64,000 nucleotides of DNA. It comes from Streptomyces sp. NBC_00271. GTDB lineage: Bacteria > Actinomycetota > Actinomycetes > Streptomycetales > Streptomycetaceae. Shown piece by piece: positions 1 to 64,000 of this stretch (its first letter is position 1; every line of letters begins with the position of its first letter). Both the position numbers and the translations under genes were made by a program. Below the pieces are notes generated by a model. It saw nothing but the letters and a program-made list of their open reading frames with translations. It ran no database searches and had not been told where the DNA came from. The stretch lies in assembly GCF_036178845.1 (NCBI RefSeq), contig NZ_CP108070.1:10106001-10170000 (forward strand), written 5' to 3'.

Positions 1-37
1 GCACCCACCGACCCGCACGTGCTCTGAGCCGGGGCGA

Positions 38-298
38 TCAGCGAGGATCCGGGCGGCCGCTCGTGATGCGGTTCCACAGGGAGCGGGTGGCACCGAAGCC
101 GCTCTCGTGGACCCACACGTGCGTGCAGGACGGGCACTGAAGGTGGAGCAGGCTGCCGGTGTTGGAGAGCAGATAGCGCCAGTGGTCGGAGCAGGTGCGC
201 CGTTGCTCGCACGGTGCGCAGCCGCGACTGTCGTTGCAGTTCGGACAGCTCACCCAGGCACGGCGCCCGCGGTCCGCCTGCGGGTCAAGCGGCAGCAT
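38..298 (-). CDS. small Cys-rich zinc-ribbon-like hypothetical protein
   Basis: An 86-residue protein with two CxxC knuckles (C18/C21 and C55/C58) plus C27, C30 and C36, a pattern suggesting a structural zinc ribbon. Its ATG overlaps the end of the upstream minus-strand gene by 14 bp and has a GGAGG site 5 nt upstream, so the two are probably translationally coupled. I do not recognise a named family. The Cys spacing is seen directly; zinc binding is inferred. Confidence 0.6.
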   Translation of the reverse strand: MLPLDPQADRGRRAWVSCPNCNDSRGCAPCEQRRTCSDHWRYLLSNTGSLLHLQCPSCTHVWVHESGFGATRSLWNRITSGRPDPR

Positions 299-551
299 GG
301 CCGCCTCCGCGCGGGGGCAGCACGCCGGCCGCGACCAGGTCGTCGTACAGGCGTTGCTGCTCCTCGTCGAGACCGGAGTACAGCAGGTCGTACGCGGCCT
401 CCTCGCCGCGCATGACCTCCATCGGGTCCCAGTCGGGGCCGAGGGCGGCCAGGACCTGGGCCTGTCGTTGCACCTCCTGCGCGCTGAGGTCGACGGAGAA
501 GTCGACCAGCGCGGGGGTGCCGTCGGGGGGCGGGGGGTTATGTGGGGCCAT
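285..551 (-). CDS. DUF6400-like small conserved protein
   Basis: An acidic 88-residue protein beginning MAPHNPPPPDGTPALVDFSV, with a helical middle (LSAQEVQRQAQVLAALGPDW) and a Gly-rich tail. It resembles the DUF6400 family of small Streptomyces proteins of unknown role. An in-frame ATG at 608 would add 19 residues; the start at 551 is preferred because the extension looks unlike the rest of the protein. No strong Shine-Dalgarno precedes either start. It sits directly upstream of the zinc-ribbon gene. Confidence 0.6.
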   Translation of the reverse strand: MAPHNPPPPDGTPALVDFSVDLSAQEVQRQAQVLAALGPDWDPMEVMRGEEAAYDLLYSGLDEEQQRLYDDLVAAGVLPPRGGGHAAA

Positions 552-683
552 GAAACGAAACTTAGGTATGCCTTCTTTGCCGGGGCAAGAGGGGGTGGTC
601 GAAGTCACAGCAGGTCGGCGGCGGTTTCGACGGTCTTTGCCGGGTCGCTCATGCCGGATCGCCGCCCGTTGCGCCCGGAGCGG

Positions 684-1388
684 TCAACTGGGCTTTTCGC
701 CGGTTTCGCAGATGCGGCGGGCGATCTCGCGCAGTTTGATGTTGTGGTCCTGGGACGCCTTCTTGAGCAGCTTGAACGCCGAGTCCTCGGTCAGCGCGTA
801 GCGCTCCATGAGGATGCCCATGGCCTCGCCGATCTCGTGACGGGTCTCCAGGGCGTCACCGAGCTGCTGATGCGTACGGGCCGCGGAGAAGGCCACGGCC
901 GCGTGCGAGGCGAGGATCCAGCCGGCCCGCTGAGCGGCCTCGTCGAAGGTGCGCGGCCGGCGGGAGTACAGGTTGAGGGCCCCGAGCTCGTCGTCCTCGG
1001 TGAAGAGGAGGAAGCCCATCACGCTCCCCATGCCCAGCCTTCTCAGCTCGGGGGCGAAGTGGGACCAGCGCTCATGCGGCCGGCTCAGGTCCTCGATGGT
1101 GTAGATCTGCTGACGGTCGGTCACGGCGTCGAAGCACGGGCCTTCCCGCAGATCCTGCTGGATCCGGTCCGCACGTCGCACCACGTCGCTCGTCGCCGCC
1201 AGAGGACGCACCTCGCCCCGCCGCACGGTGAGGATGCCGGCGTCGTCGCAGCCGTTGATCAGAACCGACGCATGCTCCACGACGCGGTCCAGTGTGCCCT
1301 GGACCGTGTCCTGGGCCAGCAGATCCCGCGCCATGTCCGCCAGGGCGACGGCGAACTGCTCCCAGACCTCGCCGGGCTCATGGGACAT
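684..1388 (-). CDS. GAF and ANTAR domain-containing protein
   Basis: A 234-residue protein with an N-terminal GAF-like sensor domain (about residues 15-165) and a C-terminal ANTAR RNA-binding domain (about 170-230, seen in ALETRHEIGEAMGILMERY and the following ALTEDSAFKLLKKASQ). ANTAR domains bind paired hairpins in nascent RNA and cause antitermination; GAF-ANTAR proteins are plentiful in Streptomyces and the ligand here is unknown. It is transcribed divergently from the WhiB-like gene across a 258-bp gap. Confidence 0.85.
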   Translation of the reverse strand: MSHEPGEVWEQFAVALADMARDLLAQDTVQGTLDRVVEHASVLINGCDDAGILTVRRGEVRPLAATSDVVRRADRIQQDLREGPCFDAVTDRQQIYTIEDLSRPHERWSHFAPELRRLGMGSVMGFLLFTEDDELGALNLYSRRPRTFDEAAQRAGWILASHAAVAFSAARTHQQLGDALETRHEIGEAMGILMERYALTEDSAFKLLKKASQDHNIKLREIARRICETGEKPS

Positions 1389-1553
1389 GTGCCACCTGCT
1401 TGTTCGTCGAAGCGCCGCCGACGCTCATCCGCGATCCCATCTTGCCACTCGGGCGTCCCCGCCGCGCCGGACGGGCGGGTGGGGGCGCCGTGCCCGTACA
1501 CGGCTGTCCGCGTCGTTCCTCGTTCAAACCGCGCCGTCCCCGCGAAACCGTCT

Positions 1554-1578
1554 GTTTCGCAGGTGCGATCAAGGGTGA
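1554..1578 (+). promoter_or_regulatory. possible SigB-type promoter for the WhiB-like gene
   Basis: GTTT at 1554-1557 is followed after 15 nt by GGGTGA at 1573-1578, resembling the Streptomyces SigB-family consensus GTTT-N14/16-GGGTAT with two mismatches in the -10 box. It lies about 70 nt upstream of the WhiB-like start. Weak call from sequence similarity alone. Confidence 0.25.
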
Positions 1579-1646
1579 CCCGAAGGAGGACCGAAGTCCG
1601 ACGAACAACGGATCGCGCAAGACCATCGCGATCACAGGAGGCCCCC

Positions 1647-1907
1647 ATGAACGACTGGCGCGAGTCCGCGGCCTGCCGGAGCGTCGACCCCGATCTGTTC
1701 TTCCCCATCGGCAGCACAGGTCCCGCGCTGCCGCAGATCGAGGAGGCGAAGGCCGTCTGCCGGCACTGCCCCGTCCGTGAGGAGTGCCTGAGCTGGGCGC
1801 TCGACACGGGGCAGACCATCGGCGTCTGGGGCGGTACGAGTGAGACCGAACGGCGCGCGCTGAGGCGGCGTACGGTCGCCCGCAGGTCCCGGGACACCGG
1901 ATCGTAG
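1647..1907 (+). CDS. WhiB-like iron-sulfur transcription factor
   Basis: An 86-residue Wbl protein with the four cluster-ligating cysteines C10, C38, C41 and C47 (CxxCx5C) and the GVWGG turn at residues 59-63, followed by an Arg-rich tail for DNA or sigma-factor contact. Wbl proteins carry an O2/NO-sensitive [4Fe-4S] cluster and act with the principal sigma factor. A strong ACAGGAGG site precedes the ATG. Which paralog (WblA, WblC or other) cannot be told from sequence alone. Confidence 0.9.
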   Translation: MNDWRESAACRSVDPDLFFPIGSTGPALPQIEEAKAVCRHCPVREECLSWALDTGQTIGVWGGTSETERRALRRRTVARRSRDTGS

Positions 1908-2020
1908 GCACGCGGGTCGCGAAGGGTGGGCGACGCCCGCGCGGTGCGAGGACACCCTGTGCGAAGGCGCGTGGGGCGAGGAAGAGCAAGACATCCCGCC
2001 GACGAGACCGGGGAGGCGCG

Positions 2021-2455
2021 ATGGAAAGCGACCCGAACGGGGACGAGAAGGTGCCGGGCGACGAGCCCCCGGGCCTCACCAGCACCTTTCCCGGACAGCT
2101 GCGCAACGTGACCGACGCCCGCCTCGTGGCGGACGACTATCTGTGCGCACTCGCGCGGACGTCACCGCCCGGAGCGGCCGAGCACTGGGACGACATCCTG
2201 CTGGTGGTGACGGAGCTGGCGGCGAACACCGTCCAGTACGCTCCCGGCCCCTTCGAACTCCGGATCCGCCCCACCTTCGACGGCGTGCATGTCACGCTCC
2301 GCGACAGCAGCACGACGCCGCCCGCGCCGCGCCGCGTCGACCCGGCGCACGGCGCGGGCGGAATCGGCTGGCACCTCGTCCACGCGCTCTGCCACCAGGT
2401 GAGCGTCGTGGTGCGGCCCGACGGCAAGGACGTGCACGCCTTCCTGCCCTGGTGA
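2021..2455 (+). CDS. RsbW-type ATP-binding (anti-sigma kinase-like) protein
   Basis: A 144-residue HATPase_c domain protein with N-box TELAANTVQYAPG and a G-box around GAGGIGWHLVHAL. Such short GHKL proteins are usually anti-sigma-factor serine kinases or regulators in Streptomyces. GGGGAGG lies just before the ATG. No sigma or anti-anti-sigma partner is adjacent, so its target is unknown; a second member of the family lies at 3588-4046 on the opposite strand. Confidence 0.8.
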   Translation: MESDPNGDEKVPGDEPPGLTSTFPGQLRNVTDARLVADDYLCALARTSPPGAAEHWDDILLVVTELAANTVQYAPGPFELRIRPTFDGVHVTLRDSSTTPPAPRRVDPAHGAGGIGWHLVHALCHQVSVVVRPDGKDVHAFLPW

Positions 2456-2555
2456 GCGCTTCTTCGCCGCCGGCAGGTGTCGGTTCGCGCGACCGGGGCA
2501 CACGGGACTGCCGAAGGACACATCAGCAGCCCCCGCACCTGAACGAGGTGGAGCA

Positions 2556-2924
2556 GTGAGCCTGGAGCAGCACCGAGCGTCCGGTCCCGTCGACGACACG
2601 GGTGACGAGGTGCCGGAGCCCTCCGACGAAGAGCGTGCCGCCTGGGCGCGGGTACGCCGCGCGGCCACGGGAATGCGCCACCACGAGGCGAGGTCCGCGC
2701 TGGCCACCGCCCGCAAGGCGGCTCGCGCGGGTTCGCTCACCGGCCGGGACGCGGTCGTCGCACGGTCGGAGGCCGAGGAGTGGGAGCGGGTCACTGGGAC
2801 ACTCGCCGACCACGAGGGACCCTACGACCCCGCCGACGACCCCTTCGTCCAGGGCGAGCAGGACGCTCGCGACGGCCGTGCCCCCGTTGCCCCTCGCGTA
2901 GAGCCACTGCCGCACCAGCGGTGA
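2556..2924 (+). CDS. hypothetical charged helical protein
   Basis: A 122-residue hydrophilic protein rich in Arg, Ala and Glu, predicted largely helical, with no signal peptide, membrane segment or cysteine. GTG start with GAGGTGGAG upstream. Not recognised. It follows the RsbW-like gene by 100 bp in the same direction and could share its transcript. Confidence 0.55.
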   Translation: MSLEQHRASGPVDDTGDEVPEPSDEERAAWARVRRAATGMRHHEARSALATARKAARAGSLTGRDAVVARSEAEEWERVTGTLADHEGPYDPADDPFVQGEQDARDGRAPVAPRVEPLPHQR

Positions 2925-2927
2925 ACG

Positions 2928-2977
2928 GGACCCGGAACCGGACCGGACCCGGACCGGACCCGGACCGGGACCGGGTT
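2928..2977. repeat. short GGACCGGACCC tandem repeat
   Basis: An imperfect tandem array of an 11-bp unit (CCGGACCGGAC), about four copies, lying in the gap just after the preceding stop codon. It holds complementary CCGG blocks and could fold as a hairpin terminator. Nothing else is visible in the 257-bp gap up to 3181. Confidence 0.5.
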
Positions 2978-3181
2978 CAGGACCTGGATCGGCGGTGTGC
3001 GGTGTGCCCCGGAGCAACCCCGACCGCATTGTCAGTGCCCTCCGCAACAATGCTGAGCAGCGAGAACGTCACCGCTCCCGGCGGTACGCGATCGAACCCG
3101 TCCGTCGAAAGGCCGCCCGCACATGACGCCCGCTCTCCGACGCCGTGCCGTGCCGCGAGCCCTGAACGGAGACCGCTGACG

Positions 3182-3517
3182 ATGCTCCGATCCCTCCCGC
3201 GCACGCCCGCTCCGCTCGGCCCCGGCGATGCCGAGGTCCTGCGTCTGATCACCGTCCAGCGCGTTGCCGTCTGCCTCACCGTGCATGCCAACGGGCGGCG
3301 CCGGTACGGCTACTGGCAGCCCCTCAGTTCCGGTTCCGGGCGCGGTGGTTGTTACGTGGCCCTGCCCACGGACGAGTGCGACGCGCTGCACGCGGCGGGT
3401 CGGATCGAGCTGGGCGACCCGGTGGTGGATCCGGCGAAGACCACGTACCCCGTGCGCCCCGTGGTGCGAGGCGCACCCTCCGCGACCGGCACGCCCCGCC
3501 AGGCCCTCACGGCGTGA
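3182..3517 (+). CDS. hypothetical protein
   Basis: A 111-residue protein from an ATG preceded by AACGGAGACC. The middle (RRRYGYWQPLSS, GGCYVALPTDECDALHAAG) looks folded and the C-terminus is Thr/Pro/Arg-rich. Not recognised. Longer in-frame starts upstream read through the GGACC repeat and were not used. Confidence 0.5.
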   Translation: MLRSLPRTPAPLGPGDAEVLRLITVQRVAVCLTVHANGRRRYGYWQPLSSGSGRGGCYVALPTDECDALHAAGRIELGDPVVDPAKTTYPVRPVVRGAPSATGTPRQALTA

Positions 3518-3555
3518 ACTCGTTCCGAGCCGCGGCCGACCACAGGAGTACGACG

Positions 3556-3591
3556 GTGTCGTCGTCCCAGCCCTGGTGGTCCCAGCCCTAG
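3556..3591 (+). CDS. possible 11-residue mini-ORF
   Basis: GTG start followed by SSSQPWWSQP and a TAG stop, with AGGAG 7 nt upstream, so the initiation signal is good for so short a frame. The Trp-Trp peptide could be a leader or a chance ORF. It lies 39 bp after the preceding hypothetical gene and converges on the ATPase gene at 3588-4046. Confidence 0.2.
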   Translation: MSSSQPWWSQP

Positions 3592-4046
3592 TGCGGTGAG
3601 AGCGGTACGACGGCCGTGATGCGCTTGCCGCCGGTGTGGAGTTCCGCGATGGTGATGTCGCGGGCGAGGCGGCAGATGATCGGCCAGCCATGGCCTCCGA
3701 TCCTCATGGATCCCGGCTCGTCGGGGTGCTCTGCCGGTGTGGGCAGTTCCCGGCTGTGGTCGCTCACCGACAGACGTATTTCCCGGTCGGCCAGCATCAC
3801 CTCGAACTCGGTGACACCGCCGCCGTGCAGCATCGCGTTGGTGGTGAGTTCCGAGGCGACGAGCAGGGCGTCGCCGACGGCGAGGGCATCGCCCGCGCTG
3901 TCGCGCCCGCCGGACCGTCGTACGTCTTCTTCGAGCGCGTGCCTGACCGCCTCGCGCACTTCGGCCGGGCTGCGCGGTCCGGGTGAACGCAGCCGGCCGG
4001 GGACGGTCGTGGTGTCGGGGGAGTTCGTCCGGTGCTCCGCACACAT
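3588..4046 (-). CDS. RsbW-type ATP-binding protein
   Basis: A 152-residue GHKL ATPase domain with N-box SELTTNAMLHGGG and G-box RIGGHGWPIICRLA. Likely an anti-sigma kinase or a related switch protein, as for the paralog at 2021-2455. No partner gene is adjacent; it lies divergent to the XRE regulator. The short C-terminus (AVVPLSPH) ends at the convergent mini-ORF. Confidence 0.8.
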   Translation of the reverse strand: MCAEHRTNSPDTTTVPGRLRSPGPRSPAEVREAVRHALEEDVRRSGGRDSAGDALAVGDALLVASELTTNAMLHGGGVTEFEVMLADREIRLSVSDHSRELPTPAEHPDEPGSMRIGGHGWPIICRLARDITIAELHTGGKRITAVVPLSPH

Positions 4047-4252
4047 GCCTCTCTCCTCTGCGTTCTACCACTACGCCTGACCTGGGAGGCCCAGCGCAAA
4101 CCTGTCCGTTGCGGCAGGACGCTGTCGGACCGTGACGGTCACACGTACACCTTCCGTGTGGGGCGACCGCTCCGACACGGCCGCCCTGCGCGACGAGCAC
4201 GGTGGCCGCCACGATCTACGAGGCTGACGGCACCTTGCCGTAGAGGCATACG

Positions 4253-4855
4253 ATGTTGCCCATGGCGCAAGACAACGGTGAGCTGGACAGCCTGGTACGC
4301 AAACGCATTCGCGCCCTGCGCGTGGCTCAGGGCTGGTCCCTGGAGGAGCTGGCCGCCCGCGCCCGGGTCAGCCAGTCCACGCTCAGCCGCATCGAGAACG
4401 GCCGGCGCCGCCTGGCGCTGGACCAGCTCGTCACCCTCGCCCGCGCCCTGGACACCTCCCTCGACCAACTGGTCGAGACCGCCGCGGACGACGTCGTCTC
4501 CCACCCGATGATCGACGCGGCCCACGGGCTGATGCGCTGGCCCATCAAGGCGGAACCCGGCATGACCGTTGTACGCCAGCGCATGACCGACCCGCCGCCC
4601 GACAACCCCTCGCGCATGCGCGCCCACCCGGGCCGCGAATGGCTCGTCGTCCTCTCCGGCACCGCGTGCCTGCTGCTGGGCAATCGGCGCTTGCGGATCG
4701 AGACCAACCAGGCGGCGGAGTTCCCCACGATGCTCCCGCACGCCATCGGCGCCGAGGGCGGACCGTGCGAGATCCTGGGCATCTTCGACCGTGACGCCCG
4801 CCGCGGTCACCAGCGTGGCGAGGACGTCGGGAAAGTGAACCGCCCGTCAGCGTGA
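4253..4855 (+). CDS. XRE-family regulator with C-terminal cupin domain
   Basis: A 200-residue protein: helix-turn-helix at about residues 18-72 (LEELAARARVSQSTLSRIEN is the recognition core) and a single cupin barrel at about 105-185 (HPGREWLVVLSGTACLLLG). HTH_3/cupin proteins sense small ligands and often repress an adjacent gene. Start at 4253 (ATG) or the in-frame ATG at 4262. It stands alone beside the IS element, so its target may have been separated from it. Confidence 0.8.
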   Translation: MLPMAQDNGELDSLVRKRIRALRVAQGWSLEELAARARVSQSTLSRIENGRRRLALDQLVTLARALDTSLDQLVETAADDVVSHPMIDAAHGLMRWPIKAEPGMTVVRQRMTDPPPDNPSRMRAHPGREWLVVLSGTACLLLGNRRLRIETNQAAEFPTMLPHAIGAEGGPCEILGIFDRDARRGHQRGEDVGKVNRPSA

Positions 4856-4998
4856 CCGTTTGCGTGTTCCGCAGTCCAGCAGGCCATCGTCTTGCGTATT
4901 CAGCAACCCGCCAGTTCACACGCGGAGGGCCCGCTTACTGGCTCTAACAAAAGCTGTTGATCATGTGACTGTTGGCTTGTCTGCTCGTTGGTCTGGTC

Positions 4999-5816
4999 GT
5001 GGGGAAACGTCAGTCGAGGCCGTGGATCGTGTCGGATGAACTGTGGTCGCTCATCGAGCCGTTGCTGCCCGCGCCGGGACCGAAGCTGGTGGAAGGCAGA
5101 CCTCGAGTGCCGGACCGGCAGGCAGTGTGCGGGATCCTGTTCGTGCTGCACACCGGCATCCAGTGGGAGTATCTGCCGCAGGAGTTGGGCTTCGGCTCGG
5201 GAATGACCTGCTGGCGACGGCTGGCCGCCTGGAACGAGGCCGGCGTCTGGGACCAGTTACACGTGGTGCTGCTGAAGGAACTGCGGTCGAAGAACCAGCT
5301 GGACTGGTCGCGGGCGGTGATCGACTCCTCCCACGTCCGGGCTGCTCGGCGGGGCCCAAAAGCGGTCCCAGCCCGGTCGACCGCGCACGGCCGGGCAGCA
5401 AGCACCACCTCATCGTCGACGGGCAGGGCATCCCGCTCGCGGTAACGCTGACCGGCGGAAATCGCAACGATGTCACCCAGCTCCTGCCCCTGCTCGACAA
5501 GATCCCGGCGGTCGCCGGCCTGGTCGGCAGACCTCGCCGACGGCCCGACGCGCTGCTGGCCGACCGCGGCTACGACCATGACAAGTACCGCCGCCTGCTC
5601 TGGCAACGCGGGATCCGCCCCGTGATCGCGAAACGAGGCCAGCCACACGGCTCCGGCCTGGGCATCTTCCGCTACGTCGTCGAGCGCACAATCTCCTGGC
5701 TGCACGGCTTCCGCCGCCTGCGCATCCGCTGGGAACGGCGTGACGACATCCACGAAGCTTTCCTCGGTCTCGCCGTCTGCCTGATCACCCACCGACACGT
5801 ACAGCGGCTTTGTTAG
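4999..5816 (+). CDS. IS5-family transposase, expressed by programmed -1 frameshift
   Basis: The first frame (GTG 4999, alternatively TTG 4972) encodes the N-terminal helix-turn-helix region (WIVSDELWSLIEPLLP) and the first catalytic Asp in AVIDSSHVRA. A heptamer C-CCA-AAA at 5355-5361 shifts ribosomes by -1 into the second frame, which carries the second Asp (LLADRGYD) and the Glu (ERTISWLHGFRRLR) of the DDE triad. The joined product is about 272 residues, normal for the family. The zero frame alone would end at 5445. Confidence 0.85.
5355..5361 (+). promoter_or_regulatory. -1 ribosomal frameshift slippery heptamer
   Basis: CCCAAAA read as C-CCA-AAA in the zero frame fits the X-XXY-YYZ rule for tandem -1 slippage. 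It lies exactly where protein similarity leaves the first transposase frame and continues in the second. Confidence 0.75.
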
Positions 5817-5835
5817 GGCCAGTTAGCGTGGGCGC

Positions 5836-6708
5836 ATGAACCACCCCTCCCCGCACCCAGCGCCCCACGGCGCGCACCATGTTCACGAGCACGGGCACGA
5901 CACAGGCGACCAGGTGGAGATCCTCGACCTGGACGCGGAAGTGCTCGCCGAACACCTCGCGTCCATCACCACCTGGCTGCCGATCGGGACCGACCCCCGC
6001 CGCATCGTGGATCTGGGCTGTGGGACCGGAGCCGGGACCCTCGCTCTGCTCGAGCGCTTTCCCGAGGCGCAGTTGACGGCTGTCGACCTGTCGGCCGCCC
6101 ACCTGAACCGTCTGCGCGAGAAGGCAGCCGCAGCCGGTGCGGCCGACCGTGTGCGCATCGTGCGGGCCGACCTCGACGCGACGGCGTGGCCCGAACTCGG
6201 CACGCCGGAGCTGGTCTGGGCGTCGGCCTCCATGCACCACATGCCCGACCCCGACCGCACCCTGCGCCAGGTCCACGACCTGCTGGCACCGGGCGGGCTG
6301 TTCGCCGTCGTCGAGCTGGCCGGCTTCCCCCGGTTCCTGCCCGAAGACGCCCCGGAGGACGCTCCCGGTCTGGAGGAGCGCTGCCATGCCGCACTCGACC
6401 ACCATCATGCCGAGCAGGTCCCCCACCGCGGCGCCGACTGGGGAACCAAGCTGACAAAGGCCGGCTTCACCGTCGAAGGCGAGCGCACCGTCACCGTCGA
6501 CATCGGCCCGCCCCGCACCGAAGCGGCAGGCCGTTACGCGCTCAGCAGTCTGCGCCGTATGCGCGGCGGCGTCGCATCCGCCCTGACGGTCGAGGACCTG
6601 GCCGCTCTCGACCGGTTGCTCGACACCGGCAGCCCGCACAGCATCCTGCGCCGCATCGACCTGAGGGTGCGCACCGAGCGCACGGTGTGGGCCGCACGCC
6701 GCACCTGA
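5836..6708 (+). CDS. class I SAM-dependent methyltransferase
   Basis: A 290-residue protein with Rossmann motif I at residues 57-66 (IVDLGCGTGA), an acidic residue after strand 2 (AVDLSAAHL) and a motif like SMHHMPDPDRTLRQ, typical of Methyltransf_25 small-molecule methyltransferases. The first 22 residues are unusually His-rich (HPSPHPAPHGAHHVHEHGH), a possible metal-binding tail. The ATG lies 13 bp past the right end of the IS, so the native promoter may have been displaced. Confidence 0.8.
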   Translation: MNHPSPHPAPHGAHHVHEHGHDTGDQVEILDLDAEVLAEHLASITTWLPIGTDPRRIVDLGCGTGAGTLALLERFPEAQLTAVDLSAAHLNRLREKAAAAGAADRVRIVRADLDATAWPELGTPELVWASASMHHMPDPDRTLRQVHDLLAPGGLFAVVELAGFPRFLPEDAPEDAPGLEERCHAALDHHHAEQVPHRGADWGTKLTKAGFTVEGERTVTVDIGPPRTEAAGRYALSSLRRMRGGVASALTVEDLAALDRLLDTGSPHSILRRIDLRVRTERTVWAARRT

Positions 6709-6710
6709 CG

Positions 6711-7106
6711 TTACGACGTGCAGACGTTCTTCAGCTCCTCGGCCGCGTCATTGATCTTGCTGGAGTCCGGGTTCGTGTCGCCGTTCAGGATGGCTTTGTT
6801 GTAGTCGGCGACGGCCTTGTCGAGCTTGTCGACCGCCTTGTCGACCTTGCCGTCGTTCGTCTTGTCGTCGATCTTGTCGAGGTTCTTGTAGATGGTCTCG
6901 ATGGACTTGTCGGTCCGGGCGGGATCCTTCGCGGCGTCCAGGCCGGCCTCGTTGATCGCCTTGAGGCTGTCGGCGATCGTGTCGGCGTTCTGCAGGCAGT
7001 CCAGTGAGTTGTCGACGCCGTCGCAGCCGGTGGCGAGCCCGGCGGTCAGGGCGACGGTGGCCAGGGTGGCGGCGACGCGGCGTCCACGTCGGCGGGCGGT
7101 GGCCAT
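6711..7106 (-). CDS. secreted or lipoprotein small helical protein
   Basis: A 131-residue protein with a basic N-terminus, a hydrophobic core (VAATLATVALTAGLATG) and a Cys at the expected processing site (LATGC), so either a lipoprotein or a secreted protein. The mature part is Asp/Lys-rich and helical (IYKNLDKIDDKTNDGKVDKA), with two further cysteines, one near the C-terminus, that could form a disulfide. Function unknown. Ends 2 bp from the convergent methyltransferase stop. Confidence 0.65.
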   Translation of the reverse strand: MATARRRGRRVAATLATVALTAGLATGCDGVDNSLDCLQNADTIADSLKAINEAGLDAAKDPARTDKSIETIYKNLDKIDDKTNDGKVDKAVDKLDKAVADYNKAILNGDTNPDSSKINDAAEELKNVCTS

Positions 7107-7177
7107 GGGAGGGTCCCTTCAGAGGAATTCGGGCGTGACGGGGCGAGGGGGCAGCGGAAGCGGGGTGGGCCGGCCGG

Positions 7178-7576
7178 TCAGTACCAGGGCTGGTCGACCG
7201 CCCGGACCAGCTTCTTCCGGCGGCCTGCGACGAGGCCGCCGGCGGCGCCCAGTGAGACCAGACCCATGCCGACGGCGGCCATGATTCCCTTCACGCCGTC
7301 CATGGTGAAGTAGCAGACCGTGGCCACGGCGCCGTTGAACAGGAACAGGAACCACAGCACCGGCGGCGTCGACAGGAACGCCTTGATCTGCGGCTTCTTC
7401 GCGATGCGCGAGCCGGCCACCAGTGACACGGCGATACCGGCGTACGTGGCCACGTCCTTCTGCGTGCCGTCGAGGACGGCGCCGGAGGCGGAACTCGCGG
7501 CGAGGCCGCCCACGAAGAACGACCAGAGCAGCAGGTTGGCGACGAACGACCGTACGGCGGCGAGCAGTGACTTCAC
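7178..7576 (-). CDS. small multi-pass membrane protein
   Basis: A 132-residue protein with about four hydrophobic segments (near residues 8-27, 42-55, 72-92 and 97-115), separated by short basic loops (RIAKKPQIKAF, GRRKKLVR). No conserved enzyme motif is visible. It is 71 bp upstream of the putative lipoprotein in the same direction, so the two may form an envelope operon. Unrecognised. Confidence 0.6.
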   Translation of the reverse strand: MKSLLAAVRSFVANLLLWSFFVGGLAASSASGAVLDGTQKDVATYAGIAVSLVAGSRIAKKPQIKAFLSTPPVLWFLFLFNGAVATVCYFTMDGVKGIMAAVGMGLVSLGAAGGLVAGRRKKLVRAVDQPWY

Positions 7577-7749
7577 GGGATTTTCCTTCGGCAGGGGACG
7601 CGCTGGTCCGTTGCGATCTCTGCCGTCAACGATCCCGTCGCCCGCCCGCCGCCACGAGGGACCGGCCCCCCGGATCGATGGTGTAGCGCGTTACACCATG
7701 TGAGCCACCACGGAGGGGACCGGCGAGGACCTGGAAGCGCGGGGGAGAG

Positions 7750-8640
7750 TCAGAGCAGGATGCCCGCCAGTCGGCGCCACTCCTCGCGCGGGAGGGAGTC
7801 GGGGGTCTGTCCGGTCACCACCTGGAGCGCCACATGGTCGGCGCCCGCCGCGTGGAAGGCCTCGACACGGGCACGGATACGGTCCTCGTCGCCCCAGGCG
7901 AACATCGCGTCCACGAGACGGTCGCTGCCGCCGTCCGCGAAGTCGGACTCGGCGAAGCCCAGCCGCAGAAAGCTGTTGGTGTAGTTCGGCAGCGACAGAT
8001 AGAAGGAGAGGACGCCCCGGGCGAGCGTGCGGGCGCGGTCCGGGTCCGTCTCCAGGACGACCTTGAACTCCGGTGCCAGCAGCGGGACTTCGCCCAGGAT
8101 CTCGCGGGCCTGCGCGGTGTGCTCCGGCGTCACGAGGTAGGGGAGCGCCCCGGCGGCGCGGTCACGTGAGAGCTCCAGCATCTTCGGGCCGAGGGCGGCG
8201 AGCATCCGGCGTCCCGCGGGCACTCCCTTCGCGTCCAGCTCGTCCAGATACGCGACCATGCTCGCGTAGGGGCGACGGTACTGGTCCGCGATCTTGGCGT
8301 GGCTCACCCCGAGGCCGAGCACGAAGCGGCCGAGGTGGGCCGTCTCCAGCTCCGCGAAGCCCGCCGCGCTCGCGAAGGCGTCCTGTGTCCAGATGCTCTG
8401 GATGCTGGTCCCCACGATGAGCCGCTCGGTCGCCGCGAGGAGTGGCGCCGCGTTCTCCGCGCTGCTGCTTCCGCCCAACCAGGCGGCGCCGAAGCCGAGT
8501 TGCTCCAGCTCGGCGGCGGCTTCGGCGCGCTCGCCACGCCCCTGCGGATCCTCCGAGCGCAGGCCCCCGCTCCAGATGCCGTACCGCCCGACGGCCTCCT
8601 TGAGCGAGCGGACCTGGCTCTCGGTCGTGACGTCGTTCAT
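7750..8640 (-). CDS. LLM-class F420-dependent oxidoreductase
   Basis: A 296-residue TIM-barrel luciferase-like monooxygenase family protein: the N-terminus (GRYGIWSGGL) and the segments FGAAWLGGSSS, FVLGLGVSHA and DHVALQVVTG fit the actinobacterial F420-linked branch. Substrate unknown. The ATG at 8640 (MNDVTTESQ) is preferred; an ATG at 8712 would add a low-complexity extension. Divergent from the broken GH43 gene. Confidence 0.8.
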   Translation of the reverse strand: MNDVTTESQVRSLKEAVGRYGIWSGGLRSEDPQGRGERAEAAAELEQLGFGAAWLGGSSSAENAAPLLAATERLIVGTSIQSIWTQDAFASAAGFAELETAHLGRFVLGLGVSHAKIADQYRRPYASMVAYLDELDAKGVPAGRRMLAALGPKMLELSRDRAAGALPYLVTPEHTAQAREILGEVPLLAPEFKVVLETDPDRARTLARGVLSFYLSLPNYTNSFLRLGFAESDFADGGSDRLVDAMFAWGDEDRIRARVEAFHAAGADHVALQVVTGQTPDSLPREEWRRLAGILL

Positions 8641-8764
8641 CGATTCCGATCCCTTCGGTGTGTACGGGCTGCCGGCGGAGGAACCACCGTTGCCTGCGAA
8701 CGTGTTCGACACTACGGTCCTCTTCGATCACCTGCTCTCGATCATCGCCCGTCGAAGGAGACGT

Positions 8765-10002
8765 ATGCGGCAGCGGACCGCGCAGGTCGTCCGGAACCCG
8801 GTCCTGGCCGGCTCGCATCCGGACCCGTCCATCCTCCGCGTGGGAGCCGATTTCTACCTGGCGACCTCGACGTTCGAGTGGTGTCCGGGGGTACGGCTGC
8901 ACCATTCCAGGGACCTCGTGCACTGGCGGCCCCTGGGCGGCGCCCTGGACAGCACCCGCTTGCTCGACCTGACCGGTGTCCCGACTCCGGCGGGGTGTGG
9001 GCGCCGAACCTGAGCCACGCCGACGGCTTGTTCCACCTCGTCCACAGCAATGTGTCGACGCACGCGGGAGGCTTCACCGACAGCCCCAACCACCTGGTCA
9101 CCGCGAAGTCGAACGACGGGCCCTGGTCCGACCCGGTGCCGCTGCACGCGCGCGGATTCGACGCTTCCCTCTTCCACGACGGCGCCGACAGCCGGCTGCT
9201 GAACCTGGTCCACGACTGGCGTCGCCCCTGGTACCACCTGCTGACCGCGGACGGCGGCACGGGCTACGACCACCAGGTCACCGTCGCCCGCTCGCGCACC
9301 CTGACCGGCCCCTACGAACGCGACCCCGCGGGCCCCCTGATCACCGCCCGCCACCACCCGGACCTGCCCCTCCAGAAGGCCGGGCACGGCAGCCTGGTGG
9401 ACACCCCCGGCGGCCTGTCGTACCTCGCCTACCTCGTCGCCCGGCCGCACACACGGCACGGACCGTGCGGCCTGGGCCGCGAGACCGCGCTGGCACCCGT
9501 CACCTGGACCCCGGACGGATGGCCGCGCACCCCCAGCGGCCTGCCCGCCCTGGAGATACCGGCCCCCGACCCACTTACCGACGGCACAGACCCACGCCCG
9601 GACGGCCACGACGGCCACGACGGCAACACCCGCAACTGGTACTTCCTGCACGTCACCGCGGACGGCGAGGGGCGTGCGGTGCTGCGCGTGGCGGCATGCG
9701 ACCGGGGCGAGCTCACCGTCGACGAAGCGGGCGGGAAACCCCTCGGCGACACCACGCGGCTGCGCCTCGGGCTCGACCTCGACGGATCAGCCCTGCGCTT
9801 CCGCTACGACACGGGCCCCGGCTGGCGTCCCCTCGGCCCGACACTCGACGCGACCGTGTTCTCCGACGAACACGCCGAGGAGTTGGAGGGCGACCGGATC
9901 CGCGTCCTCGGGTTCACCGGCGCGTTCGTCGGACTCTGGGCCTGGGACCTGACCGGGGGTGGCCCGCCCGCCGACTTCGACGAGGCGACGTACCGCATGT
10001 AG
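8765..10002 (+). pseudogene. GH43-family beta-xylosidase, frameshifted and internally deleted
   Basis: The N-terminal blade of a GH43 five-bladed propeller (SHPDPSILRVGADFYLATST, with a normal GAAGGAGACGT-ATG start) is read in one frame to about 8985. The rest (GGVWAPNLSHADGLFHLV onward) continues in the -1 frame, as if one base were lost near 8980-8985 in a segment that should read VPDSGGVWAP. Later, the C-terminal beta-sandwich begins abruptly at NTRNWYFLHVT right after a low-complexity DGHDGHDG link, so roughly 80 residues seem missing compared with 500-550-residue relatives. Either lesion should inactivate the enzyme. Confidence 0.75.
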
Positions 10003-10162
10003 GGCCTGTCGTTCGGATCAGGACCGGGCCGCCGGGTGGCGGGTAGGCGTCCGCTTTCGGGTGACCCCTCAGCCTGTCGTCGGGGCCCGGCGGTCCGGCG
10101 TGTCCGAGCATCGCAGTCGACCGGGGCGTCGCCGCCCGCACCGTCCGCCGCCGGAGCCCGCC

Positions 10163-11974
10163 GTGCACATCCTGCTCGTGGCCAGCGCCTTCAACAGCCT
10201 CACCCAGCGCGTCCACGTCGAACTGCGCGACCACGGGCACACGGTCGCGGTGGAACTCGCGCTGCCCGGGCACCCGTTGGCCGAGGCCGTCCGACGGCAC
10301 ACGCCGGACCTCGTGCTCGCGCCGATGCTGAAGACGGCGATCCCCCGCGAGGTGTGGGCCGCGTACCCGTGCTTCATCGTCCACCCGGGGCCCTTCGGGG
10401 ACCGGGGGCCGTCCTCGCTGGACTGGGCGATCCAGCGGGGCGCCGACCGATGGGGGGTGACGGTCCTTCAGGCGGTCGAGGACATGGACGCCGGGGACGT
10501 CTGGGCGTCCGTCGACTGCGTGGTCCCGCCGGTGGGCAAGAGTGACCTGTACCGGGGCGAGATCGCCGACGCCGCGCTCACGGCCGTCCTGCTCGCCGTG
10601 GAACGCTTCGCCTCCGGGACCCACACCCCGCGACCACAGGGCCCGGCCCACGCCCAATACACCCCGGTGCGCATCCGGCCGTACCTCGACCAGAGCGTCC
10701 GGCGGATCGACTGGGACGCCGACTCCACGGAGACCGTCCTGCGCAAGCTGCGCGCGGCGGACTCGCAGCCCGGCGTGCTGGACGTGCTGTGCGGCGCCGA
10801 GTGGTACCTGCACGGCGGCCACCCCGAGGGCGGCCTGCGCGGTGCCCCGGGGGAGTTGCTGGCCACCCGGGCCGGCGCGGTCTGCCGGGCCACGACGGAC
10901 GGCGCCGTCTGGATCCCCGAGCTGCGGCGCAGGCGCGCTCAGGGACAGCCGCCCACCTACAAACTGCCCGCCGCACAGGCCCTCGGCGACCGGCTGCCGT
11001 CCCTGCCGGAGCTCGCCGCACCGGACTGCGCGGACCCGCGCCGGCGCACCTGGACGGACATCGGGTACCGGGAGGAGGGGAGCGTCGGAGTCCTCTCGTT
11101 CTCGTTCCCCGGCGGAGCGATGAGCACCACGCAGTGCCGACGCCTTCTCGACGCCTACCGGCAGGCATGCGCGCGGCCCACCTCGGTGCTGGTGCTGGGC
11201 GGGCAGCGGGACTTCTTCTCCAACGGAATCCACCTCAACGTCATCGAGGCCGCCGAGGACCCCGCCGCCGAGTCCTGGGCCAACATCAACGCCGTCGACG
11301 ACCTCGTCGAGGCGGTCCTGACCACCACGGACCGCCTGGTGGTCGCCGCCGTCGCGGGCAACGCCGCGGCGGGCGGGATGATGCTCGCCCTCGCCGCCGA
11401 CGAGGTCTGGTGCCGCGCCGGCGCCGTACTCAACCCGCACTACCGGCTCATGGGCCTGTACGGCTCGGAGTACTGGACGTACACCCTGCCGCGCCGCGTG
11501 GGTGGGGCGACGGCCGACCGGCTGCTGGGCGAGGCCCTGCCGATGAGCGCGGCGAGCGCCCGCGACCTCGGGCTCGTCGACCGGGTGGTCGACTGCGGCC
11601 CCGGGGACTTCGCCGCGGAGGTCGGCCGCCTCGCGGCCCGGCTGGCGGCGCTGCCGGGATCACCGTCCCGGATCGCCGCGAAGAAGGCCGAACTGGAACG
11701 CCAGGAGTGCGGCGAGCCCCTGGCCGCCTTCCGGGAGCGGGAGCTGAGCAGGATGCGCCGCACCTTCGACGACCCGGACGCCCCTTACCACGCACTGCGC
11801 CGCGCCTTCGTCCACAAGCGCCGACCGGAGTCCACCCCGCCGCACCTCGGCCTCGCGGCGACCACGGCCACGAGGGCGGCGGCGGGAGCGGACCGGTCCA
11901 CGAGGGCGCGTGTCACTGGAACGGCCCTGGATGACCTCTCGCGTCGGCCGGATGGCTGGTACGAAGAGAGCTGA
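10163..11974 (+). CDS. hypX: hydrogenase maturation protein HypX/HoxX (CO-ligand synthase)
   Basis: A 603-residue two-part protein. The N-terminal half has a formyltransferase-like fold with the signature HPGPFGDRGPSSLDWAI; the C-terminal half is a crotonase-like domain (GGQRDFFSNGIHLNVIEAA, VAGNAAAGGMMLALAADEVW). Characterised HypX uses a formyl donor to make the active-site CO ligand of [NiFe] hydrogenases under aerobic conditions. GTG start with GGAG 7 nt upstream; longer in-frame starts add unlike sequence. It heads the hydrogenase cluster, 49 bp before hhyS. Confidence 0.9.
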   Translation: MHILLVASAFNSLTQRVHVELRDHGHTVAVELALPGHPLAEAVRRHTPDLVLAPMLKTAIPREVWAAYPCFIVHPGPFGDRGPSSLDWAIQRGADRWGVTVLQAVEDMDAGDVWASVDCVVPPVGKSDLYRGEIADAALTAVLLAVERFASGTHTPRPQGPAHAQYTPVRIRPYLDQSVRRIDWDADSTETVLRKLRAADSQPGVLDVLCGAEWYLHGGHPEGGLRGAPGELLATRAGAVCRATTDGAVWIPELRRRRAQGQPPTYKLPAAQALGDRLPSLPELAAPDCADPRRRTWTDIGYREEGSVGVLSFSFPGGAMSTTQCRRLLDAYRQACARPTSVLVLGGQRDFFSNGIHLNVIEAAEDPAAESWANINAVDDLVEAVLTTTDRLVVAAVAGNAAAGGMMLALAADEVWCRAGAVLNPHYRLMGLYGSEYWTYTLPRRVGGATADRLLGEALPMSAASARDLGLVDRVVDCGPGDFAAEVGRLAARLAALPGSPSRIAAKKAELERQECGEPLAAFRERELSRMRRTFDDPDAPYHALRRAFVHKRRPESTPPHLGLAATTATRAAAGADRSTRARVTGTALDDLSRRPDGWYEES

Positions 11975-12023
11975 TGGTCGAAATATAAGCTTTTGTCCCT
12001 CACCTCCCCGAGGAGGCGGTCCC

Positions 12024-13112
12024 ATGACAGCGGCGACACCCAGTACGGCCGGCGCGACGAACGCCGGTGGTGCGCCCGCCGACGAGACGCCCACGATCCA
12101 CATCCTCTGGATCAACGCCGGGCTGAGCTGCGACGGTGACTCCGTCGCGCTGACGGCGGCCATGCAGCCGAGCATCGAACAGATCGCGCTCAGCGCTCTG
12201 CCGGGGCTGCCCAAGATCGCCGTTCACTGGCCCCTCATCGACTTCGAATGCGGTCCGGTCGGCGGCGCGGACACGTTCATCGAGTGGTTCTTCAAGGGCG
12301 AGCGGGGCGAGATCGATCCGTTCGTGCTGGTCGTCGAGGGGTCCATCCCCAACGAGTCGATCAAGCCCGAGGGTTATTGGTGCGGCTTCGGCGACAACCC
12401 CGAGACCGGCCAGCCGATCACGACCAGCGAGTGGATCGACCGGCTCGCGCCCAAGGCGCTCGCCGTCGTCGCCATCGGCACCTGTGCCACGTACGGCGGC
12501 ATCCACGCCATGGCGGGCAACCCGACCGGCGCGATGGGCGTGCCCGACTACCTCGGCTGGGAGTGGAAGTCGCACGCGGGCATCCCCATCGTGTGCGTCC
12601 CGGGCTGCCCCATCCAGCCCGACAACTTCGCCGAGACGCTGACGTACCTGCTCTACCAGGCGGCCGGCTCGGCCCCGATGATCCCGCTCGACGACAAGCT
12701 GCGCCCGTCCTGGCTGTTCGGCGCCACCGTGCACGAGGGCTGCGACCGCGCGGGCTACTACGAGCAGGGTGAGTTCGCGACGACCTACGACTCGCCCAAG
12801 TGTCTGGTGAAGCTGGGCTGTTGGGGACCGGTCGTCAAGTGCAACGTGCCCAAGCGGGGCTGGATGAACGGCATCGGCGGCTGTCCGAACGTCGGCGGCA
12901 TCTGCATCGCCTGCACCATGCCCGGGTTCCCCGACAAGTTCATGCCGTTCATGGACGAACCTCCCGGCGCGAAGTTGTCCGTCACGGCCAGCGGCGCCTA
13001 CGGGGCGGTGATCCGCAGACTCAGGTCGCTCACGACCAACACCGTGGACAAGGAGCCGAAGTGGCGCCACACGGGAGACAAGATCACCACTGGATACCGG
13101 CCGCCGTGGTGA
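12024..13112 (+). CDS. hhyS: group 1h [NiFe] hydrogenase small subunit
   Basis: A 362-residue iron-sulfur subunit. The proximal-cluster motif at residues 36-39 is CDGD, with Asp39 where most hydrogenases have Cys, a hallmark of the O2-insensitive actinobacterial-type (group 1h, former group 5) enzymes. Other cluster ligands lie in IGTCATYGG, VPGCPIQPDN, VHEGCDRAG, LGCWGPVVKC and GGCPNVGGICIACTMPG. There is no twin-arginine signal at the N-terminus. The ATG is preceded by GAGGAGG. It passes electrons from the large subunit towards the respiratory chain. Confidence 0.95.
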   Translation: MTAATPSTAGATNAGGAPADETPTIHILWINAGLSCDGDSVALTAAMQPSIEQIALSALPGLPKIAVHWPLIDFECGPVGGADTFIEWFFKGERGEIDPFVLVVEGSIPNESIKPEGYWCGFGDNPETGQPITTSEWIDRLAPKALAVVAIGTCATYGGIHAMAGNPTGAMGVPDYLGWEWKSHAGIPIVCVPGCPIQPDNFAETLTYLLYQAAGSAPMIPLDDKLRPSWLFGATVHEGCDRAGYYEQGEFATTYDSPKCLVKLGCWGPVVKCNVPKRGWMNGIGGCPNVGGICIACTMPGFPDKFMPFMDEPPGAKLSVTASGAYGAVIRRLRSLTTNTVDKEPKWRHTGDKITTGYRPPW

Positions 13113-13197
13113 ACCCCCGCCCCACCTGAGACACAGCTCCACCAGCCCGTCCACACCCTCCCGGACCACCCGCGCGAAGAAGGGCACGACACACACG

Positions 13198-14982
13198 ATG
13201 GCACCGAAGACGAAGGCGGCCGGCGACGGTAGCGGCCTGATGGAGATGGCCTGGGACCCGATCACGAGGATCGTGGGCAGCCTGGGCATCCACACGAAGA
13301 TCGACTTCAAGCAGAAGCGGGTCGCGGAGTGCTACAGCACCTCGTCCGTCTTCCGTGGCTACAGCGTCTTCATGCGCGGCAAGGATCCCCGCGACGCGCA
13401 CTTCATCACCAGCCGCATCTGCGGGATCTGCGGGGACAACCACGCCACCTGCTCGGTGTACGCGCAGAACATGGCGTACGGCGTGAAGCCCCCGCACCTC
13501 GGTGAGTGGATCATCAACCTCGGCGAGTCCGCCGAGTACATGTTCGACCACAACATCTTCCAGGAGAACCTGGTCGGGGTCGACTACTGCGAGAAGATGG
13601 TCAAGGAGACCAACCCGGGCGTCCTCGAACTCGCCGAGCGCACCGAGGCGCCGCACGCCGCCGAGCACGGCTACCGGACGATCGCCGACATCATGCGGTC
13701 CCTCAACCCCCTCGAAGGCGAGTTCTACCGCGAGGCGCTCCAGGTGAGCCGCTACACCCGGGAGATGTTCTGCCTCATGGAGGGCCGCCATGTGCACCCC
13801 TCCACGCTTTACCCGGGCGGCGTCGGCACCATCGCCTCCGTCCAGCTCTTCACGGACTACCTCAGCCGACTGATGCGCTACGTCGAGTTCATGAAGCGCG
13901 TCGTCCCCCTCCACGACGACCTGTTCGACTTCTTCTACGAGGCCCTGCCCGGGTACGAGGAAGTGGGACGCCGACGGGTGCTGCTCGGCTGCTGGGGCGC
14001 GCTCAACGACCCCGAGTACTGCGACTTCACCTACGCCAACATGACGGACTGGGGCAGGCGGATGTTCGTCACCCCCGGCATCATCGTCGACGGCAAGCTC
14101 GTCACCAACGACCTCACCAAGATCAACCTCGGTATCCGCATCCTGCTGGGCAGTTCGTACTACGAGGACTGGGAGGGCCAGGAGCAGTTCGTCACCCACG
14201 ACCCGCTCGGCAACCCGGTCGACCCGCGCCACCCGTGGAACCAGCACACCATCCCCGCCCCGCAGAAGCGGAACTTCGACGACAAGTACAGCTGGGTCAT
14301 GTCGCCCCGCTGGTTCGACGGCAAGGACCACCTCGCCCTCGACACCGGCGGCGGCCCCATCGCCCGTCTGTGGTCCACCGCCCTGTCCGGCCTCGTCGAC
14401 ACGGGCTATGTGAAGGCGACCGGCCACAGCGTGGTCATCAACCTGCCGCGCACCATGACCAAGCCTGAGACCACCTTCGAGTGGAAGATCCCGCGCTGGA
14501 GCAACGCGCTGGAACGCAACCGCGCACGCACCTACTTCCAGGCCTACACCGCCGCCGTCGCCCTGCACTTCGCGGAGAAGGCGCTGGAGGAGGTCCGCGC
14601 CGGACGCACCCAGACCTGGGAGAAGTTCGAGGTGCCCGACGAGAGCATCGGCGTCGGCTTCACCGAGGCGGTCCGCGGTGTGCTCTCCCACCACATGGTG
14701 ATCCGTGACGGCAAGATCGCCAACTACCACCCGTACCCGCCGACCCCGTGGAACGCCAGCACCCGGGACACCTACGGCACGCCCGGCCCGTACGAGGACG
14801 CCGTGCAGAACACGCCGATCTTCGAGGAGAACTCCCCGGAGAACTTCAAGGGCATCGACATCATGCGTGCCGTCCGCAGCTTCGACCCCTGTCTGCCGTG
14901 CGGCGTGCACATGTACGTCGGTGGCGGCAAGACCGTCCAGAAGATGCACATGCCCACCGGCCTGAGCGGACTGGGCGGATGA
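13198..14982 (+). CDS. hhyL: group 1h [NiFe] hydrogenase large subunit
   Basis: A 594-residue catalytic subunit carrying the Ni-Fe centre. L1 motif RICGICGDNHATCS at 73-86 (C75, C78) and L2 motif DPCLPCGVH at 563-571 (C565, C568) supply the four Ni ligands. A 23-residue tail follows His571, the expected site for the maturation protease encoded at 18389. High-affinity H2 oxidation at atmospheric concentrations is the known role of this group in Streptomyces and mycobacteria. An 85-bp gap separates it from hhyS; AAGAAGG precedes the ATG. Confidence 0.95.
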   Translation: MAPKTKAAGDGSGLMEMAWDPITRIVGSLGIHTKIDFKQKRVAECYSTSSVFRGYSVFMRGKDPRDAHFITSRICGICGDNHATCSVYAQNMAYGVKPPHLGEWIINLGESAEYMFDHNIFQENLVGVDYCEKMVKETNPGVLELAERTEAPHAAEHGYRTIADIMRSLNPLEGEFYREALQVSRYTREMFCLMEGRHVHPSTLYPGGVGTIASVQLFTDYLSRLMRYVEFMKRVVPLHDDLFDFFYEALPGYEEVGRRRVLLGCWGALNDPEYCDFTYANMTDWGRRMFVTPGIIVDGKLVTNDLTKINLGIRILLGSSYYEDWEGQEQFVTHDPLGNPVDPRHPWNQHTIPAPQKRNFDDKYSWVMSPRWFDGKDHLALDTGGGPIARLWSTALSGLVDTGYVKATGHSVVINLPRTMTKPETTFEWKIPRWSNALERNRARTYFQAYTAAVALHFAEKALEEVRAGRTQTWEKFEVPDESIGVGFTEAVRGVLSHHMVIRDGKIANYHPYPPTPWNASTRDTYGTPGPYEDAVQNTPIFEENSPENFKGIDIMRAVRSFDPCLPCGVHMYVGGGKTVQKMHMPTGLSGLGG

Positions 14983-15590
14983 GCGCGGGCACGACCATCG
15001 ACGCGACGAGGACGGCACCGGCGGTCGACGCGGTGCGCACCGGGCAGCGGATCGAGGACGTACTCGACCGGCTCGCCACCACCGGTGACCCGGCCGCCCG
15101 CGCGGCGGCCGAGGAACTCGTCCAGGCCCTCATGGACTTCTACGGTGCGGGCCTGGCCCGGATGCTCCACCTGCTGTCCACGCCCGTGGGCCGCAGAACC
15201 CCCGGTGATCCCCTGGCGGGCCTGCTCGGCGACGAACTGGTCGCGAGTCTCCTCGTCCTGCACGACCTGCATCCCGAGGACCGGACGACCCGCATCACCC
15301 GCGCGCTCGACAGCGTCCGCAATCACGAACTGGACGTCGTGGACTTCGACGAGGAGACGGGCACCCTCCGGCTGCGGGCGGCCGGAGGCGGCGGATGCGG
15401 CTGCGCGGCGAGCGGTACGACGGCCCAGCAGGCGGCCGAGGACGCGCTGGCCTGCTTCGCGCCGGAGGTCACGGCGGTCGAGGTACAGGCCGCCGGCCGC
15501 ACGGGGGAGCCCACGCTGCTCCAGATCGGCAACGGGCCCGGAACCCGCACCGCCACCACCGCGGGACCGGCACCGGCGAAGGCCCCATGA
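14979..15590 (+). CDS. NifU-like hydrogenase-associated protein
   Basis: A 203-residue protein coupled to hhyL by an ATGA overlap. The C-terminal half (about 108-180) looks like a NifU C-terminal domain (FDEETGTLRLRAAGGGGCGC then TAQQAAEDALACFAPEV), though a CGC cluster replaces the usual CxxC. The N-terminal half is helical (ELVQALMDFYGAGLARMLHL). Equivalent genes next to hhySL have been proposed to encode Fe-S proteins (HhyE) that help cluster assembly or electron exit. Family-level call is firm; exact role is inferred. Confidence 0.75.
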   Translation: MSAGTTIDATRTAPAVDAVRTGQRIEDVLDRLATTGDPAARAAAEELVQALMDFYGAGLARMLHLLSTPVGRRTPGDPLAGLLGDELVASLLVLHDLHPEDRTTRITRALDSVRNHELDVVDFDEETGTLRLRAAGGGGCGCAASGTTAQQAAEDALACFAPEVTAVEVQAAGRTGEPTLLQIGNGPGTRTATTAGPAPAKAP

Positions 15591-16243
15591 GCGCGCCCCC
15601 GGCCCCCCGACCGGCCACGCGCGACTCCGGGCTGCGCAGGTTCCTGACCGGACGTGAACCGCGGCCGGAGCGGTGCGGACTGTGCGCGGTGGCGGTGGAC
15701 GAGGCACGCCACCGCCACCTGGTGGACATCGAGCACCGGGCCATCGTCTGCGCCTGTACGTCCTGCGCCCTGCTGATGGAACAGCCGGGCGCCGCACGCG
15801 GCCGTTTCCGCGCGGTTCCGGACCGCTATCTCACCGACCCGGACCACCAGCTCGACGAGGGCGCCTGGGAGGCGCTGCAGATCCCGGTCGGCGTCGCCTT
15901 CTTCTTCCGCAACGCCGCGCTCGACCGGCTGGTGGCCCTCTATCCGAGCCCGGCCGGGGCCACCGAGAGCGAACTCGATCCGGCGACATGGAGCTCCGTC
16001 CTCGGTGACAGCCGCCTCGCCGAACTGCTCGAACCCGATGTGGAGGCGCTGTTGCTGCGCCGCCACGAGGGCCGCTGCGAGTGCTATCTCGTGCCCGTCG
16101 ACATCTGCTACGAACTGGTCGGCCGGATGCGCCTGTTGTGGCAGGGCTTCGACGGCGGCGCCGAGGCCCGCGCCGCCCTCGACACCTTCTTCGCACACGT
16201 CGAGCGACGCGCCCGCCCCGTACGCGAGGAGGGCCCGGCGTGA
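15587..16243 (+). CDS. DUF5947-type hydrogenase-cluster protein
   Basis: A 218-residue protein with paired cysteines near the N-terminus (RCGLCAV and VCACTSCALL, C30/C33 and C55/C57/C60), which could bind zinc or a cluster, and a further CEC near residue 165. Known only as a companion of actinobacterial hydrogenase genes; function undetermined. ATGA overlap with the NifU-like gene. No membrane segment is visible. Confidence 0.75.
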   Translation: MSAPPAPRPATRDSGLRRFLTGREPRPERCGLCAVAVDEARHRHLVDIEHRAIVCACTSCALLMEQPGAARGRFRAVPDRYLTDPDHQLDEGAWEALQIPVGVAFFFRNAALDRLVALYPSPAGATESELDPATWSSVLGDSRLAELLEPDVEALLLRRHEGRCECYLVPVDICYELVGRMRLLWQGFDGGAEARAALDTFFAHVERRARPVREEGPA

Positions 16244-16947
16244 CGGAGTTCGCCTTCACCTGCACCGGCGTGCGCGCGGACCGGTTCGCCGCCGGACCGA
16301 CCCTGGTCTTCCGGCTGCGCATCACCGCGACCGGCGACGAACCGGTCCACGCCATGGCGCTGCGCTGCCAGATCCGTATCGAGCCCGCCAAGCGCGGCTA
16401 CGAGACCGCGGAGGCCGAGGGGCTCGCCGATCTCTTCGGCGAACGTTCGCGCTGGGGCAGCACCCTCCAACCGGTGCAGTTCGCCCAGGTCTCCGTCATG
16501 GTCCCCGCCTTCACCGGGGAGACCGAGACGGACCTCGTCGTGCCGTGCACCTACGACATGGACATCGCCGCGACCCGCTACTTCGATGCGCTGACCAGCG
16601 GTGAAGTGCCGCTGCTGATGCTGTTCTCCGGCACGGCGTTCACCGGAGCGGGCGGCTTTCGCGTCGAACCCGTCCCGTGGGACCGGGAGGCGGTCTTCCG
16701 GATGCCGGTGGCCACCTGGCGGGAGATGGTCGAACAGCACTTCCCCGGCTGCGGCTGGATCCGGCTGCCCCGCGACACCATGGACGCCCTGCTCGCCTTC
16801 CGCTCCCGACGGGCCCTGCCCTCCTGGGAGGCGACCGTGCGGGCCCTGCTCGACGAGAGCGGCGGGGCGGCTCCCGCACCACCCCGAAGATTCAGTCTCA
16901 CCGGCATCACCAGCACTACCAGCACCACCGGAAGGACCGCTCCGTGA
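16240..16947 (+). CDS. DUF6084-type hydrogenase-cluster protein
   Basis: A 235-residue protein, mostly beta-strand by appearance (FRLRITATGDEPVHAMALRC, QVSVMVPAFTG, LVVPCTYDMDIAATRYF), ending in a Thr/Ser-rich tail. GTGA overlap with the preceding gene shows coupled translation. No catalytic motif is recognised. Because it is locked into the hydrogenase operon, a role in assembling or docking HhySL is plausible, but this is inference. Confidence 0.75.
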   Translation: MTEFAFTCTGVRADRFAAGPTLVFRLRITATGDEPVHAMALRCQIRIEPAKRGYETAEAEGLADLFGERSRWGSTLQPVQFAQVSVMVPAFTGETETDLVVPCTYDMDIAATRYFDALTSGEVPLLMLFSGTAFTGAGGFRVEPVPWDREAVFRMPVATWREMVEQHFPGCGWIRLPRDTMDALLAFRSRRALPSWEATVRALLDESGGAAPAPPRRFSLTGITSTTSTTGRTAP

Positions 16948-18392
16948 GCGTGACCACGTTCGCCCCGGAGACCGAGGCCCGCCTCGCCGTCGCCCGGCAG
17001 GTGGCCGACGCCGTCCTCTTCGAGGGCTATGTGCTCTACCCGTACCGTGCCTCCGCGGCCAAGAACCGGCTGCGCTGGCAGTTCGGCGTGCTCGTCCCGC
17101 CCGCCTGGGGAGCCGACTGCGAGGAGCACGAGTTCCAGCACACCGAATGCCTGATGGAACCCAAGGCGGACGCCACCCTCGCGGTCGAGTTGCGCTTCCT
17201 GCGCGCCCGGCGCCGCACGGTCCAGCGGGCGCGCCCGGACGGCGGCTTCGAGACGGTTCCCGAACTCCGGCTCGGCGACCGGACGTTGGTCCCCTGGGAC
17301 GAGGGAACGGAGGAGCGCGTCGAGGCGGTCGTGCCCGTCGACGAACTCCTGGGCGACGGCGTGCGGGTCCCCTTCGACCGCCCCGCGGGTGAGGACACCG
17401 AGCCCGTCCTCGACGAGAGCGGTCGCGTCGTCGGCCGGATGGTCCGCCGCTACGAGGAGACGAGCGGCGTACTCCGGTTGTCCGCGAGCGAACTCGACGG
17501 GCCCTACCGCGTGCTGCGGCTGACCGCGATCGTCGAGAACACCAGCACCTGGACACCCCCGGACGGCACCGCGGCCGACCGGGACGCGGCCCTCCCGCGC
17601 TCCCTGGTCGCCACCCACCTCCTCATGGGACTCGGCGCGGGGTCGTTCCTGTCGATGACGGATCCCCCCGAGTGGGCGAAGCACGCGGTCGCGTCCTGCC
17701 GCAATCTGCACACCTGGCCGGTCCTCGCCGGTGAACCCGGGCGCGCGGACGTGGTGCTGTCCTCGCCGATCATCCTGGAGGACCACCCGGCGATCGCCCC
17801 GGAAAGCCCCGGGGCCCTGTACGACGCCACCGAGATCGACGAGATCCTCGCCCTGCGCACCGCCGCGCTCACCGACGAGGAGAAGCGCGAGGCCCGGGGC
17901 ACCGACGACCGGGCGGCCGCCGTGATCGACCTGGCGGACACCATGCCGCCCGAGGTCCTGGAGCGCCTCCACGGGGCGGTGCGCAGTCTGCGCGAGGTGA
18001 CCGGAGCGGGCGCGGCGACCGGAAGGGCGTCCGCTCCCGTCGCGGACGGCTTCCCCGACGAGTTCGGCGTGCCGCGTCCCGACACCCCGTGGTGGGACCC
18101 GGCGAGCGACGCCGGCTTCGACCCGGGGCAGGACCGGATCGTCGTCGACGGCCGCTCGCTGGGCGCGGGAAGCAGGGTGCTGCTGCGGCCCGGGCTGCGC
18201 CGCACCGACGCACAGGACCTGTTCGTGGCGGGCCGTACGGCGAAGGTCGAGGCCGTGCTGCACGACGTGGACGGCGGAGTGCACCTGGCGGTGACGGTCG
18301 AGGACGATCCGGGCGCCGACATCCGCCGCGAACAGGGCCGCTTCCTCTACTTCCAGCCCGACGAGGTCGAACCGCTGGAGGACGAGGCATGA
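16944..18392 (+). CDS. conserved hydrogenase-cluster protein of unknown function
   Basis: A 482-residue soluble protein starting at a GTG that overlaps the previous stop. It has a segment typical of large conserved unknowns of Hhy clusters (LVATHLLMGLGAGSFLSMTD, NLHTWPVLAGEPGRADVVLS, SSPIILEDHPAIAPESPGAL) and a C-terminal beta-rich part (VLLRPGLRRTDAQDLFVAGR and following) that could bind a partner. No cofactor motif is seen. Being the largest unknown in the operon, it is the best candidate for a hydrogenase-specific factor. Confidence 0.75.
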   Translation: MSVTTFAPETEARLAVARQVADAVLFEGYVLYPYRASAAKNRLRWQFGVLVPPAWGADCEEHEFQHTECLMEPKADATLAVELRFLRARRRTVQRARPDGGFETVPELRLGDRTLVPWDEGTEERVEAVVPVDELLGDGVRVPFDRPAGEDTEPVLDESGRVVGRMVRRYEETSGVLRLSASELDGPYRVLRLTAIVENTSTWTPPDGTAADRDAALPRSLVATHLLMGLGAGSFLSMTDPPEWAKHAVASCRNLHTWPVLAGEPGRADVVLSSPIILEDHPAIAPESPGALYDATEIDEILALRTAALTDEEKREARGTDDRAAAVIDLADTMPPEVLERLHGAVRSLREVTGAGAATGRASAPVADGFPDEFGVPRPDTPWWDPASDAGFDPGQDRIVVDGRSLGAGSRVLLRPGLRRTDAQDLFVAGRTAKVEAVLHDVDGGVHLAVTVEDDPGADIRREQGRFLYFQPDEVEPLEDEA

Positions 18393-18949
18393 GCCCGCCC
18401 GCGGACCCACCCCGCCGGGAGAGCGGCAAGGTCCTCGTCGCCGGGATCGGGAACATCTTCCTCGGGGACGACGGCTTCGGCGTGGAGACCGTGCGCGCAC
18501 TCGCCGGGCGGCAACTGCCCCCGCACGTCGAGGCCGTGGACATCGGCGTACGAGGCGTGCACCTCGCGTACCAGGTCCTCGACGGCTACGACACCCTGAT
18601 CCTGGTGGACGCCACCGCGCGCGGCGAGCGCCCCGGCACCCTGTACGTCATCGAACACGACAGTGCCGACGCGGGCGAGCCGCACGGCGTCGCGCTCGAC
18701 GGCCACCGGATGACCCCCGACACGGTGCTCGCGCTGCTGGGGACCCTCTGCGCCACCACCGGCGGGCAGCCGCCGCGCCGCACGCTGGTCGTGGGATGCG
18801 AACCCGCCTCCGTCGAGGAGGGAATCGGGCTCAGCCCGCCGGTGTCGGCCGCCGTGCCGGAGGCCGTCCGGCTGATCGAAGAGTTGCTGCGGGCCGACGA
18901 ACCGGGAGAGTCCGCGCCGCGGGCCACGGTCGGCGAAGCCGCGAAGTGA
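18389..18949 (+). CDS. hydrogenase maturation endopeptidase (HyaD/HupD family)
   Basis: A 186-residue M52-family protease with GIGNIFLGDDGFGVE at residues 19-33 supplying the first Ni-probing acidic residue, a second in DGYDTLILVDA, and the GCEPASVEEGIGLSPPV region near the end. It should cleave the HhyL C-terminal tail after His571 once nickel is loaded. ATGA overlap with the preceding gene. Confidence 0.9.
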   Translation: MSPPADPPRRESGKVLVAGIGNIFLGDDGFGVETVRALAGRQLPPHVEAVDIGVRGVHLAYQVLDGYDTLILVDATARGERPGTLYVIEHDSADAGEPHGVALDGHRMTPDTVLALLGTLCATTGGQPPRRTLVVGCEPASVEEGIGLSPPVSAAVPEAVRLIEELLRADEPGESAPRATVGEAAK

Positions 18950-18960
18950 GGAGAGAAGCC

Positions 18961-19065
18961 ATGATCAAGACCCTCGTCGGCGGCGCGCTGGCCGCCGTTG
19001 TCACCGCCGTCCTCGTGCAGATCCTGCCCGACCTCAGACGCTACCTGCGGATCAGGAGCATGTGA
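18961..19065 (+). CDS. 34-residue single-pass membrane peptide (DUF6893-like)
   Basis: MIKTLVGGALAAVVTAVLVQ followed by a basic end (ILPDLRRYLRIRSM): one hydrophobic helix and a positively charged tail, with GAGGAGAG before the ATG. It lies 11 bp after the maturation protease. The composition suits a membrane anchor or docking peptide for a soluble complex. Too short for routine gene finding. Confidence 0.65.
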   Translation: MIKTLVGGALAAVVTAVLVQILPDLRRYLRIRSM

Positions 19066-19237
19066 GCCGACGTCCTCCCGGTCGTACGCCCTCCGCCGTC
19101 TTCTGCCGCACCGCGCCGTGCCGTTGCGGCGAACGGCGTACGCGGCCGGCCGGCGACGGCGTGCCGGTCCGCCGCCCTCGGACGCCTCCCCTCTAATGAG
19201 GGGCGGCGGACGCCCTGCCCGAGACGGAGACCGATCG

Positions 19238-19633
19238 ATGCACGAGATGTCCCTCGCGATGGCGGTGATCGGCCAGGTGGAAGAGGCGGCACAGCGGGCC
19301 GGTGACGTCACGGCCGTGCGCTCGGTGCGGCTTCAGGTGGGCGAACTGGCCGGTGTCGTACCCGACGCCCTCTCCTTCTGCTTCGAACTGGCCTGCGCCG
19401 GAACCGTGCTGGAAGGCGCCGAACTGGTCACCGAGGCCGTGCCGGGACGGGCCCGCTGCGCACCCTGCGCGCACGAATGGGCCGTCGGCATGCCGCCCGC
19501 GCTGACCTGCCCGCGATGCGGCGGATCCACCACGCAGCTACTGACGGGCAGGGAACTCCAGATCCTCAGCGTGCAGTGGGAGGACGGCCCGACGCACGCC
19601 CACCCCCGCGAACCGATCTCCGAGGAGCGCTGA
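19238..19633 (+). CDS. hypA: hydrogenase nickel-insertion protein HypA
   Basis: A 131-residue protein with the invariant N-terminal MHEMSLA (His2 binds nickel) and two zinc knuckles, CAPC at about 74-77 and CPRC at about 90-93. It delivers Ni to the large subunit together with HypB. An unremarkable 172-bp gap precedes it; GACGGAGACC is the likely ribosome site. Confidence 0.95.
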   Translation: MHEMSLAMAVIGQVEEAAQRAGDVTAVRSVRLQVGELAGVVPDALSFCFELACAGTVLEGAELVTEAVPGRARCAPCAHEWAVGMPPALTCPRCGGSTTQLLTGRELQILSVQWEDGPTHAHPREPISEER

Positions 19634-19636
19634 ACC

Positions 19637-20403
19637 ATGTGCCGTGTGGTCGACCTGCAGCAGGCCGTCCTGGCCAAGAACGACGAGACCGCGCACACCC
19701 TGCGCGCCGGCCTTGCGGCCCGCGGCACCACGGTCGTCAACCTGCTCTCCAGCCCCGGCAGCGGCAAGACCGCCCTGCTGGAGGGTGAACTGGGGCTCGC
19801 GCGCGAGCGGTCCGTGCCCGTCGCGGCGCTCACCGCCGACCTCGCCACCGAGAACGACGCGCAGCGGCTGGCCCGGTCGGGCGTCCCGGTCAAGCAGGTC
19901 CTCACGGACGGGCTGTGCCACCTGGAGGCCGCGATGCTCGGCCGCCACCTGGAGGACTGGCTGCCCGACGACACCCGGCTCCTGTTCGTCGAGAACGTCG
20001 GCAACCTCGTCTGCCCGGCCTCCTACGACCTCGGGGAGACCCTGAGAGTGGTGCTCGCCTCCGTGACCGAGGGCGAGGACAAGCCGCTCAAGTACCCCAC
20101 CGCCTTCGGCCTCGCCCACCTGGTGGTGGTCACCAAGACCGACATCGCCGAGGCCGTCGAGTTCGACGAGGCGGCGTTCCGCGCGAACGTCCAGCGGGTC
20201 AACCCTGGAGTGGACGTGCTGCTGACCTCGGCCCGCCGGAACCGGGGCGTCGGAGCCCTGCTCGACCGGGCGCTGGCGGCCGCGGACGGCGTCCCGCTCC
20301 ACGAGCCCGTCATGGCACGCCGACCCGACGGCGCCTCACACACCCACCCACATCACGGCCACGAGCACCCGCACGGCGCCGGCGCCATGGCGCACACCCA
20401 ATC

Positions 20404-20407
<4 letters not shown>
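19637..20407 (+). CDS. hypB: hydrogenase nickel-incorporation GTPase HypB
   Basis: A 256-residue SIMIBI GTPase: P-loop SPGSGKT at 39-45, then ADLATENDAQRL, the Cys-containing DGLCHLEAAML and ENVGNLVCPASYDLGE, and VVTKTDIAEAV. A His-rich segment (HTHPHHGHEHPHGAGAMAH) sits at the C-terminus rather than the more usual N-terminus, suggesting nickel storage by a relocated tail. Starts 3 bp after hypA. Confidence 0.95.
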
Positions 20408-22827
<2,420 letters not shown>

Positions 22828-22847
22828 CCAACAGCGAGGAGAGGCTC

Positions 22848-23156
22848 ATGTGCCTGGCGGTACCCGGCAGAGTGCTGGACATCGAGGAACGGGACGGCAC
22901 CCGGATGGCCAACGTCGACTTCGGCGGTGTGGTCAAGGAGGTGTGCCTGGAGTACCTGCCCGACCTCCAGGTCGGTGAGTACGCCATCGTGCACGTCGGA
23001 TTCGCCCTGCAGCGCCTCGACGAGGAGTCGGCGAAGCAGACGCTCGAACTGTTCGCCACCCTCGGCCTGCTGCAGGAGGAGTTCGGCGACCCCTGGGAGA
23101 TGGCCGCAGAGGTGGGCGAGACCCTGCCGTCCGCGGGAGAGGAGGCGCGGAAGTGA
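22848..23156 (+). CDS. hypC: hydrogenase assembly chaperone HypC
   Basis: A 102-residue HypC/HybG protein with the diagnostic MCLAVPGRV start; Cys2 carries the Fe(CN)2CO unit with HypD and docks to the large subunit. Somewhat longer than the usual 75-90 residues because of a helical Glu-rich tail. AGGAGAGG precedes the ATG; it overlaps hypD by 4 bp. Confidence 0.95.
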
Positions 23157-24277
23157 AGTACATCGACGAGTTCCAGGACCCCGACCTGGCACGTCGGCTG
23201 CTCGACGACATCCACTCCACGGTGACCAGGCCATGGGCGCTGATGGAGGTCTGTGGCGGACAGACGCACACCATCATCCGCCACGGCATCGACCAACTCC
23301 TGCCGGACCAGGTCGAGTTGATCCACGGTCCGGGGTGTCCCGTGTGTGTGACCCCGTTGGAGGTCATCGACAAGGCGCTGGAGATCGCCTCCCGGCCGGG
23401 GGTGATCTTCTGTTCCTTCGGCGACATGCTCCGGGTGCCCGGCACGGGACGGGACCTGTTCCAGGTGCGGAGCGCGGGCGGCGACGTACGGGTCGTGTAC
23501 TCGCCGCTCGACGCCCTGCGGATCGCCCAGCAGAACCCCGACCGCGAGGTCGTCTTCTTCGGCATCGGCTTCGAGACGACCGCGCCGCCCAACGCGATGA
23601 CGGTGTATCAGGCCCGCAAGCTCGGCATCCCGAACTTCAGCCTGCTGGTGTCCCACGTCCGCGTACCGCCCGCCATCGAGGCGATCATGCAGTCACCGAC
23701 CTGCCGCGTCCAGGGCTTCCTGGCGGCCGGGCACGTGTGCAGCGTGATGGGGGTGGGGGAGTACCCGGAACTGGCGGAGCGCTTCCGGGTCCCGATCGTC
23801 GTGACCGGATTCGAGCCCCTGGACATCCTCGAAGGCGTACGCCGGACCGTGGCGCAGCTGGAGCGCGGCGAGCACACCGTCGACAACGCCTACCCCCGTG
23901 CCGTCCGCCCGGAAGGGAATCCGGCGGCGCGGGCCATGCTGGAGGATGTCTTCGAGGTCACCGACCGGGCCTGGCGCGGCATCGGGGTGATCCCCGACAG
24001 CGGCTGGCGGCTGTCCCCGAAGTACCGGGAGTACGACGCCGAGCACCGTTTCTCGGTCGACGGCATCCAGACCCGCGAACCGGCCGCCTGCCGCAGTGGC
24101 GAGGTCCTGCAGGGCCTGCTCAAGCCGCACGAGTGCGAGGCGTTCGGCACGCTCTGCACCCCTCGCACCCCGCTCGGCGCCACCATGGTCTCCAGCGAGG
24201 GCGCCTGCGCCGCGTACTACCTCTACCGGCGCCTGGACCTCACCCCCGCGCCCCGGGAGGCGACCCCCGTTGTCTGA
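23153..24277 (+). CDS. hypD: hydrogenase iron-cofactor assembly protein HypD
   Basis: A 374-residue protein with the conserved HypD signatures [32 protein letters not shown] and [12 protein letters not shown], and a C-terminal Cys set ([19 protein letters not shown]) for its [4Fe-4S] cluster. With HypC it is the scaffold on which Fe receives its CN and CO ligands. ATGA-type overlap (GTGAAG start) with hypC. Confidence 0.95.
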
Positions 24278-25358
24278 GACCATCGGCACCACCGAACTCC
24301 GTACGCCCGTACTCGACCCCGCCGCCTGGACCTGCCCGGCGCCGCTGCGCGACCAGCCGCGGATCGTCATGGGCCACGGGGGAGGCGGAGCCCTGTCCGC
24401 CGAACTCGTCCAGCACGTCTTCGCGCCCGCGTTCGGCGGTGACGTGCTCGCCCAGCTGGGCGACGCCGCGGCACTGTCGTTGGGCGGTGTCCGGATGGCC
24501 TTCTCCACCGACTCCTTCGTGGTGCGGCCACTGTTCTTCCCCGGCGGCAGCATCGGTGACCTCGCCGTCAACGGCACCGTCAACGACCTCGCCATGAGCG
24601 GCGCCCGGGCCGCCTACCTCTCCTGCGGCTTCATCCTGGAGGAGGGCGTCGAGATGGAGACCGTCGCCCGCGTGGCCGAGGCATTCGGCGCGGCGGCGCG
24701 GACCGCGGGCGTCGAGGTCGCGACCGGCGACACCAAGGTGGTGGAGGCCGGGCACGGCGACGGGATCTTCATCAACACGGCCGGGATCGGGCTCATCCCG
24801 GCGGGCGTCGACCTGCGCCCGCAGCGGGTCGTGCCCGGCGATGTCGTGCTGGTCAGCGGTGCGATCGGCGTGCACGGTGTGGCGATCATGAGCGTGCGTG
24901 AGGGCCTGGAGTTCGGGGTGGAGATCGAGAGCGACTGTGCGGCGCTCGGCGGTCTGGTCGACGCCATGCTCGCCGTCACCCCGGATCTGCATGTGCTGCG
25001 CGATCCCACCCGGGGCGGGCTGGCCGCCGCCCTGAACGAGATCGCGGCGGCCTCGGGCACCGGCGTCGTCATCCGGGAGCGTGACGTCCCGGTCCCACCG
25101 GCCGTCGCCAACGCCTGCGCCGTGCTGGGCCTCGACCCGATGTACGTGGCCAACGAGGGCAAGCTGGTGGCGTTCGTGCCCCGCGAGCACGCCGACGCCG
25201 TTCTGGACGCCATGCGGGCGCACCCGCTGGGCACGGAGTCGAGGATCATCGGCGAGGCCGTGGACGCCCATCCGGGCATGGTGGTGGCCCGCACCGGGCT
25301 GGGCGGCACCCGGGTGGTCGACCTGCCGATCGGGGAACAGTTGCCGAGGATCTGCTGA
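24270..25358 (+). CDS. hypE: carbamoyl dehydratase HypE
   Basis: A 362-residue AIRS/PurM-type ATPase ending in the hallmark PRIC, whose Cys is carbamoylated by HypF and dehydrated to thiocyanate for CN donation. GHGGGGALS and [21 protein letters not shown] mark the ATP-binding part. TTG start with GGGAGG about 9 nt upstream, overlapping hypD by 8 bp. Last gene of the cluster. Confidence 0.95.
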
Positions 25359-25435
25359 CGCGTGGCGGGACGGCGGCGCGGGCGCCCCGTCTCACCCGCG
25401 CTCCCGTCCTTCCATTGCGCTGCCCGACCGCACGT

Positions 25436-25471
25436 GAGAATATCGTTCTCATTTTGAAGAACGAACTTCTT
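25436..25471. promoter_or_regulatory. twin dyad operators GAGAA-N5-TTCTC and AAGAA-N5-TTCTT
   Basis: GAGAATATCGTTCTC (25436-25450) and AAGAACGAACTTCTT (25457-25471) are two similar dyads whose centres are 21 bp apart, two helical turns, in a locally AT-rich stretch ahead of the VOC remnant. This is the arrangement expected for tandem binding of a dimeric repressor. A third close copy lies at 26766-26780. The cognate regulator is not in the window. Confidence 0.5.
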
Positions 25472-25725
25472 TGCTGCGGTTGAACTCAACGACGACACCC
25501 CGTCTCGAGATCGTCCGACGCGTCCCGGGGACCCTGTGGGAGCCGGCGGTCGGCGGCGCCGTGCATCACGCCGTCGAACTGGAACGCCACGGTTTCGTCC
25601 GGGAGGCGACGCGCAAGGGTACCGGCGGCGCCCCGTTCGTGTTCCTGCGCAGCCCGGCCAGCGGCTACCGCGTCGAGCTGGTGAGCCGGGTGGCCCAGCA
25701 GAGCCTGGAACGGTTCTGGGGGATG
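25471..25725 (+). pseudogene. remnant of a VOC-family (glyoxalase/dioxygenase) gene
   Basis: The segment reading RRVPGTLWEPAVGGAVHHA and then LERHGFVREATRKGTGGAPF, FVFLRSPASGYRVELVSR resembles a VOC metalloenzyme, but the two parts appear fused directly, as though the intervening strand were deleted. The frame runs on past the fragment to 25845 through the SDR gene, with no natural stop. It lacks a normal N-terminal half. Probably inactive. Confidence 0.5.
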
Positions 25726-26564
25726 AGCGCACGACCGTCGGGATCGTCACCGGCGCCGGCCGCGGGATGGGTCTGGCCTGCGCGCGGCGGCTCGCCGACC
25801 AGGTGGACAGGCTGCTCCTCGTCGACCGGGACGAGGCGACCGTGACCGCGGCCGCCAGGGACCTGTCCGCCACCGGGCAGGGGGCCGTCGTCGAACCGTT
25901 CGTCCTCGACATCACCGATGCCGCGGTTCTGGCCGGACTCGCCGCACGCGTCGGCGAACTGGGCACCCTGCGTGCCGTCGCCCACGCCGCGGGCATCTCG
26001 CCCACCATGGCCGACTGGCGTCGTATCTTCACCGTCGACCTCGTCGGGACCGCGCTGCTGGCCCGGACGCTTCGCCCGCTCGCGACCGAGGGCACGGCCC
26101 TGGTGTGCTTCGCGTCGATGGCCCCGCTGCTCGGCGGCACCGGTCCCGCCCCGGCCGTCGACGCGGTGCTGGACGACCCGCTCGACGAGGGGTTCCTCGA
26201 CCGCGTCCAGGAGGCCGTCGGGCCGGGCGTCGAGGACACCGGCATCGCGTACGCGTGGGCCAAGCGCGGGGTGCACCGCTTCGTCCAGCGCGAGGCGGTG
26301 CGCATCGGCCCGCTCGGTGCCCGTGTCTGCTCGGTGTCCCCCGGGCTGATCGACACTCCTCAGGGGCGGCAGGAATCCGTGAGCCATCCGGGGACGGAGA
26401 GGTTGCTGCGGCAGACTCCGCTCGGCCGGCAGGGGCGGTCCGAGGACGTCGCCGCGGCCGTCGCCTTCCTGTTGTCGTCCGAGGCCGGTTTCCTCAGCGG
26501 GATCGACCTCCTCGTGGACGGCGGGGTGTGCGCCGCCGTCCGGACCCGAGCCGGCCGCACGTGA
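25716..26564 (+). CDS. short-chain dehydrogenase/reductase, start uncertain
   Basis: About 280 residues: cofactor-binding TVGIVTGAGRGMGLACARRL, the AHAAGIS turn, catalytic Ser in CFASMAPLL and YAWAK as the YxxxK pair, with LLSSEAGFLSGIDLLVDGG near the end, so the fold is complete. No ATG, GTG or TTG lies in frame between the VOC remnant and the Rossmann motif; the CTG at 25716 is the nearest candidate, and the next true start (GTG 25536) reads the shadow frame of the remnant. A deletion may have removed the real start. Confidence 0.6.
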   Translation: MGDERTTVGIVTGAGRGMGLACARRLADQVDRLLLVDRDEATVTAAARDLSATGQGAVVEPFVLDITDAAVLAGLAARVGELGTLRAVAHAAGISPTMADWRRIFTVDLVGTALLARTLRPLATEGTALVCFASMAPLLGGTGPAPAVDAVLDDPLDEGFLDRVQEAVGPGVEDTGIAYAWAKRGVHRFVQREAVRIGPLGARVCSVSPGLIDTPQGRQESVSHPGTERLLRQTPLGRQGRSEDVAAAVAFLLSSEAGFLSGIDLLVDGGVCAAVRTRAGRT

Positions 26565-26728
26565 GTCCCTACGCGACTCCAGCGCCCGCTGGATGCCCAC
26601 GAGGGTGCCGGCGTCCTGGAGCGCGAACTCCTTGAACTGGACACCACTCCCGTTCCCAGGTCCGGGTAGTGCTCGGTCCAGCTGCCCTCGGCCGGCTTCG
26701 GATAAAGGGCTATCGCGTCAGTCCTCCG
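26565..26728 (-). pseudogene. C-terminal fragment of a Rieske aromatic-ring hydroxylase, frameshifted
   Basis: On the minus strand one frame reads DAIALYPKPAEGSWTEHYPD and LGTGVV, then the next frame continues FKEFALQDAGTLVGIQRALE. Together they look like about 50 residues near the end of a ring-hydroxylating oxygenase alpha subunit, broken by a frameshift near 26640 and cut off where the SDR gene ends. No complete domain remains. Family assignment is from recognition of the tail only. Confidence 0.45.
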
Positions 26729-27331
26729 ATATGGGCGTTGACTGAACAGTTACGGTCGCACAGGCGAGAATTGCGTTCTCCTCAATGAGTATTAGATTTC
26801 CACGGTGCGGCTGCCCCGTGAACGGTCGGCGGAGGTCCGGGTGAATCCGGGGTCACGTGCCCGTGGGGCGCGACTCGTACGCGCGTTGTTCCGGCGGGTC
26901 GGCTCGTCACCTGTGCCGATGCGCCCCGCCTCGGATCCGCCCCGTGAATCCGGCGCCGAATCGCTCGTTCGCGCGACGCGTTGCGCGGTGAATTGCTCGG
27001 CGGCATTGCGGAGAGCGTGGAAATCGCGCGTCGCGGAGGCGGAGATCGTGCGGTGAATTCGCGGCGTACGGATATGGATTCGCGGACGATGCATGACGCT
27101 CCAGAATCGCCCCCTCGCCCGGCGTCACTCCCCTTGGATGATTCTCCGGGATTGTTTCGCGCTTGTTTGGGTGACCGGTATGGGGGAATTGTCCTATCAG
27201 TGCTTCGGACAGGAGGCACGTCCGTGGGAGCTGGTCCGCCAGATCGCCGGATGGTCTCCCGTCCGGTTTTTTGTGCGCGCCCTCCCATGGGGACTGCCCC
27301 GTCGGCAACCCCTGAGGGAGTTGTGAGCACT
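26729..27331. other. gene-free stretch with a GAGAA-N5-TTCTC dyad
   Basis: About 600 bp without a convincing gene; reading frames here lack normal codon bias and the local base composition is less GC-rich than the flanks. GAGAATTGCGTTCTC at 26766-26780 closely matches the operator at 25436. The segment nearest the sigma gene (GTTTGGGTGACCGGTATGGG around 27165-27184) may hold its promoter, but no clean box pair can be fixed. Confidence 0.4.
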
Positions 27332-28126
27332 ATGCGCATGACGTCCGGCACCAAAAGACACCCCCATGACGACGCCCCCGACACCGCCGCGGCCTTCGTC
27401 CGCCTCGCGGGCCTGCCCGCCGGGCCCGAGCGGGAGGCGCTTCGCGAGGAGATCATCCGGTCCTGGCTGCCCATGTCGGAGCGTGTAGCCGGCCGCTACC
27501 GGGGCAAGGGCGAGTCGGTCGAGGACCTCAATCAGGTGGCCGCGCTCGGCCTGGTCAAGGCCGTCGACCGCTACGACCCCGAGCTCGGCAACGCCTTCGA
27601 GAGCTACGCCGTCCCGACCATCACCGGCGAGATCAAGCGCCACTTCCGCGACCACATGTGGACCCTGCACGTCCCGCGCCGCGTCCAGGACGTGCGCAAC
27701 AGGGTGCGCGCGGCCCTCAAGGACCTGTCGCAGACGATGCAGGGCCAACGACCCACCGTCGCCGAGATCGCCGCGTACGCGCACCTGACCGAGGACGAGG
27801 TACGTACCGGTCTCGAGGCCCTGGACAGCTTCTCCGCGCTCTCCCTGGACGCCGAACTGCCGGGCGGGGACGACGGCTACGCGCTCAACGACGCGCTGGG
27901 CGCGCGCGACACCGGATTCGACCTGGTCATCGATCGCGAGTCGGTGAAGCCGGCCCTGCACGAGCTCCCCGAGCGCGAACGGGCCATCCTCTACCTGCGC
28001 TTCTTCCAGGGCATGACGCAGAGCTGCATCGCCGATCAGCTCGGCATCTCGCAGATGCACGTCTCGCGCCTCCTCAGCGACTGCTGCGCCACCCTGCGCG
28101 AACAGGTGCTCTCCGATGCGGCATAG
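27332..28126 (+). CDS. SigB/SigF-family RNA polymerase sigma factor
   Basis: A 264-residue group 3 sigma factor: region 2 (VEDLNQVAALGLVKAVDRYD, AVPTITGEIKRHFRDH), region 3 (RPTVAEIAAYAHLTEDEVR) and region 4 with its helix-turn-helix (LRFFQGMTQSCIADQLGISQ, MHVSRLL). Stress and differentiation sigma factors of this type are controlled by RsbW-like kinases, two of which occur in the window. ATG at 27332 is chosen for its distance from GAGGGAG; GTG at 27323 and ATG at 27338 are alternatives. Confidence 0.9.
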   Translation: MRMTSGTKRHPHDDAPDTAAAFVRLAGLPAGPEREALREEIIRSWLPMSERVAGRYRGKGESVEDLNQVAALGLVKAVDRYDPELGNAFESYAVPTITGEIKRHFRDHMWTLHVPRRVQDVRNRVRAALKDLSQTMQGQRPTVAEIAAYAHLTEDEVRTGLEALDSFSALSLDAELPGGDDGYALNDALGARDTGFDLVIDRESVKPALHELPERERAILYLRFFQGMTQSCIADQLGISQMHVSRLLSDCCATLREQVLSDAA

Positions 28127-28280
28127 CCCACGGGTGGTGGGCACACCCGGCCGCCCGGGGGGTTGCCCCGGCCGGGCGGTCGGAGGCGAGCTCACTGCCG
28201 AACCCTCCCGGGAGCGGTTGGCCAGCGGGCCACCTCTTTCTGAACTACCTGGGAGGATCAGATCCAAACAAATTCCGCGC
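28127..28280. other. intergenic stretch after the sigma factor
   Basis: GC-rich spacer with a GGGCGGCCGGGTG-like run of Cs and Gs that may form the terminator; no gene or recognisable site seen. The gap continues, through the broken minus-strand ORF at 28281-28470, up to the permease at 28590. Confidence 0.3.
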
Positions 28281-28470
28281 CTATGGGGCCGGGTGACTGT
28301 CGGGGATCTGCGTGGGTCCGTACTTGTCGAGCGTGTCCTCCAGGTCGTGTGCTGTGCTGGTCGGCCTCTTCCCACAGCTCGACCATCCGGTCCGCCGTGT
28401 CGGAAGGCGAAGCCGACTCCTGCGGCGTGTCGCACGGTTCGGCGCCTCCCGAACGGGCGTCTGACGTCAT
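28281..28470 (-). pseudogene. frameshifted small acidic protein gene
   Basis: A minus-strand ATG at 28470 with GGAGGGGACG upstream encodes MTSDARSGGAEP and SPSDTADRMVELWEEADQHS. Near 28350 the natural-looking continuation (LEDTLDKYGPTQIPDSHPAP, then TAG at 28281-28283) lies one base out of frame. Removing a single base would give a tidy 62-residue acidic protein. Either a recent frameshift or a sequencing error. Confidence 0.4.
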
Positions 28471-28589
28471 CGTCCCCTCCGGAGCCTGGATCCTGGCGGC
28501 GGAAACCGTAGCGCGGGGTGTACTCAGCGACACCCCGTACGGGTCACCAGAACGCGCCGACTCCCGCCCGCCTCCGATGGAATGGACGC

Positions 28590-29270
28590 GTGACCGCGCC
28601 CCCGGACGACTGTCTCGCCCGCAACGAGTGGATCTGCGGTGAGTATCTGAGCACGCGCCGCCAGATCCTCCTGGACGCGGTCGTCCAGCACCTCCAGCTC
28701 ACGGCGGTCTCCGTGCTCGTCGGACTCGTCATCGCGGTGCCGCTGGCCGTCCTGGCCCGGCGCTGGGGCTGGGCGGCCGGACCCGTCCTCGCGGTGACCA
28801 CGATCCTCTACACCATCCCGTCCCTCGCGATGTTCTCGCTGCTCCTGCCCGTGTACGGGCTGTCGGCCACGCTGGTCGTCTCCGGACTCGTCCTCTACTC
28901 GCTGACCCTCCTCGTCCGCAACATCCTCGCGGGCCTGCGCGCCGTCCCCGAGGAGACCCGGCAGGCCGCCCGCGGCATGGGATACGGGCCCATCCGCCTC
29001 CTGCTCACCGTGGAACTGCCGCTCGCGGTGCCCGCCTCGATGGCCGGACTGCGCATCGCCACCGTCTCGGCGGTCTCACTGGTGACGGTCGGCGCGATCG
29101 TCGGCTTCGGGGGACTCGGCAATCTCATCTACGCGGGCATGAACACCTACTTCAAGGCGCAGGTCCTCACCGCGTCCGTACTCTGCGTCGTCATCGCCGT
29201 CGCCGCGGACCTCCTTCTGCTCGCGGTACAGCGGCTCATCACCCCCTGGACGCGGGCGGCCCGCGGATGA
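28590..29270 (+). CDS. betaine/proline-type ABC transporter permease
   Basis: A 226-residue membrane protein with five or six hydrophobic helices and the EAA-loop region EETRQAARGMGYGPIRLLLT characteristic of OpuB/OpuC/ProW permeases. It should import glycine betaine, choline or related quaternary amines with the next two genes. GTG start (VTAPPDDCL). ATGA overlap to the second permease. Confidence 0.85.
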   Translation: MTAPPDDCLARNEWICGEYLSTRRQILLDAVVQHLQLTAVSVLVGLVIAVPLAVLARRWGWAAGPVLAVTTILYTIPSLAMFSLLLPVYGLSATLVVSGLVLYSLTLLVRNILAGLRAVPEETRQAARGMGYGPIRLLLTVELPLAVPASMAGLRIATVSAVSLVTVGAIVGFGGLGNLIYAGMNTYFKAQVLTASVLCVVIAVAADLLLLAVQRLITPWTRAARG

Positions 29271-29938
29271 ACGCCCTGACCGGGGCCTGGGACTGGCTCG
29301 GCGACCCCACGCACTGGTCCGGGGACGACGGCGTCTGGCACCGCCTCGCCCAGCACCTCGTCCTGACCGTCGTCTGCCTCGTCATCAGCTGCCTCGTCGC
29401 GCTGCCCGTCGCCCTCGTCCTGGGCCACCTCGGCAAGGGCGGCGCGCTCGCCGTCAACATCTCCAACATCGGCCGCGCCGTCCCCACCTTCGCCGTACTG
29501 GTCCTCCTGCTGCTCACCCCGCTCGGCAAGTGGGGCGAGGGCCCGACCGTCGTCGCGCTGGTCCTCTTCGCCGTACCACCGCTGCTCACCAACGCCTACG
29601 TCGGGATGCGCGAGGTCGACCGGAGCGTGGTGCGCTCGGCGCGAGGCATGGGGATGACCGGCCGACAGATGCTGTTGCACGTAGAACTGCCGCTTTCGCT
29701 CCCGATGGTCATGAACGGCGTACGGATCGCCGCGGTCCAACTCGTCGCGACCGCCACGATCGCCGCGCTCGCGGGCGGCGGCGGACTCGGCCGGATCATC
29801 ACCGCGGGCTTCAACCTGGCGAGCACCCCGCAGGTGGTCGCCGGCGCGATACTCGTCGCCGTGTTCGCCCTGATCGTCGAGGGAATCTTCGAGATCGCCG
29901 AACGGCTGGCACCACGCTGGGCGAGGGGCATCCGATGA
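29267..29938 (+). CDS. betaine/proline-type ABC transporter permease
   Basis: A 223-residue second permease with EAA-loop DRSVVRSARGMGMTGRQMLL and helices such as LVLTVVCLVISCLVALPVAL. Starts inside the stop of the first permease and overlaps the binding-protein gene by 4 bp, so the three are co-translated. Confidence 0.85.
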   Translation: MNALTGAWDWLGDPTHWSGDDGVWHRLAQHLVLTVVCLVISCLVALPVALVLGHLGKGGALAVNISNIGRAVPTFAVLVLLLLTPLGKWGEGPTVVALVLFAVPPLLTNAYVGMREVDRSVVRSARGMGMTGRQMLLHVELPLSLPMVMNGVRIAAVQLVATATIAALAGGGGLGRIITAGFNLASTPQVVAGAILVAVFALIVEGIFEIAERLAPRWARGIR

Positions 29939-30870
29939 GGCGAGGCGGGGCCCTGCTGAGCCTGGTCCTGCTGACCGGCTGCGGCAGCGGCCCGTCCCTG
30001 GAGAACCGCGGCGCGGTCACCGCGCCACCCGGCGACAGCAAGCACCTGACCATCGGCTCGGCCGGGTTCACCGAGAGCGACCTGCTGGCCCAGATGTACG
30101 CGCTGCTGCTCGACCAGGCCGGATACAAGACCTCCATGCTGACGGTCGCCAACCGCGAACTCTACGAACCCGCCCTGGAATCCGGCCAGATCGACGTGGT
30201 ACCGGAGTACGCGGCCACCTTCGCCGACTGGCTGAACGCCAAGACCCACGGGGCGGACGCGCCGCCCGTCGGCTCACCCGATCTCGCCACCACGATGAAG
30301 GCGCTCCGGTCGCTCGCCGCACCGCGCGGCCTCACCGTCCTCGACCCCGGCAGGGCCGTCGACCAGAACGCCTTCGCGGTGACGGCGGCGTACGCCGGGC
30401 AGCATCACCTGAAGACGCTCAGCGACCTCGGCGCGTCCCATCTTCCGGTACGGCTCGCGGCGGGCGACGAGTGCGTCCAACGGCCCTACTGCGAGCCGGG
30501 GTTGAAGAAGACGTACGGCATCGACATCACCGGCGTCGACCCGAAGGGCGTGGGCACCACCCAGGCGAAGCGGGCCGTGCAGAGTGGTCAGGACCAGATG
30601 CTCCTGACCACGACGACGGACGCGACGCTCGACGAGTTCGGCCTCGTCCTCCTCGCCGACGACAAACATCTGCAGAACGCCGACTACATCGTGCCCGTCA
30701 TCAACCGCTCGCGAGCCGGCAGCGAGGGCGTCACCAAGGCACTCGGCAAGCTCAACGACGTACTCACCACCGCGGACCTGGCATCGATGAACCGGCAGGT
30801 GGACAGCTGGCGACGGCTGCCCGAGGACGTGGCGCGGACCTATCTGAAGGACAAGGGTCTGCTGAAGTGA
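29935..30870 (+). CDS. betaine/choline-type ABC substrate-binding lipoprotein
   Basis: A 311-residue OpuAC-family protein with a short lipoprotein signal (LLSLVLLTGCGSG, Cys at the lipobox) and the family motif IGSAGFTESDLLAQMYALLL. It captures substrate outside the membrane for the two upstream permeases. The matching ATPase is not next door; the likely partner lies 2.4 kb away on the other strand (33225-34409). Confidence 0.85.
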   Translation: MRRGGALLSLVLLTGCGSGPSLENRGAVTAPPGDSKHLTIGSAGFTESDLLAQMYALLLDQAGYKTSMLTVANRELYEPALESGQIDVVPEYAATFADWLNAKTHGADAPPVGSPDLATTMKALRSLAAPRGLTVLDPGRAVDQNAFAVTAAYAGQHHLKTLSDLGASHLPVRLAAGDECVQRPYCEPGLKKTYGIDITGVDPKGVGTTQAKRAVQSGQDQMLLTTTTDATLDEFGLVLLADDKHLQNADYIVPVINRSRAGSEGVTKALGKLNDVLTTADLASMNRQVDSWRRLPEDVARTYLKDKGLLK

Positions 30871-30895
30871 CGCCCTCAGAGGCCCTCAGGCGCCC

Positions 30896-31735
30896 TCAGA
30901 CCCGGCGCCAGCGGGCCATCGCGAAGGAGAACAGACCGAACAGCACGAGGCCGGCGGCGACGCACACCAGCAGCCACGGTCCCGCCGGGGTGTGGGCGAA
31001 CGAGCGGATCGTGTCGTCCAGTCCCTTCGCCCGGTCGGGTTCGTAGTCGATCGCCGCGCGCACGGCAAAGCACCCCGCCGCGGCGAACACCAGCCCGCGC
31101 GCCGCGCCACCGCCCACACCGGTCACATCCACCAGCCGCCGCGTGCGCGCCGACATCTGACCGAGCTTCAGCTTCTTGTGGTACTTGCGCAACACGGCCC
31201 GCCCGCCGATCAGCAGACCCGCCACGACGATGCCGACTCCGGCGGCTCCGACGATCCACTGCCCCGCAGGCAGATCCAGCACCTTGGCCGTCACATCCCG
31301 CGACTGCTGGTCGCTCGAACCCTTCCCGCCACTGCCCGAGCCCGCCGCGAACGACAGCACCGAGTAGGCGACGAACGCGTAGAACACGAAGCGCACGGCC
31401 GACAGCAGTCGCTTCTTCGCCGCCCGGCCGTCCGGCCCGGCGGAACCGAAGCACGCCTCGGACAGCCGCCACAACGCCATGCCGACGAGGCCGACAGTCA
31501 GCGCCCACAGCAGCACCGCGCCGAAGGGCTGCTGCGCGATCTCCGCGACGGCACCGTTGCGGTCCGCCTGCTTCTTCCCGTCCCCGAAGGCGATCCGCAG
31601 TGCCAGCACACCGACCAGCAGGTAGATCACGCCCCGCGCGGTCAGACCCGCCCGGGCGGCGTACTCCACCCCCGAGCCCCTCGCCGCGCGCCGAGCCTTG
31701 ATGCGTCCGGTCCGTGCCGTCGCACTTGCGTTCAT
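30896..31735 (-). CDS. DUF1206-domain membrane protein
   Basis: A 279-residue protein made of three similar two-helix modules (for example ARAGLTARGVIYLLVGVLAL, FYAFVAYSVLSFAAG, GAARGLVFAAAGCFAVRAAI), the layout of DUF1206 proteins of unknown function. GGGAGGTCCAC gives a strong ribosome site. It ends 25 bp from the convergent binding-protein stop. Confidence 0.8.
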   Translation of the reverse strand: MNASATARTGRIKARRAARGSGVEYAARAGLTARGVIYLLVGVLALRIAFGDGKKQADRNGAVAEIAQQPFGAVLLWALTVGLVGMALWRLSEACFGSAGPDGRAAKKRLLSAVRFVFYAFVAYSVLSFAAGSGSGGKGSSDQQSRDVTAKVLDLPAGQWIVGAAGVGIVVAGLLIGGRAVLRKYHKKLKLGQMSARTRRLVDVTGVGGGAARGLVFAAAGCFAVRAAIDYEPDRAKGLDDTIRSFAHTPAGPWLLVCVAAGLVLFGLFSFAMARWRRV

Positions 31736-31886
31736 GTGGACCTCCCGCGGAACGGGTGCCCTCGCATCGGAGAGACATACGTGTGCGGGAGTGGCCAGAT
31801 TGCGGCGTTCCGATGCCGGATGAGGCCTTCCTCCCGGCCCTTGGCTCGCTACGCTGGAGAGGGATGCTTTGCCACGGGGGGTTCAC

Positions 31887-32684
31887 ATGGGCAGTGCGCG
31901 ATTCCGGACTCAGAGCAAATCTACTCAGGCCAAGGCCACGCCCCGGCCCACCACCGAGACTGAGCCGGAAGTGAGGCAGCCGACCAGCCGATGGCACGAG
32001 GTTGAGCCGCCGGCGCGGCAGCCGACCAGTCAGGGGCAAGGGGTTGAGCTGCCACCGAGGCAGCCCACCAGCCGATGGCACGAGGTTGAGCCGCCGGCGC
32101 GGCAGCCGACCAGTCGAGTGCAGGAGGTTCGGCGCGTGCGAGACAACTCGGACGTGCACCCGCTCATCGACTACGCCGACTACGACAGGTTGCTGCGCCT
32201 GGCCCGTGAGCCGAGCCCCGAGCAGATCAGCCGCCTGCGTCCCGACGAGCCGACAACTCCGTTGGTGTATGTCTTCGGCCCGATCACCGACAGCCAGGTG
32301 GCGATCAACTCCCAAGGGAATGTCACCCAGAATCGGACCGACTTACGGCCCGAGCAGTTGTACCGGGCGCAGTTCCAGCCGGCGCGGCGTGCCGACCCCG
32401 TACAGGTGGTGGAAACGCTGCGGGTCGAAGTCGATCGGCTGGGGCTCGACCTCTACTCGCAGTACGTCATTCGGCAGGCCGCGGCGGTGATCAAGGTGGA
32501 GCTGGGCCGCCCCCGGATCAATGAGGAACGTGTCCGCAGGGCCGTCGAGCAGATCCTCGCCTGCCTGGCCGGGCAGCTCGGCGGCGCCCCGCTCACCGCC
32601 CGTCTGGCGGCCCTGTCGGCTCGCCTGGAGGCTGTCCTCGGTAGCGCGCCGGAAGAGAACTCCGGTTCAGGAGGCGTACGTTGA
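31887..32684 (+). CDS. repeat-bearing protein with amyloid-like motif
   Basis: A 265-residue soluble protein. Residues 30-80 hold four 14-residue repeats built on RQPTS-x4-VE-x-PP, likely disordered. Residues 130-149 carry FGPITDSQVAINSQGNVTQN, a Gln/Asn-rich hydrophobic motif echoed at the start of the next gene. The C-terminal part (about 165-255) is helical and positively charged (VVETLRVEVDRLGLDLYSQY). ATG with a GGGGGG-TTCAC leader. No enzyme domain is recognised. The shared motif suggests the two products co-assemble, which is inference. Confidence 0.55.
   Translation: MGSARFRTQSKSTQAKATPRPTTETEPEVRQPTSRWHEVEPPARQPTSQGQGVELPPRQPTSRWHEVEPPARQPTSRVQEVRRVRDNSDVHPLIDYADYDRLLRLAREPSPEQISRLRPDEPTTPLVYVFGPITDSQVAINSQGNVTQNRTDLRPEQLYRAQFQPARRADPVQVVETLRVEVDRLGLDLYSQYVIRQAAAVIKVELGRPRINEERVRRAVEQILACLAGQLGGAPLTARLAALSARLEAVLGSAPEENSGSGGVR
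31974..32123 (+). repeat. four 42-bp in-gene tandem repeats
   Basis: Units start at about 31974, 32016, 32058 and 32100. Units 1 and 3 are nearly identical (both encode RQPTSRWHEVEPPA), while 2 and 4 diverge, so the array looks like a recent duplication of an 84-bp pair. Copy number may vary between strains. Confidence 0.8.
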
Positions 32685-33079
32685 CGAGTTCGGGCGGTGC
32701 CCAGTTCCACGGGCCCATTCACGGCAGCCAGATCGCGATCGGCGGTCACCACGTGACCCAGCATCAGTACGTGACGGCCGACGAGGGGGCGAGCGCCAGG
32801 CTCGCCGAGGTCGTACGGTCGTTGCTCGCGGCGCTGGAGACGCTCGGCCTGGCGGCCGAGGACGAGACCGCCGTGCGCCAGGACGCCGAGGCCGCTCTGG
32901 CGGAGGCCGCCCGGTCCCAGCCGGACGTGGGACGCCTGCGCGGTCTGCTGGGCCGGATCAGGACCGTACTCGCATCGGTGGCGGCCGGCGCGGCCACGGG
33001 GGCTGCCGCGGGCGCCGGCACCGGAGCGGCCGAGCTGGCACACGCCGTGCTCGTCGACCTGCAGAACGCCCTGCCCTGA
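32681..33079 (+). CDS. small protein with N-terminal amyloid-like motif
   Basis: A 132-residue protein beginning with FHGPIHGSQIAIGGHHVTQ at residues 9-27, homologous to the motif in the upstream gene. The remainder is helical (LAEVVRSLLAALETLGLAAE) and ends with a Gly/Ala-rich segment (VAAGAATGAAAGAGTGAAEL) that could insert in a membrane. TTG start, overlapping the previous stop, with a strong AGGAGGCGTACG leader, so the two proteins are made together. Not a recognised family. Confidence 0.55.
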   Translation: MTSSGGAQFHGPIHGSQIAIGGHHVTQHQYVTADEGASARLAEVVRSLLAALETLGLAAEDETAVRQDAEAALAEAARSQPDVGRLRGLLGRIRTVLASVAAGAATGAAAGAGTGAAELAHAVLVDLQNALP

Positions 33080-33100
33080 GTCGCGCCGGGGGACGCTCCA

Positions 33101-33160
33101 AGGGGCGCCCCGAAGGGGCGCGGGGAACTGCGCGCTCAGCCACAACAGCCCCGCAGCCAA
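33101..33160 (+). repeat. Streptomyces-type dispersed intergenic repeat, copy 1
   Basis: A GGGGCGCCCC hairpin then GGGGCGCGGGGAACTGCGCG, followed by a weaker CAGCCACAA...CCCGCAGCC tail. The same core recurs at 40943, 46281 (inverted) and 52911. Here it fills the gap between the amyloid-motif pair and the convergent ABC ATPase and may act as a terminator. Confidence 0.7.
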
Positions 33161-33224
33161 AGCACGACCCGCACTCCGCAGCCAAAATCCGACCCGCACC
33201 CCACGGCCCAACCCAGCGGAGCGC

Positions 33225-34409
33225 TCACGCATCGGAGATCGAGTCGAACGACACCTGCCCCCGCCGCACCCCCCGCGCATCCGCGTCCACCGACCGCCGC
33301 AGCGCCTCGTGCAGTTTCGCCGGGGTGAGTACGCCGAGGAAGCGGGTCCCGTCCAGTACCGCGACCCAGCCCGCGTCGTGCTGGAGCATCACGCTGAAGG
33401 CCTGCTTCAGCGGGGCGCCCACCGGGACCCATGCCGGGGGGCCGGGGGTGTCCCCCGGAGAGTGCAGCATTCGGTGGGCGCGGTCGCCGACGGACCCGCC
33501 CGCCGCCAACTCGTCGACGCCCACCCACCCGTGCAGATCGTCCTCCGCGTCCAGGACGACCGCCCATCGCGCGCCCTGCGCGCGCAAGCGGGCGACCGCC
33601 GTCTCGGCGGGCTCGTCAAGGCGGGCGACGGGCGGCTGTTCCAGGTCGCCGGGCTCGATGTCGGTGACCGACAGCCGCTTCAGCCCGCGGTCGGCGCCGA
33701 CGAACTCGGCGACGTAGGGAGTGGCCGGGGTGCCCAGCACGGCCCCCGGCGTGTCGAACTGCTCGATGCGGCCCTGCCCGTACACCGCGATGCGGTCGCC
33801 GAGCCGTACCGCCTCCTCGATGTCGTGCGTGACCAGCAGCACCGTCTTGCGCACGGCCTCCTGCATGCGCAGGAACTCGTCCTGCAACTGTTCCCGGACC
33901 ACCGGGTCGACGGCCCCGAAGGGCTCGTCCATCAGCAGTACGGGTGGATCGGCGGCGAGCGCCCGGGCCACCCCGACCCGCTGGCGCTGGCCGCCCGACA
34001 GCTGTTCCGGATAGCGCGAGCCGTACGTCTTCGGGTCCAGGCCCACCAGATCGAGCAGCTCCGCGGCGCGCGTCCGCGCCTTCGCCCTCTTCCAGCCGAT
34101 GAGCGTCGGCACGGTCGCCGTGTTGTCGAGGATCGTCCGGTGCGGGAACAGGCCCACCTGCTGGATGACGTACCCGATCCGCCTCCGCAGCCGCACCGGG
34201 TCGACCGTGGCGACGTCCTGGCCGTTCACGAAGATCCGGCCGGAGGTCGGTTCGATCAGCCGGTTCACCATCATCATGGTCGTCGTCTTGCCGCAGCCCG
34301 ACGGGCCGACGAGCGTGACGAGTTCGCCCTCCGCGACCTCGAACGAGAGGCCGTCCACGGCCGTCGTGCCGTCCGGGTAGCGCTTGGTGACCTGTTCGAA
34401 CCGGATCAT
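33225..34409 (-). CDS. betaine/proline-type ABC ATPase with CBS domains
   Basis: A 394-residue OpuA/ProV-type ATPase: Walker A GPSGCGKTTT, signature LSGGQRQRVGVARAL, Walker B PVLLMDEPFGAVD and switch His in VTHDIEEA, then tandem CBS domains (about 260-385), which in this family sense ionic strength or nucleotides. Probably powers the permeases at 28590-29938. It begins only 22 bp after the lutC stop on the same strand, so it may be read from the rhamnose/lactate transcript. Confidence 0.85.
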   Translation of the reverse strand: MIRFEQVTKRYPDGTTAVDGLSFEVAEGELVTLVGPSGCGKTTTMMMVNRLIEPTSGRIFVNGQDVATVDPVRLRRRIGYVIQQVGLFPHRTILDNTATVPTLIGWKRAKARTRAAELLDLVGLDPKTYGSRYPEQLSGGQRQRVGVARALAADPPVLLMDEPFGAVDPVVREQLQDEFLRMQEAVRKTVLLVTHDIEEAVRLGDRIAVYGQGRIEQFDTPGAVLGTPATPYVAEFVGADRGLKRLSVTDIEPGDLEQPPVARLDEPAETAVARLRAQGARWAVVLDAEDDLHGWVGVDELAAGGSVGDRAHRMLHSPGDTPGPPAWVPVGAPLKQAFSVMLQHDAGWVAVLDGTRFLGVLTPAKLHEALRRSVDADARGVRRGQVSFDSISDA

Positions 34410-34431
34410 CTCCTCACGCTAACCGCGCAGG

Positions 34432-35079
34432 TCACTCCCCGCTCACCAGCACCACTTCCAGGGTGCGCGGACCGTGCACCCCCTCGACCCGGTCGAGCTC
34501 GATGTCGCTGGTCGCCGAAGGGCCGGAGATCCAGGTCAGCGGGCGGGTCGGATCCAGGCGCTCCAGGGCCTGAGGCACGGAGGAGACGACTTGATCGGGG
34601 ACGCGGACGACACAGATGTGGTGATCGGGGACCAGCGTGATGCGACGGCGTCCCTGGTCCGGGCCGCCGTCCAGGACGAGGGTGCCGGTCTCGGCGATGG
34701 CGAGCGCGCAGCCCGTGACCACGCTCTCGACCTTGTCGAGTTCGTGCGGCGTGCTCGCGGCGCGGTCGTGCACGCGGGTGGGATCGGCGGCCGACATCCA
34801 CTCCGGCGGGAGCCCCGGGGGAACGAGCACGTACTGGGGTCCCCGCGCGGCGAGCAGCCGCATGATGAGGTACGGCAGTTCTTCCGCGTCTGTGCGGTGC
34901 ACGATCGCCCGGTAGTCCGCCAGGTTCTCCGCCAGCAGATCCACCGTCTGCTCGACACTCCGCCCCCCGTGCTCGCGCAGGTACCCCCGCTCAACGGCCT
35001 GCTCGTACGGCGTGTCGTCCCGCGGCACGTCGGCGAGCGCGCGCCGCACCCGCCCCAGGATCAGATCCCTGCTGCTCAC
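34432..35079 (-). CDS. lutC: L-lactate utilization protein LutC (LUD domain)
   Basis: A 215-residue LUD-domain protein, the third component of the LutABC lactate-oxidising complex; the core ALAIAETGTLVLDGGPDQG is typical. GTG start overlapping the lutB stop. Ends the rhamnose-to-pyruvate gene series. Confidence 0.85.
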   Translation of the reverse strand: MSSRDLILGRVRRALADVPRDDTPYEQAVERGYLREHGGRSVEQTVDLLAENLADYRAIVHRTDAEELPYLIMRLLAARGPQYVLVPPGLPPEWMSAADPTRVHDRAASTPHELDKVESVVTGCALAIAETGTLVLDGGPDQGRRRITLVPDHHICVVRVPDQVVSSVPQALERLDPTRPLTWISGPSATSDIELDRVEGVHGPRTLEVVLVSGE

Positions 35080-36557
35080 TTGTCCGTGTCCTTTCCGCCG
35101 TGCGTACGCTGCCACCAGTCGCGGAACGGCTCCGCGGGCACTGTCGGGAGATCCCGGGTGTCGCTCCATGCCTTGCCCGGACCGGGCAGCGAGCGTGGAT
35201 GGAAGCGGCGGGTCCGGGAGGCGAGCCGCTGGCCGGTGCGCAGCGCGCCGGGGTGGCTGAACGCCCAGCGGGCTGCCCGCATCGCCGCCCGCTCGGCGGC
35301 GTGCCCCTTGGCGGGCTTGAGGACGACCTTGTTGCCCTCCCGCGTCGCCTGACCGCCCTCGGCGATCCGTTCGCGCAGGTGGACGAGGACCTCCGGGATG
35401 TCGATGGCGACCGGGCAGACCTCGTAGCAGGCGCCGCAGAGCGAGGAGGCGTACGGGAGCGAGGCGTCGATCTCGCTTGCGGTGCCCCGGAGTTGGGGGC
35501 TGAGGATCGCCCCGATCGGGCCGGGGTAGACCGAGCCGTAGGCATGGCCGCCCGCGCGCTCGTACACCGGGCAGACGTTGAGACACGCCGAGCAGCGGAT
35601 GCAGCGCAGGGCTTGGCGGCCGACCTCGTCGGCGAGCGTGTCGGTGCGGCCGTTGTCGATGAGGACCAGGTGGAAGGTCTGGGGGCCGTCCGCATCCGTG
35701 GTGCCCGTCCACATCGAGGTGTACGGGTTCATACGCTCGGCGGTCGAGGAGCGGGGAAGGGTCTGGAGGAAGACCTCCAGGTCCTGCCAGGTCGGCACGA
35801 TCTTCTCGATGCCGACGACCGAGATCAGCGTCTCGGGGAGGGTCAGGCACATCCGGCCGTTGCCCTCGGACTCCACGACCATCAGGGTGCCGGTCTCGGC
35901 GACCATGAAGTTGGCGCCGGAGATGCCGACCTTCGCGCGCAGGAACTTATCGCGCAGGTGCAGTCGGGCGGCTTCGGCCAGTTCGGCGGGCGTGTCGGTG
36001 AGGCCTTCCGGCGCCGGCCGGCCCCACTCGCCCATCTCGCGCGCGAAGATGTCGCGGATCTCGCCGCGGTTGCGGTGGATGGCCGGGACGAGGATGTGGG
36101 AGGGCCGGTCCTTGCCCAACTGCACGATGAGCTCGGCGAGATCGGTCTCGTAGGCGTGGATGCCCTCGGCCTCCAGGGCTTCGTTGAGGCCGATCTCCTG
36201 CGTGGCCATCGACTTGACCTTGACGACCTCGCTCTCCCCGGTCATCTTCACCAGGTCGGCGACGATCCGGTTGGCCTCGTCGGCATCGGCGGCCCAGTGC
36301 ACGATGCCCCCGGCCGCGGTGACCGACTCCTCCAACTGCACGAGGTAGCGGTCGAGATGACGGAGCGTGTGGTCCTTGATCTGCTTGCCGGCCTCGCGCA
36401 GCGCGGCCCAGTCGTCGAGTTCCGCGACGGCGACCGCCCGCTTGGCGCGGATCGTGTGGGTGGCGTGGCGCAGATTGCCGCGCAGGGTCGGGTTGTTGAC
36501 CGCCTCGTGCGCCGCCTTGGGAAACGCGGGCATACCGACGAACGTGCCACCGCTCAT
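35076..36557 (-). CDS. lutB: L-lactate dehydrogenase iron-sulfur subunit LutB
   Basis: A 493-residue protein: N-terminal LUD-like domain (GANFMVAETGTLMVVESEGN) and two [4Fe-4S] ferredoxin motifs (CIRCSACLNVCP and CGACYEVCPVAI), then a long C-terminal part. It moves electrons in L-lactate oxidation to pyruvate. ATGA overlap with lutA. Confidence 0.9.
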   Translation of the reverse strand: MSGGTFVGMPAFPKAAHEAVNNPTLRGNLRHATHTIRAKRAVAVAELDDWAALREAGKQIKDHTLRHLDRYLVQLEESVTAAGGIVHWAADADEANRIVADLVKMTGESEVVKVKSMATQEIGLNEALEAEGIHAYETDLAELIVQLGKDRPSHILVPAIHRNRGEIRDIFAREMGEWGRPAPEGLTDTPAELAEAARLHLRDKFLRAKVGISGANFMVAETGTLMVVESEGNGRMCLTLPETLISVVGIEKIVPTWQDLEVFLQTLPRSSTAERMNPYTSMWTGTTDADGPQTFHLVLIDNGRTDTLADEVGRQALRCIRCSACLNVCPVYERAGGHAYGSVYPGPIGAILSPQLRGTASEIDASLPYASSLCGACYEVCPVAIDIPEVLVHLRERIAEGGQATREGNKVVLKPAKGHAAERAAMRAARWAFSHPGALRTGQRLASRTRRFHPRSLPGPGKAWSDTRDLPTVPAEPFRDWWQRTHGGKDTDK

Positions 36558-37309
36558 GCGCTCGGCTCCTCTTCCGTACCGGCCAGGATCTCCGCGATGT
36601 GCACGGGCCGCATCCGCGTCTCCAGCCGGGCCATCGTGCCGCCGATGTGCATCAGACAGGAGTTGTCGGCGGCGCACAGCACTTCCGCACCCGTCGACTC
36701 GGCGTTGTGCACCTTGTCGGCGCCCATCGCGGCCGAGACATCGGGGTTCTTGACGGCGAACGTGCCGCCGAAGCCGCAGCACTCGTCCGCGCCCGGCAAC
36801 TCGCGCAGTTCGAGCCCCTTGACGGCCTGGAGGAGCCGGCGCGGCCGGTCGCCGAGCCCGAGACTGCGCAGCCCGTGACAGGTGGGGTGGTAGGTGACGG
36901 TGTGCGGGTAGTACGCGCCGACGTCCGTCACGCCGAGCACATCCACCAGGAACTCGGTGAGCTCGTACGTCTTCGGCACGACCGGGGCGAGCGTGGCCGC
37001 GAGGGTGTCCCCGCGGCCCTCCGCCCGCGCCCGCTCACCCATCCGCGGATACAGTTCCCGCACCATCGCGCCGCACGACCCGGACGGCGTCACGATCGCC
37101 TCGTACTCACCGAAGACATCGGAGAAATGCCGGGCCAGTGGCTCGGCCTCATGCCGGTAACCGGTGTTGTAGTGTGCCTGCCCGCAGCAGGTCTGCGCCA
37201 TCGGGAAGTCGACCTCGACGCCCAGCCTGGTCAGCAGTTTCACCACGGCGCGGCCGGTGTCCGGATAGAGCGTGTCGTTGACACAGGTCAGGAACAGGGC
37301 GACACGCAT
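36554..37309 (-). CDS. lutA: L-lactate utilization protein LutA (CCG domains)
   Basis: A 251-residue protein with two cysteine-rich CCG domains, the first around TCCGQAHYN and the second around ECCGFGGTFAVK, as in heterodisulfide-reductase-type subunits. First gene of lutABC, 96 bp after rhaB on the same strand; its placement supplies the sink for L-lactate from rhamnose breakdown. Confidence 0.9.
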   Translation of the reverse strand: MRVALFLTCVNDTLYPDTGRAVVKLLTRLGVEVDFPMAQTCCGQAHYNTGYRHEAEPLARHFSDVFGEYEAIVTPSGSCGAMVRELYPRMGERARAEGRGDTLAATLAPVVPKTYELTEFLVDVLGVTDVGAYYPHTVTYHPTCHGLRSLGLGDRPRRLLQAVKGLELRELPGADECCGFGGTFAVKNPDVSAAMGADKVHNAESTGAEVLCAADNSCLMHIGGTMARLETRMRPVHIAEILAGTEEEPSA

Positions 37310-37405
37310 CGCGGCTCCTTGGGATCGATCATCGGATGAGTGCAGGGTACGCGGAGCGAGAGCGGCAGGGGAGCCCCTGTTTCATGGACACGGGCGAGTC
37401 GCCGT

Positions 37406-38854
37406 TCACGGACGGGTGAGCCGGTCCTCCGCGGCGCGCCAGGCCGCCGCGTCGCCCCGGGGCTCGTACCGCCGCAACGGCTGCGTACGGGCGAGGAGTC
37501 GCCGCATCGACGTACGGTCGCCGACCAGACCGTGTGCGCGGGCCTGGACGAGGACGTTGCCGAGCGCGGCGGCCTCCGCCGGGCCGGCCACGACCGGCAG
37601 TCCGCAGGCGTCGGCCGTCAGTTGGCACAGGAGCTCGTTGCGGGTGCCGCCGCCGACGATGTGGACGACGTCGACCGGGTGGTCGGCGAGCGCCTCCGCC
37701 TCGCGGATCGCCCTGCGATGGGCGAGCGCGAGGGAGTCGAGAATGCAACGGGTGATCTCGGCGCGCGACGCGGGCACGGGCTGTCCCGACTCCCGGCAGG
37801 CGTCGGCGATCCGCTCCGGCATCCGGCCGGGGGCCAGGAAGGCGGCGTCGCCCGCGTCCACCACCGACCGCAGCGCGGGCACCTCCGCGGCGGCCCGCAG
37901 CAGCTCACCCAGATCGGGCTGCCCCCATTCCCGTACACACTCCTGGAGCAGCCACAGCCCCATGATGTTCCGCAGATAGCGGACCGTGCCGTCGAGGCCC
38001 AGTTCGTTGGTGAAGTTGGCCGCGCGGCTCGCCTCGGTGAGGACCGGCCGTTCCAGCTCCAGACCCGCCAGGGACCAGGTGCCGGTGCAGATGTACGCGA
38101 ACCGCTCGCCCGCCGCCGGGACGGCGGCGACCGCGGACGCGGTGTCGTGCGAGCCGACGGTCGTCACCGGGACCGGGCTCCTCAGCCCGGTCTCCTCCAG
38201 GACCCGCGGGAGCAGCAGACCGGCCGGGTCGCCCGGCTGCCGCAGCGGCGCGAACAGCTTGAGGTCGATCCCGAGCCGGTCCGCGAGGTCGTGGGACCAG
38301 TCACGGGTGCGCGGGTCGATCAGCTGGGTGGTCGACGCGTTGGTGATCTCCGTGCCCGCCTCGCCCGTGAGCCAGTACGCCAGCAGGTCGGGAACGAGCA
38401 ACAGCCGCTCGGCGGCGCCGAGTTGTGCCGTCGAGCGGGCCGCCGTGAGCTGGTACAGGGTGTTGAAGGGCGCGTACTGGAGCCCGGTCGCCGCGTACAG
38501 CTCGGCGGCGGGCAAGGTGGCCCACACTTTCTCCGCGACCCCCTCGGTGCGGGCGTCGCGGTAGTGCACCGGGTTGCCGAGCAGCGCGCCGTCGGCGTCC
38601 AGCAGCCCGTAGTCCACGGCCCAGCTGTCGATGCCGACGGAGTCGACCTGCCCGGCCGCCCGCAGTCCGTCGAGCACCCCCGCGTACAGCGAGAGGATGT
38701 CCCACCGCAGCCCCTCGGGTACCCGCACCGGCCGGTTCGGGAAGCGGTGCGCCTCCGTCAGCTCCAGCGCCTCGGGGCCGATGCGGCCGACCATGACGCG
38801 CCCGCTGGACGCGCCGAGGTCGACCGCGGCGAAGCTCTTCACGTGCTCGCTCAT
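37406..38854 (-). CDS. rhaB: L-rhamnulokinase
   Basis: A 482-residue FGGY/FGGY-like sugar kinase (AAVDLGASSGRVMVGRI at the N-terminus, SWAVDYGLLDADG, SHDTASAVAAVPA, HIVGGGTRNELLCQLTADA), best matching rhamnulokinase. It phosphorylates L-rhamnulose with ATP. ATGA overlap with the aldolase/dehydrogenase gene. Confidence 0.9.
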   Translation of the reverse strand: MSEHVKSFAAVDLGASSGRVMVGRIGPEALELTEAHRFPNRPVRVPEGLRWDILSLYAGVLDGLRAAGQVDSVGIDSWAVDYGLLDADGALLGNPVHYRDARTEGVAEKVWATLPAAELYAATGLQYAPFNTLYQLTAARSTAQLGAAERLLLVPDLLAYWLTGEAGTEITNASTTQLIDPRTRDWSHDLADRLGIDLKLFAPLRQPGDPAGLLLPRVLEETGLRSPVPVTTVGSHDTASAVAAVPAAGERFAYICTGTWSLAGLELERPVLTEASRAANFTNELGLDGTVRYLRNIMGLWLLQECVREWGQPDLGELLRAAAEVPALRSVVDAGDAAFLAPGRMPERIADACRESGQPVPASRAEITRCILDSLALAHRRAIREAEALADHPVDVVHIVGGGTRNELLCQLTADACGLPVVAGPAEAAALGNVLVQARAHGLVGDRTSMRRLLARTQPLRRYEPRGDAAAWRAAEDRLTRP

Positions 38855-40890
38855 CGCAGGAAGGCCGCCGCGACACCCGCGTCGACCGGGACGTGCAGAC
38901 CGGTGGTGTGGGTCAGATCCCCACCCGTCAGGGCGAACACGGCGTTCGCCACGTGCTCGGGCAGCACCTCGCGCTTGAGGATCGTCCGCTGGGCGTAGAA
39001 CTCGCCGAGCTTCTCCTCCTCGATGCCGTAGGTCGCCGCGCGCTGTGCGCCCCAGCCGCCCGCGAAGATGCCCGAGCCGCGCACGACCCCGTCGGGATTG
39101 ATGCCGTTCACCCGGATGCCGTGCTCGCCCAACTCGGCGGCAAGGAGCCGTACTTGATGCGCCTGGTCGGCCTTGGTGGCGGAGTACGCGATGTTGTTCG
39201 GACCGGCGAAGACGGAGTTCTTGGACGCGATGTAGACGATGTCCCCGCCCAGCTTCTGCTGGATCATCACCCGCGCCGCCTCCCTCGACACGAGGAAGGA
39301 GCCACGGGCCATGATGTCGTGCTGGAGGTCCCAGTCCTTCGCGGTGGTCTCGAGCAGCGGCTTGGAGATGGAGATGCCGGCGTTGTTCACCACCAGGTCG
39401 ACGCCGCCGAAGGCGAGCACCGCCGCCTTGAAGGCTTCGGCGATCTGCTCCTCGGAGGTCACGTCGACGGTGACGGCGACGGCCTTGTCGGGGCCGCCCA
39501 GCGAGGAGGCGACCTCGGCGGCGTTCTCCGCGTCGAGATCGGCGATCACCACGCACGCGCCCTCGGCGACGAGCCGCTCGGCGATCGCCTTGCCGATCCC
39601 GCTGCCCGCCCCCGTCACCAGCGCCACCCGGGTGGCGAGCGGCTTCGGCTTCGGCATCCGCTGAAGCTTGGCCTCCTCCAGCGCCCAGTACTCGATGCGG
39701 AACTTCTCCGACTCCTCGATCGGCGCGTACGCCGAGACCGCCTCGGCGCCCCGCATCACGTTGATCGCGTTGACGTAGAACTCGCCGGCCACGCGCGCGG
39801 TCTGCTTGTCCTTGCCGAAGGAGAACATGCCGACACCGGGGATGAGCACGATCGCCGGGTCCGCACCGCGCATCGCGGGGGAGTCGGCGTCGGCGTGCCG
39901 CTGGTAGTAGGCGGCGTACTCCTCGCGGTACTCACCGTGCAGCTCCGTCAGCCGCGCGATCGCCGCGTCCAGTTCCACGGTCGGCGGCAGATCGAGGACG
40001 AGCGGCCGGACCTTGGTCCGCAGGAAGTGGTCGGGGCAGGAGGTGCCGAGCGCGGCGAGGCGCGGGTGCTCGGCGCTCGCGAGGAAGTCGAGGACGACGT
40101 CGGAGTCGGTGAAGTGACCGACCTGCGGCTTGTCCTGCGAGGCGAGGGCCCGGACGTACGGCGCCAGCGCCGCGGCCCGCTCCCGGCGCCGGGACGCCTC
40201 CAGGGCCGTGTACCCCTCGACGACGGGCCCGAAGGGCTCCGCCTTGCCACGCTCGACGAGGAACGCCTCGGCGGTGCGGATGATGTGCAGCGAGTTCCGC
40301 TCGCACTCCTGCGCCGTGTCGCCCCACGCCGTGATGCCGTGCCCGCCCAGGACGCAGCCGATCGCCCGCGGGTTGGCCTCCTTGACCGCCGCGATGTCCA
40401 GACCCAGCTGGAAGCCGGGCCGGCGCCACGGCACCCACACCACACTGTCGCCGAAACACTCGGCGGTCAGCTTCTCGCCGTCCGCCGCGCAGGCCAGCGC
40501 GATCCCGGAGTCGGGGTGCAGATGGTCGACGTGGGCCGCGTCCACCAGCCCGTGCATCGCCGTGTCGATGGACGGGGCCGCGCCGCCCTTGCCGTGCAGG
40601 CAGTAGTCGAACGCGGCGACCATCTCGTCCTCTCGCTCCACCCCCGGGTAGACCTCCGTCATCGCCCGCAGCCGGTCAAGCCGCAGCACGGCGAGCCCCG
40701 ACTCGGTCAGCGTCCCGAGATCCCCACCCGACCCCTTCACCCACATCAGCTCGACATCACCGCCGGTCACAGGGTCGGTGTCGGTGCCTTTCGCGGAGGC
40801 ATTGCCGCCCGCGTAGTTGGTATTACGAGGATCAGCACCGAGCCGGTGCGACCGAGCCAACAGAGCGGCGGCTTCGGGATGGGATGTCAT
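38851..40890 (-). CDS. bifunctional rhamnulose-1-phosphate aldolase / lactaldehyde dehydrogenase
   Basis: A 679-residue fusion. The N-terminal class II aldolase domain (about 1-400) has metal ligands in HVDHLHPDS and GGHGITAWG; the C-terminal SDR domain (about 425-679) has VTGAGSGIGKAIAERLVAEG, VVNNAGIS and YSATK. It splits rhamnulose-1-phosphate to DHAP and L-lactaldehyde and oxidises the latter to L-lactate (RhaEW-type). ATG at 40890; upstream starts read through the intergenic repeat. Confidence 0.9.
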   Translation of the reverse strand: MTSHPEAAALLARSHRLGADPRNTNYAGGNASAKGTDTDPVTGGDVELMWVKGSGGDLGTLTESGLAVLRLDRLRAMTEVYPGVEREDEMVAAFDYCLHGKGGAAPSIDTAMHGLVDAAHVDHLHPDSGIALACAADGEKLTAECFGDSVVWVPWRRPGFQLGLDIAAVKEANPRAIGCVLGGHGITAWGDTAQECERNSLHIIRTAEAFLVERGKAEPFGPVVEGYTALEASRRRERAAALAPYVRALASQDKPQVGHFTDSDVVLDFLASAEHPRLAALGTSCPDHFLRTKVRPLVLDLPPTVELDAAIARLTELHGEYREEYAAYYQRHADADSPAMRGADPAIVLIPGVGMFSFGKDKQTARVAGEFYVNAINVMRGAEAVSAYAPIEESEKFRIEYWALEEAKLQRMPKPKPLATRVALVTGAGSGIGKAIAERLVAEGACVVIADLDAENAAEVASSLGGPDKAVAVTVDVTSEEQIAEAFKAAVLAFGGVDLVVNNAGISISKPLLETTAKDWDLQHDIMARGSFLVSREAARVMIQQKLGGDIVYIASKNSVFAGPNNIAYSATKADQAHQVRLLAAELGEHGIRVNGINPDGVVRGSGIFAGGWGAQRAATYGIEEEKLGEFYAQRTILKREVLPEHVANAVFALTGGDLTHTTGLHVPVDAGVAAAFLR

Positions 40891-40942
40891 GTTCCTAATC
40901 CTTAGAGAAAGAAGAGTGAAGAGAGTGACGTACCTGTGCTGC

Positions 40943-41000
40943 GGCGCGCCCCTCAGGGGCGCGGGGAACTGCGCGACCAGCCACATAAGGCCCGCAGCCT
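40943..41000 (+). repeat. Streptomyces-type dispersed intergenic repeat, copy 2
   Basis: GCGCCCCTCAGGGGCGC hairpin, GGGGCGCGGGGAACTGCGCG core, then ACCAGCCACATAAGGCCCGC. It lies in the 146-bp gap between rhaI and the aldolase gene, inside an otherwise contiguous operon. Confidence 0.75.
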
Positions 41001-41036
41001 GCGACAAGCCGAACCAGGCAGACGAGACTCAGCTGC

Positions 41037-42197
41037 TCAGGCCCCCCACCCCGCCTGCTGCCCACCAACTCGCTCCGCCGCGATCTTCTCCCCCCACCCG
41101 GATCGGCGGTACGCCGAGACGGGATCCGCATCCAGCCCCAGTTCCTCGCGCACCTCACCCAGCAACGGCCGCACATCGGTGTTGTACGCGTCCATGATCA
41201 CCGCGTTGGCCGCGAGCACATCCCCGGTACGCTGCGCGTCGGCCAGCGCCGCACCGTCCACGAGCAGCGCCTTCGCCGTCGCCTCCTGCACGTTCATCAC
41301 GGAACGGATGATCGCCGGGATCTTCGCCTCGATGTTGTGGCACTGGTCGAGCATGAAGGCGACGTCCGGCGTGAAGCCACCGCCGCGGATCACCTCGTAC
41401 ATGATCCGGAACAGCTGGAAGGGATCGGCAGCACCGACCATCAGGTCGTCGTCGGCGTAGAACCGCGAGTTGAAGTCGAACGCGCCGAGCTTCCCCTCGC
41501 GCAGCAGCGTCGCGACGATGAACTCGATGTTGGTGCCGGGCGCGTGGTGCCCGGTGTCGACGACGACCTGCGCCTTCGGGCCGAGCTTGAGGCAGTGCGC
41601 GTACGCCGTGCCCCAGTCCGGGACGTCCGTCATGTAGAAGGCGGGCTCGAAGAACTTGTACTCCAGCAGCATTCGCTGGTCGTCCCCGAGTCGCTCGTAG
41701 ACCTGGGCCAGGCCCTCGGCCAGCCGGTCCTGGCGCTCACGGATGTCGTCCTGACCGGGATAGTTCGTACCGTCGGCGAACCAGAGCTTCAGGTCCTTCG
41801 AACCCGTCGCGTCCATGATGTCCACGCACTCGAGCAGGTGATCGAGGGCCTTCCTGCGGACGGCGGCGTCCGGGTGACAGATCGAGCCGAGCCTGTAGTC
41901 GTCGTCCTGGAAGGTGTTGGAGTTGATCGCGCCCAACTTCAGGCCGCGCTCCTGCGCGTACTTCGCCAGCGCCCCATAATCGTCGACCTTGTCCCAGGGG
42001 ATGTGCAGCGCGACGGTCGGCGCGGCCCCCGTGAAGGCGTGCACCTGGGCGGCGTCGTCCAGTTTCTCGCGCGGATTGCGCGGGACTCCGGGCTGCGCGA
42101 ACACCTTGAAGCGGGTTCCCGAGTTCCCGTACGCCCACGAGGGCGTCTCTACTGCCTGGGTCTTGAGGGCGGTCTTCACCGCGGCAAGCTCGGTCAC
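41037..42197 (-). CDS. rhaI: L-rhamnose isomerase
   Basis: A 386-residue xylose-isomerase-fold protein of the actinobacterial/Pseudomonas RhaI type (LKLGAINSNTFQDDDYRLGS, KLWFADGTNYPGQDD, VVDTGHHAPGTNIEF, LGAFDFNSRFYADDDLMVG). Converts L-rhamnose to L-rhamnulose. GTG start (MTELAAVKT) with CAGGAG upstream. First gene of the minus-strand catabolic operon, driven by the divergent promoter region at 42198-42526. Confidence 0.9.
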   Translation of the reverse strand: MTELAAVKTALKTQAVETPSWAYGNSGTRFKVFAQPGVPRNPREKLDDAAQVHAFTGAAPTVALHIPWDKVDDYGALAKYAQERGLKLGAINSNTFQDDDYRLGSICHPDAAVRRKALDHLLECVDIMDATGSKDLKLWFADGTNYPGQDDIRERQDRLAEGLAQVYERLGDDQRMLLEYKFFEPAFYMTDVPDWGTAYAHCLKLGPKAQVVVDTGHHAPGTNIEFIVATLLREGKLGAFDFNSRFYADDDLMVGAADPFQLFRIMYEVIRGGGFTPDVAFMLDQCHNIEAKIPAIIRSVMNVQEATAKALLVDGAALADAQRTGDVLAANAVIMDAYNTDVRPLLGEVREELGLDADPVSAYRRSGWGEKIAAERVGGQQAGWGA

Positions 42198-42306
42198 TTC
42201 GGGGCTCCTGTGACTTCGGGTGTGGCTTCGGTTTCGAACGACTTGTGGAGTCGGGTCCGAACTGCACTTCTGCCTGATCGGAACAGCTCTTCCGTCTGAA
42301 ACGATC

Positions 42307-42318
42307 TGAAACGATTCA
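42307..42318 (-). promoter_or_regulatory. LacI-type operator TGAAACGATTCA (rhaI side)
   Basis: One mismatch from the LacI-family consensus TGAAACGTTTCA, with a further TGAAACGATC half-site adjoining at 42297. It lies immediately downstream of the predicted minus-strand -10 box, where repressor binding would block initiation. Likely bound by the LacI protein at 49367. Confidence 0.65.
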
Positions 42319-42326
42319 GAACGCCG

Positions 42327-42355
42327 AAGCTATGAGCCGTCCGAAGGCGTGTCAA
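42327..42355 (-). promoter_or_regulatory. rhaI: rhaI promoter, -35 TTGACA and -10 TAGCTT
   Basis: On the minus strand TTGACA (42355-42350) and TAGCTT (42332-42327) are separated by 17 nt, an excellent principal-sigma (HrdB) promoter. The TGAAAC operator follows the -10 box by about 8 nt. Confidence 0.6.
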
Positions 42356-42427
42356 GCCCCTGGATGAAGACCGCCCTTCGTGACTCGGTTGTGACCATCG
42401 GCTATCGAAAATTTCGACCCGCACCCA

Positions 42428-42456
42428 TTGACGTGACCTGGGCAACCTGCCTAACG
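42428..42456 (+). promoter_or_regulatory. sugar ABC transporter promoter, -35 TTGACG and -10 CTAACG
   Basis: TTGACG (42428-42433) and CTAACG (42451-42456) with a 17-nt spacer. The -10 box is weak but the position, just upstream of the second LacI-type operator, fits a repressed transporter promoter. Confidence 0.45.
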
Positions 42457-42471
42457 TCCCGGCAACCTAGT

Positions 42472-42483
42472 TGAAACCTTTCA
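42472..42483 (+). promoter_or_regulatory. LacI-type operator TGAAACCTTTCA (transporter side)
   Basis: One mismatch from TGAAACGTTTCA, about 15 nt downstream of the predicted -10 box and 44 nt before the ATPase start. Confidence 0.65.
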
Positions 42484-42526
42484 CGACGTCGTGAGGCCTC
42501 GCCGCCCGCGTCGTTGAGGAGCTCAC

Positions 42527-44044
42527 ATGACCCACCGGTCCGACGCGGGTCCGGCCCCCGTACTGGCGCTGGAGGACATTTCCAAGTCCTTCGGCGCGGT
42601 ACGCGCCCTGCGGGACGTGTCCCTGGAACTGTTCCCCGGCGAGGTGCACGCTCTCGCCGGTGAGAACGGCGCGGGCAAGTCGACCCTCATCAAGACGCTC
42701 GCCGGCGTGCACCGACCGGACGCCGGTCGGGTGCTGCTGGACGGTGAGCCCACCGTCTTCCACGGTCCCGCCGACGCCCGCGACGCGGGCATCGCGGTGA
42801 TCTATCAGGAGCCCACCCTCTTCCCCGACCTGTCGATCGCGGAGAACATCTTCATGGGCCGCCAGCCCCGGCGCGCCCTCGGCCGTATCGACCACAAGGC
42901 CACCCACGAGGCGACCGCCGCCCTGATGAAGCGACTCGGTGTCGAACTCGACCCCGACCGCCCGGCGCGCGGACTGTCCATCGCCGACCAGCAGATCGTC
43001 GAGATCGCCAAGGCGCTCTCCTTCGACGCCCGCGTCCTGATCATGGACGAGCCGACCGCCGCCCTGACCGGCAGCGAGGTGGCCCGCCTCTTCGGTGTCG
43101 TGCGTACCCTGCGCGAGCAGGGCTCGGCGGTGCTGTTCATCTCGCACCGCCTGGAGGAGATCTTCCAGATCTGCCGGCGGGTCACGACCCTGCGCGACGG
43201 CGCCCTGATCTCCAGCGAGCCCCTCGACGGCATGACCGAGGACGACCTCGTACGCCGGATGGTCGGCCGCGACCTCGACGAGCTCTACCCCAAGCAGGAC
43301 GTCGAGGCGGGCGAAGTCGCCCTGAGCGTGCGCCGGCTGACCCGCGAGGGCGTCTTCACCGACGTCTCCTTCGACGTGCGGCGCGGCGAGATCGTCGGTC
43401 TCGCCGGACTCGTCGGCGCCGGGCGTACGGAGGTCGCCCGGGCCGTCTTCGGCGTCGACCGCTGGGACGCCGGAGAGGTAGAGGTCGACGGGAAGCCGCT
43501 GACGAACGGGGCGCCCTCCACGGCCATGGCCGCGGGGCTCGCCCTCGTCCCCGAGGACCGGCGCGCCCAGGGCCTGGTGATGGACATGTCCATCGAGCGC
43601 AACATCGGGCTCACCGGGCTGCGTACGACCGTGAAGGCGGGGCTGGTGGACCGCGGCGCCGAGCGCAGCCGCTCCCTCGACTGGGCCGTCAAGCTCCAGG
43701 TGAAGTACGCCCGGATCGCCGACACCGTCAACACCCTGTCCGGCGGCAACCAGCAGAAGGTCGTCCTCGCCAAGTGGCTCGCGACCGGCCCCAAGGTGCT
43801 GATCGTCGACGAGCCCACCCGAGGCATCGACGTCGGTACGAAGGCCGAAGTGCACCGGCTGCTCTCCGAGTTGGCCGCCGACGGGGTGGCCGTCCTGATG
43901 ATCTCCTCCGACCTGCCCGAGATCCTCGGCATGGCCGACCGCGTGCTGGTGATGCACGAGGGCCGGCTCACCGCCGAGATACCCCGCTCCGAAGCCAGCG
44001 AGGAGACCGTGATGGCCGCCGCGACGGGGAGGGTTGCCGCGTGA
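42527..44044 (+). CDS. rhaT: rhamnose-type sugar ABC transporter ATPase
   Basis: A 505-residue duplicated ATPase of the CUT2/RbsA class: first Walker [14 protein letters not shown], signature [15 protein letters not shown], Walker [12 protein letters not shown]; second half [16 protein letters not shown] and [14 protein letters not shown]. Drives uptake of rhamnose with the two permeases that follow. GAGGAG precedes the ATG. Assignment to rhamnose rests on genomic context. Confidence 0.85.
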
Positions 44045-44259
44045 CGGCCACTGGGCGCGCCACCTTCGACGCAGCACCGGCAGCGGCCGGGGCGGGCGGT
44101 TGGTTCGCCCCCGCGAACGTTGAGCGGGCCGCCGCTGGGGAGTTCGGAGCCGCCGGTTCGGCCGCCCGCGCCACACCCGCCTCCCCCCAGGGAGCCGTTC
44201 CCCCGACTTCGACGGTCGTCAGCCAGACCCCGAACATCCCCCGGAGGGCCGCCGTATGA
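44041..44259 (+). CDS. coupled 72-residue Ala/Pro-rich small ORF
   Basis: GTG at 44041 overlaps the ATPase stop, and its own stop overlaps the permease ATG at 44256, so it is fitted on both sides as GTGA/ATGA junctions. The sequence is low in complexity ([20 protein letters not shown]) without a helix or membrane segment. It could be a bona fide small protein or a translated spacer that keeps ribosomes coupled to the permease. Confidence 0.4.
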
Positions 44260-45296
44260 CGGTGACCGCACCCAATCCCGCGCCCGCCGCCGAGGTGCCC
44301 AAGTCGAGTGGCACCCGGCTGGTGGACCGTGTCTTCAAGATGCGTGAACTCGCCATCCTGGTCGTCTTCCTGGTGATGATCGCCATCACCCAGATGGGCA
44401 ACAGCGAGTTCCTGTCCGAACAGGGCATCAAGGACCTGCTGTTGAACGCGACGATCCTGGTGCTGGTCGCCACCGGTCAGTCGCTGGTCGTGATCACTCG
44501 GAACGTCGACCTGTCGGTCGGCTCCACCCTCGGCATCAGCGCCTTCACCGCCGGCACCTATCTGCACGGCGGCGGAAACCCCGTCGTCGCGGTCTTCCTG
44601 GCCGTCCTGCTCGGCATCGGCTGCGGACTGGTCAACGGGCTGTTGGTCAGCCTCGGCCAGGTGCCCGCGCTGGTCGTCACCCTCGGCACGCTCTACATCA
44701 TCCGGGGCGTCGACTCCATCTGGGTCGGCTCCCGCCAGATCACCGCGGCCGACCTCCCCGGCGGCTTCGTCGACTTCGGCTCCGGCGGCATCTCCGCGGT
44801 CCCGTACCTCGCCCTGATCGCGCTGGCGGTCCTGCTGGTCACCGCGTACTACCTCAAGCACTTCGGCAGCGGCCGCGAGCTGTACGCGCTGGGCTCCAAC
44901 CCGGAGGCCGCCCGGCTCGCCGGCATCCCCGTCCGCAAGCGGATCCTCACCGCGTACATCGTGTGCGGCGGCCTCGCCGGACTCGCGGGCGCCCTGTACC
45001 TCGCCCGGTTCGGCAACGTCGACTCCGGCACCGGCACCGGCTACGAACTCACCGTCGTCAGCGCGGTCGTGGTCGGCGGTGTCGTCTTCACCGGCGGCTC
45101 CGGCAGCGTCTACGGCGCCGCGCTCGGCGCGCTGCTGCTGACCTCCATCAACAGTGTGCTGCCCGCCCTCGGCGTCAGCTCCGTCTGGGTGCTCGCCATC
45201 AACGGCATCCTGCTCATCCTCGCCATCGCGGTCGACCGGATCGTCGCGCTGCGCGTGGCCTCCGCACTGAAGAAGAGGAACGCCCGCCATGGCTGA
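44256..45296 (+). CDS. rhaP: rhamnose-type sugar ABC permease
   Basis: A 346-residue CUT2 permease with eight to ten hydrophobic helices and the conserved ARLAGIPVRKRILTAYIVCG loop that contacts the ATPase, plus NVDLSVGSTLGISAFTAG. An 8-bp overlap with the next permease. Confidence 0.85.
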   Translation: MTVTAPNPAPAAEVPKSSGTRLVDRVFKMRELAILVVFLVMIAITQMGNSEFLSEQGIKDLLLNATILVLVATGQSLVVITRNVDLSVGSTLGISAFTAGTYLHGGGNPVVAVFLAVLLGIGCGLVNGLLVSLGQVPALVVTLGTLYIIRGVDSIWVGSRQITAADLPGGFVDFGSGGISAVPYLALIALAVLLVTAYYLKHFGSGRELYALGSNPEAARLAGIPVRKRILTAYIVCGGLAGLAGALYLARFGNVDSGTGTGYELTVVSAVVVGGVVFTGGSGSVYGAALGALLLTSINSVLPALGVSSVWVLAINGILLILAIAVDRIVALRVASALKKRNARHG

Positions 45297-46269
45297 CTCG
45301 TCCCTCGCGCGCGCCGTCCGCTGGGACACGGTCGTCGGCGCCCTCCTCATCGTCCTGCTGCTGTTCTCCTTCGGCTTCGTCGACGGCTTCGGCAACGCCC
45401 TCAACCTGTCGTTCCTGATCGGCAACACACTGCCCATCGCGCTGATCGCGCTGCCCATGACGCTGCTCGTGGTGGCCGGGGAGATCGACCTCTCGGTCGC
45501 CTCCACGGCCGGTCTGTCCGGCTCGGTGATGGGCGCCCTGTGGAACCAGGGCATGGCGATCGAGACGATCATCCCGATCTGCCTGCTCCTCGGAGTGGTG
45601 TGCGGACTGGTCAACGGCCTGCTGGTGACCAGGCTCGGGCTGCCGTCCCTCGCCGTCACCATCGGCACGCTCGCCGCCTACCGGGGCATCGCGCAGATCG
45701 TGCTCGGCTCGGACGCGGTGACCGACTTCCCCACCCAGTACCAGGACTTCGCGTCCGGGCGCATCGGGAACACCTTCATCCCGCAGGCCTTCCTGCCCTT
45801 CCTCGTACTCCTCGCGATCGCCGTGGTGGTACTGCACGCCACCCCGTTCGGGCGCTCGGCCTTCGCGGTCGGCGCCAACGAGGAGGCCGCCCGGTTCGCC
45901 GGCATCCGCGTCAAGCGGCAGAAGCTGATCCTCTTCGTCGCCACCGGCTTCATGGCCTCGCTCACCGGCGTCTTCTGGGCCCTGCACTACGCCAGCGCCC
46001 GCTACGACAACGCCAACGGCCTCGAACTCTCCGTCGTCGCCGCCGTCCTGCTCGGCGGCATCGACTTCGACGGCGGCAAGGGCACGTTGGGAGGTGCGAT
46101 CGCGGGTGTCTTTCTGCTCGGGGCGCTGCAGAACGTGATGAGTCTGCTGAATGTTTCCGCGCAGTCGCAGATCGTCGTCACCGGCGTTCTGCTCGTTGTC
46201 TCCGTGCTTGGCCCTCGGGTTGCTCAGCAAGTCGCTGTGGCAAGGGCCGCGGCTCGCTCCACCGGATAG
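45289..46269 (+). CDS. rhaQ: rhamnose-type sugar ABC permease
   Basis: A 326-residue second CUT2 permease (EIDLSVASTAGLSGSVMGAL, ARFAGIRVKRQKLILFVATG). Forms the heterodimeric channel with the preceding permease. Confidence 0.85.
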   Translation: MADSSLARAVRWDTVVGALLIVLLLFSFGFVDGFGNALNLSFLIGNTLPIALIALPMTLLVVAGEIDLSVASTAGLSGSVMGALWNQGMAIETIIPICLLLGVVCGLVNGLLVTRLGLPSLAVTIGTLAAYRGIAQIVLGSDAVTDFPTQYQDFASGRIGNTFIPQAFLPFLVLLAIAVVVLHATPFGRSAFAVGANEEAARFAGIRVKRQKLILFVATGFMASLTGVFWALHYASARYDNANGLELSVVAAVLLGGIDFDGGKGTLGGAIAGVFLLGALQNVMSLLNVSAQSQIVVTGVLLVVSVLGPRVAQQVAVARAAARSTG

Positions 46270-46280
46270 GTCGTTCTGCG

Positions 46281-46337
46281 TCTGCGGGCCCCGATGTGGC
46301 TGGTCGCGCAGTTCCCCGCGCCCCTGAAGGGGCGCTC
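46281..46337 (-). repeat. Streptomyces-type dispersed intergenic repeat, copy 3 (inverted)
   Basis: The same core in reverse (GTCGCGCAGTTCCCCGCGCC followed by CCTGAAGGGGCGC), filling the 100-bp gap between the second permease and the binding protein. A hairpin here could lower or insulate readthrough or stabilise the binding-protein message. Confidence 0.75.
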
Positions 46338-46369
46338 CCGCTCACCCTCGTATCAAAGGACCCCATGCC

Positions 46370-47455
46370 ATGCGCAAGTCATCCCTCCGTCGTGCCTGCG
46401 CGGCCCTCGCCGCCGTCACGTCTCTCACCCTCGCCGCGACTGCCTGCGGCGGCACCACGAAGAAGGACGTCAAGGACGAGAACACCGGCTCGGCCGTCAC
46501 CGGCGGCAAGGCGGACCCGAACGCCGCCCTCAAGAAGGGCCTCACGGTCGGCTTCCTGCCCAAGGCGGTCAACAACCCCTACTTCACCTCGGCGGACAAG
46601 GGCGGCGAAACGGCGCTGACAGAGCTGGGCTCCAAGTACAAGGAGGTCGGCCCCAGCAGCGCCACCGACACCTCCGGGCAGGTGAGTTACGTCAACACGC
46701 TCACCCAGCAGCAGGTCAACGCGATGGCAGTATCCGCGCAGGACCCGGGCGCCCTGTGCACCGCGCTCAAGCAGGCCATGAGCAACAAGATCAAGGTCGT
46801 CACCTACGACTCCGACACCAACCCCGAGTGCCGCAACGCCTTCGTCTCGCAGGCCAGCGCCGAGGACCTGGGCCGCACCGAGGTCCAGCTGCTCGCCGAG
46901 CAGATCGGCTACAAGGGCGAGATAGCGATCCTGTCCGCCGCGCAGACCGCGACGAACCAGAACACCTGGATCGACTTCATGAAGGACGAGCTGAAGGACC
47001 CCAAGTACAAGGACGTCAAGCTGGTCAAGGTCGCCTACGGCAACGACGACGCCCAGCAGTCCTTCCAGCAGACCCAGGGTCTCCTCCAGGAGCACCCGAA
47101 CCTCAAGGGGATCATCTCCCCGACCACGGTCGGCATCAAGGCCGCGGCCCAGTACCTGTCCGGCTCCAAGTACAAGGGCAAGGTCAAGCTGACCGGCCTC
47201 GGCACCCCCAACGACATGCGCAAGTACGTCAAGAACGGCACCGTGGACGCCTTCGAGCTGTGGAACCCGGCGAAGCTCGGCGAACTCGCCGCGCGTACGG
47301 CCGTGGCGCTCGCCTCGGGACAGATCACCGGCGCCGAGGGCGAGACCTTCAAGGCCGGTGACATGGGCTCGTTCACCATCGGCAAGGGCGGCGTGATCAA
47401 CCTGGGCAAGCCGACCGTCTTCGACGCCAAGAACATCGACCAGTTCAACTTCTAG
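46370..47455 (+). CDS. rhaS: rhamnose ABC transporter substrate-binding lipoprotein
   Basis: A 361-residue periplasmic-binding-like protein with a signal peptide ending TLAATACGG (lipobox Cys) and the sugar-binding core VGFLPKAVNNPYFTSADKGG and AISPTTVG-like turns (IISPTTVGIKAAAQYL). Matches rhamnose-binding RhaS proteins. Located beyond the repeat copy 3. Confidence 0.9.
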   Translation: MRKSSLRRACAALAAVTSLTLAATACGGTTKKDVKDENTGSAVTGGKADPNAALKKGLTVGFLPKAVNNPYFTSADKGGETALTELGSKYKEVGPSSATDTSGQVSYVNTLTQQQVNAMAVSAQDPGALCTALKQAMSNKIKVVTYDSDTNPECRNAFVSQASAEDLGRTEVQLLAEQIGYKGEIAILSAAQTATNQNTWIDFMKDELKDPKYKDVKLVKVAYGNDDAQQSFQQTQGLLQEHPNLKGIISPTTVGIKAAAQYLSGSKYKGKVKLTGLGTPNDMRKYVKNGTVDAFELWNPAKLGELAARTAVALASGQITGAEGETFKAGDMGSFTIGKGGVINLGKPTVFDAKNIDQFNF

Positions 47456-47472
47456 GATCCGGGGGTCCCTTG

Positions 47473-47793
47473 ATGCAGCGTGTGTGCTTTCTGCTGAAGG
47501 TCCGTGCGGACCGCCTCGACGCGTACCGCGAGCGGCACGCCGCCGTGTGGCCCGAGATGCTCGATGCGCTCTCGGCCACCGGCTGGCACAACTACTCGCT
47601 CTTCCTGCGCGAGGACGGCCTGCTGGTCGGCTACTTGGAGACCGAGGACTTCGCGGCCGCGCAGGCCGGCATGGAAGCCACCGACATCAATGCCCGTTGG
47701 CAGGCGGAGATGGCGCCGTTCTTCGAATCGCTGGACGGCGCCAGACCCGACGAGGCCATGAAGCCCCTCACCGAGGTCTTCCACCTCGCCTGA
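47473..47793 (+). CDS. rhaM: L-rhamnose mutarotase
   Basis: A 106-residue RhaM/RhaU protein: HAAVWPEMLDAL and GWHNYSLFLREDGLLVGYLE hold the conserved His and Trp-Tyr residues that interconvert the alpha and beta anomers of rhamnose. Starts 18 bp after the binding protein. Confidence 0.9.
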   Translation: MQRVCFLLKVRADRLDAYRERHAAVWPEMLDALSATGWHNYSLFLREDGLLVGYLETEDFAAAQAGMEATDINARWQAEMAPFFESLDGARPDEAMKPLTEVFHLA

Positions 47794-47865
47794 CACCTTT
47801 CTGGCCCCCCGTCACCCGCCGCCGCCCACCGGCACCCGCGCGAAGCCCTACCCAGGAGTCCGGAC

Positions 47866-49290
47866 ATGAAGAGACGCACCCTGCTGGCCACCGCCCTGCT
47901 GACCGGTGTGGCAGGCCCCGGAATCGGCGCCGGTACGGCGCGCGCGGCCGACCCCGGCCCCTCGGTCTCCCTCACCGGCAGCACCCAACTCGACGCCCAG
48001 GCCCTGTTCTTCGTGTCGTACGACGGCCTGGTCAACAACAACTCGTTCCAGAAGAACGGTCTGTTGACCTACAAGGGCTACCAGTACGCCGTCTGGTACA
48101 CCACCGACCGCAGCGCGGTCGTCGCCCGCCGGGCGCTCGGCGCGTCCGGTTGGTCGACGGTCACCCTCGCCCATCGGCTCACGAGCTCCGACTCGCACAA
48201 CGTGATCTCCATGGGCGTGTCCAAGACCGACGGCCGGCTGCACCTCAACATGGACTCCCACAGCGACGGCTTCTTCTACGTGAAGTCGGTGGCCGGGCTG
48301 CTCGACAACCCCGCCTCCACCGCCTGGACCTCCGCCGTCTTCGGAGCCGTACAGACCTCGCTGGACGGCCTCGCGCTCACCACGCAGTTCACCTACCCCC
48401 AGTTCGTCTCCACGCCCGACGGCAAGCTCCAGCTGAGCTACCGCGTGGGCATCTCCGGAAACGGGCGCAACGCCCTCGCGGAGTACGACGGCTCGTCCTG
48501 GACCGCTCTCGGGGAGTGGTCCGGCTCGACCGGCACGTACACCAGCGAGCACGGCTCCAGCACCGCCCGCAACATGTACCTGCACGGCATCGACTACGAC
48601 GTCAACGGGCGCCTGCACTCCTTCTTCACCTGGCGCGAGCAGAACGGCGCCGTGATGTGCAACAGCGGCGGCATCACCAACCACGACACCGGCTACGTCT
48701 ACTCGACCGACCGCGGCCGCACCTGGCGCAACGACGCGGGCACCCTCGTCGGCACCACGGGCGGCTCCGACACGGTGGGTGTCACCGACGCCGGACTCGT
48801 CGTCGACGCGCTCAACCCCGACCACTCCCTGATGAACCAGGAGAGCCAGGCCACCGACTCCACCGGCCTGCCGCACGCGATCATCAGCTATGTGCCTGGG
48901 CGCTTCGGCCAGTGCACCACGAACTACGTCACCGACCGGACGAACAACGGCCGCGCCTTCCACCTCCGCAAGAACGCCTCGGGCAGCTGGACCAAGAACG
49001 AGATCCCGATCGCCCTCGGCTCGAGCCAGCGCACGAAGCTGATCCTGGACACGTACGACAACGCCTACGCGATCATGCCCTTCGGCCGGATCGCGGGCGC
49101 CTCGAAGTCCTCCGGGTACACGGACTGGAAGCTCCTGTACGACGGCAGCGCTCTCGACGCCTTCGGCGAGGTGGTGATCGACGAGACGCGCGTCTCACAG
49201 GACGGGACGCTGTCGGTCATGTACCAGGAGAAGTCCAGCGGGACCACGCCCTCGGCTCTCCACGTCGCCGATTTCCGGCTGCCCGCATGA
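47866..49290 (+). CDS. secreted BNR-repeat protein, putative polysaccharide lyase
   Basis: A 474-residue protein with a signal peptide (MKRRTLLATALLTGV, cleavage near ARAA) and a beta-propeller of BNR_4 type (YVYSTDRGRTWRNDAGT, LHGIDYDVNGRLHSFFTWRE, QESQATDSTGLPHAIISYVP). BNR_4 relatives include ulvan and other rhamnose-uronate lyases. Placed between rhaM and lacI, it probably releases rhamnose-containing units from a plant or algal glycan. Enzyme class is inferred from fold and context. Confidence 0.7.
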   Translation: MKRRTLLATALLTGVAGPGIGAGTARAADPGPSVSLTGSTQLDAQALFFVSYDGLVNNNSFQKNGLLTYKGYQYAVWYTTDRSAVVARRALGASGWSTVTLAHRLTSSDSHNVISMGVSKTDGRLHLNMDSHSDGFFYVKSVAGLLDNPASTAWTSAVFGAVQTSLDGLALTTQFTYPQFVSTPDGKLQLSYRVGISGNGRNALAEYDGSSWTALGEWSGSTGTYTSEHGSSTARNMYLHGIDYDVNGRLHSFFTWREQNGAVMCNSGGITNHDTGYVYSTDRGRTWRNDAGTLVGTTGGSDTVGVTDAGLVVDALNPDHSLMNQESQATDSTGLPHAIISYVPGRFGQCTTNYVTDRTNNGRAFHLRKNASGSWTKNEIPIALGSSQRTKLILDTYDNAYAIMPFGRIAGASKSSGYTDWKLLYDGSALDAFGEVVIDETRVSQDGTLSVMYQEKSSGTTPSALHVADFRLPA

Positions 49291-49366
49291 CCAGCACAGT
49301 CGGCGGACTCGCGGGTAATGTGAAGGCCCGCCCGCCGCTTCTCGTCCCCCTGGAGGTTCCTGCCTG

Positions 49367-50392
49367 ATGGCACAGTCGGTGGGTATCAAGGACGTCGCCC
49401 GCGCCGCCGGAGTCTCCGTGGGCACGGTCTCGAACGTCATCAACCGCCCGGACAGCGTCGCCTCCGAGACCCGGGCCCGTGTCCAGTCGGCGATAGACCG
49501 GCTCGGCTATGTCCGCAGCGAGTCCGCGCGCCAGCTGCGGGCCGGACGCAGCCGGATCATGGGCCTGCTCGTCCTCGACATGGGCAACCCCTTCTTCGTG
49601 GACGTCGCCCGCGGCGCCGAGCGCGCCGCGCGGGACGCCGGGCTCGGCGTGATGGTCTGCAACAGCGCGCAGAGCGCCAGCGAGGAGGCCGACTACCTGT
49701 CGCTCTTCGCCGAGCAGCGGGTACGCGGCGTGCTGCTGACGCCCGCCGACGCGACCGGGCGCAACATCGCGACGTTCCGCCGCAACGGCATCCCCTTCGT
49801 GCTGGTCGACCGGGTCGCCGAGGGCACCACCGAGTGCTCGGTCTCGGTCGACGACGTGGCGGGCGGCGCGCTGGCCGTACGGCATCTGGTCGACGCGGGC
49901 CATCGATCGATCGCGTACGTCAGTGGGCCGCCCGGCCTCAACCAGGTCAGGGACCGCCGCGTGGGCGCCCTGAACGCGCTGGCCGAGGCGGGCCTCCCGC
50001 CCACGGCGATGCGGGAGCTGCCCACCCAGCGCCTCGACGTGGCCGCGGGCCGCGACGCGGGCGCCCGGCTGCTGGGCCTCGCCGACCGCCCGACCGCCGT
50101 CTTCTGCGCCAACGACCTGCTCGCGCTCGGCGTCCTGCAGGCCATGTACGCGGCGGGCGTCGGCGTCCCCGACGACCTCGCGATCGTCGGCTACGACGAC
50201 ATCGAGTTCGCCGCCGCCGCGGCCGTCCCGCTCACCTCCGTACGGCAGCCCGCCATGACCATGGGCGCCCTCGCCGCCGAACTGCTGCTGGAGGAGACGG
50301 AGGCCGAGACGGCACCCGTACCGCACGAACACCGGCGCGTGGTGCTCCAGCCGGAGCTGGTCGTGCGCCGCTCCAGTCTGTCGGCGCGCTGA
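49367..50392 (+). CDS. LacI-family transcriptional repressor
   Basis: A 341-residue LacI/PurR protein with the recognition helix region IKDVARAAGVSVGTVSNVIN at the N-terminus and a periplasmic-binding-like effector domain (MGLLVLDMGNPFFVDVARGA, VFCANDLLALGVLQAMYAAG). Likely binds the TGAAAC operators at 42307 and 42472 and is released by rhamnose or a catabolite. GGAGGTTCCTGCCTG precedes the ATG. Confidence 0.9.
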   Translation: MAQSVGIKDVARAAGVSVGTVSNVINRPDSVASETRARVQSAIDRLGYVRSESARQLRAGRSRIMGLLVLDMGNPFFVDVARGAERAARDAGLGVMVCNSAQSASEEADYLSLFAEQRVRGVLLTPADATGRNIATFRRNGIPFVLVDRVAEGTTECSVSVDDVAGGALAVRHLVDAGHRSIAYVSGPPGLNQVRDRRVGALNALAEAGLPPTAMRELPTQRLDVAAGRDAGARLLGLADRPTAVFCANDLLALGVLQAMYAAGVGVPDDLAIVGYDDIEFAAAAAVPLTSVRQPAMTMGALAAELLLEETEAETAPVPHEHRRVVLQPELVVRRSSLSAR

Positions 50393-50393
50393 C

Positions 50394-50424
50394 GCGCGGC
50401 CCGGTCCTCGCGGCCGGTCCGCGC
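50394..50424 (+). terminator. possible terminator hairpin after lacI
   Basis: GCGCGGCCCGGT pairs with GCCGGTCCGCGC (10 of 12) around a 7-nt loop, directly after the lacI stop. No U-tract, as usual in high-GC actinobacteria. Confidence 0.4.
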
Positions 50425-50539
50425 GCCTGGCCTGCTGAGCGACCATTCAGTACGACTTTCTTGATCCCCGGTCTCGGCCGGTCGGCGATCATGTGCTCAA
50501 CTGGGACGCAGCCTGGATCCGTACGTCTCGGGAGCCCTG

Positions 50540-51841
50540 TTGACCGTCAGCTACCGCCAGCCCGGTGTCGTCCTCACCGACCACCGTTTCACCGTGCCCC
50601 TCGACCACGACGACCCGGCGGGGGAGAGCATCGAACTGTTCGCCCGCGAGGTCGTCGCGAGCGACAAGGCGCACCAGGACCTCCCCTGGATGGTCTACCT
50701 CCAAGGCGGCCCCGGCTTCGGCGCCAACCGCTTCGTCGGCAAGCAGGCCTGGCTCGGCCGCGCGCTGAAGGAGTTCCGGGTGCTGCTGCTCGACCAGCGC
50801 GGCACCGGTCACTCCACGCCCGCCAATCGCCAGACGCTGCCGCTGCGCGGCGGCCCCGGCGCGCAGGCCGACTACCTCGCGCGCTTCCGCGCCGACTCCA
50901 TCGTCCGCGACTGCGAGGCCATCCGCCCCCGGCTCACCGGCGGCGACCCCTGGACCGTACTCGGCCAGAGCTTCGGCGGCTTCTGCGTCGTGCACTACCT
51001 CTCGACCGCCCCCGAAGGTCTGCGCGCGGCCCTCATCACCGGCGGCCTGCCCTCCCTCGACGCGCACGCGGACGACGTCTACCGGGCCGCGTACCCCCGT
51101 ATCGAACGCAAGGTCGCGGCACACTACGCGCGTTACCCCCAGGACATCGAGCGGGCCCGGCAGATCGCCGAACACCTCCTCCGCCACGAGACCGTCCTGA
51201 GCAACGGCTACCGCCTGACCGTCGAGGCCTTCCAGTCCCTCGGCATCCTCCTCGGAAGTGGCGAGGGCAGCCACCGGCTGCACTACCTCCTGGAGGAGGC
51301 CTTCGTCCGCACCCCGCAGGGCCCGGCCCTCTCCGACGCCTTCCAGGAGGAGGTACAGGGCCTCCTCTCGTACGCCGGCCACCCCCTGTACGCGCTCGTC
51401 CACGAGGCCTGCTACGCCCAGGACGACCGGCCGACCGCCTGGTCCGCCGAGCGGGTGCGCGCCGAGTTCCCCCAGTTCGACGCGGCGAAGGCCCTCGCGG
51501 ACGAGGGACCGCTGCTGTTCACCGGCGAGTCCGTGCACCCCTGGGTGTTCGACACCGATCCCGCGCTGCGTCCCCTCCGCGAGACCGCCGAGGCACTCGC
51601 CGCACGCACCGACTGGCGGCCGCTGTACGACCCCGCCCGCCTCGCCGCCAACGAGGTGCCGGTGGCCGCGGCGGTCTACCACGACGACATGTACGTCGAC
51701 CCGGAGCACTCCCTGCGCACGGCCCGTGCCATCGGTGGTCTGCGGACCTGGGTGACCGACGAGTTCGAGCACGACGGTGTACGGGCCGGGGGGTCGCGCG
51801 TCCTGGACCGGTTGCTGGCGCTGTCGCGCGACGAGGTCTGA
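50540..51841 (+). CDS. alpha/beta hydrolase, proline iminopeptidase-like
   Basis: A 433-residue S33-type hydrolase: oxyanion GGPGFGANR, LLLDQRGTGHSTP, nucleophile elbow GQSFGG, and catalytic Asp/His near AVYHDDMYVDP and DEFEHDGVRAGG. Larger than simple esterases and consistent with prolyl aminopeptidase. TTG start with GGGAG upstream. Confidence 0.85.
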   Translation: MTVSYRQPGVVLTDHRFTVPLDHDDPAGESIELFAREVVASDKAHQDLPWMVYLQGGPGFGANRFVGKQAWLGRALKEFRVLLLDQRGTGHSTPANRQTLPLRGGPGAQADYLARFRADSIVRDCEAIRPRLTGGDPWTVLGQSFGGFCVVHYLSTAPEGLRAALITGGLPSLDAHADDVYRAAYPRIERKVAAHYARYPQDIERARQIAEHLLRHETVLSNGYRLTVEAFQSLGILLGSGEGSHRLHYLLEEAFVRTPQGPALSDAFQEEVQGLLSYAGHPLYALVHEACYAQDDRPTAWSAERVRAEFPQFDAAKALADEGPLLFTGESVHPWVFDTDPALRPLRETAEALAARTDWRPLYDPARLAANEVPVAAAVYHDDMYVDPEHSLRTARAIGGLRTWVTDEFEHDGVRAGGSRVLDRLLALSRDEV

Positions 51842-51872
51842 CCGGGCGCCGTTCGGGGGAGAGAGCAACGCG

Positions 51873-52775
51873 ATGGACGACGACGAACTCCTCGAACACC
51901 TTGCGGATCGGTTCCAGGAGCACCGCGGTCGCCTGAAGGCGGTGGCGTACCGGATGCTCGGCTCGCTGAGTGAGGCGGACGACGCGGTCCAGGAGGTGTG
52001 GCTGAAGCTCGGCCGCACGGACGTCGGTGAGATCAGGAACCTCGCGGGCTGGCTGACCACGGTGGTCGGCCGGGTCTGTCTGGACCTGCTGCGTACGCGT
52101 GCCGCGCGCCGCGAGGAGCCGCTGGACACCTATGTCCCCGACCCGCTGGTCAGCCCCCTGGAGCGGATCGATCCCGAGCAGGAGGTGCTGCTCGCCGACT
52201 CGGTGGGCCTGGCCCTGCTGGTGGTCCTGGAGACACTGGAACCCGCCGAGCGCCTCGCGTTCGTCCTGCACGACATGTTCGCGGTGCCCTTCGACGACAT
52301 CGCGCCCGTCGTGGGCCGCTCGTCGGCCGCGACGCGGCAGCTGGCGAGTCGGGCGCGGCGGCGGGTACGGGGCGCTGCCGCGCCGGAGCCCGAGCTCGAT
52401 CCCGCCCGGCAGAAACTGGTCCTCGAGGCCTTCCTCGCGGCCTCGCGTGCCGGGGACTTCGAGGCGCTGGTGTCCGTCCTCCATCCCGATGTCGTGCTCC
52501 GCGTCGACTCCGGTGTGCTCGTCGGAGGGGCGGCGGCGTCCAAGGTGGTCCACGGTGCGACCGGCGTCGCCCAACAGGCCCTCATGTTCCGCCAGTTCGC
52601 GGAGTTCTCCCGGCTCGCGCTGGTCAACGGGGCGATCGGCGTCGTCACGGCCCCCGAAGGCCGCCCCCTGTCCGTCATGGGCGTCACCATCACCGACGGC
52701 CGCATCGTCGAGATGTACATCCTCGCCGACCCCGCCCGCCTGTCCGACTTGGCCCTCCCCGACCTTGCGGGCTGA
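51873..52775 (+). CDS. sigJ: ECF41/SigJ-type RNA polymerase sigma factor
   Basis: A 300-residue ECF sigma factor with region 2 (RLKAVAYRMLGSLSEADDAV), region 4 (FDDIAPVVGRSSAATRQLAS) and a C-terminal SnoaL-like extension (ALVSVLHPDVVLRVDSG) that characterises the SigJ/ECF41 class and regulates its own activity. Starts 31 bp after the hydrolase and may be co-transcribed. Confidence 0.85.
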   Translation: MDDDELLEHLADRFQEHRGRLKAVAYRMLGSLSEADDAVQEVWLKLGRTDVGEIRNLAGWLTTVVGRVCLDLLRTRAARREEPLDTYVPDPLVSPLERIDPEQEVLLADSVGLALLVVLETLEPAERLAFVLHDMFAVPFDDIAPVVGRSSAATRQLASRARRRVRGAAAPEPELDPARQKLVLEAFLAASRAGDFEALVSVLHPDVVLRVDSGVLVGGAAASKVVHGATGVAQQALMFRQFAEFSRLALVNGAIGVVTAPEGRPLSVMGVTITDGRIVEMYILADPARLSDLALPDLAG

Positions 52776-53073
52776 GCCATCGGGTTCCTCGCCCCCGCCG
52801 CCCCTACCCGTCCCATCCCCACTTGGGGGCTCCGCCCCCAAACCCCCGATCGGCCTGAACGGCCTTGTCCTCAAACGCCGGACGGGCTGAAAGATGCGCG
52901 CCAGCGCACTTAAGGGGCGCGGGGAACTGCGCGCCCAGACCCCACCCACCCGCAGCCGAGGAACGCACCCCGGGGGTCTGGGGGCGGAGCCCCCAGGGAT
53001 GGGAAGGGGGAGGGGCGGCGGGGGCGAGAGAACCCCTCACGGAGGGCGCCTGTCGGCTCAGTACGCTGGTGAC
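52776..53073. repeat. composite of Streptomyces intergenic repeats
   Basis: The whole 298-bp gap is made of repeat elements: TTGGGGGCTCCGCCCCCAA (52823-52841), a CTTGTCCTCAAACGCCGGAC block with GGGCTGA (52864-52890), the GGGGCGCGGGGAACTGCGCG core (copy 4, 52911-52960) and CTGGGGGCGGAGCCCCCAG (52978-52996). The two GGGGGC hairpins are near copies of each other and could terminate transcription from both sides. Confidence 0.8.
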
Positions 53074-53916
53074 ATGCGAGAAGACAGCGTGACGGCAGTC
53101 GATGACCGGCTCCTGGAGTTGTGGGCCGACTGCGGTCGGTGTTTCGGGTTGTGCTGTGTCGCCCTGCCCTTCACCCGCTCGGCGGACTTCGCGATCGACA
53201 AGGACGCGGGAAAGCCCTGCCAGAACCTGCGGACGGACTCCCGGTGCGGAATCCACACGCAGCTGAGGCAGAAGGGGTTCAACGGGTGCACGGTGTACGA
53301 CTGTTTCGGCGCCGGCCAGCAGGTCTCCCAGGTCACCTTCGGCGGGCAGGGCTGGCGCACAGGCTCGCCGGAGCGGGCCCGGCAGATGTTCGACGTGTTC
53401 CCGGTCGTCCGCCAGCTCCACGAACTTCTCTGGTACCTGAACGAGGCCCTGACCCTCCCCCCGGCCCGCCCCGTCCACGCCGACATCCGCCGCGCCCTCG
53501 CCGAGACGGAGCGACTGACGAACGGATCCCCGGAGGAACTCGGGGCGTTGGACGTGAACGCGCACCGGCAGCAGGTCAACACCCTCCTGCTGCGGACCAG
53601 CGAACTCGTGCGCGCGGGAGTCGGCCGCGGCAAGAAGAAGGAGCGGCGCGGCGCCGACCTCATGGGCGCCCGCCTCAAGGGCGCCGACCTGCGGGGTGCC
53701 AACCTGCGCGGCGCCTACCTCATCGCCGCCGACCTCACCGGCGCCGATCTGCGCGGCGCGGATCTGATCGGCGCCGACTTCCGCGACACGGATCTCACGG
53801 ACGCGGATCTGACCGACGCGTTCTTCCTGACCCAGCCCCAGCTGAACGCGGCCAGGGGCAGCGCCGGGACCAGGCTGCCGCGGTCAGTCACCCGCCCGGG
53901 CCACTGGACGCAGTGA
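53074..53916 (+). CDS. Cys-rich plus pentapeptide-repeat protein
   Basis: A 280-residue protein with an N-terminal cysteine cluster (DCGRCFGLCCVALPF, then CQNLRTDSRCG and GCTVYDCFG), resembling YkgJ-type zinc/iron-binding modules, and a C-terminal pentapeptide-repeat helix (LKGADLRGANLRGAYLIAAD). Function unknown; pentapeptide solenoids often mimic nucleic acid or bind protein partners. The last 33 bp overlap the convergent P450 gene. Confidence 0.75.
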   Translation: MREDSVTAVDDRLLELWADCGRCFGLCCVALPFTRSADFAIDKDAGKPCQNLRTDSRCGIHTQLRQKGFNGCTVYDCFGAGQQVSQVTFGGQGWRTGSPERARQMFDVFPVVRQLHELLWYLNEALTLPPARPVHADIRRALAETERLTNGSPEELGALDVNAHRQQVNTLLLRTSELVRAGVGRGKKKERRGADLMGARLKGADLRGANLRGAYLIAADLTGADLRGADLIGADFRDTDLTDADLTDAFFLTQPQLNAARGSAGTRLPRSVTRPGHWTQ

Positions 53917-55368
53917 CACCGGGTCCGCCGCGGGTGCCCGGTCTTCGAGGTGCAGCCGCAGCCCCTCCGGCATCAGCGTCAGCCGCTCGGCGACCCGCAG
54001 CCGGTAGTCCGGTTCGGGCCGCAGCTCGTAGCGGCGCAGCAGCAGCCCCAGGACGAGCGTCGCCTCGTGCAGCGCGAACTGCCGGCCGATGCAGGCCCGC
54101 GCCCCGGTGCCGAACGGCTTGAAGGTGTGGGCGGGCCGGGACCGTACGGCCCCCGGGTCGAAGCGGTCCGGGTCGAATTCCTCGGCGTTCGCGCCCCACA
54201 CCTCCGGGTTGCGCTGCAGCAGCGTCGTCAGGACCAGGGTCCAGGCGCCCGTCCGCATCGGGTGGACCCCGCCCAGCACGGTGTCCTCGCGGGCCTCGCG
54301 CGCGAAGCCGGGCGCCGTCGGCCACAGCCGTAGCGACTCGTCGAGGACCCGGCGGACGTAGCGCAACTTGGCGACCTGGTCGTAGGCGGGCAGGGGAGTG
54401 TCGCCCCAGACCCGGTCCACCTCGGCCCGCGCGCGGGCGGCGACGTCCGGGTGCTGGGCGAGGTAGTGCAGGGCGAAGGAGAGTGCGCCCGAGGTCGTCT
54501 CGTGGCCGGCGATCAGGAAGGTGATCACCTGGCGTCGGATGTTCTCGGGCGTCAGCCGCTCCCCGGTCTCGGGATGGGCGGTCTCCAGCATCCGGTCGAG
54601 CAGGTCACCCTCGCCGGAGGAGTGCTGACGGGCCGCGACGACGTCGTCGACCGTGCGGTTGAGGTACGCCACGTGCGCCTCGTTGCGCCGGGTGGCCCCG
54701 CGCAGCAGTACCGGAGCCAGTGGTGCGGGGAGCACGTTGAGGCGCTGCGCGTAGGTCAAGGTGCCGACCATCGCGGTGACGAACGGGTGCGGCCTGGAGC
54801 GCTCGAAGGAGCCGAAGTCGTGGCCGAAGCCGGTGCGGGCGATGGTCTCCAGTGTCAGTTTCGTCATGTCGCCGGGTACGTCCACCGCCCGGCCCGCCGC
54901 GCGTTCCCCGTCCCAGCGCTCCATCAGCCGCTCGGTCACGGCGAGCATCATCGGGTGGTACCCCTCCATGGCCTCACGGCTGAAGCCCGGAGCGAGGACG
55001 TCGTGGGCCAGCTGCCAGTTCGGTTCGTGGTTGTACGCCGTGAACAGACCGTCCCCGGCGACCGGCCGGAGGTTGGCGACCCCGAGACCGACGTGCTTGG
55101 CGAACTGTGTCTCGTCCGCCAGCTCGGCCGCGAGCTCGGCGCCCCACACGAAGACGATCTCCTTGCCGAAGCCCTTGCGCCGGAAGATCGGCCCGAGCCG
55201 GCGCCCGAATCGCATCGAGTCCTGCACCGGAGAGCGGACGTTCGCGCCGATCACATCCCCGACGAGGGGGAGCCGGTAGGGCGGGCGGGGGATGCGGTGC
55301 AGCTCGGGCCAGCCCAGCTCCGCGCTCCGGAACCCCTTGGGCAGCACGGCCCCTGTCGTCTCCGCCAT
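53884..55368 (-). CDS. cytochrome P450 (CYP102-like heme domain, no reductase)
   Basis: A 494-residue P450 with I-helix FLIAGHETTSG, ExxR in DESLRLWP and heme loop FGTGARACIGRQF. The sequence style recalls the heme domain of fatty-acid hydroxylases of the BM3 class but the fused reductase is absent, so it must use separate redox partners. ATG at 55368. Divergent from the TetR gene, which probably regulates it. Confidence 0.85.
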   Translation of the reverse strand: MAETTGAVLPKGFRSAELGWPELHRIPRPPYRLPLVGDVIGANVRSPVQDSMRFGRRLGPIFRRKGFGKEIVFVWGAELAAELADETQFAKHVGLGVANLRPVAGDGLFTAYNHEPNWQLAHDVLAPGFSREAMEGYHPMMLAVTERLMERWDGERAAGRAVDVPGDMTKLTLETIARTGFGHDFGSFERSRPHPFVTAMVGTLTYAQRLNVLPAPLAPVLLRGATRRNEAHVAYLNRTVDDVVAARQHSSGEGDLLDRMLETAHPETGERLTPENIRRQVITFLIAGHETTSGALSFALHYLAQHPDVAARARAEVDRVWGDTPLPAYDQVAKLRYVRRVLDESLRLWPTAPGFAREAREDTVLGGVHPMRTGAWTLVLTTLLQRNPEVWGANAEEFDPDRFDPGAVRSRPAHTFKPFGTGARACIGRQFALHEATLVLGLLLRRYELRPEPDYRLRVAERLTLMPEGLRLHLEDRAPAADPVSLRPVARAGD

Positions 55369-55429
55369 GACGCGATCTCCCTTGTGCCTGCGGCACGTCG
55401 ACGTTGCTGTCCTGACCATGTTGTACGCG

Positions 55430-55469
55430 GGTTCAATAGCGGTTTTCAGTGTGATCCCGTTGTTGAACC
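55430..55469. promoter_or_regulatory. candidate TetR operator between P450 and TetR genes
   Basis: GGTTCAA (55430-55436) and TTGAACC (55463-55469) form an inverted repeat in the 122-bp divergent region, placed where a TetR dimer pair could control both genes. Arms are short and the spacing is long, so low confidence. Confidence 0.3.
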
Positions 55470-55490
55470 GACGTCAAGTAAGGTGCGGCC

Positions 55491-56108
55491 ATGATGGGCG
55501 AACAAGGGGAGCGAGGAGAACGGACGCGCCGTCGGCTGAGTACCGAGGAGCGCAGGGAGCAGCTGTTGTCCGTCGGGGCGCGGCTGTTCTCGGAGAGCCC
55601 GTACGACGAGGTGTGGATCGAGCAGGTCGCCGAGATCGCCGGGGTCTCGCGCGGGCTCCTGTACCACTACTTCCCGACCAAGCGGGACTTCTTCGCGGCC
55701 GTCGTGGAGCGTGAGAGCGAGCGGATGCTGCGGCTGACGGCGGCGGTGCCCGGCACTCCCGTCCGCGAGCAGTTGAGCGCCGGACTCGACACCTTCCTGG
55801 CGTACGTCGAGGCCCATGCGCACGGCTTCCGCGCCTTCCATCGCGCCGACGCGGCCGGTGACCAGGCCGTGCGCAGGGTCTATCAGCGGGCGCTGGCCGC
55901 GCAGGAGCAACAGATCCTGGCGGCGCTCGACGCGGACCCCGACGTTCCCGGGGGGATCGAGGACCGGCCCGAGCTGCGGATCGCCGTCCGTGGCTGGCTC
56001 GCCTTCACCACGGCCGTGTGCCTGGAGTGGCTCAGGGGGGCGGAGCTGACCCGGGAGCAGCTGCGGGATCTGTGCGCGCGGGCGCTTCTGGGCGCCATCG
56101 CGCCGTAA
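55491..56108 (+). CDS. TetR-family transcriptional regulator
   Basis: A 205-residue regulator with an N-terminal HTH (VDQ-like segment VWIEQVAEIAGVSRGLLYHYF) and a ligand-binding helical domain. Divergent to the P450, its probable target. Confidence 0.85.
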   Translation: MMGEQGERGERTRRRLSTEERREQLLSVGARLFSESPYDEVWIEQVAEIAGVSRGLLYHYFPTKRDFFAAVVERESERMLRLTAAVPGTPVREQLSAGLDTFLAYVEAHAHGFRAFHRADAAGDQAVRRVYQRALAAQEQQILAALDADPDVPGGIEDRPELRIAVRGWLAFTTAVCLEWLRGAELTREQLRDLCARALLGAIAP

Positions 56109-56137
56109 CTCGTGCGAGGGACGCAGGTGTGGCGTGG

Positions 56138-56166
56138 TTGGCGTACACCCGGATCTCCGATAGGTT
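56138..56166 (+). promoter_or_regulatory. promoter of the DUF2470 gene, -35 TTGGCG and -10 TAGGTT
   Basis: TTGGCG (56138-56143) and TAGGTT (56161-56166) with a 17-nt spacer; the -10 box merges with the iron box, so an iron-loaded repressor would directly block polymerase. Confidence 0.5.
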
Positions 56167-56183
56167 AGGCAAGGCTTACCTAA
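56165..56183 (+). promoter_or_regulatory. DmdR/IdeR-type iron box
   Basis: TTAGGCAAGGCTTACCTAA, a near-perfect 19-bp palindrome matching the actinobacterial iron box TTAGGTTAGGCTNACCTAA. It abuts the DUF2470 gene's ribosome-binding site. Confidence 0.85.
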
Positions 56184-56194
56184 TGGAGGTTGGG

Positions 56195-56932
56195 ATGGGT
56201 GACCGCATGGGTGACCGTCATCACTGGACGGCCGCGCCCGCCGCTGCCGAGCGCGCCCGCTCGGTGCTCGCCGCGGCATGGTCCTGCGCGGTGACCGCGG
56301 AGGGTGGCAGGGAGGAACTCGTCGGCGCGCACACCGTCACCGCGGACGGTCGGGTTCTCCTGCACGTGCCGGACGACAGCGCGCTGACGGCCGCGGCGGT
56401 CAGCGCGCCGCGCGGAGAGCCCTCCGCCGTCCTGGAGTTCGCGGACGTCGCGCCCGTGCCGGTGCGCAACCGGATCCGCGCCCGGCTCTGGATGGCCGGC
56501 CGGTTCGTCCTGGCGGAGGGCCACCTGGAGTTCCGGCCCTCGCGCGTGGTGCTGCGGGAGGCGTCCGGCGCGCTCGTGGTGGACCTCGACGAGTTCGCGG
56601 ACGCCGTCCCCGATCCGCTCGCTACGGCCGAGGCGAGCCTGCTCACCCACCTGGCCGACGCGCACCCGGACGCCGTCGAGCGGCTGACCCGCCTCGTCGA
56701 GCCCGAGGGTCTGCACGGCGCGGTCCGCGTCCAGCCGCTCGCCGTCGACCGGCACGGACTGACGCTGCGGATCGAACGGGCGCGCGGCAACGGCGACGTA
56801 CGCCTGTCCTTCCACTCGCCCGCCGACGACGTCTCGCAGCTCACCGAGCGGATGCATGTGCTGCTCACGCAGGCGAGCTCCGCGAACTGCCCCCGCGCGC
56901 TACAGCGGCAGCGCACAGACGGCGACGGGTGA
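56195..56932 (+). CDS. iron-regulated DUF2470-domain protein
   Basis: A 245-residue protein: an N-terminal split-barrel-like part (VLHVPDDSALTAAAVSAPRG, RIRARLWMAGRFVLAEGHLE) and a C-terminal DUF2470 domain (EASLLTHLADAHPDAVERL, VDRHGLTLRIE), the arrangement of heme-utilisation HugZ-like proteins. The iron box implies expression under iron starvation. ATG at 56195 follows GGAGG by 5 nt; the ATG at 56183 lies inside the operator and is unlikely. Overlaps the convergent lactonase by 33 bp. Confidence 0.8.
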   Translation: MGDRMGDRHHWTAAPAAAERARSVLAAAWSCAVTAEGGREELVGAHTVTADGRVLLHVPDDSALTAAAVSAPRGEPSAVLEFADVAPVPVRNRIRARLWMAGRFVLAEGHLEFRPSRVVLREASGALVVDLDEFADAVPDPLATAEASLLTHLADAHPDAVERLTRLVEPEGLHGAVRVQPLAVDRHGLTLRIERARGNGDVRLSFHSPADDVSQLTERMHVLLTQASSANCPRALQRQRTDGDG

Positions 56933-58129
56933 GGCGAACGGCTTGCCCGCGAGCCGGAGTTCACCGCTTGCGCCCTCGACGTGGAAGACACTGACCGTGC
57001 TCGAGCGCTGGTTCGCCGTGAACAGCAGCCGTTCGTCCGGTGAGAAGGCGAGGTGGCGCGGGAAGTCGCCGCCGACCGGCACGGTGTCCAGGAGCCTCAA
57101 CCGGGCACCGGCCGCCTCGACCCCGTACCGCGTCAGGCTGTTGTGGCCGCGGTTGGCGAGATAGGCGTACGACCCGTTCGACGTCACCAGGATCTGCGCC
57201 GGGTAGTTCGTGCCCGCGCCCGTGCCGGTGGACTGCGGCTCGCCCGGGGTGAGCCGCCCGCTCGCCGGGTCGTACGCGCAGACCACGACCGTGTTGTCGA
57301 CCTCGTTGGCGAGATAGGCGAAACGGCCGTCGGGGTGGAAGGTGAGATGCCGTGGCCCCGCGCCCGGCCGGGTGTGCGCCTGGGAGACCTCGGTGAGCGT
57401 TCCCTTCGACTGGTCCAGGCGGTAGGTGTAGACCGTGTCGGTGCCCAGGTCGACGGCGAGGACGTGCCCGCCGTCCGGACTGGTCACGAACTGGTGCGCG
57501 TGCGGGCCGTCCTGGCCGGGGCCCGGTGCCGGACTGGAGTGTGTGACCAGGTCGGTGCGCTCGCCGAGTGCGCCCGAGACGTCGACGGGGTGCACGGCCA
57601 CGCTGCCCGAGGTGTAGTTGGCGCTCAGCAGCCACCGTCCGCTCGGATGCACGGAGAGGTGGCAGGGGCCCGCGCCGCCGGTGCTCCGGGTGCCCAGCAC
57701 TTTGTTGTCGGTGAGCCGTACGGCCGTCACGGCGCCCTGTGGCCGCTCGTCGACGGCGTACAGCGTGTGGCCCTTCGGATGCGTGGCGAGGTACGACGGG
57801 TCGCCGATGCCGGTGAGCGTGCCGGTGGCCGTGACGGCGCCCGTCGCCGGGTCGTACGTGGCCAGGCCGATCCCCTTTCCGCCGCCCTCGACCGAGGTGT
57901 ACGTGCCGAGGAACAGCCGGCGGACGGTGGGGGCGGAAGAGGTCGGTCCGGAGGCCGAGGTGGCGGGGGAGCCCTCGGCGGGTGGGTTCGTGGCGGCCGC
58001 GGGGCGGGTGCGCGGCGCGGCCGGTGCCGGAATCGTCGTCACCGCGGTGATCCCCGCCAGCGCTCCGATGAACCGGCGCCTGCCCCAGCCGCCGCCCGCG
58101 TCCCGCGCCGGATCCGCGCCAGTGTTCAT
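56900..58129 (-). CDS. Tat-exported lactonase-family beta-propeller
   Basis: A 409-residue protein with a twin-arginine signal (GRRRFIGALAGITAVTTIP) and a seven-bladed 6-phosphogluconolactonase-type propeller (FLGTYTSVEGGGKGIGLATY, GPRHLTFHPDGRFAYLANE, FPRHLAFSPDERLLFTANQR). Family members hydrolyse sugar lactones; an exported copy probably acts on extracellular lactones or has another propeller role. ATG at 58129; a start at 58186 adds 19 residues before the signal. Confidence 0.8.
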   Translation of the reverse strand: MNTGADPARDAGGGWGRRRFIGALAGITAVTTIPAPAAPRTRPAAATNPPAEGSPATSASGPTSSAPTVRRLFLGTYTSVEGGGKGIGLATYDPATGAVTATGTLTGIGDPSYLATHPKGHTLYAVDERPQGAVTAVRLTDNKVLGTRSTGGAGPCHLSVHPSGRWLLSANYTSGSVAVHPVDVSGALGERTDLVTHSSPAPGPGQDGPHAHQFVTSPDGGHVLAVDLGTDTVYTYRLDQSKGTLTEVSQAHTRPGAGPRHLTFHPDGRFAYLANEVDNTVVVCAYDPASGRLTPGEPQSTGTGAGTNYPAQILVTSNGSYAYLANRGHNSLTRYGVEAAGARLRLLDTVPVGGDFPRHLAFSPDERLLFTANQRSSTVSVFHVEGASGELRLAGKPFASPVAVCALPL

Positions 58130-58266
58130 ACCTGCACCTCGGGTGTCGGTTGCCTCGGTCGTCACAGCCACCTTGGCGTGCGACACCCGAGAAGTGCAAG
58201 AACGGCAATGCTTGTTGCGCCCTGCGCAACGGTGGGCGGGGTTGCCCGACGACCGGGTGGGGCCGC

Positions 58267-59307
58267 CTACCAGTCACCGTCCTCGACCGGCTTGCCCGGC
58301 GCGTCGCCCAGCTGTTTCACCTGGTGGGGCGCGGGCTCCTGCCAGGGCTCGTGGTCGTCGCCGAGCCACTCGCCGACCGGCCGCACCGCGCCCAGGGTGT
58401 CGGTGGGGGCGACGTCCTGGGCCGCGTCGTCGTAGTACTCGAACCAGGGCAGCCCGGCCCGGGTGTACGCCGCGCGGTCGACGGGGGACGGCGGGGGAGC
58501 CTCGCCCGTGATGCGGCGCCACTCGGGAGGAGTCACGAGATGCACGAACACCCGGCCGGCGGGCTCCCTGGCCCAGGCGCCGGGCGAGCGCTCGTCCGCG
58601 TAGACCTCCTGGCGCATCGAGCCTCCCACGCCGAGTCCCATGGCCGGGGCGCTCCTCGCGCGGGCCGCCGAGGCGGGCGCGGCGGCCATGGCGGCGCCGG
58701 GAGCCGGCGGGGCGGCGCCGTAGACGGACGCGCTCTTCGCCGACCTCGTGCTCACGGACCGGCGGCGCTCCCACTCACGCCACTTCGCGAGCTCGGCGTC
58801 ATTGAGCCGGAAGGACTGCAGCTGCAGGCCGCCCCACACCTCTTCGCCGGTGACCTGGCCCTCGACCGTGGCGCCGAGCCCCAGCGGCACGGCCACGAAC
58901 TGGCGGACCGTGCCCTTCCCGGAGTTGATGCCGTCGAGCCAGGGCTGGCGGGGGAGCACCACGTAGTTCTGCGGGTCCTGGGCGAGCAGGGAGCTCCACG
59001 GCCTGCCCGAGACCGCGCACACCTTGCCCACGCCGACCTGGAGCGCGGCCGGCTCGGTCGAGCCCGCGAAGCTCAGCCACATGGCCTCGCGCAGATACAC
59101 CGGCAGCATCACACCGCCGCGCGCACGCCACTCGGCGGGCACGGTGTCCGCGTGGTCCTCGACGCGGCGCACGGGGAACTCGCCGAGCCCGGGCGGCAGT
59201 TCGTGCGTGCCCGTCTCGGGCAGGCGCAGCGTCCGCATGAACCGGACCCGCACCCCGCCCGGCAGGCGCAGTGTGTTCCCGTCGATCCGCACAGCGTCGT
59301 CGGCCAT
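58267..59307 (-). CDS. hypothetical protein
   Basis: A 346-residue soluble protein without recognisable domain: beta-rich N-terminal half (AVRIDGNTLRLPGGVRVRFM, VRQFVAVPLGLGATVEGQVT, EEVWGGLQLQSFRLND) and an acidic, Pro-rich C-terminal half. Segment WGGLQLQSF-like and a WREWERR helix suggest an actinobacterial conserved unknown. ATG at 59307. No obvious partner. Confidence 0.55.
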   Translation of the reverse strand: MADDAVRIDGNTLRLPGGVRVRFMRTLRLPETGTHELPPGLGEFPVRRVEDHADTVPAEWRARGGVMLPVYLREAMWLSFAGSTEPAALQVGVGKVCAVSGRPWSSLLAQDPQNYVVLPRQPWLDGINSGKGTVRQFVAVPLGLGATVEGQVTGEEVWGGLQLQSFRLNDAELAKWREWERRRSVSTRSAKSASVYGAAPPAPGAAMAAAPASAARARSAPAMGLGVGGSMRQEVYADERSPGAWAREPAGRVFVHLVTPPEWRRITGEAPPPSPVDRAAYTRAGLPWFEYYDDAAQDVAPTDTLGAVRPVGEWLGDDHEPWQEPAPHQVKQLGDAPGKPVEDGDW

Positions 59308-59359
59308 CCATCCGCTCCCCCCGTCGTCGCTCCCGTCCCCGAAAACGGAACGGTTGTCC

Positions 59360-60631
59360 TCAGAGAGAACGACCGGAGACGGGGGGACGGTTCCGGTCCG
59401 AGCGCGGCTGTCGCGGCCTGCGGGACATCCGAAGGCGCTGCCGCAGTCGGACGAGGTGGTCACGGCGCTCGCGCTCTTCGCGGGTGCCGCGGTCGAGCTC
59501 CTCCATGAGCCGCCGTGAGCGGTGCTCCGTGTCCAGCTCGTCCAGGATGCGGGTGACCTCGGTGAGGACGGCGCCGTGCAGCTGCCACTGCCGGGCGTCC
59601 CGCTGCACCTCGTCGAGCAGCAGCTGGGCCAGCTTGTCGCGGGTCGCCGTGGCGGTGGACAGCTCCGCGGTGAGCCGGGACTCGGCCGACTCGGCGTTCT
59701 GGCTGATGTCCGTGGTCACCAGGACCGCGAAACTCACCACGGCGTCGCCCACTTCGGACAGCAGCTGCTCCAGTGTCGCCCCCACCTGGGGCTCGAACAG
59801 CGGCTCGGGATCGCGCTCCTTGGCGAGGTCGGTGAGGGTGCGGGCGAGCACCCGCAGCACCACCGTGCAGATCTCCAGCGTGTCGAGGCCGGTACGCAGC
59901 ACGATCCGGTGCAGCAGGCCCTCCCGTACGCGCGGATTGAGCTTGAGGCTGTCCTCGGCCTGCCGGAGCGCCGCGTCCACCTGGACGATGTCGTGGTCCA
60001 GGCGGCGCGCCTCGTGCAGCCGGGCGGTGGCGTGCTCGACGGGGGTGCGGCCGGCCGCCTCCTCGCCCATGCGCAGCATCAACCGGCGTACCCGCCGCGC
60101 CAGATCCTCGATGGACTCGCCGGCCGCACCCACCCACACCGGGGGAGCGAAGAGCAGATTGCAGCCGAGTCCGACCACCGCGCCGATCAGTGTCTCCAGC
60201 ACCCTGGCCCAGGCCGTGTCCCCGACCCTGGTCACGCCGAGCACGAGCATGGCGCTGATCGCCACCTCGGGCACGAACTCGCTGACCCGGACGAGATGGC
60301 CGACGGCCAGCGAGGCGAGGATGAGCAGGGCCAGACTCCACCATGTCAGACCCACGAGAACGCTGAAGGCGATGGCGACGACGACACCCGCCACCACGGA
60401 GTTCACCCGGCGGATGCCGGTGGTGAGGGTGGCGTAGAGCGTGACCTGCACGACCAGGAGCGCGGTGAGCGGGGCGGTGAGTGGCGCGGGCTCCGGACTG
60501 AGCCGCAGCGCGATCACGTACGCGACGGTCGCGGCCCCCGCCGACCGCACCGACTGGACGACCACGGGTTCCTCGTGCCACTTCCGGAGCTGTGCGCCTG
60601 CCACGGCCCACGCACCACGTACGTCTCGCAT
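59360..60631 (-). CDS. FUSC/aromatic acid exporter-type membrane protein
   Basis: A 423-residue protein with six N-terminal membrane helices (about 25-165; RVNSVVAGVVVAIAFSVLVG, WWSLALLILASLAVGHLV) and a long charged helical cytoplasmic domain ending in Arg-rich sequence. This matches the FUSC-like/aromatic acid exporter superfamily. Substrate unknown. ATG at 60631. Confidence 0.75.
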   Translation of the reverse strand: MRDVRGAWAVAGAQLRKWHEEPVVVQSVRSAGAATVAYVIALRLSPEPAPLTAPLTALLVVQVTLYATLTTGIRRVNSVVAGVVVAIAFSVLVGLTWWSLALLILASLAVGHLVRVSEFVPEVAISAMLVLGVTRVGDTAWARVLETLIGAVVGLGCNLLFAPPVWVGAAGESIEDLARRVRRLMLRMGEEAAGRTPVEHATARLHEARRLDHDIVQVDAALRQAEDSLKLNPRVREGLLHRIVLRTGLDTLEICTVVLRVLARTLTDLAKERDPEPLFEPQVGATLEQLLSEVGDAVVSFAVLVTTDISQNAESAESRLTAELSTATATRDKLAQLLLDEVQRDARQWQLHGAVLTEVTRILDELDTEHRSRRLMEELDRGTREERERRDHLVRLRQRLRMSRRPRQPRSDRNRPPVSGRSL

Positions 60632-60761
60632 CCTTGGCCTTTTCCCTTTTCGCAGGCGTACCGAACGTGCTGATCGAGGACCGTAGCTGTCCGCAAGGGT
60701 GAGCGAGGTGGCCGCCCCCCGGGTAAGCCGGAAGAGGTCGGATTCGGGCTGGTCGGCGCCG

Positions 60762-61391
60762 TCACCGGCTGGAGTCGGCGCGGCTGCGGGACCGGTAACC
60801 GGCCACCTTCGCGAGGTTGCCGCAGCGGTCCATGGAGCACCAGCGGCGCCGACGGGCCTGGGAGTCGTCCAGGAAGAGCAGCGAGCACTCGGGGTTCTCG
60901 CACTCCTTGACCCTGGCAAGGAGCGGGCCGCCGACCAGTAGGACGGCGTCCCGGGCCACGGTCGCGAGGGCCGCGGGTCCGGGACGCTCGGCCGTCCAGC
61001 GCAGGGGCTGCCGGGGGTCCGCGCCCTCGTCCTGCGGCTCGGCGAGTTGGGGGGCGAGGTCGGGGCGGGCCGCCGCCTCGTTGGCCCGCGTGACATCGGC
61101 CGGGTCGGGTGCCTCCCCGGCCATCGCGGCGTGAACGAGCCGGTAGAGGGCCTCGCGCAGGGTGCGGGCGTGGACGAGGTCGCCCTCGGTGACGCGCACC
61201 GGGGTGTCGTCGGCCCCGGCGCTCAGGCCCGCCTCGGTGATCCAGCGGGCGAGGGCGTCGGGGTCCGGGAGCCGCTCCAGGGGGGTGGCGTGCCGCTTGC
61301 CGAGCGTGGCCACGAAGTTCAGGCAGGGGCGTCCGCCGATGAAGGGGAACGGCGAGGCGGGCTCGGGGACGGCGGCGGGAGCGGAGGGCAT
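60762..61391 (-). CDS. CGNR zinc-finger (ABATE-domain) regulator
   Basis: A 209-residue protein: ABATE domain (FIGGRPCLNFVATLGKRHA) and C-terminal CGNR zinc finger (CENPECSLLFLDD, then RRRRWCSMDRCGNLAKVAGY), proposed DNA-binding regulators. Divergent to the quinone oxidoreductase and flanking the 51-bp inverted repeat, so it probably autoregulates through that site. ATG at 61391. Confidence 0.85.
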   Translation of the reverse strand: MPSAPAAVPEPASPFPFIGGRPCLNFVATLGKRHATPLERLPDPDALARWITEAGLSAGADDTPVRVTEGDLVHARTLREALYRLVHAAMAGEAPDPADVTRANEAAARPDLAPQLAEPQDEGADPRQPLRWTAERPGPAALATVARDAVLLVGGPLLARVKECENPECSLLFLDDSQARRRRWCSMDRCGNLAKVAGYRSRSRADSSR

Positions 61392-61409
61392 GGTCCGAGT
61401 GTAACGCCT

Positions 61410-61460
61410 TGACACCGGTTGAAGTGGTGTCGCATGGTGACACCACTTCAACCGGTGTCA
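61410..61460. promoter_or_regulatory. perfect 22-bp inverted-repeat operator
   Basis: The arms 61410-61431 and 61439-61460 are exact reverse complements around a 7-nt spacer. Each arm is itself a dyad, GACACC-N9-GGTGTC. TTGACA (61409-61414) and CATGGT (61433-61438) may form the promoter of the plus-strand gene, and the symmetry gives a matching one for the minus strand, so each arm sits in a promoter spacer. Probable binding site for the CGNR regulator. Confidence 0.7.
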
Positions 61461-61525
61461 CCGCTCTCGTGGGCCTCCTCGGATTCCGCGGTGCTCCGGT
61501 GCGTCCACCAGGAAGCAGGTGCGGT

Positions 61526-62524
61526 ATGCGTGCGGTGCGGATCGACGAGTTCGGCGGGCCCGAGGTGTTGGTGCCGATGGAGGTCCCCGACCCGGTCGCG
61601 GGCCCGGGCCAGGTGCTGCTGCGGGTCGTGGCGGCGGGGGTGAACCGGGCGGACGCGCTGGTCCGTGCCGGGCGGTACCACCGGGCCGGACGTCCACCGC
61701 TGATCCCGGGCGTGGAGGCGGCCGGCGTCGTCGCCGCGGTGGGGGAGGGGGTGACCGGCATCGAGGTCGGACAGCGGGTCATGGCCCTGGACGGGGTGAA
61801 CGCACCTGGTTTCTACGCCGAGTTGGCCGTCGTGCCCGCCCGGCAGGTCACGGTCGTGCCGGACGGTCTGGAGCTGACCGAGGCCGCCGCCCTGCCCGTC
61901 GCCTGGCTCTCCGCCTGGTACTGCCTGCGCCATCTGGCGAAGGTGACCAAGGACGACACCGTGGTGGTGAAGGCCGCCGCGAGCGGGGTGGGCAGCGCGG
62001 CCGTCCAGATCGCCGCCGAGGCCGGCGCCCGTGTCGTCGCGCTCGCGGGCTCACCCGACAAGACCGCCTGGGCCGCCGGATTCGGCGCCCACGACACCCT
62101 CGACACCTCCGCGCACCCGGGCGACGCGGAGGTCGAGGAGGTGCTGCGGCTGACCGACGGGCGCGGTGCGGACGTCGTCCTCGACACCGTCGGCGGCCCC
62201 GCTTTCGGACGGAGTCTGCGCGAGGTCGGACACGGCGGGCGAGTGGTCGCCCTCGCCAACGTCGCCCTGGAGCCGAGCACGATCGACACCCGCGACTTCT
62301 ATCCGAAGAACGCCGCCGTCCTCGGCTTCCAGCTCACCAATCTGCAGATCCACGGCTACGACCCCCGCGAGGACCTGCGCGAGCTGGCCCGGCGGGTCGC
62401 GGCGGGCACGTACCGCGTGCCGGTCGAGACGGTGATCCCGCTGGACCAGGCGCGCGCGGCCCACGAACGTCTGGAGCGGCGGGACAACCGGGGCAAGATC
62501 GTGCTGGCCGTTCAGGAGAAATGA
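61526..62524 (+). CDS. quinone oxidoreductase-like MDR dehydrogenase
   Basis: A 332-residue zinc-independent MDR family member (NADPH:quinone reductase type): MRAVRIDEFGGPEVL start, VVVKAAASGVGSAAVQIAAE nucleotide-binding turn and HDTLDTS cofactor loop. Likely detoxifies quinones or electrophiles under control of the CGNR regulator. ATG at 61526. Confidence 0.85.
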   Translation: MRAVRIDEFGGPEVLVPMEVPDPVAGPGQVLLRVVAAGVNRADALVRAGRYHRAGRPPLIPGVEAAGVVAAVGEGVTGIEVGQRVMALDGVNAPGFYAELAVVPARQVTVVPDGLELTEAAALPVAWLSAWYCLRHLAKVTKDDTVVVKAAASGVGSAAVQIAAEAGARVVALAGSPDKTAWAAGFGAHDTLDTSAHPGDAEVEEVLRLTDGRGADVVLDTVGGPAFGRSLREVGHGGRVVALANVALEPSTIDTRDFYPKNAAVLGFQLTNLQIHGYDPREDLRELARRVAAGTYRVPVETVIPLDQARAAHERLERRDNRGKIVLAVQEK

Positions 62525-62609
62525 GTTGCGGATGTCCCGCCCGACGAGTGATCTCTAAGGGTCCCGGAGTGGGGCGAAGAGGTGCGGGAACAGGGCGGGG
62601 AGGGGTCAC

Positions 62610-63503
62610 GTGGACTTCAGGGGCGGGCGCACACCCCAGGAGCGGGCGCTGCGCCATGTGGCGGCTCTCTCCCGGGGCGCGGCGGTGAACCCGGCGCTGC
62701 GCATCACTCTGAACTTCCACCCCGACCGGCTGGTGGGTGAGCTCCCGATCCTGGAGGTACTGGCCCGGGACGGCGCGTATGTCTCGCAGTTCGTCACGGG
62801 AACGAGCAACGGCGGGCTCACCGCGCACCCCGGGGGCGACCGCTGGCGCTGGGAGAGCCGGATCTTCGGCGCGGCGTACGACGCCGAACCCGCGCACGAA
62901 CGACCCGTGTACGGCGGACTGAACTTCCGGCGCCAACTCGTCGGCGCGGCGCCCCGCTTCGGCTCCTCGCACTTCCGGCTGACCGGTGCGGCCCTGCGGC
63001 GGGCCACCTTCTGCTATCCCGACAGCGCGGCCGAGCCGTCCGCGTTCGGGGTCGCCGCCGGGATGTCCCTGATCGAGCTGGCCGAGGCGGACGAGCAGGA
63101 CGCGCTCGACGACTACATCGAGGCGCAGGTGCACGGCCCCGTCGACCTGGCGAGGGACATGGAGGCCCTGGTCCTGGACGCGAGCTACCGCGGCACGGCC
63201 GTCGAGGTGGCGGCCCGGCGGCTCCCGTGCCCCGTGGAGTGGCACCCCGGCTACCGGCTCCCGGTCGAGGAACTGCGGCGCCACCCGGACTTCCGTGGCC
63301 CGGAGTTCGTCGCGCTCGGCGCCCGGATCGCCGAGGACGGCCTGCTCGACCCCAGGATCATCGGGGACGCCGCCCGCACCGGCCGCCACGAACTCCAGGA
63401 CCTGAAGAGGGTGTGGCACTGCCTCGCGCGCTTCGGCGCCCCTCAGGGAGCGGGCACGGCCGCGGGCGGCCACACTCCGGGAGTCAGTACGCCCAGCGCG
63501 TAG
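62610..63503 (+). CDS. DUF3626-domain protein
   Basis: A 297-residue protein with the DUF3626 hallmark ITLNFHPDR and HFRLTGAALRRATFC; function unknown. GTG start with GGGGAGGGG upstream. Its last 61 bp overlap the convergent LuxR-type gene. Confidence 0.7.
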   Translation: MDFRGGRTPQERALRHVAALSRGAAVNPALRITLNFHPDRLVGELPILEVLARDGAYVSQFVTGTSNGGLTAHPGGDRWRWESRIFGAAYDAEPAHERPVYGGLNFRRQLVGAAPRFGSSHFRLTGAALRRATFCYPDSAAEPSAFGVAAGMSLIELAEADEQDALDDYIEAQVHGPVDLARDMEALVLDASYRGTAVEVAARRLPCPVEWHPGYRLPVEELRRHPDFRGPEFVALGARIAEDGLLDPRIIGDAARTGRHELQDLKRVWHCLARFGAPQGAGTAAGGHTPGVSTPSA

Positions 63504-64000
63504 GCGCGCGCGACCAGTTCCGTACGGTTGGCCGCGCCCCAGCGCTCGGACAGGCGCCGCAGGTGGTAGTTGACGCCGTCCACGGTCAGGCCCGTCTCCC
63601 GGGCGGCCCGCGCGGTGGTCGCGCCCCCGGCGAGCAGCGTCAGAATGCGGATCTCGGCCGTGCCCGCCGCCGGCTCGGGCGACTGCTCCACGACCGGGCA
63701 CTCGCCGAGCACGCGGACCATGACCAGCAGTGCGGTGCTCGCCTCGACGGAGTCACTGACCGGGTCCGCGGTCAGCTCGCCCTCGCGCCGCACCCCGTCG
63801 GCCGCGTCCCAGCGCACCGAGACCGGATAGCGCGAGCGACGGCGCAGCCGCAACGCCTGTGCGATCCGCTCGATCTGCCAGGGCTCCTGAGGCCGGAACA
63901 GGTCCAGGACCTTGCGCCCCCGCAGCCCGCTCGACGTGGCGCCCCACTCCGCCGCCATCGCCGGATTGGCCAGGATGACCGCCCCGTACACATCACAGAC
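63443..64000 (-). CDS. PAS/LuxR-family regulator, cut at the window edge
   Basis: The visible 185-plus residues include a PAS-like part (AVILANPAMAAEW, KVLDLFRPQEPWQIERI) and a C-terminal LuxR-type HTH (GGATTARAARETGLTVDGVN, YHLRRLSERW). The reading frame remains open to 64000, so the start lies beyond the window. Confidence 0.75.
   Translation of the reverse strand, partial: VCDVYGAVILANPAMAAEWGATSSGLRGRKVLDLFRPQEPWQIERIAQALRLRRRSRYPVSVRWDAADGVRREGELTADPVSDSVEASTALLVMVRVLGECPVVEQSPEPAAGTAEIRILTLLAGGATTARAARETGLTVDGVNYHLRRLSERWGAANRTELVARAYALGVLTPGVWPPAAVPAP

Follow-up and report, generated by a model that had tools for sequence, protein, structure and literature searches.

Two adjacent genes in the window, the 64,000-nucleotide stretch of Streptomyces DNA analysed here, share a motif of about 20 residues, and on balance it is probable that their products form a two-protein module joined by this beta-forming and otherwise flexible element. 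The best reading of the data is that a homotypic beta-motif would join a helical protein to a partner that resembles a sensor, an arrangement resembling the BASS families of bacterial amyloid signalling with reversed polarity and without an NLR. Direct support comes from the motif itself, its recurrence, the adjacency of the genes that carry it, its matching between partners in two classes, its modularity and its fused single-gene forms. Judging from sequence, the same kind of small protein (motif plus four predicted helices) is coupled elsewhere to beta-helix, multi-pass membrane and FHA-membrane proteins.

The window pair and its shared motif

The layout of the pair is given in Table 1; for gene 1, an alternative TTG start is also open at 31869. 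The first-pass annotation described a motif common to both products, stop-start coupling of the genes and a helical domain in each protein, and all three agree with the present analysis. The TGA and the TTG share four bases, AlphaFold predicts helices in both proteins, and the two motif windows align with a score of 40, compared with 16.7 ± 3.6 for shuffled sequences, none of which reached 40 in 5000 trials. The whole proteins score 78 against 33 ± 5.7 for shuffles (0/5000 as high). A 30-position motif profile of 20 rows, which includes both window copies and is blind to the membrane-class version of the motif, found nothing in the 12.3 Mb genome beyond the two window copies, with a cut-off as loose as E ≤ 0.5. 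Imperfect repeats of ~14 residues (RQPTSRWHEVEPPA and variants) are also seen by eye in the translation of the gene 1 front half, at window positions 31970-32125.

Table 1. Features of the gene pair, with positions in the window
Feature	Position	Strand	Description
Gene 1	31887..32684	+	Pro-rich N-terminal half, then motif, then helical domain; 265 aa from ATG
Motif copy 1, FGPITDSQVAINSQGNVTQN	32274..32333	+	gene 1 residues 130-149, ATG at 31887 = residue 1
Gene 1 helical domain, paralogous to that of gene 2	32397..32639	+	helices in AlphaFold model; hhalign; genome profile search
Stop-start overlap TTGA	32681..32684	+	gene 1 TGA 32682-32684, gene 2 TTG 32681-32683; four bases
Gene 2	32681..33079	+	motif, then four-helix domain, then Gly/Ala-rich tail; 132 aa; TTG start
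Motif copy 2, FHGPIHGSQIAIGGHHVTQH	32705..32764	+	gene 2 residues 9-28, TTG at 32681
Gene 2 four-helix domain	32783..33070	+	residues 35-130, Gly/Ala tail included; AlphaFold
Gly/Ala tail of gene 2	about 32981-33034	+	within four-helix domain

The AlphaFold model of gene 2 contains four helices (residues 35-55, 59-76, 83-105 and 114-130), preceded by a segment (residues 1-32) with pLDDT below 50. The motif is thus modelled as disordered and outside the helix bundle, and does not appear as part of a larger globular fold; in the model of gene 1 it forms two low-confidence strands. The Gly/Ala-rich tail of gene 2 had been called possibly membrane-active. This is unsupported, because the tail has only moderate hydrophobicity (highest Kyte-Doolittle mean over 19 residues, 1.29) and is placed inside the helix bundle by AlphaFold. 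Gene 2 is under purifying selection, with dN/dS of 0.18-0.30 in four comparisons, and the C-terminal half of gene 1 gives values of 0.16-0.73.

The likeness of the two proteins is not confined to the motif, a point absent from the earlier description. The post-motif part of gene 1 aligns to the helical part of gene 2 with a score reached by 3/5000 shuffles, hhalign relates the gene 1 helical domain to the small-protein profile with a probability of 97.5, and the small-protein profile recovers gene 1 in the whole genome at E 5.7e-5. Gene 1 and gene 2 are therefore paralogues over motif plus helical domain, and they look like old tandem paralogues in which motif and helices occur twice, gene 1 having a long Pro-rich front in addition and gene 2 a Gly/Ala tail. 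Common descent alone could thus explain the shared motif of the window. A tandem duplication in which the motif was merely inherited from a motif-plus-helix gene, making interaction through it unnecessary, would also agree with the absence of pair-specific matching in the window's class (see below). We nevertheless consider this explanation quite improbable, since the motif of gene 1 has been kept while the rest of its compared part diverged. Among six diverged relatives it is the best-conserved stretch, with a mean identity of 0.55 compared with 0.27 for the helical part and 0.15 for the remainder. Moreover, other classes share the motif between proteins of different domain content, and gene order is kept in all eight relatives in named Streptomyces genomes, five of which have surroundings unlike those of the window (by eye). 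In each of the eight the two genes stand side by side and the partner carries the motif, so that homologues living apart without it were not found in the window class. The 4-base overlap is present in six of these relatives, and the spacing differs in the other two. By eye, an ABC-transporter-like neighbour is common to the window and two of the eight (L126 and L127); no surroundings are listed for L130.

Distribution and partner classes of the small protein

Gene 1 and gene 2 match no Pfam family over its curated cut-off, and by the same standard neither has an NLR or enzyme domain, as had been noted earlier. The best sub-threshold match is CysA_C_terminal (E 0.06, 14.4 bits against a cut-off of 29.7), NCBIfam gives zero matches, and PADLOC returns weak matches only (PDC-M14B at E 0.034); a known-domain identity was therefore rejected. 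Pfam holds EAD models, and no EAD-type curated domain match was found for either gene in Pfam above cut-off or in NCBIfam. A known beta-repeat was likewise rejected, as the best matches of PDB sequences to the motif profiles were RAD52 at E 0.58 and phosphotriesterase at E 0.074, and 14 membrane-class motif windows matched nothing in Pfam at E ≤ 1. The profile of the whole small protein weakly matches only coiled-coil and designed proteins (best E 0.0075). Fold comparison, with a copper storage protein and other four-helix bundles among the candidates, yielded helix bundles only, which were taken as generic; HeLo/MLKL entries are absent among the fold matches listed, which does not in itself exclude such a fold. 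Membership in DUF5955 (PF19380) was also considered and rejected. Gene 2 does not match this family, which matches the helical part of two relatives weakly, at E 0.021 (15.7 bits) and E 0.001 (19.8 bits), both below the curated cut-off of 27.1. DUF5955 proper occurs in 36/37 genomes of the genus, usually once, and a motif of this type was not seen in the six DUF5955 proteins inspected. Finally, gene 2 has no match in the viral contigs or plasmids searched, by which phage or plasmid cargo was rejected; a beta-helix-class relative matches seven plasmid records, each under 60% identity.

A profile of gene 2-like proteins matches 193/392 Streptomyces genomes and, in a class-wide sample, 18/246 genomes, 15 of them from Streptomyces. 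Such a wide spread could fit a housekeeping role, in which the motif would be a small beta-roll or beta-arch fixing a hetero-oligomer constitutively, with no templating and no switch. This fixed scaffold is rather unlikely in our judgement; the homotypic motif and the adjacency of the genes fit it equally well, and it accounts for the sequence data nearly as well as templating does, but the unfolded motif in the predicted monomer of gene 2 speaks, if weakly, against it.

The pairing itself was examined in 102 loci with a small-protein match, which became 92 distinct loci after merging nine duplicates and setting aside L014, where no upstream ORF is present (L010, L011 and L013 are without a profile match). 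The places read in detail, 60 of those listed for the profile matches and 30 further loci, are not a random draw. Simple text rules were used to sort the partners into classes. The gene in front of the small gene is mainly of three kinds: a right-handed beta-helix protein (PF13229), a membrane protein, or a protein of the window kind. Membrane-class partners are roughly 600-680 residues long with three to four strongly hydrophobic segments in the four checked, and show no match in Pfam (five scanned) or NCBIfam (three). Beta-helix and membrane partners have their version of the motif at the C-terminus or close to it; in gene 1 it is internal. Using a motif profile built from small proteins only, at least 10 bits was reached by the upstream protein in 50/92 loci and by 0/650 other ORFs of the same loci. 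At a threshold of at least 7 bits the numbers are 66/92 and 2/650, and at 5 bits or more they are 75/92 (four spurious) and 33/650. The control ORFs were drawn from all 102 loci, duplicates included, and have a length of at least 100 aa and a GC3 of at least 0.8.

The recurrence in adjacent genes was also observed across whole genomes. The window/beta-helix motif profile, with rows from G000, G049 and G004 and none from G013, G015 or G056, gave 15 matches at E ≤ 1e-3 in nine of 100 genomes, the next best lying at E 0.056. All 15 fall on a small protein or its adjacent partner, with both present in six genomes; in the genomes searched, this version of the motif is restricted to these genes. Of 21 membrane-partner genes, 18 are followed by the small gene within about 200 bases (exceptions L202, L206 and L210; L217 was left out). 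A true motif match is missing in 17 loci, six with a membrane partner and eleven without a partner, and by three profiles 11/92 small genes have no partner in the flank examined.

Several loci show further features. In L069, L076, L077 and L081, four of the eleven loci without a partner, the small gene follows a malate dehydrogenase gene (by eye), with no motif-bearing partner in the flank. The small proteins of L005, L046, L094, L147 and L189 resemble one another in a front piece of ~25-40 residues (approximately ..REIQREMDKxPV..); their loci yielded no motif partner. Behind the membrane-class small gene of L009, L015, L148, L150 and L153 there is a third gene whose product has RWN/RWD near its start and a later hydrophobic stretch (by eye), so this locus may be a three-gene operon.

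The motif is exchanged in some lineages. Over the sequence that precedes the motif, the partners in L223 and L233 are relatives of the membrane-class partner (E 1.2e-17 and E 2.2e-10); they end in a wholly different motif of the APIQNV type (APIQNVxGxxI), APIQNVAGSNISGVSQ or a near copy. The small proteins behind them start with a motif of the same type, APIQNVVGRDIRGVHQ in L223 (0/5000 shuffles), and are weakly related to other small proteins (E 0.014 and 0.073). Seen from the partner side, comparison of these sequences indicates that the motif was exchanged in L223 and L233 and that the neighbour's motif changed along with it. RRFDIGEQQADRLSNVAGDQYNY occurs in a membrane partner with an FHA domain, and the small protein that follows has FNIGNQQGGVVNNVAGNQTV; the helical part of this small protein matches gene 2 at E 1.6e-4. 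For this class the reading covered both genes of L010, L220 and L221 and the partner alone of L219; no partner was found under the filter in L222. The FHA-class motif of L010 and L219-L221 reads NIGxQQ ... NVAGDQ, unlike the other classes. One-gene versions occur on plasmids of Nocardia, Saccharothrix and Clavibacter (L186-L189), where motif and helices are fused behind DUF1508 or other modules, and no partner gene was noticed in their annotated flanks.

Matching of motifs within pairs

We compared each partner's motif with that of its own small protein and with those of the others in its class, using 74 loci; 13 without a motif match, the spurious L069, L076, L077 and L081, and L059 (0.5 bits) were dropped. 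The score for the own partner is 84.6 against 74.2 for others in the beta-helix class (n=24) and 68.2 against 46.7 in the membrane class (n=44), and in both cases 0/20,000 permutations are as high. Matching persists after grouping relatives, with p<1e-4 both for the membrane class (70% identity, 14 groups) and for the beta-helix class (90% identity, 19 groups); a coarser grouping leaves one or two groups, on which no test is possible. Sign tests against the nearest relative give no significant result (13 to 10 with one tie; 24 to 17 with three ties). Matching is therefore demonstrated between lineages and not among close relatives, with phylogenetic inertia only partly controlled. The window class shows no within-pair matching (41.8 against 42.4, p=0.66, n=11; another test with n=6 gave p=0.52). 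Motif matching thus characterises lineages of the beta-helix and membrane classes and is not demonstrated for the window pair. The first-pass proposal of a matched signalling pair accordingly stands in part: the motif does recur in adjacent genes, but the paralogy of the helical domains and the lack of pair-specific matching in the window's class leave the matching itself without backing there.

Individual pairs illustrate the likeness. In L104, NINGGIHGGTFAFGDQ is found in both partner and small protein, and the L200 pair carries GRADNSSFAFG and GRADNSAFAFG. In a matrix of 10 × 10 motifs, the own small protein is best in 9/10 rows and 7/10 columns; since the representatives were hand-chosen, the matrix illustrates the matching and does not test it. 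Matching residues are encoded by identical codons more often than expected (754/1072 against 656), and some gene conversion is therefore possible. The genome of the window (G000 C1) holds a second pair, with a membrane partner, at about 7.11 Mb (L209, L153), whose motifs ISNSAVSMG and ITRSAVNFG also match.

Proposed mechanism and comparison with known systems

In the coupling that we favour, the partner protein would sense something, and its clustered or exposed motifs could then pile onto that of the helical protein by homotypic beta-arch stacking, perhaps with amyloid-like templating, which would gather the helical domains into an output state. We infer the physical binding, the cross-beta stacking, the role of the partner as sensor and the direction of the signal. 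By analogy with signalling motifs of similar size, cross-beta templating is the obvious candidate, and an amyloid nature of the motif is plausible.

The first-pass annotation suggested defence or a cell-fate switch, and a defence role finds no support. PADLOC matches among the eight neighbouring genes (MzaA at 2.6e-15, mad3 at 1.1e-29, mad8 and AriA) lie in genes that look by eye like a sigma factor and an ABC ATPase, no clear defence gene was found among these neighbours, and gene 2 is absent from the viral contigs and plasmids searched. Abortive infection or cell death, in which sensor-triggered assembly of gene 2 would damage the membrane, is highly improbable. It could be argued by analogy with the Bell/HeLo four-helix effectors as presented in two papers (PMC7889193, PMC9815663), from the Gly/Ala-rich tail of gene 2 and from the membrane class, in which the C-terminal half of 25/44 small proteins attains a hydropathy of 1.6. 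However, this value is reached by 0/24 small proteins of the beta-helix class and 1/6 of the window class, gene 2 itself reaches only 1.29, and the neighbourhood offers no clear defence gene.

A broader proposal is tentative and somewhat doubtful: that Streptomyces may possess, across the genus, prion-like pairs of sensor and effector that lack NLRs and have the polarity reversed, in which one small helical family with several interchangeable N-terminal motif families would serve beta-helix, FHA-membrane and multi-pass membrane sensors, each wired by motif identity. If right, motif-templated bacterial signalling would reach well past NLRs, with a candidate small protein in about half of the sampled Streptomyces genomes. 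The matched motifs would be a natural set of orthogonal pairs for studying how beta-motif specificity evolves, and function hypotheses would follow for several uncharacterised protein families at once.

Dyrka et al. (2020) reportedly found bacterial amyloid signalling sequences in Bell-NLR gene pairs. A description of the present pairs was not found in the open literature; prior notice in the original BASS paper is possible. The effector-associated type of domain termed EAD offers one comparison. EADs are described as domains tied to vWA-MoxR, GTPase and related prokaryotic conflict systems, where the components of a system are linked through homotypic copies that neighbouring genes encode (PMC7159879). 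The present pairs likewise have a homotypic element in two adjacent-gene proteins, but their shared element is about 20 residues long and the scanned partners have no such NTPase.

Ten amyloid signalling families, BASS1-10, are described for Bell and NLR genes that lie next to each other; the Bell protein has the motif at its C-terminus and the NLR at its N-terminus (PMC7889193, PMC8086366, PMC9815663, PMC12261475). In contrast, gene 1 and 13 other partners scanned with Pfam have no NLR (NB-ARC/NACHT). For comparison with the bundle and hydrophobic membrane helix of the BASS effector, gene 2 has four predicted helices and a tail of hydropathy 1.29. Compared by description, BASS and the present pairs have in common a short motif in adjacent or overlapping genes, one protein that is a small predicted helix bundle, occurrence in actinobacteria and several motif families; the polarity is the reverse, with the motif N-terminal in the present small protein and C-terminal or internal in its partner.
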